38,922 nucleotides of DNA from Kribbella turkmenica (GTDB lineage: Bacteria > Actinomycetota > Actinomycetes > Propionibacteriales > Kribbellaceae). The notes beneath the pieces are model-generated. The model was not told the DNA's origin and made no database searches. It saw only the letters and a program-made list of their open reading frames with translations. The DNA lies in NCBI RefSeq assembly GCF_004348725.1, contig NZ_SMKR01000056.1, forward strand, positions 1 through 38,922, read 5' to 3'. Shown here piece after piece: positions 1 to 38,922 of the stretch (positions within the stretch are counted from its first letter, which is position 1; each line of letters starts with the position of its first letter). The translations under genes and the position numbers were made by a program.

Positions 1-290
1 GCGAGGGAGGGTGCGGCCGCCAGTACGCCGTCGGGTAGGGCCGGTCCACTGACGACCTGGGCGCCGGCCTGACGGGCGATCAGGGCGCCGGCGGCGATGT
101 CCCACGGCTGGATCACGTGCTCGTAGTACGCGTCCGGCGTACCGTCGGCGACCGAGCAGAGGTCGAGTGCGCCCGAGCCGCCGCGCCGCACATCCCGTAC
201 GGCGGGCAGCGCCCGGCAGGCCAGGTCGTGCAGCTCGGCAAGGGGCGGGGTGTTGAGCACGCCCGTGAAATTATCACCGTCGCATGGTGA
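1..290 (-). pseudogene. 5'-truncated inositol monophosphatase family remnant (also cut by window edge)
   Basis: Reading the minus strand from about 290 to 1 gives the C-terminal part of an inositol-monophosphatase-like protein. The diagnostic stretch runs RRGGSGALDLCS, then DAYYEHVIQPWDIAAGALIA, which holds the family's second metal-site motif W-D-x-A-A-G. Everything that should precede it is absent: the glutamate helix, the DPIDGT motif and most of the first lobe, roughly 170 residues. An in-frame TAG lies just upstream (about 305), and the only start is a GTG at 258-260, inside the fold. I infer a deletion remnant, not a working phosphatase. The 3' end runs off the window. It follows the sugar-kinase operon on the same strand, so it may once have been that operon's sugar-phosphate phosphatase. 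Confidence 0.65.
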
Positions 291-293
291 CGT

Positions 294-306
294 ATAGAGA
301 ATCTAT
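294..306. repeat. AT-rich perfect inverted repeat ATAGA-GAA-TCTAT
   Basis: A 13-base perfect inverted repeat lies in the most AT-rich stretch of this part of the window, just upstream (minus sense) of the phosphatase remnant. It could be a former operator or promoter element left at a deletion junction. Nothing in the sequence proves that it binds a protein. Confidence 0.3.
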
Positions 307-354
307 GTGATTTTCCCACGAAGTTCACAACGATCCGGTCAACGCCAGTGGTGG

Positions 355-485
355 TCAGTCGTCGTCATCAGTACGCAGCCGGACACCGGTGACACCGTCC
401 AACTCGTCCAGGGCGAGCACGAGGTTCTGCAGCTGGAGTATCAGCAGTTCGGTCCAGGTGCCGGGGGGAACAGTTGCAGGTTCAC
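355..485 (-). pseudogene. Small frameshifted ORF after the dehydrogenase gene
   Basis: A GTG at 483-485 overlaps the TGA of the dehydrogenase gene (GTGA), the spacing expected of a translationally coupled next gene. Its frame reads VNLQLFPPAPGPNC and stops at 441. One frame over, the sequence after the C run near 462 reads GTWTELLILQLQNLVLALDE and ends in four aspartates at a TGA (355-357). Joining the frames at the C run gives a plausible 43-residue protein. I do not recognise it. It may be a broken small gene, a sequencing indel in a homopolymer, or chance coding-like sequence. Confidence 0.3.
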
Positions 486-1501
486 GCCGAGACCAGGCCG
501 ACCGGGTCCTTTCCGGCCAAATACGCGGCGACCGCCTCGGCGGCGATCGAGCCGGCCCGCAGGGCGGTCTGCCTGGTCGCGCCGGCCAGGTGCGGCGTCA
601 TCACCACGTTGGGGGCCGTCAGCAACCGTGCACCGGCCGGGACCGGCTCGGACGGGAACACGTCGAACGCGGCCGCACCGAGCTGACCGGACTCCAGCGC
701 GTCCACGGTCGCGTCGTAGTCGAGCAGCCCACCGCGAGCGGTGTTCACCAGTACGGCGCCACGTCGCATCAGCGCGATCTGGTCGGCGCCGATCATGCCG
801 CGGGTCTGGTCGGTCAGCCGGGCGTGCAGGCTGACCACGTCCGACCGCCGCAGCAGGTCGTCCAGCGCGACCAGCTCGATCCCGTCGGTGGCCTCGTCGA
901 CGAACGGATCCGCGACCAGCACCTCGGCGCCGAAGGCGAGCATCACCCGGGCGACGCGTTGCCCGATCGCGCCGTACCCGACGAGGCCGACCGTCGACCC
1001 GTCCAACTCCAGGCCGCACTCGTCGTACGCGTAGAGGTCGCTGCGCCACTCCCCCTGCTCCAGCGTGCGCTGCAGCCGGGGAAGGTTGCGCAGGGCACCC
1101 ATCATCAGCGCGACCGCGTGTTCGGCGGCGGCGACGGCGTTCCGTCCCGGGGTCGACGCGACGACGACGCCACGCTTGATCGCCGCGGGCACGTTCACGT
1201 TCACCGGGCCACCGCGGCAGACGACCAGCAACTTCAGGTCGGGCGCCGCGTCCAGCACGCGCTCGGTGAACGGCCCCATCTGGGTGACCGCGATCTCGAT
1301 CCCGGGCAGCGCCTCGATCAACTGGTCCTCGGCGTCGCTCGCCTCGTCCACCTCGGCCACCCGCCCGTACGGCGTCAGCGGCCACGGCAGCGAGACTTCG
1401 CGGAAGTCGAAGCTGACCTCGTCGAGGGCGGACAAAGCCGTGGCGAGCAGTTCGTTGCGCACAAAGTGGTCACCGGCGAGCAATGTCTTGACGGTTCTCA
1501 T
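482..1501 (-). CDS. D-isomer-specific 2-hydroxyacid dehydrogenase (SerA/hydroxypyruvate-reductase-like)
   Basis: This is a 339-residue NAD(P)-dependent oxidoreductase of the D-2-hydroxyacid dehydrogenase family, the usual length for single-domain-pair members without an ACT domain. The Rossmann motif GYGAIG is at 175-180. The catalytic triad is visible as Arg256 (NTARGG), Glu285 (FPSEP) and His304 (PHLAGAT). The ATG at 1501 overlaps the stop of the upstream kinase (ATGA), and longer upstream frames only read through that kinase gene. It is the last intact gene of the five-gene operon. The family oxidises or reduces short hydroxyacids such as glycerate, 3-phosphoglycerate or erythronate phosphates. 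With two sugar kinases in the operon, a phosphorylated sugar acid or a hydroxypyruvate-like intermediate is a reasonable but unproven substrate. Confidence 0.9.
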   Translation of the reverse strand: MRTVKTLLAGDHFVRNELLATALSALDEVSFDFREVSLPWPLTPYGRVAEVDEASDAEDQLIEALPGIEIAVTQMGPFTERVLDAAPDLKLLVVCRGGPVNVNVPAAIKRGVVVASTPGRNAVAAAEHAVALMMGALRNLPRLQRTLEQGEWRSDLYAYDECGLELDGSTVGLVGYGAIGQRVARVMLAFGAEVLVADPFVDEATDGIELVALDDLLRRSDVVSLHARLTDQTRGMIGADQIALMRRGAVLVNTARGGLLDYDATVDALESGQLGAAAFDVFPSEPVPAGARLLTAPNVVMTPHLAGATRQTALRAGSIAAEAVAAYLAGKDPVGLVSA

Positions 1502-2961
1502 CGAACTCCTGATGGAAAGGTGGGCGCTGGGTCGGACCAGCGTGGGCGCGCTGCCTCGATCCGGCGCAGGTAGTGGTCGTAGCCCTCGGCGTAGAAGGCG
1601 GCGCGCGCCGGATCCGGATCGACCCGACGTGTCTCCGCGATCCACTCCGGCCCGGCACCGTCCGGGTCGGCCGCGCGCCGCGCGCAGATCACCGCACCGC
1701 GAGCGGCGACCTGCTCGGCCTCGGCCGTGTGCAGCGGCGCGTTCAGCACGTCCGCGAGAATCTGCGTCCACTCCGTACTGCGCGCACCACCGCCGCAGAC
1801 CGTGACGCGGCCGGACCAGCCGGCCGCCTCGAGACAGTGGCGAGCGGCGTACGCGATCCCTTCACAGGTCGCGCGGACCAGGTCGGCCGTGGTGGTCGAC
1901 AGCGAGATCCCGTCGATGGTTCCGCGGGCCCGGGTGTCGACGAACGGCGCGCGCTCACCGGCTTCGGACAAGTAGGGAAGAACAGTCACACCCTGCGCGC
2001 CGACCGGACTCTCCGCGAGCAACGACGGCAACTGATCCGTGCCGACGCCGACCAGCGCGAGGACTCGGTCCAGCGCGGCCGTGCCGACCATCGCGGGCAT
2101 CGCCCGCAGCCAGACACCCGGCGTCCACGTGCCGAGGAACAGGCCCGCCGGCTCACCGTCCACGGGCAGCTCCCGGGTGACGACCTGGCACGCGAGCGTC
2201 GTACCGACGGTCAGGAGGGCGTCGCCCGCTTCTTCGACGCCGGCGCCGGCAGCTGCGGCCGGGAGGTCGTACGGGCCGGCGGAGACCCTGGTGCCACGGG
2301 CCATTCCGGTCGAGTCGTCGCGAAGCTCCCCGACCGGGCCGGTGGGTTCGACCGGAGCCAGCAGGTGCTTGAGCTCCGAGAGGCCGGTCGCCTTCAGCGC
2401 CTCGTCGTCGTACCGGTTCGTCCGCGGATCGAGGAACGGCGCGGACGCATCCGACACGTCCGTCGCCCGGACGCCGGTGAGCGCCTGCATCACCACGTCC
2501 TTGCAGTACGCCGCCGTGCCCGCCCGAGCGATCACATCCGGCTCCTCCGTGAGTACGGCGGCCAGCAACGGACCGGACGCGCCGGGGAACATCCGGTTGC
2601 CGGATCGGCGGAACACGCGTTCGGCGACACCGTCGGTGGTCCAGCGCTCCAGGATCGTGCTGCTGCGGGCGTCCAGCCAGGAGATCGCCGGGCGGACCGC
2701 CGTACCGTCCGGATCGAGCAGCCAGAGGCCGTCCCCCTGGGCGGTGATCGCCAGGACGCCGGGCCGGTCGCTCACCGCGCCGGCCAGCTCACCGACCACC
2801 TCGTTGACCGAGGCAATGATCTCGGCGGTCTCGTGCTCGAACCGGCCGGTCCCGGGCCGGACCAGCCTGGTCGGCCGGGACGCCTCGGCGATCGGCCGGC
2901 CCGCGTCGTCGAACGCGACCGCCTTGGTCACAGTGGTCCCGACGTCTACTCCGACGTCCAT
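1498..2961 (-). CDS. FGGY-family carbohydrate kinase (second kinase of operon)
   Basis: This 487-residue sugar kinase of the FGGY family (xylulokinase/erythritol-kinase/gluconokinase fold) transfers the ATP gamma-phosphate to a polyol or ketose. The N-terminal phosphate-1 motif is GVDVGTTVTKA, the substrate-side motif is SWLDARS, and the second-domain phosphate-2 motif lies in GDALLTVGTTLA, followed by a glycine-rich VCGGGARSTEW adenosine loop. I chose the ATG at 2961 because it is preceded by a strong GGAGGGGG ribosome-binding site at about 2967-2974. A start five codons further upstream would fall within the hairpin. The gene follows deoR after a large hairpin and overlaps the dehydrogenase by four bases. 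The substrate cannot be read from sequence. It is clearly diverged from the other kinase of the operon, so the two probably act on different compounds. Confidence 0.9.
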   Translation of the reverse strand: MDVGVDVGTTVTKAVAFDDAGRPIAEASRPTRLVRPGTGRFEHETAEIIASVNEVVGELAGAVSDRPGVLAITAQGDGLWLLDPDGTAVRPAISWLDARSSTILERWTTDGVAERVFRRSGNRMFPGASGPLLAAVLTEEPDVIARAGTAAYCKDVVMQALTGVRATDVSDASAPFLDPRTNRYDDEALKATGLSELKHLLAPVEPTGPVGELRDDSTGMARGTRVSAGPYDLPAAAAGAGVEEAGDALLTVGTTLACQVVTRELPVDGEPAGLFLGTWTPGVWLRAMPAMVGTAALDRVLALVGVGTDQLPSLLAESPVGAQGVTVLPYLSEAGERAPFVDTRARGTIDGISLSTTTADLVRATCEGIAYAARHCLEAAGWSGRVTVCGGGARSTEWTQILADVLNAPLHTAEAEQVAARGAVICARRAADPDGAGPEWIAETRRVDPDPARAAFYAEGYDHYLRRIEAARPRWSDPAPTFPSGVR

Positions 2962-2974
2962 GCGGTCCCCCTCC

Positions 2975-3038
2975 AATGCTCCAGCTCAGGTGTCCTTCGG
3001 GCCCCGCAAGGGCCGAAGGGCACCTGGACTGGAGCATT
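2975..3038. repeat. 64-base imperfect palindrome (large intra-operon hairpin)
   Basis: The left arm (2975-3003) pairs with the right arm (3010-3038). The outer ten base pairs are perfect (AATGCTCCAG with CTGGAGCATT). After two mismatched positions come CAGGTG with CACCTG and CCTTCGG with CCGAAGG, with a loop of about six bases. Only a few of 29 stem positions fail to pair. The right arm touches the stop codon of deoR, and the left arm ends just before the ribosome-binding site of the second kinase. There is no T run, so a classical intrinsic terminator is not shown. It may be an attenuator, an RNA-processing or stabilising hairpin that uncouples the two halves of the operon, or a dispersed palindromic repeat that inserted here. 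Confidence 0.85.
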
Positions 3039-3838
3039 CATAGTTTGGCGACCTCCACGGTCGCGCCGTGGTCGCGCAGCGGCTGGATCAGGTCGTCCGG
3101 GGTCTTCTCGTCGACCACGACGACGTCGAAGTCGGTCAGCGGCGCGAGCCGGTGGAGCGCCGTCCGCTGCAGTTTGGCGTGGTCGACGAGCAGGACCTTG
3201 GTCTTCGCCGACCGCAGCATCGCCCGCTTCACCAGGACGATCTCCTCCTCCTGGTGGTAGGCGTGCGCCGGCGACACCGCGGACACCGAGCAGAACAGCA
3301 GGTCGGTATGCAGCGCCTCGACGGCCTCCGCACACGGCATCCCGCCGAACGAGTCGTGGGTCGCGGAATAGATTCCGCCGAGCGCGAGCAGGGTGATGTC
3401 CCGCAGCGCGGTCAGCTTGGTGATGGCCGGCAGGAAGTTCGTTGCCACGGTCAACGGCATGATGCCCTCGAACAGGTCGACCAGAGCGAGCGCGCTGGTG
3501 GAGTCGTCGAGCATCACCGACATCCCGGGCTCGATCATCGCGCGGGCGTGCCGGGCCAGCGCGGCCTTCTCGGTCTGCGCGGTGTTCAGCCGGTACGCGA
3601 CGTTGCTCTCGAACACGCTGGTCGGCTGCGCGCTGACGCCGCCGCGGTACTTGCGCACCACGCCCTGCCGCTCGAGCTCGTCCAGGTCGCGGTGCACCGT
3701 CATCACGCTCACCCCGAACGCCTCGACCAGATCGTTGGCCGAGACCGAGCCGTGCTCGACGACGTAGGCCGCGATCTCGGCCTGCCGGCGGGCGGGACGA
3801 CTCAGTTCGGTGGTGTCACCGTCGACGTCGGATGTCAT
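3038..3838 (-). CDS. DeoR/GlpR-family transcriptional regulator
   Basis: This is a 266-residue sugar-phosphate-responsive repressor. The N-terminal winged helix-turn-helix spans about residues 15-70 and includes the DeoR signature around VMTVHRDLDELERQGVVRK and then YRGGV. The C-terminal sugar-phosphate-isomerase-like sensor domain shows DDSTSALALVDLF, VATNFLPAI and LALGGI, then TDLLFCSVSAV. The start at 3838 overlaps the phosphatase stop (ATGA). Members of this family usually repress their own catabolic operon and are released by a phosphorylated intermediate. Its position inside the operon, together with a perfect GTTATC/GATAAC repeat in front of the first gene, makes it the likely local regulator. 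Confidence 0.93.
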   Translation of the reverse strand: MTSDVDGDTTELSRPARRQAEIAAYVVEHGSVSANDLVEAFGVSVMTVHRDLDELERQGVVRKYRGGVSAQPTSVFESNVAYRLNTAQTEKAALARHARAMIEPGMSVMLDDSTSALALVDLFEGIMPLTVATNFLPAITKLTALRDITLLALGGIYSATHDSFGGMPCAEAVEALHTDLLFCSVSAVSPAHAYHQEEEIVLVKRAMLRSAKTKVLLVDHAKLQRTALHRLAPLTDFDVVVVDEKTPDDLIQPLRDHGATVEVAKL

Positions 3839-4452
3839 GCCAGGGTCTCCATTCGGACTGCGGGAACGTTGTACGCCTCGAGACCCACTGTGCCGTCCTG
3901 CAGGCGGAAACGCACCAACGCCGCGGGACCGAGAGCCGGTAGCAGTCTGCGGTAGTCGTTCAGGCGTAGTCCGAGCACCCGGCAGGTGAGCAGCCGGATG
4001 AGGGTGTTGTGCGCGACCACGAGCACTTTCTGTCCCTGGTGCGACCGGCCGATCTCGGTGAAGACCTCGTGCACCCGATCGGCCGCCTCGGCCGGATTCT
4101 CACCTCCCGGGAAGTGGTCGCGCACCGGGTCCACCTGGAAGGCCTTGGCGACCGCCGGCGGAAGCTCGCTGAGCATCTTGCCCTCGGCCGAACCGAAGTC
4201 CACCTCGCGCAGCCGCGCGTCGAGCGTCGGCTCCAGACCGACCGCGGCCGCGGCCGGCGCGATCGTCTGCCGGGCTCGCAGCATCGGCGAGCACCACAAC
4301 GCGTCGGGCGCGTCCCCGGCGGCCCACTGCTCCAATTGCTGCGCCTGCTGAACGCCGACCTCGTCGATCGGCAGGTCCGTCGAGCCGGTGTAGCGGTTGC
4401 CGTGGTGCCACTCGGTCCGGCCGTGCCGGGCGAGCACGATCGTCGTCCTCAT
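3835..4452 (-). CDS. Histidine phosphatase family protein (phosphoglycerate-mutase-like)
   Basis: This 205-residue member of the histidine phosphatase superfamily carries the catalytic RHG motif at the N-terminus (LARHGRTEW, His10), the phosphate-contacting arginine in MLRARQT, the proton-donor region LREVDFGSAEG, and the second histidine in VVAHNTLIR (AHN where AHG or SHG is commoner). The family includes phosphoglycerate mutases, sugar phosphatases and alpha-ribazole phosphatase. The gene overlaps both neighbours by four bases, so it is translated with the first kinase and the regulator. A role as sugar-phosphate phosphatase, limiting or completing the kinase pathway, is inferred. A true cofactor-dependent mutase is less likely at this length and in this context. 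Confidence 0.9.
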   Translation of the reverse strand: MRTTIVLARHGRTEWHHGNRYTGSTDLPIDEVGVQQAQQLEQWAAGDAPDALWCSPMLRARQTIAPAAAAVGLEPTLDARLREVDFGSAEGKMLSELPPAVAKAFQVDPVRDHFPGGENPAEAADRVHEVFTEIGRSHQGQKVLVVAHNTLIRLLTCRVLGLRLNDYRRLLPALGPAALVRFRLQDGTVGLEAYNVPAVRMETLA

Positions 4453-5786
4453 CCGCGGTACCCCCGGCGATCCAGCTCGGCCACGAACTCGCCGTACAAC
4501 TCGTCGAGAGTGTGCGGTCGCGGTTCGAGGACGCGCTCGGTGCGCACCATCCGGCGCGCCGTTGCGGTGAGCGAACCGCCGGCCGACGCCGCCAGCACGG
4601 CCATGCCGTACGCCGGGTCCGGAGCGGCCGGCAGCTCGACAGGTACGCCGAGGACGTCGGCGCGGAGCTGGTTCCAGTAGCCGCTGCGGACCGCACCGCC
4701 GGTGAGCGACACGGATCGGACCGGGTCGGCGCCGAGGCTGACCAGGTGCTCGAAGGCGAGTCGCTCGATGAAGGCCACACCTTGTAGTACCGCGACGTAT
4801 GTCCCCAAGTCACCGCCCGGGTTGCCGAGGGTGAAACGCTCGGCCTGCGGCGCCACGAACGGGAACCGCTCACCGGGCTTGGTCAGCGGGTAGATGACGG
4901 CGTCGACCGGCCCGGCCGCCTTGTCCAGCGCGTCCAGATCGGCACCGGGCAACAGTTCGGTGAGTACGCCGGCGCCGGTGCTCGACGCGCCGCCGGGAAG
5001 CCAGCCGCCGTCGGGATGCCGGTGGCTGTAGACCGCGCCGGTGGGGTCGTCGAGGAGGTCGACACTCACGCCTTTGACGACGAGCGTCGTACCGAGGACG
5101 GAGTTCCAGGAACCCGGGGCGAGCGCGCCGGCGGCGATCTGGGCGGCGCAGCCGTCGGTCATCCCGGCTCGAACCGGGACACCCTCGGGGGTGCGGCCGA
5201 GCTCGGCTCCGGGGAGGACGACGTCCGGGAAGAGGCTCGCCGGCAGGCCGAGCTGGTCGAACGCGGCCTGCGGCCAAGCGCCGGCGACGAGGTCGTAGCC
5301 GGTCTTGAGGGCGTGGCTGGTGTCGGTCGCGACCGGGTGGCCGACGAGGTGCGCGGCGACGAAGTCGGCGCTGTGCACGATCCGGTGCCGTTCCGTCGGC
5401 TTCAGCGAGCGGAGCTTGGGCAGCGCCCAGGTGGGCTGCATCGCGGTCGACCAGCGATCCGGGTCGGCGTCCACGATGTGGTCACGCTGGTCGGCCGCAC
5501 GGGCGTCGTCGTACATCAGTGCCGAGGTGACCGGGCGTCCCCGCTCGTCGGTCAGCAGGAAGGTGCCGGAGGTGGAGCAGATCGAGACACCCTCGACGGC
5601 TGGTCCGGCGATGTCCGCCAGAACGGCGTCGACCGCGTCCAGCCAGCTCTGCGGATCCTGCTCGTGGCGCGGACCGTCACGATGGCTGACGAGCGGCCGG
5701 GTGGCCCGGGCCAGCACGGTGCCGCCGGCGTCGACGAGGACGGCACGGACGCTCTGCGTGCCGAGGTCTACGCCGATCCAGCCCAC
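4449..5786 (-). CDS. FGGY-family carbohydrate kinase (first gene of operon)
   Basis: This 445-residue sugar kinase is slightly short for the FGGY family. The phosphate-1 motif GVDLGTQSVRAVLVD lies at the N-terminus, MYDDARA is the substrate-side motif, and MTDGCAAQIAAGAL carries the likely catalytic aspartate. The second ATPase motif is NSVLGTTLVVKG, and TGGAVRSGYW is the adenosine loop. Translation starts at a GTG (5784-5786) with the ribosome-binding sequence GGGGAG at about 5794-5799. It is the promoter-proximal gene, with an inverted-repeat operator 18 bases upstream. Its closest look is to xylulokinase-like enzymes, but no substrate is assigned. Confidence 0.9.
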   Translation of the reverse strand: MGWIGVDLGTQSVRAVLVDAGGTVLARATRPLVSHRDGPRHEQDPQSWLDAVDAVLADIAGPAVEGVSICSTSGTFLLTDERGRPVTSALMYDDARAADQRDHIVDADPDRWSTAMQPTWALPKLRSLKPTERHRIVHSADFVAAHLVGHPVATDTSHALKTGYDLVAGAWPQAAFDQLGLPASLFPDVVLPGAELGRTPEGVPVRAGMTDGCAAQIAAGALAPGSWNSVLGTTLVVKGVSVDLLDDPTGAVYSHRHPDGGWLPGGASSTGAGVLTELLPGADLDALDKAAGPVDAVIYPLTKPGERFPFVAPQAERFTLGNPGGDLGTYVAVLQGVAFIERLAFEHLVSLGADPVRSVSLTGGAVRSGYWNQLRADVLGVPVELPAAPDPAYGMAVLAASAGGSLTATARRMVRTERVLEPRPHTLDELYGEFVAELDRRGYRG

Positions 5787-5803
5787 GCCACCGCTCCCCT
5801 TCC

Positions 5804-5832
5804 AGTGTTATCTGCGTTGATAACGTAACACT
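5804..5832 (-). promoter_or_regulatory. Candidate DeoR operator: GTTATC-N6-GATAAC nested in AGTGTTA...TAACACT
   Basis: Upstream of the first kinase is a perfect inverted repeat, GTTATC (5807-5812), six bases, GATAAC (5819-5824). A second, outer pair AGTGTTA (5804-5810) and TAACACT (5826-5832) shares bases with it. It is the only such repeat I noticed near the operon, and it lies where a repressor would block transcription of all five genes. Assigning it to the DeoR protein of this operon is inference from position and symmetry. Confidence 0.65.
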
Positions 5833-5881
5833 AGAAGACGGTAAGAGACATGCCGATCCGCGGCCGGACCCGGACATGACA

Positions 5882-5914
5882 CGGCTCCCACAGCTGGGAA
5901 GCGTGCGGGAGCCG
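5882..5914 (-). terminator. Hairpin CGGCTCCC...GGGAGCCG downstream of small Trp/Pro-rich gene
   Basis: An eight-base-pair perfect stem with a 17-base loop lies about 50 bases past the stop of the small gene at 5967. No T run follows, as is common for terminators of high-GC actinobacteria. It separates that gene from the kinase operon. Confidence 0.45.
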
Positions 5915-5966
5915 GGCGGCCCGGCCGGTTGCGCCTGCACCGGCGGGACAGTCGAGAGTCGGCTGG

Positions 5967-6200
5967 TCAGGAGTGCATGAGCACCAGGGCCGGGTCGACG
6001 GCGGCGAACTCCATCCGGCCGGCGTCGACGGCACCGTAGGCGCCGATCGGCCCACTGGCCGGACGGCCGTGGCGAGTGACCCAGAAACCCCAGCCCGCCG
6101 GCGCGTCCGGCCAGTCGGGGTCGGGCTCCCAGCCCGGCGGCGGACGCCAGGTGTCGCTGGGCGGCTCGGGCCACTCAGGTGGTGGGTTGAATCGATGCAC
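5967..6200 (-). CDS. Small Trp/Pro-rich hypothetical protein
   Basis: A 77-residue protein starts at a GTG (6198-6200), with GAAAGGA as ribosome-binding site at a good distance. The N-terminal half is built of proline-tryptophan repeats (FNPPPEWP, then WRPPPGWEPDPDWP, then PAGWGFW). Many actinobacterial membrane proteins carry such a segment as a short cytoplasmic module before transmembrane helices, but here no helix follows. The second half is small-residue rich and ends VDPALVLMHS. It may be a stand-alone adaptor peptide or a shortened relative of those membrane proteins. No function is assigned. The 269 bases upstream, to the end of the lipase gene, hold no other gene I can support. Confidence 0.6.
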   Translation of the reverse strand: MHRFNPPPEWPEPPSDTWRPPPGWEPDPDWPDAPAGWGFWVTRHGRPASGPIGAYGAVDAGRMEFAAVDPALVLMHS

Positions 6201-6469
6201 GGGCGGGTCCTTTCGCCAGATTCCCCAGCAATCTCTGCCTCATCGATCCGCTGATCGAGAACTGTCTGACAGATCAACGATCTGGTGCACCGAAGGTCAC
6301 GGCTAAGGTTTCGTAAAGTTTTCCCGGCACACGGCCACCAATCACACCACCGCCCCGCCCGGTAGGCAACCATCCGCTCACCAGCCGGACTGCACATGCA
6401 TCCGCATGCCCCGTCGACGGCGTTTCAGTTGCCTACGCACGGCAAGTCCGTTGCCGGCGGCGACAGTTG

Positions 6470-9121
6470 CTACAAGTCCTCCAGGCGGGCTTTCACTCGG
6501 TGGTGTTCGGTGAGGGACTGGGCCAGGGTGTAGCCGAGGGAGCGGTAGGCCTCGAAGTCCCACTCGTCGTAGAACTGGTCGCCGGTGGTGCGGCGCGGGA
6601 AGTCGGGGTTGGCGACGGCGTACTGCTCGATGTCCCAGCCGAGGTGGCCGGCCAGCACCGCCTTCACGAAGAAGATCTCGGTCTTGTACGCCTTCTCCTC
6701 ACCCTCCTTCAACGGGTGGGTGGCGATGCCGTACGCCCAGGCCCGGTCGGCCCGCGGCTTGGACCCGCGGATCATCGGCGACGGGTCGATGTCGATCTGG
6801 ATGCCGTGGTCCATCCGGGCGGTCGCGATCGCCTCGGCCAGCGCGGTGAACCGGTCCTCGGCGTCGTTCGACGCGTCGATCACGATCACCTGGGCCGGCT
6901 CCCGGCGGAGTGCCTCGACCAGGCCGAGGTTGTCGTAGTGGCCGCCGTCGGTGACGTAGATCCGCCGGTCGTACATCGACGGCTGACCGATCCCCTCCAG
7001 CAGCAGCCGGTACGGCCCGGGCTTGTCGATCACGCTGCCGACGTACCGGCGTACCTTCGCGAAGGCACCGGTGACCTCGGGGAAGGCCGGCTCGGGGCGG
7101 TTGTTCCAGTACGGGTTCGGCAGCCAGACACCGAGCCGGGCGTTCAGTACGGCGAGCAGCAGCCGGACCGGCCTGGTCCGGGCGTTCACCCGTCCGGTGA
7201 GCGGGCTGAACGCGGCACCGCTGATCGCCATCGCGGCCGGCACGGTCACCTCACGTTTCAGCATGTCGGCCTCGCGCTCGTAGTCGTCGGTCACCCGCCG
7301 GCCGCCGTCGGGCAGCGAGCGGTCGCCGACGATCCCGATCTGCTGGGCGTCGAAGACGAACGGCACGCAGTCGCGCTGGATCGGCACGAAGTCCGCGTCG
7401 GACACGTTCGCGACGCCGGCGATGACGAGCTGCGGTCCGCCGTCCACCGGCTTCGCCCAGTCCGAGTACCGCAGCCGCAGGTGGTAGTCGAGCGCGACGG
7501 CAGCGCCGTTGTCCTTCCGCGTCACCAGGAACGCGCGCGACAGCCGCTCCCGGTAGAACGAGTGCAACGACGTCCGGTTCGCGTCGGTCAGCACCTTGAT
7601 GGCCACCGCGATGGCGGCCAGGATCAGCGCGACGTTCCAGTCCTCCTGGTACAACGGATCGGTCGCGTAGCCGCCCGTCCAGCGCAGCAGTACGACGACC
7701 GCCGCGATCACGATGATCGCGCTGGCCAGCCAGGGCGCGAGCTTGGTCCGGGCGAACGAGAGCAGCCGGGCCCTCATCCCAGCCGCCTCCTTGCCCTCGA
7801 TCGCGAGCCCGTTCCAGACCGACTTGCCGAGCCCGATCAGCACGACCACCAGCGCACTGAACGACGCGAGCCCCTGCTTGGCCGGGTCGACGAGCGCCTG
7901 CAGCGCGGACGGAAGGCTCGGTTGGTCGGTGGCCTGACCCGGCAGTTGGTTCAGCAGATAGAGGCCGCCCGGTACGCCGAGCAGCGCGACGGCGACCGGT
8001 ACGCCGAACCGCAGCGAGAAGGTGCCGATCGTCGCCAGCACCATCCGGGCCACGTCGGGCATCCGGGCCCAGCGGTCCCACACCTTCTCCAGCACGAACA
8101 TCGCCGCACTCAACGCCAGCAGGAACAGCGACAGCACGAGGAACGACCAGGAGTCGTTCGGCCGCCAGTCCACGCGGATGTCGGTGTACCCGCGGGTGAT
8201 CACGCCTTGGTCGGCGAGGAACCAGCCGAGCACCCAGGCGATCGCGCGCAGCGTGATCCCGATCAGCAGGAGGTTGACGACCAGCCCGAACAGCACCGAC
8301 AAAGCGGCCCGGAACATCGCCCGGCCACCCTGCAGCAGGTACCGGGTCTGCCGGCGCAACCGTGCGAGCTCGGGCGACCCCGGCGAGAACGGGTCCGCGC
8401 TCGTCCGCCGCAGGATGTGGAAGGCGGCGGCCATGTAACCGCCGCCGCTGACGCCGATCACGGTCGATGCCTTGTCGTACAAGCCCTTCTCCCGCAGGAG
8501 TTGCAGGGCGCCGAGGCAGAACGACGCGGACCGGATCCCGCCACCGGAGCAGGCGATCACGAGCCTGCCGTTGTCCCGGCCGTCGTCCCTGATCCGCCGG
8601 AACGTCGCCGGCGGATCGAGGCGGACGCCGTACAGCATCCGCTGACCGAACCGGCTGGACGCGAGGTAGGCGACCCCGACGACGACCGCGCCGGCCAGGC
8701 CGGTGGCGCGTAGCAGCCAGGTCAGCCAGCCGGTCGACAGATCGGCGCAGGCGCCCGTCCCGAAGTCGTTCCACAGCCGGACGTCCTCGACGACATCGAG
8801 CACCGCGGCAACGAACACCACCCACGACCCGATCGCGGCGATCCGCTGCCACGACTGGCGACCGAGGAACTTGACGTACTTGTAGGCCCGGTACGCCGCG
8901 TAGACGTACGCCATGACGAAGGTCGCGTCGACCAGCAACGACAACCGGCCGGGCACCTCGCAGCCGAGGGGCGAACCGGCCGCGTCGTGGACGGCGTCGC
9001 GCATCGGCCACTGGACCACGGCGAGCACGACAGCGAGTTGGAGTGTCCTGGTGAACGTCCGGCGGCGGCCGATCTGCTCGATCGTGGCGTCGCCTTTCGT
9101 GCCCTCCGATTCCCCGAGCAT
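6470..9121 (-). CDS. Membrane-anchored patatin-like phospholipase family protein
   Basis: This 883-residue protein joins several transmembrane segments to a patatin-type lipase fold. The first helices lie at about 30-38, 62-80, 97-112 and 140-155. The oxyanion motif SGGGIR is at 192-197 and the nucleophile elbow GVSGG at 223-227 (Ser225). A second membrane region of several helices (about 265-510) then interrupts the fold. The catalytic aspartate lies in DGGHYDNLG (Asp725). Patatin enzymes are Ser-Asp lipid acyl hydrolases. The long insertion of membrane helices between Ser and Asp resembles large actinobacterial and proteobacterial patatin membrane proteins of unknown substrate. The ATG at 9121 was chosen because the coding pattern ends there. 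The gene is divergent from the radical-SAM-like gene. Confidence 0.85.
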   Translation of the reverse strand: MLGESEGTKGDATIEQIGRRRTFTRTLQLAVVLAVVQWPMRDAVHDAAGSPLGCEVPGRLSLLVDATFVMAYVYAAYRAYKYVKFLGRQSWQRIAAIGSWVVFVAAVLDVVEDVRLWNDFGTGACADLSTGWLTWLLRATGLAGAVVVGVAYLASSRFGQRMLYGVRLDPPATFRRIRDDGRDNGRLVIACSGGGIRSASFCLGALQLLREKGLYDKASTVIGVSGGGYMAAAFHILRRTSADPFSPGSPELARLRRQTRYLLQGGRAMFRAALSVLFGLVVNLLLIGITLRAIAWVLGWFLADQGVITRGYTDIRVDWRPNDSWSFLVLSLFLLALSAAMFVLEKVWDRWARMPDVARMVLATIGTFSLRFGVPVAVALLGVPGGLYLLNQLPGQATDQPSLPSALQALVDPAKQGLASFSALVVVLIGLGKSVWNGLAIEGKEAAGMRARLLSFARTKLAPWLASAIIVIAAVVVLLRWTGGYATDPLYQEDWNVALILAAIAVAIKVLTDANRTSLHSFYRERLSRAFLVTRKDNGAAVALDYHLRLRYSDWAKPVDGGPQLVIAGVANVSDADFVPIQRDCVPFVFDAQQIGIVGDRSLPDGGRRVTDDYEREADMLKREVTVPAAMAISGAAFSPLTGRVNARTRPVRLLLAVLNARLGVWLPNPYWNNRPEPAFPEVTGAFAKVRRYVGSVIDKPGPYRLLLEGIGQPSMYDRRIYVTDGGHYDNLGLVEALRREPAQVIVIDASNDAEDRFTALAEAIATARMDHGIQIDIDPSPMIRGSKPRADRAWAYGIATHPLKEGEEKAYKTEIFFVKAVLAGHLGWDIEQYAVANPDFPRRTTGDQFYDEWDFEAYRSLGYTLAQSLTEHHRVKARLEDL

Positions 9122-9237
9122 CGCCCCATGATGCCGGTCGCGCGGTCCAGGCAGCGAGTCAAGACGGCGAGTGCCTTGACATCCGGGGCCGGCGGGCGGA
9201 CCTTGAGAGCGGACGACCGGGGTCGGTGGGGGGAACC

Positions 9238-10050
9238 ATGGAGACTGATCCGGACACTGTGGTGCCGCGACGCCTCAGTGAGGGGCTGCACGGCGCCACG
9301 CTGCTCACACTGCACTGTGACGCCGGCCGCCCGGGCAAACCGTTCGGCGCGAACGTGGTCACGCGGCTCGGCGAGGCGGGCCTGCTCGGCCACGTCCTGT
9401 GGAGCACTTCGTGTGCACCGCGGGACGTCGATGCGGACGTGTTCCGGGACCTGCGGGACAGCGGCCTGTACCTCGTCCGGCTCGAGCTGGACGGGATCGC
9501 GGGTGACGCGGCGCGACTCCGGGAGCTGGTGGTCGTCGTCCACAGCCTGCGGCAACTCGGGCTGCTGGTGACCTACGACCTCGATCTCTTCGACGGCAGG
9601 CTGCGGGAGAACCTGGTGGTGCTGCGCACGATCGTGGCCGACGGCACCATTCCGGCGGTCTTCCGCTGCGGGCCGGTGGCCGGGCCGTTGTGGTTGCAAC
9701 GCTTCCGGGACGACCTGGTCGGCGCGGTCGCCGGGTATCTCGAACTCTCCGGTCAGCTCGCGGACGCGTGGGCGGACGTGATCGTCGGCGAGCGGCTGCT
9801 CCGCGGACTGAAGGGCGTCGCCGCGCATCGGATCGCGCTGCAGCGACTGACGCTTCGGGTCAACCTGGAGCTTCTCGACCTGGTCGGCGACAGTCTGCGC
9901 GACCACGAGCTCCACGGCCGGACGCCGCTGCTGGCCGCGGAGCTGATCGGGCCCCGGGTGGACTGCCTCACCGACTCGATGCTTGCTTTACGCAACCGAT
10001 TTCTGAGTGTGAACGCCGCCTCGCTGCCGGCCGGCCGGATCCGGCGCTGA
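9238..10050 (+). CDS. Radical-SAM-like protein lacking the CxxxCxxC cluster
   Basis: A 270-residue protein starts at an ATG at 9238 behind a G-rich ribosome-binding site; a GTG at 9226 in the same frame is possible. Residues about 45-150 read like the middle of the TIM barrel of B12-type radical SAM proteins: a strand with VLWSTSCAPRDVD, then FRDLRDSGLYLVRLELDG, a helix, LRQLGLLVTYDLDLF, NLVVLRTIVADG and FRCGPVAG. Each aligns by eye with the family's W-x-x-S-C-R, 'DAGL...GIESG', 'GM..GFMLF.P' and 'KM.PYAGTP' positions. The upstream half with the three-cysteine cluster is missing, and 'GIESG' has become ELDGIAG. It is therefore probably catalytically dead, or an accessory subunit. A TTGACA at 9176-9181 may be its -35 element. 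Confidence 0.6.
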   Translation: METDPDTVVPRRLSEGLHGATLLTLHCDAGRPGKPFGANVVTRLGEAGLLGHVLWSTSCAPRDVDADVFRDLRDSGLYLVRLELDGIAGDAARLRELVVVVHSLRQLGLLVTYDLDLFDGRLRENLVVLRTIVADGTIPAVFRCGPVAGPLWLQRFRDDLVGAVAGYLELSGQLADAWADVIVGERLLRGLKGVAAHRIALQRLTLRVNLELLDLVGDSLRDHELHGRTPLLAAELIGPRVDCLTDSMLALRNRFLSVNAASLPAGRIRR

Positions 10051-10136
10051 CTCGCTGCGCCGGGCGGCGGCGGTTTCGACCGGGGCGGCGAGCTGGGCGC
10101 AGGCCGGGGCGAGCGCACTCGACCTGGTGCGAGGGG

Positions 10137-10171
10137 TTTACAACGATGGCAAAGACGCAGTACAAACGATG
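10137..10171 (+). promoter_or_regulatory. Repeated TACAACGATG / TACAAACGATG motif upstream of GH43 gene
   Basis: Two near-identical motifs (10139-10148 and 10161-10171) lie 37-69 bases before the start of the secreted hydrolase. The first sits in an imperfect palindrome TTTACAACGATGGCAAA. LacI-type operators of sugar genes have a similar look, but the symmetry is weak, so this is only a candidate. Confidence 0.3.
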
Positions 10172-10207
10172 AGACCGGTCCGCCCCTCCGGCTCGAGAGG
10201 TCCTGCC

Positions 10208-11620
10208 ATGAGGTACTTCCGCCCCGCCCTTCGCGTACTGCTCGCCCTGCTGCTGACCGGCGTTCTCGCCGGCACCGCACCCGCCGTCGAACCACAGGAG
10301 AACGTGGTGGCGTCCCAGAACTTCCGGAACCCGGTGAACCCGTCGGCCGACCCGTCGCTGATGTTCCACAACGGCCGGTACTACGTCGCCACCACCCGCG
10401 GTGACCGGATCGGGATCTGGTCGTCGCCGAGTCTGGCGACGCTGCTGGTCCAGCCGGAACAGGTGGTCTGGCGGGACTCGGATCCGAGCCGCAACACGCA
10501 GATGTGGGCACCGGCGTTCCGCCAGACCGGCGGGCGTTGGTACATCTACTACACCGCCTCCGACGGCGTGGACGCGAACCACCGGATGTACGTGATCGAG
10601 TCCGAGGGGTCCGACCCGCTCGGTCCGTACCACTTCAAGGCGAAGATCGCGGACTTCGGCGAGTACGGCATCGACGGTGAGCCGATCACCGTCAACGGGC
10701 AGCAGTACTTCGTCTGGACCGGGCCAGGCCGTGGTCAGGGCGGCCCGGCGCAGCTGTACATCGCCCGGATGAGCAACCCGTGGACCGTCACCGGTGGGCG
10801 GGTCGCGATCCCGGCCGACGGCGGCTGCACCGAGGTCCGCGAGGGACCGACACCGCTCTACCGCGGCAACCGGGTGTTCCTGACCTACTCGTCGTGCGAC
10901 ACCGGCAAGCCGGACTACCAGTTGTGGATGAAGAGCATCACGAACGGCGCCGACCCGATGGTCGCGTCGAACTGGGTGCAGCACCCCGGCCCGATCTTCT
11001 GGCGCAACGACGCGACCGGCGTCTGGGGACCCGGCCACCACTCGTTCTTCAAGTCCCCCGACGGCACTGAGGACTGGATCGCGTACCACGGCAAGAACAC
11101 CAGCACCTACACCTACTCCTTCCGCACCAGCCGCGTGCAGAAGATCGGCTGGAACGCCGACGGCACGCCGAACCTGGGTCGCCCGTTGGCGGCCGGCGCC
11201 ACGCAGGCGCTGCCGTCGGGTGACCCCGGGTCGTCGAACTACTGGATCAACGACTTCGACACCGCGGTCTCGTACAGCGGCAACTGGAGCTCGGGATCGG
11301 GCTGCGGCAACCAGTGCTTCTGGGGAAACGACCACTGGAGCGGCGAACGCGACGCCTCGGCCACCATCCGGTTCACCGGCACGAAGGTCGCCCTGCTCAG
11401 CGTTGCCGACCGCGGCAACGGCATCGCCGCCATCTCCATCGACGGCGGCCCCGAACAACGCATCGACTACTACAGTTCCATCCGCGTCGGCGAGCAGCTG
11501 ATGTACGTCAGCCCGGCCCTCCCCGCCGGCACCCACACCCTCAAGATCCGGGTCACCGGCGACAAGAACCCCGCCTCCTCCAGCACAGTCATCAGCCTCG
11601 ACCGCATCGAGGTCTACTGA
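10208..11620 (+). CDS. Secreted GH43-type glycoside hydrolase with C-terminal carbohydrate-binding-like domain
   Basis: A 470-residue exported protein starts at an ATG (10208) after GAGAGG. The signal peptide is positively charged, then hydrophobic (ALRVLLALLLTGVLAGTAPA), with cleavage expected after an Ala near residue 26. The five-bladed beta-propeller of the GH43 clan is suggested by NPSADPSLMFHNGRYYV (general-base aspartate in ADPS), MWAPAFRQTGGRWYIYYTA, GIDGEPI, REGPTPLYRGNRVFLTYS (proton-donor glutamate in REGP) and GPGHHSFF. From about residue 345 a beta-sandwich region (DFDTAVSYSGNW, then VSPALPAGTHTLKIRV) resembles carbohydrate-binding modules. Such enzymes cut arabinose- or xylose-containing glycans. 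The gene converges on the intracellular hydrolase gene with a seven-base overlap, so the two probably serve one degradation pathway. Confidence 0.85.
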   Translation: MRYFRPALRVLLALLLTGVLAGTAPAVEPQENVVASQNFRNPVNPSADPSLMFHNGRYYVATTRGDRIGIWSSPSLATLLVQPEQVVWRDSDPSRNTQMWAPAFRQTGGRWYIYYTASDGVDANHRMYVIESEGSDPLGPYHFKAKIADFGEYGIDGEPITVNGQQYFVWTGPGRGQGGPAQLYIARMSNPWTVTGGRVAIPADGGCTEVREGPTPLYRGNRVFLTYSSCDTGKPDYQLWMKSITNGADPMVASNWVQHPGPIFWRNDATGVWGPGHHSFFKSPDGTEDWIAYHGKNTSTYTYSFRTSRVQKIGWNADGTPNLGRPLAAGATQALPSGDPGSSNYWINDFDTAVSYSGNWSSGSGCGNQCFWGNDHWSGERDASATIRFTGTKVALLSVADRGNGIAAISIDGGPEQRIDYYSSIRVGEQLMYVSPALPAGTHTLKIRVTGDKNPASSSTVISLDRIEVY

Positions 11621-14600
11621 CCACCTGACGCCTCCAGGGTCACCGGGCCGAGGAGGCCTGAGGTTTTCTGGCCTGGGAAGACGAAGTGGGTGGGGCTGGT
11701 GGCGTCCAGGTGGGGGGCGGCGGTGTTGAAGACTTCTACGGTCAGGTGGTGGTCACCGGCGGCGAGGGCGGACAGGTCGTAGGTGTAGGGAGAGCAGAAG
11801 CGGGTGCCGATGGAGGTGCCGTCGACGAGGACTTCGGCGGTGCCTCGGACTCTGCCCAGGTCGAGGAGACGGTGGTCGGCGGCCGGGAGGTGAAGTCGCC
11901 GGATGTAGCGGACGCCACCGGAGTACTCGGACAGGCCCAGCGTTTCCCAGTCGCCCAGCGGGATGCGGCCGGGGCCGACGGTGGCTCGGATCGGGTCGGT
12001 GAGCGCGGCGCCGACTTCGTGGCCGGGCGTGGTCATCACGGTGAGGTAGCCGGTCCTGGCGCCGGCGGGTACGTCGGCGGTCAGCATGCCTGAGCCAATG
12101 GCGAGTTGTTGGCCGTCGACGGTGAGGACGGCCTCGGCGGTCAGGGCGAGCTCCAGGTGCGTTGTGCCTGGGGGCAGGTCGAAGCGGAGGTGTTCGATGC
12201 GCTCGGGTGCCGGCCGGGGGACGGCGAACGTGACCGACTCGACCACGGTGGTGTCGGTGCCGTCGAGCCAGGCCGCGGCCGGGAGTGGATGCGGGCGGCG
12301 GGTCAGATAGAGGTCGGCCATCGCGCGGTGCCACGGGCGTCGCCTGAACGTCGGGACAGTGGCGCCGTCGACCGTGGCTTTCCAGTCGTGGTCGGAGATC
12401 ACCAGGCCGTCGACCAGGATCGGCGTCGGCCGCGTCACCTCCACCACGATCGTGTTCTCGACATCGGGTCGCAGCGCGGCGGCCGCGTCGTACCGGCGTA
12501 CCCGTGGCGTCGAGCGCTCGTACGGCATGAAGCCGCCCTGCCGACCCACCTCGACGTTGTTCACGTACAGCCGGGCCGACCCCCACGCGGTCAGCGTGAG
12601 CTCGGCCTGATCCCCGGGTACGACGGTCGTCGTGTAGCGGATCGCGGTCCCCGAGCCCGCTGAGGCGACCGCGATCCATTCCGGCCGGCGGTACGACGCC
12701 AGGTCGCGGACGAACGCGACGTTCGCCCGGAGCTCCAGCCGCTCCGACGGGGTCAACCGCAGTTCGAGGTGGTGCGTGCCTGCGGCGAGCGTCACCGGAA
12801 CCGATCCGAAGTACCCGCCGTCATCGGCGATCGGCAGAGACTCACCGTCGATCAGCAACTCCTTGGCCGCCGGCGCACCCACGACCACCGTGCTGGACAA
12901 GGCGGTCTCGAGCGAGAAGGCGGCCGTGAACGTCACCGTCTGGCCGGCGCCGACCGAGCCGAAGTCCAGGAAGTCCTCCGGCACGTGTCCCTTCGGGCCG
13001 AGGGCGTGCTGGTGAATGTGATCCTTGCGGATGCCCCGGGAGTCGGAGTACTCGAAGACCTCACCGTCGATCAGCCCGTGCGGCCCGAACGTCGCATGCG
13101 CCGGGCGCCACGCGTCCGACCCGTCGACGCGATGCTCGAGCGCCCACCGCTCGACCACGACGTCCGCACCGGGATCGGCCGCAGGCCAGGCGAAGTCGCC
13201 CCAGGTGTTGTCCAGCGTCGGGATCAGTTCGACGTCCCAGTCACCGGTCAGATTGTCGACGATCTGACGGCGCTCAGCGAGCTCGTTCACATTTTCGTTG
13301 CCCTGGGCAAACACCACCAGCGCGGCCGGACCGTGGTCGAACGGAACGACGACCTCGCCGTCCTCGAAGGCCAGCGGCTTCTCCGACCCGTCGAACGGCG
13401 AGACCAGTACCGGCGGACCGGGCGCGTCCCGGACCCGCAACCGCACCTCGTCCCGGTATCGCGACGGATCGAACGAGTACCCCACCCGGGCCCACTCGTG
13501 ACTGATCCCCCGCCCGACCGGCTCACCGTCGATGACAGTCGCGCTCCACTCGGTCGGCGTGACGAACACGACCAGCGCGTCGTCGACCTCCCGCGTCAGC
13601 ACCGGTACGTCCGCCTCGACCCGCCGCTCGACACCAGCCAACGCCGCCGGAACCGCCGACGACGAATCGACCACGACCGCACCCGGGAGTCCCACGGGTG
13701 CAACGCCAACCGCCACGACCACCCCACCGGCAGCGATGAAGTCCGCCAGCCGCGACGCCACCGCGCTCTCGAGTGCCGTTGCCGCAGGCAGCACTATGGC
13801 CGCGTACGACTCCGAGGCGACCGACAACCGGGGCCCGGCCACCACCGACGCCGCCGCCAGCGAGTCGTCGTCGATCACGTCCGCGTCGATCCGCGCCCGG
13901 TCCAGCACCCCCGGCACCGGAGCGAACCAGGTGGCGTCCCCGACCAACTCCCGGTAGACCTCCTGAGCCCGCGAACCCTCCGGACCAGGGCCCAGAAGCG
14001 TCAGATCTGCCTGCGCCGTCGCATTCGGGAACAGTACGGCGACCTCGCACACGTGCCGTCCCAGCGACAACGACGCGCACAACCGCGTGACCGCATCGGC
14101 GAAGTACTTGTGATGGCGCCAGTACGGCTGCCGCCAGTCGGTCGACGGCGGCGCCCACTCCCACCAGCCGGCCCGGGTCGTGTAGTACACGGCATGCGGG
14201 TTGTACAACGTCGCCCCGGTCCGCAGCCACGGCAGGAGCCAGTCGAACGTCTCCTCCAACGTCCCACCCCACCCGGTGGAGTGGAACGCCTCGATCCAGG
14301 TTCGCGGACGGCCGTAGAGGTGCGCCAGCGACGAGTGGATCCGTGCATCCCCGTGATGGTCCGATCCCGGTGCACTGAACCATCGGTGGGTCCGGGCGTA
14401 GTCGGCGTACAACTCGACGCCGTCGACCGGCAGGCCGGCCCGCGCCGGGTCCTGCTGGTCACAGCCGACGATCAGTCCGTGCTTCTCGTGCCACGCGTGC
14501 AACGGGCGGAAGAACGCCTCCTCCGCCAGCGACGCCCGCAGCGCGTGATAGTTCCGGCGTACCCGAGCCCCATCCGGTACCCCGGTGTCCCACAACGCCG

Positions 14601-15345
14601 AGAGCCGGTCGCGGAGGTCGTACCCGTACCGCGCTTCGAATCGCTCGGCGAAGTCGGCCGACCAGGTGGGCACCGACGGCAGCTCATCCTGGAACGACCC
14701 GACGACGACCGCGCCGAGCCGGTCGCCCAGCCGGCGTTCGAACTCGCCGTGCACCTGGTCGAGCAACGCCGTACAGGCGGCAGGGCTCAGGTAGTCGAAA
14801 CCGTGGTCCGTCTCGTAGAACAACGACAGCTCCGACGGCACGGTTGCTTCGCACGACGCTCCGGCACCATCCATGACCACCTCAGCCACAGGCTCGACGG
14901 CCGCGGAGATCACCCGGCCGCCCGCAGGGCACCGCACCGACAGCCGACCGGTCCCGCTCACCGTCTGCCGCTGCAACCGCCGGCCCGCAAAGGCCGGCTG
15001 ACGAGCCACCAACCGAGCCTGGATGTCCGCTCCCGAGAACCCCAACTGGTCGTAGAACCACAGCGAGATCCCGAGCGCGGCCGCGTCGTCACAGACCCCG
15101 AGAAAGATCTCCCACCACCGCTCGGAGAAGAACGGCGGATCGTCCGCGTCGCATCCATGGTCCGACCCCGCCGGCGCCAGGTTCAGGACGACGAGTTGGT
15201 ACACGCCCCCTTCGGCGAAGCGTTCCAACTGCCAGCGCAGCCGGGCCGGATCGAGCGGTTCGCCGCTCCACCACCAGATGAGCGCGGGTGAGTAGGCCCT
15301 GGGCGGATCGCTGAGGACCGACGCCAGGCGGGCGGGAAGTGCCAC
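11614..15345 (-). CDS. Large GH106-like glycoside hydrolase (alpha-L-rhamnosidase-like), cytoplasmic
   Basis: This 1243-residue protein has no signal peptide. The N-terminal catalytic region has the layout of the GH106-like superfamily: PALIWWWSGEPLD, a helix pair, WFYDQLGFSGAD (96-107), the acidic FQDELPS (218-224), and later EAFHSTGWGGTLEETFDW followed by TGATLYNPHAVYYTT. From about residue 750 to the end there are beta-sandwich domains typical of family-2-type sugar-binding modules (GTHHLELRL, YVNNVEVG, GYLTVMTTPGHEVG, GTAEVLVDGTSIG). The gene sits three bases downstream of the second ABC permease, so its substrate probably enters through that importer and is cut inside the cell. Alpha-L-rhamnosidase activity is the family's best-known function, but many relatives are untested. 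It ends at TAG, overlapping the GH43 gene by seven bases. Confidence 0.8.
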   Translation of the reverse strand: MALPARLASVLSDPPRAYSPALIWWWSGEPLDPARLRWQLERFAEGGVYQLVVLNLAPAGSDHGCDADDPPFFSERWWEIFLGVCDDAAALGISLWFYDQLGFSGADIQARLVARQPAFAGRRLQRQTVSGTGRLSVRCPAGGRVISAAVEPVAEVVMDGAGASCEATVPSELSLFYETDHGFDYLSPAACTALLDQVHGEFERRLGDRLGAVVVGSFQDELPSVPTWSADFAERFEARYGYDLRDRLSALWDTGVPDGARVRRNYHALRASLAEEAFFRPLHAWHEKHGLIVGCDQQDPARAGLPVDGVELYADYARTHRWFSAPGSDHHGDARIHSSLAHLYGRPRTWIEAFHSTGWGGTLEETFDWLLPWLRTGATLYNPHAVYYTTRAGWWEWAPPSTDWRQPYWRHHKYFADAVTRLCASLSLGRHVCEVAVLFPNATAQADLTLLGPGPEGSRAQEVYRELVGDATWFAPVPGVLDRARIDADVIDDDSLAAASVVAGPRLSVASESYAAIVLPAATALESAVASRLADFIAAGGVVVAVGVAPVGLPGAVVVDSSSAVPAALAGVERRVEADVPVLTREVDDALVVFVTPTEWSATVIDGEPVGRGISHEWARVGYSFDPSRYRDEVRLRVRDAPGPPVLVSPFDGSEKPLAFEDGEVVVPFDHGPAALVVFAQGNENVNELAERRQIVDNLTGDWDVELIPTLDNTWGDFAWPAADPGADVVVERWALEHRVDGSDAWRPAHATFGPHGLIDGEVFEYSDSRGIRKDHIHQHALGPKGHVPEDFLDFGSVGAGQTVTFTAAFSLETALSSTVVVGAPAAKELLIDGESLPIADDGGYFGSVPVTLAAGTHHLELRLTPSERLELRANVAFVRDLASYRRPEWIAVASAGSGTAIRYTTTVVPGDQAELTLTAWGSARLYVNNVEVGRQGGFMPYERSTPRVRRYDAAAALRPDVENTIVVEVTRPTPILVDGLVISDHDWKATVDGATVPTFRRRPWHRAMADLYLTRRPHPLPAAAWLDGTDTTVVESVTFAVPRPAPERIEHLRFDLPPGTTHLELALTAEAVLTVDGQQLAIGSGMLTADVPAGARTGYLTVMTTPGHEVGAALTDPIRATVGPGRIPLGDWETLGLSEYSGGVRYIRRLHLPAADHRLLDLGRVRGTAEVLVDGTSIGTRFCSPYTYDLSALAAGDHHLTVEVFNTAAPHLDATSPTHFVFPGQKTSGLLGPVTLEASGGQ

Positions 15346-15348
15346 GGG

Positions 15349-16176
15349 CTATCCCTTCAGGCCGCTGGAGAAGCCGCGGATGACGTAGCGCTGGAGGACG
15401 AGGAAGACCACCAGGATGGGCAGCGCGGCCAGCACCAGGCCGGCGGCGACGAGCCCGTAGTCCGAGGTGTACTCGTTGACGAAGGCGAACACCCGGACCG
15501 GGACGGTCTCCCGCCCGGAGCCGCCCAGGTAGAGCAGCGGCGTGAAGAAGTCGTTCCAGATGTGCACGGCGTTCAGGATCAGCACGGTGCCGGTGATCGG
15601 CCGCAGCAGCGGGAAGATCACGTACCCGAACGCCTGCAGGTGCGAGGCACCGTCGATCAGTGCGGCGTTGGTGTAGTCGGCCGGCAGCGAGCGGATGAAC
15701 CCGGTGTAGAGGAACACCGTGAACGGCAGCTGGATGCCGGTGTAGAACAGGATCATTCCCTGGTACGTGCCGAGCAGCCCGAGGTCGTTGACCAACTGGT
15801 ACAGCGGGATCATCCCGAGCTGGAACGGCAGGATGATGCCGACCAGGAACAGGATGTAGAGGCTGTAGCTCAGCCGGGACGCCGTCCGGGCGAGGAAGTA
15901 CGCCGCGAGCGACCCGAGCACGATCAGCACGACCACGCTGGTCACGGTGATCAGCGTGCTGTTCAGCAAGGCCGACCCGAGTGACGCGGACTGCCAGGCT
16001 TCCCCGAAGCTGCCGGCCGACGGCGGGTCCGGCAGTGACAACGGCTCGTTGGCGATCTGGGCCGGATCCTTGAACGCCAGTGTGACCAGCGCGTAGACGG
16101 GGAACAGGAACGCGATCGCGACCGCGACCATGACGAGCTCGCGGACCAGGGTGCGCGGACTGTAACCGGTCCTCAT
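15349..16176 (-). CDS. Carbohydrate ABC transporter permease (MalG-type)
   Basis: This 275-residue inner-membrane permease has six predicted helices. The EAA loop reads NAALIDGASHLQAFGYVIFP, and the C-terminus RYVIRGFSSGLKG is typical of MalG-like subunits of CUT1 importers. The ATG at 16174-16176 overlaps the stop of the other permease (ATGA); longer frames upstream only read that gene out of frame. It pairs with the next permease and the lipoprotein. No ATPase is encoded, so a shared ATPase of the MsiK type elsewhere in the genome is expected. The tight link to the GH106-like gene points to a plant- or microbial-glycan oligosaccharide as cargo. Confidence 0.95.
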   Translation of the reverse strand: MRTGYSPRTLVRELVMVAVAIAFLFPVYALVTLAFKDPAQIANEPLSLPDPPSAGSFGEAWQSASLGSALLNSTLITVTSVVVLIVLGSLAAYFLARTASRLSYSLYILFLVGIILPFQLGMIPLYQLVNDLGLLGTYQGMILFYTGIQLPFTVFLYTGFIRSLPADYTNAALIDGASHLQAFGYVIFPLLRPITGTVLILNAVHIWNDFFTPLLYLGGSGRETVPVRVFAFVNEYTSDYGLVAAGLVLAALPILVVFLVLQRYVIRGFSSGLKG

Positions 16177-17105
16177 GCCGTCGTCTCCCTCGAACGCAGG
16201 TAGCCGATCTGGATGAAGGACACCGCCGCGACGAAGATCGCCAGCACCAGCGCGACCGCGGTGCTGTAGCCGAACTTCCCGTACACGAAGGCCTGCTTGT
16301 AGAGCACGGTCGACAGCGTGTCCGTCGCGTAGCCGGGACCGCCGTTCGTCATCGCGATGATCTGGGTGAACAGCGTCAGCCCGCCGACGGTCGACAGCAT
16401 CACGTTGATCGTCGTCGCCGGCGCGAGCAGCGGCCAGGTGATGTGCCGGAACCGCGCGAACGTGCCGGCTCCGTCCACCATCGCGGACTCGTGCAGCTCC
16501 TGCGGCACGCCTTCCAGCCCGGCCAGGAAGATCACCATCGAGTACCCCGCGCACTGCCAGATCACCGTGAACGCGACCGACCAGAGCGCCAGCGACGGAT
16601 CGCCGAGCCAGTCCTGCCGAAGCGCGCCGAGGCCGATCGCGTCCAGCGCGGCGTTGAGGCCCGCGTCCGGTGCCGGGTTGTAGACGTACTTCCACAGGAA
16701 CGACACCATCACCGGACTCACCACGACCGGCGCGAAGAAGATCACCCGCAACGCCATCCGGCTCTTGATCCCGGTGTGTACGCCCAGCGCGAGCAGCAAC
16801 CCGATGCCGTTCTGGACCACCACGATCGCGACGGTCAGCAGCAGAGTGTTGCGCAAGGCACCGAGCGCCTGGTCGTCGCGGACCAGCTGCTTGAAGTTCT
16901 CCAACCCGACGAACGTCCGCTGCTCACCGACCCCCGACCAGTCGGTGAAGGCCGAGCCCGCGCCGGCGATACTCGGGTACAACATCACCAGCGCGTACAC
17001 GACCAGCGCCGGCGCCGCGAAGAACCACGGCGGCGCGATGCCACCGCCGCGGCGCCGCGATGCCTTCGCAGCCTCCCGCCCGACAGCTGTGGTGATCGCC
17101 GTCAT
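16173..17105 (-). CDS. Carbohydrate ABC transporter permease (MalF-type)
   Basis: This 310-residue permease has a short basic N-terminal tail (ASRRRGGG) followed by six helices, the first at about residues 28-48. The EAA loop reads ESAMVDGAGTFARFRHITWP. The region ALVVYALVMLYPS and the following FTDWSG match the usual MalF-like start of CUT1 systems. The ATG at 17105 overlaps the binding-protein stop by four bases, and the gene's own stop overlaps the next permease. It forms the heterodimeric channel with that permease. Confidence 0.95.
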   Translation of the reverse strand: MTAITTAVGREAAKASRRRGGGIAPPWFFAAPALVVYALVMLYPSIAGAGSAFTDWSGVGEQRTFVGLENFKQLVRDDQALGALRNTLLLTVAIVVVQNGIGLLLALGVHTGIKSRMALRVIFFAPVVVSPVMVSFLWKYVYNPAPDAGLNAALDAIGLGALRQDWLGDPSLALWSVAFTVIWQCAGYSMVIFLAGLEGVPQELHESAMVDGAGTFARFRHITWPLLAPATTINVMLSTVGGLTLFTQIIAMTNGGPGYATDTLSTVLYKQAFVYGKFGYSTAVALVLAIFVAAVSFIQIGYLRSRETTA

Positions 17106-18385
17106 GCGGTCTTCCGGTAAGCCTCGTCCATCTTCTTCAGGGCGTTCTGGACAGTGGTTTTGCCGCCGAGGAGTTCCTGGACGACGGCGAAGTGGGTCGG
17201 CTGGACCTCGGCGTTCGGCCAGCGCTGGTCCATGAACGGGACCGCCTTGTCGTCCTCGAGGTACGGCAGGAACGGCTTCAGCACCGGGTCCACCTTCGCC
17301 TCGCCGTCGGAGTACAGCGGGACGCAGGCGACGGCCTCGGCCCACGCGTTCACGGTCTCCGGCCGGCCGCAGTACTCGATGAACTTCCTCACCTGGTCGG
17401 CCTTCTTGCTCTTCGCGCTGAGCGCGATGCCGACCACGACGCCGCCGGGGATCCAGTTGTCCGCCTCGACGTCGGTGGCCGGGAACGGGAACATGCCCAG
17501 GTCGTCCGGTGCCGGCGCCGCGTCGCGGAACGCCTGCAGGACCGCGGACACCTGCACGGCCATCGCGGCCTTGCCGGTGCCGACCATCGAGGTGGCCTGC
17601 TCGTACGTCGTCCCGTTCGGGTTGTCGTTGAAGAAGCCCTTCTTCTGCAGCTCCAGGTACTTGTCCATCGCGTCGGCCCAGCCGGAGTCGGCGAACGACG
17701 CGTTGCCGGCGGTCATCTTGTCGTCGAAGTCCGGCGTCTTGGCGTAGACCGTGCCGGGCACGAGCGCGTAGTCGATCAACTGGGTCACCCACGGGGTCTG
17801 CGCGCCGAGGGCGATCGGGACGATGCCCTTCTTCTTCAGCTTGTCGCAGACGGTCAGCAGCTCCGACCAGGTCGCCGGCGGCTCGACGCCCGCAGCGGCG
17901 AACGCCTTCTTGTTGTAGATCGCGCCCAGCACGCTGGTGCCGGGCGAGAAGATGAACGTCTTGCCGTCGTTCTGGAAGGCGCCCTTGAACCCGGTCGGGA
18001 TCTTCTGGGTCCAGGCCTGGTCGCTGAGATCGGCGAGCAGGTTCGCCTTGCTCAGCTGGACCATCGACATCGCGCTGCCGTTGCCCGGGTAGACCGCGTG
18101 CAGGTCGGGCGCGTTGCCGGCCGCGAGCTGGGCGCGGAGCGCGGTCTGCAACTGGTCGGCCGGGGAGAACGACAGGTTGAAGTCGAAGTCGGAGTTCGCC
18201 TTCTTGAACTCCTCCAGCGCCTTGCGCAGGCCGGCCTCCTGACTGCCGGCGCCGATCACCTTCACCTGTCCGCCGGACGACGACGAACCGCCGTTGCCAC
18301 CACAGGCCGCCAGCGTGCCGGCGGCGGCCGCGCCACCCATCAGCTGCAGGAGACGCCTCCGACTGACGGACTGATCGAGTGCCAT
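17102..18385 (-). CDS. Sugar ABC transporter substrate-binding lipoprotein
   Basis: A 427-residue extracellular solute-binding protein (family 1). The N-terminus combines a twin-arginine (SRRRLLQLMGG) with a lipobox ending TLAAC (Cys28), so export may be by Tat with lipid anchoring. A Gly/Ser linker follows. The mature part has the binding-protein motifs FNLSFSPADQLQTALRAQLA, then GNAPDL, TWSELL, GKAAMAVQ and GGVVVGIALSAKSK. The ATG at 18385 has a consensus AGGAGG eight bases upstream; the longer frame from 18475 lacks one and would run through the operator. First gene of the importer-hydrolase operon. Confidence 0.95.
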   Translation of the reverse strand: MALDQSVSRRRLLQLMGGAAAAGTLAACGGNGGSSSSGGQVKVIGAGSQEAGLRKALEEFKKANSDFDFNLSFSPADQLQTALRAQLAAGNAPDLHAVYPGNGSAMSMVQLSKANLLADLSDQAWTQKIPTGFKGAFQNDGKTFIFSPGTSVLGAIYNKKAFAAAGVEPPATWSELLTVCDKLKKKGIVPIALGAQTPWVTQLIDYALVPGTVYAKTPDFDDKMTAGNASFADSGWADAMDKYLELQKKGFFNDNPNGTTYEQATSMVGTGKAAMAVQVSAVLQAFRDAAPAPDDLGMFPFPATDVEADNWIPGGVVVGIALSAKSKKADQVRKFIEYCGRPETVNAWAEAVACVPLYSDGEAKVDPVLKPFLPYLEDDKAVPFMDQRWPNAEVQPTHFAVVQELLGGKTTVQNALKKMDEAYRKTA

Positions 18386-18700
18386 GGGTTCCTCCTGAGC
18401 CGCGGGACGAGAGCCGCCCCTCGACATAGCGCCTGATGGTGTGAAGTAATCGAGAAATCGTGTTACTTTCTTCACGCGGGACGCTACGGACGGCCCTGAG
18501 GGGTGTCAAGACCTCCTTGAAAGGATTCAGAAGGGCAGCGGAACCCGGTGGTGTCCGGGTGCCCGGCTCGCCTGAGAAGATGGCGCCGTGCCCGCGACCG
18601 CCTGCGCCCCGCCGGACAGCACGCCGTACGACGTGCTGCGCCCCATCACGCCGTGCGACGGAACCGGGCGGGGTCGCGTGACGCCGGGACCGGTGCGCGG
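18386..18700. other. Intergenic region between the divergent importer operon and the paralogue pair
   Basis: This 315-base spacer holds the importer operator at 18441-18475, and a perfect ACCCGG-TGGTGT-CCGGGT hairpin at 18543-18560 that may act in the promoter or leader of the plus-strand genes. A possible 38-codon leader ORF occupies its end (18588 on). I see no convincing -35/-10 pair for the plus-strand gene. Confidence 0.5.
18441..18475 (-). promoter_or_regulatory. Candidate operator GTGAAGTAA...TTACTTTCTTCAC of importer operon
   Basis: An interrupted inverted repeat, GTGAAGTAA (18441-18449) and TTACTTTCTTCAC (18463-18475), lies 56-90 bases upstream of the binding-protein start, in an AT-rich patch of an otherwise GC-rich region. 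It has the look of an operator for a sugar-responsive repressor (LacI or ROK class). No regulator gene lies beside it, so the regulator must be encoded elsewhere. Confidence 0.5.
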
Positions 18701-18704
18701 GTGA
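18588..18704 (+). CDS. Possible 38-codon leader ORF coupled to the next gene
   Basis: A GTG at 18588 preceded by GAGAAGATGG opens a 38-codon frame rich in Pro, Thr and Cys (PATACAPPDSTPYDVLRP). Its TGA overlaps the GTG start of the following gene (GTGA at 18701-18704). Coupled leader ORFs of this kind can regulate translation of the next gene. In GC-rich DNA a chance frame of this length is common, so support is weak. Confidence 0.25.
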   Translation: MPATACAPPDSTPYDVLRPITPCDGTGRGRVTPGPVRG

Positions 18705-19393
18705 AACGTCCGATTCTGGTCACCGGCATCCTCGCGATCACCCTTCTCGGAGCCGCTGCCGGCTACTACACCGGCGACCACACCGAGCCCGCTCCGACCG
18801 CGGCCGGCGAGGCCGTACCGCTCGGCGGGGTCGCGCCGTCCGAGCCGACGGTGCCGGTCAAGACCCCGGTGCCGAACGACCTGGCGGCGCTGGAGACCGG
18901 CCTGTCCTACGAGCGCCACCTCTTCACGGTGAGACCCGCGGGACAGCAGCCGGTGCAGATCTCGATCAAGACCCCGGACCGCTGGCGGCTGACCAAGGAT
19001 CCGGATGCGCCGGCCGAGGTGAAGTTCCTGGATCCGCGCAACGAGCGCGCTGTCCGGGTCGAGGCGGTCGAGCCGACCGAGACCACCACGGACTCGCGGA
19101 AGAAACTCGTCGTCGGCCTGCGCCAGAGCCAGGCGCCGGAGAACGACCTGCGGATCCTCAGCCAGACCGACGAGCAGGTCGAGGACGACGAAGGCCGCTT
19201 GCGGGCGGTGTCGACGCTCGTCTACACCTACATCCCGAACAAGACCCGCCGCTACGTCATCGTCCGCTGGGTCGCGACCGGCGAGGACGACCGGACCACG
19301 GTCGAGATGAGCATCACCGGCCTTCCCCAGGACGCGAAGGGCCTGGACGAAGTCCTCCACCAGGCCACCCGGACCGTCCGCGAGACCAACTGA
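18701..19393 (+). CDS. Membrane-anchored hypothetical protein, paralogue 1
   Basis: A 230-residue protein starts at GTG (18701). A two-residue basic start (KRP) leads into one hydrophobic helix (ILVTGILAITLLGAAAGYY), then a Pro/Thr-rich linker and an extracellular domain from about residue 65 (HLFTVRPAGQ, TPDRWRLTKD, VKFLDPRNERAVRVEAVEP, STLVYTYIPN, RRYVIVRWVA, SITGLPQD, LHQATRTVRE). The downstream gene repeats every one of these landmarks, so the two are a tandem duplication. I do not recognise a named family. The layout (one helix, linker, domain of about 160 residues) resembles the sensor part of actinobacterial Ser/Thr kinases, one of which lies nearby. The start is uncertain. Confidence 0.75.
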   Translation: MKRPILVTGILAITLLGAAAGYYTGDHTEPAPTAAGEAVPLGGVAPSEPTVPVKTPVPNDLAALETGLSYERHLFTVRPAGQQPVQISIKTPDRWRLTKDPDAPAEVKFLDPRNERAVRVEAVEPTETTTDSRKKLVVGLRQSQAPENDLRILSQTDEQVEDDEGRLRAVSTLVYTYIPNKTRRYVIVRWVATGEDDRTTVEMSITGLPQDAKGLDEVLHQATRTVRETN

Positions 19394-19494
19394 GCCGGAG
19401 CGGTTTCACGGAATCGTTACCGGGCCGCGGCAACCCGGCGGCGGGCTACGGTGTCTCCGGGGAGTAGGCCAAGGTCCGGGGAGGTGACGCAGGC

Positions 19495-20241
19495 GTGGCT
19501 CGTCGGAGGACGGTAGGCGCTCTGCTGTGTTCCGGGCTGGTGGCGATCATGGCTCTCGGTGGCGCCGGCGGTTACGGACTCGGCCTGCTGACGGCGGTCG
19601 ACAGTTCGGCCGTCGCCGCGGGGACGGCGGCTCCGCTGGGGACCGTGCGGCCGAAACCGGCGCCTTCGAGCACTCCGGCACCATCGCTCCCGCCGCGGGA
19701 GGTCGTACCCGACAACTCGCCTCCGCTCGAAGCCGACGACCTGCGGTACAAGACTCGCTCCTTCACGGTGAAGGACGTCTACGAGTCGCAGGTCTCGGCG
19801 CGCGTGCCGGCCAACTGGGGCATGACTCAGCCGGATCCGCCGCGGACGGCCCGGTACACCGATCCGACCAGCAAGCGCTGGCTGCGGATCGAGGCCGGAT
19901 TCACCATCCAGCGGCCGCCGGCCGCGTCGATGCAGGCACGGATCGACCAGCTCGACCGGCTCCCGAAGGACCAGATGGTCACCTACGTCTCCAGCACGGT
20001 CGAGGGCAAGTACGCGACCCTGGCCTACACCTACGTCCCACCCGCGTCGCTCGCACCGGTCCCGACGCTGCGCTACGTCGTCGTCCGCTGGGTCGCCGAC
20101 GACAGCGGCCTGTGCGCCGTCGAGATGAGCTCCACCGGCCTCCCCCAGGACGAGCAGGCCCTGCTCGCGATCCTCGACAAGGCGAGCGAGACTGTCGTAC
20201 GACGTGACAGACCGCTCGACGCGGAAAGGCAGCCCAACTGA
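19495..20241 (+). CDS. Membrane-anchored hypothetical protein, paralogue 2
   Basis: A 248-residue paralogue of the preceding protein starts at GTG (19495), with GGGGAGG 11-17 bases upstream. The order is ARRRTVGALL, one transmembrane helix to about residue 30, a Pro/Ser-rich linker, then an outer domain with matching landmarks (RSFTVKDVYES, ARVPANWGMTQPD, RYTDPTSKRWLRIEAGF, LAYTYVPPAS, LRYVVVRWVAD, SSTGLPQDEQ, LDKASETV). Function unknown. The cleanest conserved block, R-Y-V-x-V-R-W-V-A followed by a-x-G-L-P-Q-D, could define a family profile. It ends two bases before the EEP-family gene, so the two are probably co-transcribed. Confidence 0.8.
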   Translation: MARRRTVGALLCSGLVAIMALGGAGGYGLGLLTAVDSSAVAAGTAAPLGTVRPKPAPSSTPAPSLPPREVVPDNSPPLEADDLRYKTRSFTVKDVYESQVSARVPANWGMTQPDPPRTARYTDPTSKRWLRIEAGFTIQRPPAASMQARIDQLDRLPKDQMVTYVSSTVEGKYATLAYTYVPPASLAPVPTLRYVVVRWVADDSGLCAVEMSSTGLPQDEQALLAILDKASETVVRRDRPLDAERQPN

Positions 20242-20243
20242 TC

Positions 20244-21017
20244 ATGCGACTGGCAACGCTCAACGTCTGGGGCATCCGAGGTGACTGGGAAGCCCGATTG
20301 CCGCTTTTCCAGAAGGGCTTCCGGGATCTGGATGCCGATGTGCTGACGTTGCAGGAGACGATCCTGACCGCGGACGTCGACCAGGTGACCGCGATGCTCG
20401 GGGACGGCTACCACCTGGCTCACTCGTCCGAACGCGAGTCCGACGGCCAGGGGATCACGACGGCCAGCCGGTGGCCGATCGGCGAGGTGCTGGAGTTCGA
20501 TCTCAACGTGACCGACCGGACGGGCGACTTCGCCTGCACGGCGCTGGTGACCGAGGTGCTGGCGCCGTTCGGGCGGGTGTGGGTGGCGAACCACTTTCCC
20601 GACTACCAGGTCGATCATGAACGGGAGCGGTGCCTGCAGACCGTTCTGCTCGCACGCCACCTCGAGGAGCTGCCCGGTCATGTGGTCGTCGCGGGCGACC
20701 TGGACGCGGAGGACTCGTCGGACAGCCTGCGGTTCTGGACCGGGCGGCACATGCTCGACGACCTGAGTGTCTGCTACCGCAGCGCCTGGGAGGCGATCCG
20801 TCCGGACGAGCGGTTGGAGACGTACGTCGAGGAGAACCCGCACTTCGTCGACGAGGAGTGGCCGTTCCGCGGCATCGACCACATCCTGGTCCGCTGCGGA
20901 CCACGCGGACGGCCGACCCTCCCCATCCTCGACTGCACCCGCATCTTCGACCAGCCCGGAGCCGTCCCCAGCGACCACTACGGCCTGGTCGCGGACCTCG
21001 CGGAGGAAGGGCGCTAG
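20244..21017 (+). CDS. Endonuclease/exonuclease/phosphatase (EEP) family protein
   Basis: A 257-residue metal-dependent hydrolase of the EEP fold. Motifs in order: TLNVWGI (active-site Asn), LTLQETI (metal-binding Glu), VWVANHFPD (catalytic-site His), VVAGDLDAE (Asp; the usual following Asn is an Asp here), RGIDHILV, and the terminal SDHYGLVADL (Asp-His pair). No signal peptide is seen. The family covers DNA-repair nucleases, sphingomyelinases and inositol-phosphate phosphatases, and the sequence alone does not choose. It starts two bases after the paralogue gene, and its 3' end meets an alpha/beta-hydrolase remnant on the other strand. Confidence 0.88.
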   Translation: MRLATLNVWGIRGDWEARLPLFQKGFRDLDADVLTLQETILTADVDQVTAMLGDGYHLAHSSERESDGQGITTASRWPIGEVLEFDLNVTDRTGDFACTALVTEVLAPFGRVWVANHFPDYQVDHERERCLQTVLLARHLEELPGHVVVAGDLDAEDSSDSLRFWTGRHMLDDLSVCYRSAWEAIRPDERLETYVEENPHFVDEEWPFRGIDHILVRCGPRGRPTLPILDCTRIFDQPGAVPSDHYGLVADLAEEGR

Positions 21018-21194
21018 CCGCCCGAGCGTCTCCGGTACCTCCTCGGCCATGAAGTGCCCCGGCCCGGATCGAGGCCCGGGGACGTCGTCGGCGGCAGACC
21101 GGCCGTCGAGCAGGTGGTTGACCAACAACTCAGGTGCCTGCGCGATCAGCGTATCCAGGATCGGCCCCGGTGCCGCGAGGAACGACCAGACCCA
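21005..21194 (-). pseudogene. Alpha/beta-hydrolase remnant (internally deleted)
   Basis: After an in-frame TAG (21195-21197) the minus strand reads WVWSFLAAPGPILDTLIAQA, then PELLVNHLLDG, the lid region of haloalkane-dehalogenase/epoxide-hydrolase-type enzymes. After about ten unrelated residues comes GHFMAEEVPETLGRLAPFL, the conserved end of that family with the catalytic histidine. The 80-100 residues that should separate the two parts, and the whole N-terminal half with the nucleophile, are missing. The frame runs into the end of the EEP gene. This is a decayed gene trapped between two live genes. Confidence 0.6.
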
Positions 21195-21326
21195 CTAGCC
21201 GAGCTGTGGAGCAGGTCGGTGGGCCGCCGCCGACTGTCCGGCCGTGGATCGTTGCCCCGGACACCGTACGTCGAACTCGGCGAAACCGTCGATCACGCAG
21301 TACGACGTACCCAGCGCGGGGAGGCG

Positions 21327-21440
21327 TCAGTCGATCGGCCAGATGGTGCGGAAGATGGTGGAGCGCAGGCGGTAGAACCGGCGCCGGGCGGACTGGACCA
21401 AGGCAGGCGACGGCCGGAACCGTTCGCTGGGAAAACGCAT
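21327..21440 (-). CDS. Candidate 37-residue basic small protein
   Basis: A 37-codon frame starts at ATG (21440) eight bases after GAGGAA. It encodes a strongly basic peptide, MRFPSERFRPSPALVQSARR followed by RFYRLRSTIFRTIWPID, with 11 Arg and no Lys. It begins 41 bases after the stop of the Ser/Thr kinase gene on the same strand, so it could be the last gene of that transcript. A good ribosome-binding site and a normal composition in an otherwise decayed stretch support it. No family is recognised. Confidence 0.4.
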   Translation of the reverse strand: MRFPSERFRPSPALVQSARRRFYRLRSTIFRTIWPID

Positions 21441-21481
21441 CAGGGACTTCCTCGGAGCAGACTGGACTGGCCGGGTGCTCG

Positions 21482-23026
21482 TCAGCCGCCGACGGAAACC
21501 GATCGGGCGATCTCCAGGGCACGGTCGCGGGACTCCCCCGCCGGCACCAGCACCTGGACGAGCCTCGAGCCGGTGGTCCCCGTGTCCACGACTCGCTGGA
21601 GGAGCATACTGCGACTGTCGCCGCATCCGGTGGAGAACTGGTCGGTCGTGACGTTGCCGTTGTCGTTGCTGACCGTCGGCTCCTCGGTGGTGAAGCAGCC
21701 GAACTGGGCGGCGTCCGCGACCGCGAGCTTCGCGTCCCGGGCGTCGGTCATCCCGACGAAGACGCCGACGCTGTTCAGCGACCAGTCGTCCTCGCGGCTC
21801 ACTCGCAGCGCCGGGTAGGACTTGCTGCTGCCCGGCGGCCGCCACTGGGACTCCGCCACCGACTTCGCCCAGCCGCGCTGGATCTGCACCGAGATGTCGC
21901 CCTTCGAGATCGGGACGACCTCGCGGTCCGCCAGGTACCGCTGGCCGAAGAAGCCGGCACCGCCGCCGACGATCAGGGCGAGTACGGCGGCGAGCAGCCA
22001 GCGACCGCGCCGACGCCTCCGCGGCCCGGCCGTCACCGCACCAGAGGCGGTCGATTCGGCAGCCGGCGGCCCGGTTGCTGCGGCGGTCTCGGCCGGCGCA
22101 GAGGCTCTGACGACGGTCGGCCTGTTCTCGTCGCTGAGTGCGGTGTTCTCACCGACGCCCGCGACCGCGCCGGTCTCGCGGACGGCGAACGTGGACGGCA
22201 CGAAGCCGTGAGTGGTCTCGTTCATTGCGCCGACCAGCTCCCGGGTGAACGACTGGACGTCCGGCCAGCGCTTCTCCCGGTTCGGTTCGAGGGCGCGGAC
22301 GATCGCCAGGTCGACCACTTCCGGTAGGAGGAACCCGAGCGTGCTCGGCGGAGACGGCGCCTTGACCCGGGAGGCCGCTCCGAGGCCGTCGACCTGGTGT
22401 GGTGAGCGTCCGGTCAGCGCGGCGTACGCGACGGCACCGAGCGAGTACTGGTCGGCGCGCTGGTCCAGGCGCTCCCCCATCGCCTGCTCGGGAGCGACGT
22501 ACGACGGGGTGCCGCCGGGCATCGTGATCCGCGACGCCTCGTCGAGCGACTTGCCCAGGCCGAGGTCGGACAGGACGGCCCGCTCCCCCTCGTCCGTGCT
22601 GCGGAACAGGACGTTCGCGGGCTTCACGTCCCGGTGCAGCAGACCGCGCCGGTGCAGGGCCTGCAGGCCGCGGCCGACCTGGACGACGACGTCGACGGCC
22701 TCGGCCAGCGGCAGGGGTTCGTTCCTCAGCCGGTCGGCGAGCGTGCCGCGATCGGCGTACGTGAGCACGAGGAACGGCCGCCCGTCCTCGAGCTCGCCGA
22801 CGTCGTGGACCTGGACGACGTGCTCGGACTCGACCCGGCGCAGGAACCGGCCCTCCTCGAGGAACCGGCGGCGGACCGAGTCGTCGTGCGCCCAGTTGTC
22901 CGCGAGGACCTTGATCGCCACCTCGGCGTCCAGTTGCTCATCGTGAGCGAGCCACACCGTAGCGAAACCACCCGCGCCCAGGCGTCGTCGCACGACGTAG
23001 CGGCCTAGTCTGCTCGGGACCCCCAT
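21482..23026 (-). CDS. Membrane Ser/Thr protein kinase with non-PASTA ectodomain
   Basis: A 514-residue Hanks-type kinase. Glycine loop RLGAGGFATVW (15-25), ATP lysine K39 in VAIKVL, catalytic loop HRDVKPAN (131-138), DLG in place of DFG (154-156), activation segment GGTPSYVAPEQ. A Pro/Ala/Thr-rich juxtamembrane stretch and five arginines lead to one transmembrane helix near residues 335-355. The outer domain (about 150 residues: SVQIQRGWAKS, LRVSREDDW, FGCFTTEEP, FSTGCGDS, LVQVLVPAGESRDRALEIA) has two cysteines that could pair, and is not a PASTA repeat array. The ATG at 23026 keeps the kinase fold start; 23035 is possible. It is divergent from the ECF sigma gene, with only a few bases between them. 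Confidence 0.92.
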   Translation of the reverse strand: MGVPSRLGRYVVRRRLGAGGFATVWLAHDEQLDAEVAIKVLADNWAHDDSVRRRFLEEGRFLRRVESEHVVQVHDVGELEDGRPFLVLTYADRGTLADRLRNEPLPLAEAVDVVVQVGRGLQALHRRGLLHRDVKPANVLFRSTDEGERAVLSDLGLGKSLDEASRITMPGGTPSYVAPEQAMGERLDQRADQYSLGAVAYAALTGRSPHQVDGLGAASRVKAPSPPSTLGFLLPEVVDLAIVRALEPNREKRWPDVQSFTRELVGAMNETTHGFVPSTFAVRETGAVAGVGENTALSDENRPTVVRASAPAETAAATGPPAAESTASGAVTAGPRRRRRGRWLLAAVLALIVGGGAGFFGQRYLADREVVPISKGDISVQIQRGWAKSVAESQWRPPGSSKSYPALRVSREDDWSLNSVGVFVGMTDARDAKLAVADAAQFGCFTTEEPTVSNDNGNVTTDQFSTGCGDSRSMLLQRVVDTGTTGSRLVQVLVPAGESRDRALEIARSVSVGG

Positions 23027-23069
23027 ACAGGGCATTATGGATCAGTGGGAGTCCCATGCCGGGGGCCCG

Positions 23070-23648
23070 ATGACAGCAAAGGCACAGATGAGCGACAGCA
23101 GCGGTCCGACCGACGACCTCGGAGTCCTGGCAGAGCGCGCCAGGGGCGGGGACAAGCACGCGATGGACGACCTGCTGAGGCTGGTCCACCCGCGCGTACT
23201 GCGGATCTGCCGCAGCGTGCTGCCGTACTCCGCCGACGCCGAGGACGCGGCCCAGGAAGCACTGCTGAACATCGCCACCAAGATCCACACGTACTCCGGC
23301 CGCAGCAGCTTCTCCACCTGGGTGCACTCGGTCGCCGCCAACTCGGCGCGGTCGACGTACCGCAAGCTGAAGCGCAGCGCCCAGGCGGCGCACAACCCGG
23401 AGACGATGGAACGGCCGGACCCGCGGACCACCAGCGTGATCGCCGGCACCCGGCTGGACCTCCTCGAGGCGCTCGAGACGCTGGAGCGGGACCGTCCGCA
23501 GATGGTCACCCCGCTCGTCCTGCGAGACGTCTACGGCCTGTCGTACGAGGAGATCGCCGCCGAGGTGGGCGCGCCGCTCGGGACCGTCAAGTCCCGGATC
23601 CACGACGCCCGCGAGGTCGTCCGCCCGCTGCTCCGTCCGAAGGACTGA
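23070..23648 (+). CDS. ECF-type RNA polymerase sigma factor
   Basis: A 192-residue sigma-70-family factor with sigma-2 and sigma-4 only. Region 2 runs from [20 protein letters not shown] through [17 protein letters not shown] and [18 protein letters not shown]. The linker is short, and region 4 is [20 protein letters not shown] followed by [12 protein letters not shown], a clear helix-turn-helix. Starts at 23037, 23070 and 23088 are all in frame. I favour 23070 because 23037 would leave almost no room for the promoters of the divergent kinase, but the choice is not secure. No anti-sigma factor gene is adjacent; the kinase or the paralogue proteins may serve that role, which is speculation. 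Confidence 0.9.
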
Positions 23649-23694
23649 GGAGAGGACCCTCCCGCCGGCGGCTCGGTTGTGCTCAGATGGGGGC

Positions 23695-24699
23695 ATGAAG
23701 AAGCTCATCAACGAACCTGGTGATGTTGTGAGTGAGGCGCTGCGGGGGATGGCGGCAGCGCATCCGGATCGGCTGCGGGTGGATCACGAGAACCGGATCG
23801 TGTACCGCAAGGACGGACCGAGGCCGGGAAAGGTGGGGCTGATCTCCGGGGGCGGCTCGGGGCACGAGCCGATGCACGGCGGGTTCGTCGGGCTCGGGAT
23901 GCTCGACGCCGCGTGCGCCGGTGAGGTGTTCACCTCCCCGGTGCCGGACCAGATGATGGCGGCGACCAGGGGGGTCGACGCCGGGGCCGGCGTGCTGCAC
24001 ATCGTGAAGAACTACACCGGCGACGTGATGAACTTCGAGATGGCCGCCGAACTGGCCGCGGCCGACGCCGGCACCGAGGTGCTGTCGGTGGTGACGAACG
24101 ACGACGTCGCCGTCCAGGACAGCCTGTACACGGCCGGCCGCCGCGGCGTCGGCGTGACCGTGCTGCTGGAGAAGATCGTCGGCGCCGCGGCCGAGGAGGG
24201 CCGCTCGCTGCAGGAGGTCGCCGACCTGGCCACGAGGGTCAACGACAACGGCCGCAGCATGGGAATGGCGCTCACCTCGTGCACCGTCCCGGCGGCGGGC
24301 AAACCGACCTTCGAGCTGGCCGACAACGAGATGGAGGTCGGCATCGGCATCCACGGCGAGCCCGGCCGGCAACGGTTGCCACTGGCACCCGCCAGTGAGA
24401 TCGCCGCCATGCTGGTCGACCCGGTCGTCGGCGACCTGCCGTACCAGCAGGGCGACGCGGTGATCGCGTTCGTCAACGGCATGGGGGGTACGCCGCTGAT
24501 CGAGTTGTACCTGATGTACAACGAGGTCGCCCAGCTCCTCGACCGGGCCGGCATCACCGTCGCCCGCTCACTGGTCGGCAACTACATCACCTCGCTGGAG
24601 ATGGCCGGCTGCTCGGTCACCCTGCTCAAGGCGGACGACGAACTGGTACGCCTCTGGGACGCCCCGGTGAACACCCCCGGCCTACGCTGGGGCGTGTGA
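23695..24699 (+). CDS. dhaK: Dihydroxyacetone kinase subunit DhaK
   Basis: This 334-residue substrate-binding subunit of PEP-dependent dihydroxyacetone kinase shows the DhaK signature [15 protein letters not shown] (52-66) and ends in the family's usual NTPGLRWG. The histidine that binds dihydroxyacetone covalently is His220, in GIGIHGEPG. The length matches the family. The ATG at 23695 has a GGGGG run just upstream. The stop TGA (24697-24699) abuts dhaL. In the known system DhaK receives phosphate from the ADP held by DhaL, which is re-phosphorylated by DhaM. The whole chain is present here. Confidence 0.96.
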
Positions 24700-24701
24700 G
24701 C

Positions 24702-25325
24702 ATGGAAGTCGGCACCTTCGTCAGCTGGCTGCGCGACGCCGCGAGCACCATGCACGACAACGCGTCGTACCTGACCGGGTTGGACTCGGCGATCGGGGAC
24801 GCCGACCACGGGGCCAACATGGACCGCGGGTTCCAGGCGGTCGTCGCGTTGCTGGAGGAGAGCTCGTTCGAGTCTGTCGACGAGCTGATGAAGAAGGCCG
24901 GGATGACGCTGGTCAGCAAGGTCGGCGGGGCGAGCGGGCCGCTGTACGGCACGTTCTTCCTGCGGTTCGGGACCGCGCTGGCCGGCGTCTCGCCGATCAC
25001 CGCGGAGGCGGTCGGCGAGGCGTTCCGGGCCGGTGTCGGCGGGATCCTGCAGCGCGGGAAGGCCGAGCTCGGCGACAAGACGATGTACGACGCCTGGGCG
25101 CCGGCCCTGGACGCGTACGACGCCGCCGTCGCGGACGGATCGGATCTCGCCGGAGCCCTCACGGCGGCCGCGGAAGCGGCCGCGAAGGGCCGGGACGCGA
25201 CTGTCCCGCTGGTCGCCCGGAAGGGCCGCGCGAGCTACCTGGGTGAGCGCAGTGCCGGACACCAGGACCCTGGTGCCACCAGTACGACGCTGCTGCTCGA
25301 GTCGGCCGCCCGCACGCTGGCATGA
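24702..25325 (+). CDS. dhaL: Dihydroxyacetone kinase subunit DhaL
   Basis: This 207-residue ADP-binding subunit of the PTS-type kinase carries the metal-nucleotide motif GDADHGANMDRGF, the VGGASGPLYGTFF loop and the C-terminal ERSAGHQDPGATST motif, all diagnostic for DhaL. The start is ATG 24702; a GTG at 24696 overlaps the dhaK stop and would add two residues. It is co-transcribed with dhaK, and 42 bases separate it from the phosphotransferase fusion. Confidence 0.95.
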   Translation: MEVGTFVSWLRDAASTMHDNASYLTGLDSAIGDADHGANMDRGFQAVVALLEESSFESVDELMKKAGMTLVSKVGGASGPLYGTFFLRFGTALAGVSPITAEAVGEAFRAGVGGILQRGKAELGDKTMYDAWAPALDAYDAAVADGSDLAGALTAAAEAAAKGRDATVPLVARKGRASYLGERSAGHQDPGATSTTLLLESAARTLA

Positions 25326-25367
25326 CGGTGCCGACGGCGTCCGGCCGGGCTTCGCGGTGGTGACACG

Positions 25368-27680
25368 GTGATTGGAATCGTGGTCGTGTCCCACAGCCGT
25401 GCACTCGCGACGGCCGCCGTCGGCTTGGCCGCGGAGATGGTGGCCGAGGACAACCGTCCGGTCATCGCGGTGGCGGCCGGGCTGGACGAGACGACGTTCG
25501 GCACGGACGCGGCGGCGGTCTCCGAGGCGATCACGGCGGCCGACAGCCCGGACGGCGTACTGGTCCTGCTCGACCTGGGCAGCGCGATCCTGAGCGCCGA
25601 GCTGGCGCTGGAGTTCGTCGACCCCGAGGTCGCCGAGCGGGTGAGACTGTCGAGCGCGCCCTTGGTGGAGGGGCTGGTCGCGGCCGTGGTCACCGCGTCG
25701 ACCGGCGCCTCACTCGACGCCGTGGTGGCCGAGGCCGCCCGGGGGCTGGCAGCGAAGCAGGAGCACCTCGGTGACGCCGAGCCGGTGCAGACAACCGCAG
25801 TGGCCGCTGCCGAGCGAACCAATGAAGTTGTGGTGAGCAACGAGCATGGCCTGCACGCCCGCCCGGCGGCGCGGCTGGTCGCGGTGGTCAACGCCTTCGA
25901 CGCGACCGTCAGCCTGACCGACCTGGACACCGGCCGGGGCCCGGTCGACGCCGGCAGCCTCAGCATGGTCGCGACGCTCAACGCCCAGCAGGGCCATCGC
26001 CTCCAGGTGGGCGCCGCCGGTCCGCAGGCCGCGGAGGTGCTGGCCGCGATCTCCGACCTGGCCGCGGAGAACTTCGGCGACACGCCCGCCGAACCGACGG
26101 CCACAGCGGGAGGCTCCGGGCTCGACGTGGCGATCGGACCGGCGATCGTCGTGGACGCCGAGGTGGACCTGAGCGGCTACCGGCCCGGGGACGACGAGCC
26201 CGGCCGGCTCGACAAGGCCGTGTCCACGGCCGCCGGCGAGCTCGAGCAGCTTCGCGACCGCAGCGATGACCACGGCGGCATCTTCGACGCCCAGCTCGCA
26301 ATGCTGCGGGACCGCAAGCCCAGGGGCGAGATCGAGGCCGCGATCGCCGGTGGTACGCCGGCCGCCGCGGCGTGGAAGCAGACCTACGACCGGCTGGCCC
26401 GGACCTTCGAGGGACTGGACGACGCCTACCAGCGCGAACGCGCCCAGGACGTGCGATCGGTCCGGGACCGCGTCCTGCGGATCCTCACCGGCGACGTGAC
26501 CGCGGAAGCGACCGACGGGATCCTCGTGGTGCCCGAGCTGGACGCCGCGACGGCCGCGACCGTCGACGCCGCACGGATCGCCGGGATCGCCGTCCGTGCG
26601 GCCGGGACCACCGGTCACGGCGTGATCGTGGCGCGGTCCCGCGGGATCCCGCTGATCACCGGGATCGGCGGCGTCGACGTACCGGCGGGGGCGGTCGTGG
26701 CGTTCGACGCACGGACCGGATCCTTCGAGCTCGCGCCGGACGAGGCGACCGTACGGGCGACGATCACCGAGCGGCAGGCCGAGCGTGAACAGGCCGCCGC
26801 CCAGGCCGATCAGCCCGCGACGACGCTCGACGGCCGGACGATCGACGTCCTGGTCAACGTCGGCGCGGTGCGGGACGCGGCCGACGCACGGGGTGCCGAC
26901 GGCTCCGGCCTGGTGCGGACCGAGGTGCTTTTCGGCGACCGGCGGACCGCCCCGACCGTCGCCGAGCAGGTGGAGCGGTTCCGGGCGGTCGCGGACGCGC
27001 TGCGGGGAAAGCCGATCACGATCCGGACCTGGGACATCGGCGGGGACAAGCCGCTGCCGTTCCTGCCGCAGGACCACGAGGCGAACCCGTTCCTGGGCGA
27101 GCGCGGCCTGCGGGTGTTCCGGCGGCGGCCGCAGCTGCTCCGCGACCAACTCGAGGCGATCCGGCAGATCGCAGCGGAGACGCCGGTGCACGTGATGTTC
27201 CCGATGGTGACCACCGCCGACGAGGTCGAGTGGGCGCTGGACGAGCTCGGTTCGCGGCCGGACGGGCTGGAGGTCGGCATCATGGTCGAGGTCCCGGCCG
27301 CCGCGCTCCGCGTGGAGACCCTCGCCGTCGGCCTCGATTTCGTCAGCATCGGCACGAACGACCTCACGCAGTACACGACCGCCGCCGACCGCACCAACTC
27401 CGCGGTCGCGGCTCTCGCCGACGGCCTCGATCCCGCCGTACTGCGACTGATCGACCGGGTCGTCCGCAAGGCCGGGGTGCGGGTCGCGGTCTGCGGTGAC
27501 CTGGCCAGCGACCCGCAGAGTGCCGTCCTGCTGGCAGCCCTCGGTGTGCAGGAGTTGAGCGCCGTCGGCCCGCAGATCCCGCTGGTCAAGGCACTGCTAC
27601 GCCAGACGGACCTCACCAAGGTGCCGGATGTCCTCAACGCCCGCGATGCGGCCGAAGTACGTCAGTTGGTACGCCGGTAG
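25368..27680 (+). CDS. dhaM: DhaM-HPr-Enzyme I fusion (phosphoenolpyruvate-dependent phosphotransferase)
   Basis: A 770-residue multidomain protein that starts at GTG (25368). Domain 1 (about 1-130) is the EIIA-mannose-type DhaM domain with phosphoacceptor His9 (VVSHSRALA). Domain 2 (about 150-237) is HPr with His163 (HGLHARPAARL). Domain 3 (about 250-770) is Enzyme I with His417 (GTTGHGVIVA), the PEP-site motifs RTWDIGGDKPLPFL and GTNDLTQYTTAADR, and CGDLASDP. One polypeptide can thus carry phosphate from PEP to EI, HPr and DhaM, and on to the ADP in DhaL. E. coli DhaM has a truncated EI; this one looks full-length. The 3' end overlaps the convergent cupin gene by 19 bases. Confidence 0.93.
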   Translation: MIGIVVVSHSRALATAAVGLAAEMVAEDNRPVIAVAAGLDETTFGTDAAAVSEAITAADSPDGVLVLLDLGSAILSAELALEFVDPEVAERVRLSSAPLVEGLVAAVVTASTGASLDAVVAEAARGLAAKQEHLGDAEPVQTTAVAAAERTNEVVVSNEHGLHARPAARLVAVVNAFDATVSLTDLDTGRGPVDAGSLSMVATLNAQQGHRLQVGAAGPQAAEVLAAISDLAAENFGDTPAEPTATAGGSGLDVAIGPAIVVDAEVDLSGYRPGDDEPGRLDKAVSTAAGELEQLRDRSDDHGGIFDAQLAMLRDRKPRGEIEAAIAGGTPAAAAWKQTYDRLARTFEGLDDAYQRERAQDVRSVRDRVLRILTGDVTAEATDGILVVPELDAATAATVDAARIAGIAVRAAGTTGHGVIVARSRGIPLITGIGGVDVPAGAVVAFDARTGSFELAPDEATVRATITERQAEREQAAAQADQPATTLDGRTIDVLVNVGAVRDAADARGADGSGLVRTEVLFGDRRTAPTVAEQVERFRAVADALRGKPITIRTWDIGGDKPLPFLPQDHEANPFLGERGLRVFRRRPQLLRDQLEAIRQIAAETPVHVMFPMVTTADEVEWALDELGSRPDGLEVGIMVEVPAAALRVETLAVGLDFVSIGTNDLTQYTTAADRTNSAVAALADGLDPAVLRLIDRVVRKAGVRVAVCGDLASDPQSAVLLAALGVQELSAVGPQIPLVKALLRQTDLTKVPDVLNARDAAEVRQLVRR

Positions 27681-28315
27681 TACAGCAACTCGACCAGGTT
27701 GAAGCCGGACGTGCGGGTGTCCTTGGCGGGCAGCGTGTAGCTCTCACCGGGCTCCAGGTACGTCACGTCCGGGTTGTCCAGGTCGAGGTCGACCACCAGC
27801 GCCGGGTACGCACCCGTGTGCCACCTGTAGGACTCCCCCGCGTCCGGAGTGACGTGCTGCACGCGTACCTCGTCCTCGTCGACGACCACCTTGGCCGGGA
27901 CCTCACCGACCTGCTCGAACCCGGCGTCGGCCGGTACACCGGTGATCCCGAAGTACGGGTCGCCGGACGCCTCCTCGCCGAGGTCGAGCACCTCGATGAG
28001 GCGATTGAGGTAGAGCGCGTCGCCGTCGTTGGTGAGCATGTGCACCGGCGACACCGGCCGGTAGACCGAGCCGCCCACGGTCTCGTTGAGGTACCGCGCC
28101 GGGCTGCCGTCCAGCCAGTCCATGTGACACGGCGAGGTCGACAGGCACAGGACGACGTACGGGTTGTGGTGCAGGTGCCAGCCCTGCGCCTCACCCGGCT
28201 GCAGTGAGACCTCCCAGACCCGGACCCGCGAGTTCTTCAGCAGGACGCGGGTCCCGATCTCACCGAGGACGACCTCGGTGCCGTCCGGCGCGACGACGGT
28301 GGTGCCTGAACTCAT
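27662..28315 (-). CDS. Cupin-domain protein
   Basis: A 217-residue protein with two cupin-like halves. The first has a metal-site pattern in SLQPGEAQGWHLHHNPYVVL (two or three histidines), with SPVHMLTNDGD later. The second resembles the same fold: VTPDAGESYRWHTGAYPALV, then YLEPGESYTL. No signal peptide. Small two-domain cupins may be isomerases, dioxygenases or ligand-binding regulators, and the sequence does not decide. Its ATG (28315) overlaps the stop of a 27-codon ORF (ATGA), so it is translationally tied to the GNAT gene. It overlaps the PTS fusion gene tail to tail. Confidence 0.85.
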   Translation of the reverse strand: MSSGTTVVAPDGTEVVLGEIGTRVLLKNSRVRVWEVSLQPGEAQGWHLHHNPYVVLCLSTSPCHMDWLDGSPARYLNETVGGSVYRPVSPVHMLTNDGDALYLNRLIEVLDLGEEASGDPYFGITGVPADAGFEQVGEVPAKVVVDEDEVRVQHVTPDAGESYRWHTGAYPALVVDLDLDNPDVTYLEPGESYTLPAKDTRTSGFNLVELLYYRRTN

Positions 28316-28395
28316 CGTCGTCCTCGCTTCGCTCCGGGCGCCGATGAGGCACTAGACGGGCTGTACTGGATGATGAACTCGCTCCGCTCGTTCAT
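28312..28395 (-). CDS. 27-codon linker ORF coupled at both ends
   Basis: This frame starts at an ATG that overlaps the TGA of the GNAT gene and ends at a TGA that overlaps the ATG of the cupin gene, so both junctions are ATGA. It encodes MNERSEFIIQYSPSSASS followed by APGAKRGRR. The DNA contains two copies of a GAGCG(G/A)AGCGA-like motif, near 28322-28338 and 28380-28392. A ribosome finishing the GNAT gene could pass through it to reach the cupin gene. It may be a functional linker or an inserted short repeat that happens to keep the frame open. Confidence 0.4.
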   Translation of the reverse strand: MNERSEFIIQYSPSSASSAPGAKRGRR

Positions 28396-28949
28396 GAGTA
28401 GCTCTCCTTGTCCGGGAGATCGACGGGGCGTTCCATTGCTACACCACCGAGCAGTACGCCGTCCGGCATGGTCAGCTCGACGGTCTCGACCTCGGTGAAC
28501 CCGGAGGCCTTGTACAGCGGTACGCCGGGCAGAGTCGCCATCAGGGCGAGCTGGGTGAAGCCCTCGGCCCGGGCCGCGTCCACACAAGCCGTCAGGATCG
28601 CCCGGCCGAGCCCCCGCCGCGTCCAGTCGCTCCGGACGAACATCGCCCGGATCCGGGCCGGCTCGGTCGCCGGGTCCAGGAGTCGCTCGTCGGCGCCCGC
28701 CGTACTGGCGTTGAAGAGCTTGTTGCGCCGGCTCCAGCCGCCGCAGGCGACGACCTCGCCACCGGCTTCGTGCACGTAGTACGTGCCGTCGTCGATGAGC
28801 GCCTGGTCGAGGGTGGTGATGTGCTCGGCCGCACTGGCCGTCTGCGCGGCGTCGTAGTACGCCGGGAACAGCTCGCGCACCGAGGCACGCGCCAACTCCG
28901 CGACGGCCGATCCGTCCGTTGGCACCGCGAGCCGCAACACAGCCTCCAC
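28392..28949 (-). CDS. GNAT-family N-acetyltransferase
   Basis: A 185-residue acetyltransferase. Motif order fits the GNAT fold: strand YYVHEAGGEVVACGGWS, acetyl-CoA region FVRSDWTRRGLGRAILTACV (R/Q-x-x-G-x-G/A as RRGLGR), helix ARAEGFTQLALMAT, and GVPLYKASGF near the end. The GTG at 28949 keeps the fold start (EAVLRLAVPTDG); a second GTG three codons on is also possible. The substrate is unknown. A perfect 17-base inverted repeat lies 32 bases upstream and may control the GNAT-linker-cupin operon. Confidence 0.88.
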   Translation of the reverse strand: MEAVLRLAVPTDGSAVAELARASVRELFPAYYDAAQTASAAEHITTLDQALIDDGTYYVHEAGGEVVACGGWSRRNKLFNASTAGADERLLDPATEPARIRAMFVRSDWTRRGLGRAILTACVDAARAEGFTQLALMATLPGVPLYKASGFTEVETVELTMPDGVLLGGVAMERPVDLPDKESYS

Positions 28950-28980
28950 GCCCCACAGGCTAGTTCCGCAACACCCGCAG

Positions 28981-28997
28981 GGTGAAATGGATTCACC
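28981..28997 (-). promoter_or_regulatory. Perfect inverted repeat GGTGAA-ATGGA-TTCACC upstream of GNAT operon
   Basis: A six-base-pair perfect repeat with a five-base spacer, 32-48 bases in front of the GNAT start. It sits where an operator would block or activate transcription of the GNAT-cupin unit. No regulator is encoded next to it. Confidence 0.45.
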
Positions 28998-29008
28998 GGG
29001 TGGCGGAC

Positions 29009-29029
29009 ACCACGCCCGGCGGACGTGGT
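29009..29029 (-). terminator. Hairpin ACCACG-N9-CGTGGT after DUF1707 gene
   Basis: A six-base-pair perfect stem starts 25 bases beyond the stop of the DUF1707 gene and lies ahead of the GNAT operon on the same strand. There is no T run. It may separate the two transcripts. Confidence 0.4.
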
Positions 29030-29053
29030 TCGCGCCGGGCGCTCCCGTCGGTC

Positions 29054-29539
29054 TCAGGATCGGCGGGACCGCTTGCCCTTCCCGGCCGCCCAGCGGTAGG
29101 CGACGAAGGTCCAGAGCAGGGCGGGCAGGCCGAAGGCCGCGGCCGCCAGCTCGCGGCCGAAGACCAGGAACACCAGGCCGGTCAGCACGAAGGGCACCGC
29201 CAGCCAGACCGCGCCGGCGAACGCCGCCCACCGCCAGCGGCTCGGCCTCCGTTGCCCGGGCGGGTACAGCGAAGGTGCCGGCAGTCCGGCGAAGATCGGC
29301 TGCAGGTCGCCGTGGGTGACGGCGCCGTTCAGCCGGTCCACCCGCCGGTGCAGCTCGTCCTCGTCCAGCCGTCCGATCGCGAACTGCTCGGCCAGTTCGT
29401 CGGTGCAGATCCGGCGTTCCTCGTCGGTCAGCCGGATGTTCGCCATCCGGCGCCGCGCAGCCACCAGCCGGGCCTCCTGCCCGGCCGCTGCCGCAAGGCC
29501 CATCAGCTCACCCGGTTTGACCGGCCGCCGCTCCGCCAT
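29054..29539 (-). CDS. DUF1707 (SHOCT-like) membrane protein
   Basis: A 161-residue protein. Residues about 35-85 form the actinobacterial DUF1707 domain: RLTDEERRICTDELAEQFAI, then GRLDEDELHRRVDRLNGA, and the trailing THGDLQPIFAGLP. Two hydrophobic segments follow (about 103-130 and 133-150), then a basic tail (GKGKRSRRS), so it is probably a small inner-membrane protein with a cytoplasmic N-terminus. The family's function is unknown; such domains are often fused to regulators or to membrane modules. It sits between the GNAT operon and purL, facing the same way as both. Confidence 0.88.
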   Translation of the reverse strand: MAERRPVKPGELMGLAAAAGQEARLVAARRRMANIRLTDEERRICTDELAEQFAIGRLDEDELHRRVDRLNGAVTHGDLQPIFAGLPAPSLYPPGQRRPSRWRWAAFAGAVWLAVPFVLTGLVFLVFGRELAAAAFGLPALLWTFVAYRWAAGKGKRSRRS

Positions 29540-29604
29540 CCCTCACCTCACTCGTCCCCTTCGAGTGTGCCAGACGAAGCGGCAGGCCCAAGGCCGGCCA
29601 GGAA

Positions 29605-31878
<2,274 letters not shown>

Positions 31879-31879
31879 G

Positions 31880-33934
31880 TTAGGACTCCTGCACTAGGTG
31901 GGACTCAGGTGAAACGGTAGTGGGCTGCTCGGCGGCCACCAGGTGGGCCACCAGCAGTGGAAGGGTGAACCCGGTCATGATCGCGGGCAGCGCCACACCG
32001 GAGTCGTTGATCAACATGCCGACCAGGCCGCAGGCCGACAGCGCGAGCAGGGTCGGCCGGACCATCGGCAGGCTGGTGTGAAAGGCCCGGTACGCCGGAA
32101 ACGGCACTCGGCCCGGCAACACGGTGGCCAGCATCGCCAGCACCACACCGGCCAGCATCGCCCATCCGGACCAGCCGTCGAAGAACTGCACAGCCATCTG
32201 GCCCTTCCGGATCAGCACGTCGCTCACCTCGCCGTCCAGCAACCTGGCGAAGAACGTGCCGAAGTGACTGCGCTGGTCCTCCGGCCGCAGGTAGTCGAGG
32301 AAGGCGACCGCGGTCACCGCCAGCACACCGGCCACACCCACACCGAGCAGTGCGCGCCAGGAGATGGTGCCGCGCCAGGTCAGCCAGGCCAGCAGCAGCA
32401 CTGCGGGCGTCAGCGCGAGGATGCCGCCGAAGTCCGTCCCCCAGCCGGGCCGGCCGTCCACGACGATGGCGGCACCGCCGATGGCGAGCACTGCGAGGGC
32501 AGCGTGCTTCCGGTTCGTCTCGACCAGCTTCTGCGCCGCCCACCCGGCCGTGACGAGCGCAGCGACCGCGAGCGTGGCGAAGGTCGAGTTGCCGAAGCCG
32601 TAGAACCGCCCACCGATCACTGGCCCGTCGGCGAACATGCTGCCGAACTGGAGCGGCGTCCCCAGAACACCGTCCACGAGCAGAATCGAGTACGCCGCCA
32701 GCGCGATCCCGAGGAACGCCCAGCGTTCGAGAACGACCTGAGCCACGGCGGCCAGCGCCGCGCTGATCCCGAGGACCACGCAGTACAACGAAAGGGCCGG
32801 CGCGGGCCACCGCCACCACAGGGTCACCGTGGACAGGAAGACCGCAATGAAGAAGCCGCCCTGCGTCAGCAGCGTGAAGACGAACGTACGGCGCGACAGC
32901 GGACTGCGGGTGATCACGAACCAGGCCAGCGCGATCAGTTCCGCGGCCAGGATCGTCAGTGCGGTCGCGAAGAGCATCGGCCGCGGCTGCTCGAACCGCT
33001 CGTTCGTATCCAGCCGCTCCTCGATCACGGCGGCAGCATCGGTGTGAAGGCCGCCGGTGAAGTGGATCTCGTTGCCGTCCAGCGGTCCCGGCTTCTCGGC
33101 TCCGGCCGGATCCACCGCTTTCGCCCCGCCGCGCAGCACAGTGGCGGTGATGTCGGTGAGCTGGATCAGACCGGACCTGCGGGTCGAGTCACTGGTCAGC
33201 CAGCGTGGTCGGTCGTCCGGTGGCAGTTGCAGCGCGACCAGCGGCTCCTGATGAGCGCCGGCCGTCTCCTGGCTGATCCCGACCAGCAGCACCCAACCGT
33301 CGGCCGCGCGGGCCTGCGTGACCAGGTCGGCGACCTGTCGACGAGCCTCCTCCCGGCCTTCCCGGAGCGGTAGCGCACCGGCGTCGACGAACGCGTCACC
33401 GCAGTCGGTGCTCGCAAGCCGGGCCGCGTCGAAGTCGGGCTGCCAGTTCGAGACCGAGCCGTCCGGCTTCGCGACCGCGATCGCCGCGCCCGGCCCGAAC
33501 CCGCACACCCGGTCACGACTCGCGCCAAGGCGGCCGATGGGTGCGCCGGTGTGGTGCTCCGCCTGGCGGTCGACGTACGTCTGCCAGTCGGCGACCTGGC
33601 CGCCGGATACCGCGGGCAGATCGCCGCACGGCTGGTCGGCCACGCTGCCCCAGGCACGGGTGCCCGCACTGATCGTCAGCCAGCCGTCGACTGGGCACGT
33701 GTGCGGTCCGGCCGTCTTCACCGTGATCGAGCCGACGTGCGACTGGTTCACCAGGGCGGTCAGCTCGGGCGACGCCTTGACGTCGTTCCACGTCAGCCCG
33801 GGGACGCCGATCACCACCACCTTGGCCAGCAGGTCACTCGGCTGGGCGGCCGCCGTACCGGCGGTGACCGAGAGGACCGCCACAGTGAGGAAGAGAGTGC
33901 GGACCAGCAGGCGCCGCACCCCGATCGACTTCAT
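31880..33934 (-). CDS. Polytopic membrane protein with extracellular N-terminal domain, between purQ and purL
   Basis: A 684-residue protein. A signal peptide ([20 protein letters not shown]) leads to an outer domain (about 31-315) with six cysteines (Cys80, 103, 144, 178 among them) and alkaline-phosphatase-superfamily-like traits ([34 protein letters not shown]), but I see no complete metal-site set. About ten helices follow (320-670), with [12 protein letters not shown] (442-453), [19 protein letters not shown] and an ending [13 protein letters not shown]. Similar proteins occur in actinobacteria without a known function. The ATG at 33934 overlaps the purQ stop (TGATG), and its TAA is one base from the purL start, so it is embedded in the purine operon. 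Confidence 0.85.
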
Positions 33935-34605
33935 CAGGAGGCGACGACGGCCTTCAGCACCGAGGTGAAGAAGCCCAGGCCGTCGGTGGTCGGGCCGGTG
34001 AGGGTCTCGACGCAGTGCTCCGGGTGCGGCATCAGGCCGACCACGTTGCCGCGGGCGTTCGTGATGCCGGCGATGTCCCGGTACGAACCGTTCGGGTTCA
34101 CGCCCAGATAGCGGGCGACGACCAGGCCCTCGCCCTCCAGCCGGTCCAGCGTGGGCTCGTCGGCGACGAACGAGCCGTCCTGGTTCTTCACCACGATGGT
34201 GATCTCGTGGTTGGAGTCGTAGTCGGACGTCCACGCGGTGCGGTTGTTCTCGATCCGCAGCGGCTGGTCCTTGCAGAGGAACTTGCGGTGGTGGTTCTTG
34301 ATCAGCGCGCCGGGCAGCAGGTGCGACTCGCACAGCACCTGGAAGCCGTTGCAGATGCCGAGCACCGGGAGACCTTCGCCGGCCTTGCTGATGATGGTCT
34401 CCATCACCGGGGCGAACCGCGAGATCGCGCCGGCGCGCAGGTAGTCGCCGTACGAGAACCCGCCGGGCAGGACGACCGCGTCCACGCCGTGCAGGTCCGC
34501 GTCGGCGTGCCAGAGGGCCACCGGCTCGGCGCCGGCGACCGCCGCGGCCCGCCGGGCGTCGGCGTCGTCCAGCGAGCCCGGGAAGGTGACGACCCCGATC
34601 TTCAT
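33934..34605 (-). CDS. purQ: Phosphoribosylformylglycinamidine synthase glutaminase subunit PurQ
   Basis: A 223-residue class-I glutamine amidotransferase that supplies ammonia to PurL. The oxyanion strand is [16 protein letters not shown], the nucleophile elbow is [12 protein letters not shown] with Cys at the centre, and the His-Glu pair is in MPHPEHCVE. Length and order match PurQ. Its ATG (34605) overlaps the purS stop (ATGA), and its TGA overlaps the next start. Confidence 0.98.
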
Positions 34606-34856
34606 CGGGCGTCGCTCTCGACGTGCAAGCTGTAGTCCTCGATCACCGGGTTGGCCAGCAGCGTGTCGGCGGCCTTGCGGATCTCGGCGACCCGCTCCTC
34701 GGTCGCCTCGCCGTCCAGGGTGATCTCGAACCGCTTGCCCTGACGGACGTCGGCCACGCCGTCGAAGCCGAGCCGACCGAACGCGCCGTGCACCGCCTTG
34801 CCCTGCGGGTCGAGGATCTCGGGCTTGAGCATGACGTCGACGACAACGCGAGCCAC
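34602..34856 (-). CDS. purS: Phosphoribosylformylglycinamidine synthase subunit PurS
   Basis: An 84-residue small subunit that bridges PurL and PurQ. The fold signature [18 protein letters not shown], the central [16 protein letters not shown] and the acidic-aromatic end [10 protein letters not shown] are diagnostic. The GTG at 34856 has GGAG seven bases upstream; the longer frame to 34925 has no support. It begins the purSQ-X-L operon. The 120-base gap to padR must hold the divergent promoters. No riboswitch is seen. Confidence 0.96.
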
Positions 34857-34943
34857 TGACTTACTCCAGGTCTCGTTCCGGGGTGACGGCTGAATCCTAC
34901 CGACCGGACCCCAGAACCTCGGCATCGGCCGGAACTCGAACTA

Positions 34944-34973
34944 TTCACTCAGTACATACACGCGGTGTATAGT
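34944..34973 (+). promoter_or_regulatory. padR promoter with overlapping perfect operator ATACAC-GCG-GTGTAT
   Basis: A perfect 15-base inverted repeat (34956-34970) lies between a -35-like TTCACT (34944-34949) and a -10 TATAGT (34968-34973) spaced 18 bases apart, and overlaps the -10. Transcription from this -10 would start about 34980, which is the A of the padR ATG. PadR regulators commonly bind such repeats in their own promoters. Confidence 0.75.
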
Positions 34974-34979
34974 CGACTC

Positions 34980-35501
34980 ATGGCCACTGCTGAACTGGTG
35001 CTGGGACTGCTTTCACGCGACCCCGCCCACGGGTACGACGTGAAGCGCGGCCACGACGCCTGGTTCCCGGACGGGCGGCCGCTCGCGTTCGGGCAGGTGT
35101 ACACGACGCTCGGGCGGCTGGAGCGGGACGGCCTCGTCGAGGTGGTCGACAAGACCTCCGGCGGCGGTCCGGACCGGACGGTCTACGCCCTCACTGACAA
35201 GGGCCGCAAGCACCTGGCGGACTGGCTGAGCGACCCGGTGCCGCCGGCCTGGGGCAGTGCGGACGAGGTGCTGCGGAAGCTGGTCGCGGCCATCCGGACC
35301 GGCGGCGACGCGGCTGCGTTCCTGGCCCGCCAGCGCGCGAGCCACCTCCGCCGAATCCGTGAACTGCGGGAGACGCCGACCGAGGACGACCCCACGTCGC
35401 CACTGGTCCGCGAGTACATCGTGGCCCACCTGGACGCCGACCTTCGCTGGCTGGACAGCGCGCTCGAACACCTCTCCGAACAGAAAGAGACTCGCCCATG
35501 A
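34980..35501 (+). CDS. PadR-family transcriptional regulator
   Basis: A 173-residue regulator. The winged helix region is ELVLGLLSRDPAHGYDVKRG followed by LAFGQVYTTLGRLERDGLVE and YALTDKGRKHL, the PadR signature. The C-terminal helices (SHLRRIRELRE, VAHLDADLRWLDSALEHL) are the dimerisation part. The ATG at 34980 has no ribosome-binding site, but the -10 box ends seven bases before it, so a leaderless mRNA is likely. It overlaps the ABC ATPase gene (ATGA). The usual role is a ligand-responsive repressor of a transporter operon that includes its own gene. Confidence 0.93.
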   Translation: MATAELVLGLLSRDPAHGYDVKRGHDAWFPDGRPLAFGQVYTTLGRLERDGLVEVVDKTSGGGPDRTVYALTDKGRKHLADWLSDPVPPAWGSADEVLRKLVAAIRTGGDAAAFLARQRASHLRRIRELRETPTEDDPTSPLVREYIVAHLDADLRWLDSALEHLSEQKETRP

Positions 35502-36169
35502 CAGTGCTGGAGCTGAGCAGTGTCGAGTACTCCTACCGGCGGAACGCGGCGCTCAGGGGTGTCTCGCTCCAGGTGCAGGCCGGGGAGGTGGTCGCGGTCA
35601 CCGGTGCCAGCGGCTGCGGCAAGTCCACGTTGCTGCACTGCGCCGCCGGCATCCTCACACCCGACGCCGGCTCGGTGCAGGTGGCCGGGCAGGATCTGGC
35701 CACCCTGCCGGAGGACGAGCGCTCCCGTCTCCGTCGTACGAAGGTCGGCGTGGTGCTGCAGTTCGGTCAGCTCGTGCCGGACCTCCCACTCATCGACAAC
35801 GTCGCGCTGCCGCTGCTCCTGGACGGTCACGAGCGCGCAGAGGCGCACGAGGCCGCACTCGAGTGGCTCAAGCAGGTGGGCGTTGCCGACGAGGCCGACG
35901 CCGTACCGGCCGAGCTCTCCGGCGGTCAGGCCCAACGGGCCGCCGTCGCACGGGCGCTCGTCACGGGGCCATCCGTCGTACTGGCCGACGAGCCCACCGG
36001 CAGCCTGGACAGCCGAGCCGGGCAGGAGCTGCTCGAGGTCTTGCTGCGTGCGTCGCGGTACCGCGGTGCGGCGCTCGTGGTGGTGACGCACGACAACCTC
36101 GTCGCCGCGTCGGCGGATCGGGAGATCAGGCTGCGCGACGGTGTGATCCAGCACGAGGTCGCGCTCTGA
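35498..36169 (+). CDS. ABC transporter ATPase (MacB/LolD-type)
   Basis: A 223-residue ATPase. Walker A is VTGASGCGKSTLLH, the Q loop is VVLQFGQLVP, the signature is ELSGGQAQRAAVARAL, and Walker B is VVLADEPTGSLDS, followed by VVVTHDNL (H loop). The close match to the LolD/MacB subclass is supported by the following FtsX-like permease. It overlaps padR upstream, and its stop overlaps the permease start (TGATG). It likely powers export or extraction of a membrane-active compound. Confidence 0.95.
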   Translation: MTVLELSSVEYSYRRNAALRGVSLQVQAGEVVAVTGASGCGKSTLLHCAAGILTPDAGSVQVAGQDLATLPEDERSRLRRTKVGVVLQFGQLVPDLPLIDNVALPLLLDGHERAEAHEAALEWLKQVGVADEADAVPAELSGGQAQRAAVARALVTGPSVVLADEPTGSLDSRAGQELLEVLLRASRYRGAALVVVTHDNLVAASADREIRLRDGVIQHEVAL

Positions 36170-37494
36170 TGACACTCGAGACGCTGGTCCAGCTGGCACG
36201 GTCCCGCACGCCCGCCGACCGCAGTCGCGTCCAGCTGACCACCGCGGCGCTCGGTCTCAGCGGGATGTTCCTGCTCGGTGCCCTGCGGATCGCACGGCTG
36301 GGCGACGGCGAGCTCGACACGACCGTCTACAGCAACTACGTCGCCGAGAGCGGGCTGCGCTCGGGACTGATCGCGATCCTGATCATCCTGTCCGCGCTGA
36401 CCGCCGGTCTCGCTGTACAGGCATTGAGACTCGGTACGGCGGCCCGGGAACGGCGGCTGGCCGCGCTACGGCTCGCCGGCGCGTCCAGTCGGCAGGTGCG
36501 ACAGCTGTCGGTGACGGACGCGGCGCTCGCGGGTCTGGCCGGCGGACTGCTCGCGGGACCGGTCTACCTGGTGCTCAGCTTTCTGCTCGGCGCCCTGCCG
36601 CGGATGGCTCAGGTGCTCCCGGGTGCCGAGCTGCTGGACCTGCTCGTCTGGATCCCGGTGGTCGTGGTGATGACGGCAGCAGGTGCGTTGATCGGCAACC
36701 TGTTGCACCGGGACCATCTGGTACCTCGCGCGGAGCGCCCGGCCCAGCAGCCGCGCACTGGACTCATCGCCGGTCCGGTCATGGTCGGGCTCGGCCTGAT
36801 CGCCGCCCGCTGGTTCGGGTATGTCGCCTCGACCGTGCTGGTCGTCGGCCTGGCGCTGACGTTCCTCAGCCTCACCTCGCTGTGGATCCGCCGCATCGGA
36901 CGCCGGCTCAGCCGATCCGGTGACCCGGCCAACCTGTTGACCGGTGTCCGTCTGGTCGCCGACGCGCGGCCGCCGGCCCGGATGGCGACGCTGCTCGCCT
37001 GCTGCGGATTCCTGATCGGCACCCTGGGCAACGGCGCCGCCGCGTCCTGGACCACGCGCAACATCGCCGGCGAACCGATCTTCTACCTCACCGGCTTCGG
37101 GCTCGCCGTCATCGGCCTGCTGCTGGTCACGGCGACCGGTCTGGCCGCACTGATCGTCGGCGTCGCCGACCAGTTGGTCGACCAGCGCCGCCAACTCGCC
37201 TGCCTCACCGCGCTGGGAGTCGACGCCCGGTTCGTCCGGCGCGTCATCCGCCGCCAGTTGACCGCGGTCGCCGCACCGGCGCTCGCGATGGGCCTGTTCC
37301 TCGGCTCGTTGTTCGGTCTGGCCCGCGTGGTCGGCGCACCGGCCGACCCCTTCCGGCTGAGCGCGGTGGTCCTCACCGTCGGCCTGACGGCAGCAGGCTG
37401 GCTCCTCGGAGTCCTCGGCGGCATCACCGCCGGCCACCTTCTCCGCAACCAGACCCGGGACGCACTCGACCCCGAGAACTTGAGGGCAGCATGA
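36169..37494 (+). CDS. FtsX-like ABC permease
   Basis: A 441-residue permease with eight or more helices in two halves. The start MTLETLVQLARSRTPADRSR is cytoplasmic. Helix blocks begin at about residues 20, 65, 115, 160, 205, 275, 310, 370 and 405. The loops AARERRLAALRLAGASSRQV and VDQRRQLACLTALGVDAR carry the FtsX/MacB 'RR.LA.L.alG' coupling motif that contacts the ATPase. It has no large outer domain, unlike MacB. The ATG overlaps the ATPase stop. The substrate is unknown; drug or peptide efflux under PadR control is the commonest arrangement. Confidence 0.92.
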   Translation: MTLETLVQLARSRTPADRSRVQLTTAALGLSGMFLLGALRIARLGDGELDTTVYSNYVAESGLRSGLIAILIILSALTAGLAVQALRLGTAARERRLAALRLAGASSRQVRQLSVTDAALAGLAGGLLAGPVYLVLSFLLGALPRMAQVLPGAELLDLLVWIPVVVVMTAAGALIGNLLHRDHLVPRAERPAQQPRTGLIAGPVMVGLGLIAARWFGYVASTVLVVGLALTFLSLTSLWIRRIGRRLSRSGDPANLLTGVRLVADARPPARMATLLACCGFLIGTLGNGAAASWTTRNIAGEPIFYLTGFGLAVIGLLLVTATGLAALIVGVADQLVDQRRQLACLTALGVDARFVRRVIRRQLTAVAAPALAMGLFLGSLFGLARVVGAPADPFRLSAVVLTVGLTAAGWLLGVLGGITAGHLLRNQTRDALDPENLRAA

Positions 37495-37690
37495 GCACAG
37501 TGCCTTCGGGCGGGCCTCCGGCGCCCGCAGGGTCATGGCGCCTTGGCTCCCGGCCTTCCTTCGTCGCTCCAGTCGCTGTGCTGGATGCCACGCCTCCGGC
37601 GCGGCGGGCCATGGGGCTGCAACTCCCTGCCCTACTCGTCGCTCCAGTCGCTTCGCTCCCTCCGCTCCTCAGTCCAGGCCGGGAGGCGCC
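37495..37690. repeat. Repeat-rich spacer with long inverted and direct repeats
   Basis: CATGGCGCCT and TCCCGGCCT (37534-37556, four extra bases between) are the reverse complement of AGGCCGGGAGGCGCCATG (37676-37693), so the spacer can fold back on itself. Within it a 17-base direct repeat TCGTCGCTCCAGTCGCT occurs at 37561-37577 and 37636-37652. GC-rich CGCCTCCGGCGC-like units flank it. No open frame here is convincing. Confidence 0.7.
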
Positions 37691-38311
37691 ATGACCACAA
37701 CTACTCCAGTACCTTTGGCGGTCCGTCCCGCGCTCTTGCTGGGCGTGCCGAACCGCATCACGCTGGTGCGGACGGTGGTTGCGATGGTGATCGCCGCGAT
37801 CGCGTTCCGCACCGGCCAGCTGAGCTGGCTGGTGATCGGGTACGCCGCTTACTGGGTCGGCGACATCGCCGACGGCGCGGTTGCCCGCTACCGGGACGAG
37901 GAGTCCGTGGCCGGTGCGGTCTTCGACATCGTCTGCGACCGGGCCAGCTCGTTCCTGCTGGCGGCCGCGTTCATGGCGACGTTCCCCGCGACCATCGGAC
38001 CGCTCGCCATCTTCCTGGTCCAGTTCGGCGTACTGGACACGATGCTGTCGCTCGCCTTCCTGCTCTGGCCCGGCACGCTCAGCCCCAACTACTTCTACAA
38101 GGTCGACCGGCCGATCTGGCGGTGGAACTGGTCCAAGCCGGCGAAGGCGGTCAACACCGCCGCCGTGGTGATCTCACTGATCGTCGCGCACCACACCGGC
38201 GCGCACTGGCTCCCGTACGGCGTCGCGATCGCCGCACTGGTCGTGAAGGTCGCGTCCACCTACCGCCTGCTGACCATCCTCCGCGGCCGTCGGGCCGCCG
38301 TACCCGCCTAG
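37691..38311 (+). CDS. CDP-alcohol phosphatidyltransferase family protein
   Basis: A 206-residue integral membrane enzyme. The full family motif D-x2-D-G-x2-A-R-x8-G-x3-D-x3-D is met by DIADGAVARY through GAVFDIVCD, the metal and CDP site. There are about six helices, with the motif after the second. Such enzymes join an alcohol (glycerol-phosphate, inositol-phosphate, serine or another lipid) to a diacylglycerol from CDP-DAG. Which one cannot be told here. The ATG at 37691 lies within the right arm of the inverted repeat and follows GGGAGG. Confidence 0.9.
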   Translation: MTTTTPVPLAVRPALLLGVPNRITLVRTVVAMVIAAIAFRTGQLSWLVIGYAAYWVGDIADGAVARYRDEESVAGAVFDIVCDRASSFLLAAAFMATFPATIGPLAIFLVQFGVLDTMLSLAFLLWPGTLSPNYFYKVDRPIWRWNWSKPAKAVNTAAVVISLIVAHHTGAHWLPYGVAIAALVVKVASTYRLLTILRGRRAAVPA

Positions 38312-38420
38312 GGGTTGCCGTCAAGGGTGCCAGGGAGTGGATGGGGCTGGACCCTGGTTCAGCCCGGCAGTGGGGGTGGGGTGCGTGGCAACGGTGCTGG
38401 TGACGCATAGCCTCGAGATC

Positions 38421-38909
38421 ATGTGGCTGTGGCAGTTGGCGCTGGCGGTGGGCTTCGGGATCGGGTCCGCCGTCGTCCCGGTGATGAACGCCGAGGCGTA
38501 CGTCCTCGGCGTCGGCGTCTCCGGAGCGCTGGACCCGGTGGTCGCGGCGATCGGGGTGTCGGTCGGGCAGACGATCGGCAAGGTCGCGATGTTCCTGGCG
38601 GTCCGCTACCGGCCCGGGTACGCCACGCGCAAGACCAAGGAACCGAAGGCGGTCGACCTGGAGACCCGATGGGGTCGCTTCGTGCAGTGGAACCGCGACG
38701 TCAGCAAGCGCCTGCTGGACGCGATGAGCGACCGCCGCTGGGGCATCCCGGTGACGCTGCTGAGCGCGTCGGTCGGCATCCCGCCCCTGTACGGGGTCGC
38801 CCTCATCGGCGGCGCCTCCCGGATGGGCGTGCTCACCTTCAGCCTGAGCGTCCTGATCGGCCGCGCCGCCCGCTTCGTCCTCCTGGCCCTCGGCGTCAGC
38901 CTCGTCTGA
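38421..38909 (+). CDS. Small multi-helix membrane protein, family not recognised (VTT/DedA-like possible)
   Basis: A 162-residue protein. Hydrophobic stretches are at about 1-20 (WLWQLALAVGFGIGSAVVPV), 28-50, 95-120 and 130-160. A basic loop (YRPGYATRKTKEPK) lies between them. Glycines and prolines inside the helices (GIPPLYGVALIGG) recall the re-entrant segments of DedA/VTT proteins, but the signature is incomplete. The start at 38421 lacks a strong ribosome-binding site; a longer frame from 38337 exists. It lies 109 bases after the CDP-alcohol gene, perhaps in one transcript. Lipid-related function is a guess from that neighbour. Confidence 0.6.
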   Translation: MWLWQLALAVGFGIGSAVVPVMNAEAYVLGVGVSGALDPVVAAIGVSVGQTIGKVAMFLAVRYRPGYATRKTKEPKAVDLETRWGRFVQWNRDVSKRLLDAMSDRRWGIPVTLLSASVGIPPLYGVALIGGASRMGVLTFSLSVLIGRAARFVLLALGVSLV

Positions 38910-38922
38910 CCCACCCATGCCC

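Follow-up and report, generated by a model that had tools for sequence, protein, structure and literature searches.

The 64-nt hairpin that separates deoR from the second FGGY kinase gene in a tight gene row of Kribbella turkmenica is very probably the collapsed form of a palindromic, MITE-like element that occurs in Kribbella alone among the genomes searched, and not a conserved control element of the operon. This reading is drawn from comparison of sequences, in particular of a longer member of the same family that occupies the same junction in a related genome (G009), and it supports the suggestion of an earlier note on this DNA that the palindrome could be a mobile repeat. The window (the whole stretch of DNA that was analysed, 38,922 nt) is contig C303 of genome G000 (351 contigs, 7.4 Mb).

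The hairpin and its gene row

The minus strand of the window carries a tight row of genes for an FGGY kinase (kinase 1), a histidine phosphatase, a DeoR regulator, a second FGGY kinase (kinase 2) and a D-2-hydroxyacid dehydrogenase (Table 1). Kinase 1 and the histidine phosphatase gene (PGAM) overlap by four bases (4449–4452), as do PGAM and deoR (3835–3838), and the earlier description of a hairpin that splits an otherwise overlapping operon holds. The near-perfect palindrome of 64 bases that had been reported between deoR and kinase 2 was confirmed by an inverted-repeat search and an RNA fold (2975–3038), and its reported extent, from the deoR stop to the kinase ribosome-binding site, is exact to the base. 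Its 29-nt arms (2975–3003 and 3010–3038) are ungapped, 86% complementary and spaced by 6 nt, and the fold of 2965–3048 reaches −51.6 kcal/mol against a shuffle mean of −29.1 (z −6.68), and none of 200 shuffles matched it. The first base of the stem is the last base of the deoR stop TGA (3040–3038, minus strand), and on the same strand the hairpin is followed by the Shine-Dalgarno sequence GGAGGGGG (2974–2967) and the ATG of kinase 2 at 2961. A U-rich tract after the stem is absent on both sides (minus strand, GGAGGGGGACCGC; plus strand, CATAGTTTGGCG), and no Rfam family reached its gathering score in the window.

Table 1. Features of the hairpin and the surrounding gene row in the window
Feature	Position	Strand	Basis
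Hairpin; probably a palindromic MITE-like element reduced by a large deletion of its interior	2975..3038	-	Fold, inverted repeat, alignment to G009 element
Putative element 5' end remnant, including deoR stop; variable outer arm and start of core	3000..3041	-	34/41 identical to G009 stretch
Putative element 3' end remnant	2975..2999	-	24/25 identical to G009 stretch
Putative site of the internal deletion (some 100 nt absent compared with G009), placed to within a few bases	2999..3000		Alignment and BLAST
Shine-Dalgarno sequence GGAGGGGG of kinase 2, directly 3' of hairpin	2967..2974	-	Sequence
First FGGY carbohydrate kinase	4449..5786	-	
Histidine phosphatase (phosphoglycerate mutase-like, PGAM)	3835..4452	-	
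DeoR-family regulator (HTH_DeoR and DeoRC); TGA stop shares one base with hairpin	3038..3838	-	
Second FGGY carbohydrate kinase	1498..2961	-	
D-2-hydroxyacid dehydrogenase, downstream end of row; boundaries approximate	488..1501	-	

When 438,922 bases of G000 (20 stretches of 20 kb and the window) were scanned for stems by a simple method, the hairpin came third in stem strength among the 53 hairpins scoring at least 12. It was also the strongest among 154 co-directional junctions, a count that comes from a crude gene caller and misses at least one stronger junction (L061); all gene callers used here were composition-based scripts of this kind, and counts from them are rough. The junction at L061 (positions 14544–14612, contig C5 of the same genome) holds a 69-nt hairpin of 30 pairs that beats the window hairpin in the stem scan and is flanked by two minus-strand genes.

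The deoR/kinase 2 junction in relatives

A close deoR orthologue (best E < 1e-140) is present in 33 of the 36 same-genus relatives searched, those without being G003, G028 and G036, and these 33 together with the window form a set of 34 junctions. The deoR stop directly abuts the kinase Shine-Dalgarno in 21 of the 34, and 15 of these direct-contact junctions share the bare sequence CTCTAGGAGG. Palindromes stand at seven junctions (G000, G017, G033, G009, G006, G013 and G007), an 8-nt scrap at one (G019; CTC-TAATGCTC-TAG) and other spacers at five (G023, G026, G027, G030 and G034). As judged from these junctions, the junction stem is not conserved across the Kribbella orthologues, which the earlier note had named among the outcomes that would speak against its proposal. 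When the same 64 bases were searched against 38 Kribbella genomes (E ≤ 1), junction matches besides the window itself came only from G009, G006 and G017; the remaining matches, at E 0.02 or worse, were taken for chance.

The palindromes of G000, G017, G009, G006 and G013 have alike arms (CTATGAAYGCTNCA...), and those of G033 and G007 differ from them, so that at least two or three separate insertions can be counted at this one junction. The operon tree does not group the alike hairpins together; G000 and G017 (with G033) stand beside the bare G008 and G020 (support 93%), G006 and G009 beside the bare G001 and G010 (100%) and G013 beside the bare G012 (100%), a distribution that counts against the collapsed-element reading. 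By our reading it takes a single gain followed by about eight losses, or else three gains or transfers, and an exact return to the bare site could come about through slippage between the TA repeats. Short-tract recombination of the junction between species was rejected as an explanation: in 60-nt windows, identity was not clearly raised between hairpin bearers of different clades in the pairs compared, a result that leaves room for very short tracts.

Of 80 named loci, nine that lie outside the genus have a kinase no more than 100 nt away from the deoR stop. Unrelated palindromes stand right at that stop, before the kinase, in two Phytoactinopolyspora loci (L100 and L114) and perhaps also in one from Jiangella (L103).

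A dispersed palindromic family in Kribbella

The G009 junction holds a stretch of 172 nt, a longer member of the family at the same site as the window hairpin. In a comparison of 200-kb slices of sister species, G012 proved to have an insertion of 166 nt whose ends match and whose centre resembles that of the G009 insert. Matches to the 172-nt stretch at E ≤ 0.01 occur in all 38 Kribbella genomes (about 22 candidates scored per genome, the per-genome counts being lower bounds). At E ≤ 1e-5, with five candidates scored per genome, matches were found in 38 of the 147 genomes sampled from the order; these 38 are all Kribbella, and the 109 others gave none. In an alignment of 29 copies, one per genome and including that of G009, the core has a mean column identity of 87%, and each copy folds end to end into one long hairpin. 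A wider set of 46 distinct copies combines the 29 aligned ones with 20 taken from five genomes and a single G000 copy, duplicates being removed. In a set of 46 copies that leaves out the G009 one, the outermost paired bases are 156–172 nt apart. By these matches, the element is a dispersed, palindromic, MITE-like family, present in Kribbella alone among the genomes searched; it is short, dispersed in many copies and, judged by length alone, non-coding. No earlier description of a Kribbella palindromic family was found in the literature searched, which covered Kribbella palindromes and MITEs and wider work on repeats and transposons.

Model matches, with both strands counted and 150 candidates scored per genome, numbered at least 30 in G009, at least 9 in G013, at least 29 in G011 and at least 58 in G028. 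Full-length copies in G000 itself are few at the same depth (a strong copy on C177, E 3.6e-19; a weaker one on C20, E 1.1e-5; a doubtful one on C313, E 0.40), and the density of matches to the covariance model R1 at E < 1e-6 is low (three in 800 kb of four relatives and one in 400 kb of G000); both observations count against reading the window hairpin as a collapsed element.

One 20-nt end type recurs in 12 of the 38 genomes. It borders elements of 165–167 nt as well as hairpins both shorter (39, 46 and 95 nt) and longer (up to 457 nt); scraps of about 22–31 nt also occur. The sharing of this end type with the short hairpins indicates that collapse into short stems happens elsewhere too. A near-complete palindrome of 431 nt on contig 50 of G025 (L339:1090–1520; −365 kcal/mol with short flanks) has an element-type end and a different interior, further large hairpins with element-type ends are found at L318 (267 nt) and L320 (457 nt), and just inside the 20-nt end all three have a shared motif close to TTCG...AAGT. 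These features suggest that the larger hairpins are another element class that shares its ends with the small element. Additionally, matches at many places in G025 (query 178–266, 75–78% identity) suggest a second subfamily of the element core, diverged and rich in copies.

The family was exposed by one palindromic insertion among those of 15–300 nt that were compared between sister species. Stems of at least nine were weakly enriched among such insertions (4 of 51 and 3 of 63, against 0.019 and 0.030 of random segments) and stems of at least seven showed no enrichment (9 of 51 and 12 of 63, against 0.18 and 0.18).

Variable arms around a conserved core

The outer 20-nt arms of the element form terminal inverted repeats that are on average 95.7% complementary within a copy (minimum, 85%; 46 copies). 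Between copies the same arms are 49.9% identical, and arms crossed between copies are 49.5% complementary, compared with 76.6% identity between copies for a 30-nt piece of the core; some of the 46 copies are close kin (e.g., five from G015) and are thus not independent. Each arm position occurs as three or four Watson-Crick pair types, position 19 is non-Watson-Crick in 17 of the 46 copies, and by eye the outermost bases, GTGYCC, are more constant than the rest of the arm. It is possible, and is offered here tentatively, that the element is a mobile palindrome with reversed conservation, in which the internal hairpin core is kept, mismatches included, and the terminal arms are rewritten in each copy yet stay self-complementary. 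As part of the same tentative proposal, the element would aim at CTAG, often at the TAG stops of genes, and the hairpins that it seeds would shrink to terminator-like stems.

Probable insertion at CTAG

Many copies read CTA or TTA-[GTGYCC...GGRCAC]-TAG. In the set without the G009 copy, TA occurs no more than 3 nt from the left end in 25 of 46 copies and from the right end in 23, with 17 having it at both ends, and the frequency of TA in a random 6-mer of G000 is 0.056. Since TA pairs with TA, its presence at both ends could belong to the matching arms of the element. A clean empty/filled pair is provided by G013 (...CACTAGTCC...) and G012 (...CAC-TA-[element]-TA-GTCC...), where the insertion stands at an apparent TAG stop and TA is duplicated; TA is likewise duplicated in the G007 junction (CTC-TA-[ATGCCCCGCGGGGCAC]-TA-GGAGG) relative to the bare junctions. 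A target site duplication is therefore seen in one clean pair and one junction, and the two together support duplication of TA inside CTAG.

No TA duplication is readable on either side of the window hairpin, which counts against reading it as a collapsed element. For one G015 copy no clean empty site was found, its flanks being present in several of seven genomes and never adjacent, and the site for one G006/G001 copy is unclean. According to crude gene calls, a stop codon lies within the element end in 8 of 29 copies, including the deoR one (left distance −2 or −3, or right −7), and two of the 29 (L231 and L244) seem to lie inside a predicted gene. In a 400-kb sample of G000 (L057–L076), CTAG occurs 0.247 times per kb against the 2.82 expected from base composition, an approximately elevenfold depletion.

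Duplication of TA in CTAG fits the IS630/Tc1 superfamily, and IS630 prefers CTAG. Among five genomes searched, transposases with DDE_3 (PF13358) gave one match each in G000, G015 and G025 and none in G009 or G028, both of which have many copies of the element. Ends matching the element were not found in the retrieved flanks of the three DDE_3 loci. This search thus gave no IS630 partner and no autonomous element with these ends, which counts against the collapsed-element reading.

Probable derivation of the window hairpin from the longer element

In a global alignment to the G009 stretch, the window hairpin corresponds to 41 bases on the left and 25 on the right of one gap of about 100 nt, with 8 mismatches in the 66 aligned positions, and is derivable by one internal deletion at the same site. 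BLAST against G009 returns two pieces (E 6.6e-10 and 2.6e-5) with 99 nt between them. The G006 hairpin aligns globally as the G009 stretch with one internal deletion of about 129 nt. In G017 the hairpin keeps the ends of the element and has an interior that does not align cleanly, which counts against the collapse of a common element. The 20-nt core signature CTTCGGCGCTTGCGGCGCCC matches 2999–3018 of the window (minus strand) with two mismatches, the next best site on either strand having five. The covariance model R1 ranks the hairpin first in the window at a score that is not significant (15.4 bits, E 0.16). The first rank speaks for membership in the family and the lack of significance against it; a weak score is expected of a copy that has lost most of the core, and this result by itself proves nothing.

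The earlier note had advised a search of the genome for the outer arm. Neither BLAST nor an 18-nt arm pattern found a second copy of the palindrome in its own genome beyond chance (15 pattern matches, namely the two arms themselves and 13 others, all with three mismatches, against 26 for a reversed control), and the repeat family that the search was meant to reveal was reached instead by way of the longer G009 junction element. The arm search gave a false negative, since the outer arm sequence varies between copies of this family.

In the history proposed here, the element would have been moved in trans by a transposase recognising it and, as the TA duplications support less firmly, would have entered the CTAG formed by the last codon of deoR and a TAG stop (CTC TAG GAGG) with duplication of TA, an entry by which the stop codon and the kinase ribosome-binding site both survived. 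The internal deletion may then have arisen by slippage or template switching on the palindrome. In most relatives the deoR stop and the kinase start are immediate neighbours; the resulting hairpin would keep them apart, adding some 64 nt to the distance between them, and the fold brings the two together again. At most, the 64-nt stem, once transcribed, would act weakly as a U-less terminator or would impede exonucleases working from the 3' end.

Function and alternative explanations

The hairpin might be a selected attenuator or mRNA-processing site that sets the ratio of kinase 1, PGAM and deoR to kinase 2 and the dehydrogenase, a role that had been raised for it before. A very stable stem does stand exactly between the deoR stop and the Shine-Dalgarno sequence, and palindromes of other sequence occupy the same junction in G033, G007 and two Phytoactinopolyspora loci. 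In G000, stems scoring at least 11 occur in 9 of 22 convergent gaps (20–199 nt) against 9 of 67 co-directional ones (crude gene calls), a clustering between convergent genes that would fit U-less terminators. In the cited accounts, U-poor stems mark transcript ends in Streptomyces (PMC8269248, PMC12207403), with 353 structured, U-poor ends in Streptomyces clavuligerus (PMC8269248), and a repeat within an operon can bring about attenuation, stabilisation or cleavage (PMC3049150), so that an effect of the hairpin on kinase 2 is plausible. As a present, selected function, however, attenuation is unlikely: the stem is missing from most orthologues examined, which speaks against a need for it, the junction palindromes vary freely in size and sequence, neither side of the stem has a U-tract, and a mobile origin explains the hairpin without selection. 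The setting of a ratio between the two halves of the operon is thus not supported as a conserved function. An attenuator function is compatible with a mobile origin, and any effect of the hairpin on the operon is probably incidental.

It is highly improbable that the palindrome was made in place by a template-switch mutation without any mobile element. Such a mutation can create perfect stems in one step, as described in the cited work (PMC8794818), and the near-perfect palindrome of G013 looks like a corrected stem, but the G009 insert belongs to a genus-wide dispersed family and no local donor beats shuffles for the inserts of G000, G017, G033, G009, G006, G013 and G007. Local origin through duplicated flanking sequence was rejected for these seven palindromic inserts, which were equalled by 0.48–1.0 of 100 shuffles; among the nine inserts tested, only the G030 spacer gave a low value (0.02). 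Template switching may have reshaped the relic. In a further alternative, the copies would be genes for a structured RNA whose functional part is the conserved core, closed by a stem of variable but paired arms. This reading would account for a core conserved at many unpaired positions and for arms that covary, and is highly improbable given that TA insertion at CTAG and the deletion relics indicate mobility, that the window copy lacks most of the core and that the Rfam gathering score was reached neither in the window nor in six loci with copies (three sub-threshold microRNA matches in the six, E 0.045 or worse).

Comparison with known systems

The RUP element of Streptococcus pneumoniae, a MITE related to IS630-Spn1, resembles the Kribbella element in being dispersed, small, non-coding, self-folding and inserted at TA; according to the cited descriptions, RUP is AT-rich and its ends resemble a resident IS (PMC2229807, PMC3049150), whereas the Kribbella element is GC-rich, has variable ends and a better conserved core, and no IS partner was found for it. 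Correia/NEMIS and ERIC repeats share with it a size below 200 bp, TA termini, a long RNA stem and a location inside transcribed regions (PMC2229807, PMC3049150); variable self-matching arms do not figure in the parts of these sources drawn on here, and the comparison is one of descriptions, not of sequences. REP/BIME sequences are likewise described as palindromic and extragenic and can lie in operons, where BIMEs can attenuate downstream genes (PMC3049150), but REPs are given as 20–40 bp with a tag at one end (PMC3733652), in contrast to about 165 nt and insertion at TA/CTAG in the Kribbella element. The U-less (I-shaped) terminators described for high-GC actinobacteria have, like the window hairpin, a stable GC-rich stem without a U-tract at a gene end (PMC8269248, PMC12207403); the window hairpin differs in that it lies within a compact operon at 13 nt from the following start codon and probably derives from a mobile element.

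Implications

Searches with an outer arm miss families such as the Kribbella palindromic element. The combination of a conserved core with self-matching, variable ends is unusual and raises the testable question of how the element moves and repairs its ends. Should the tentative proposal of reversed conservation be true, the arms would be copied from each other during or after movement, in a fold-back, hairpin-templated step, and the moving machinery would recognise the folded core and not fixed terminal repeats. For the genus, the junction indicates that operon-internal hairpins can appear and change among its species when a mobile palindrome enters a TAG stop and the gene stays closed, and that such a palindrome may decay into a clean stem resembling a purpose-built regulator.
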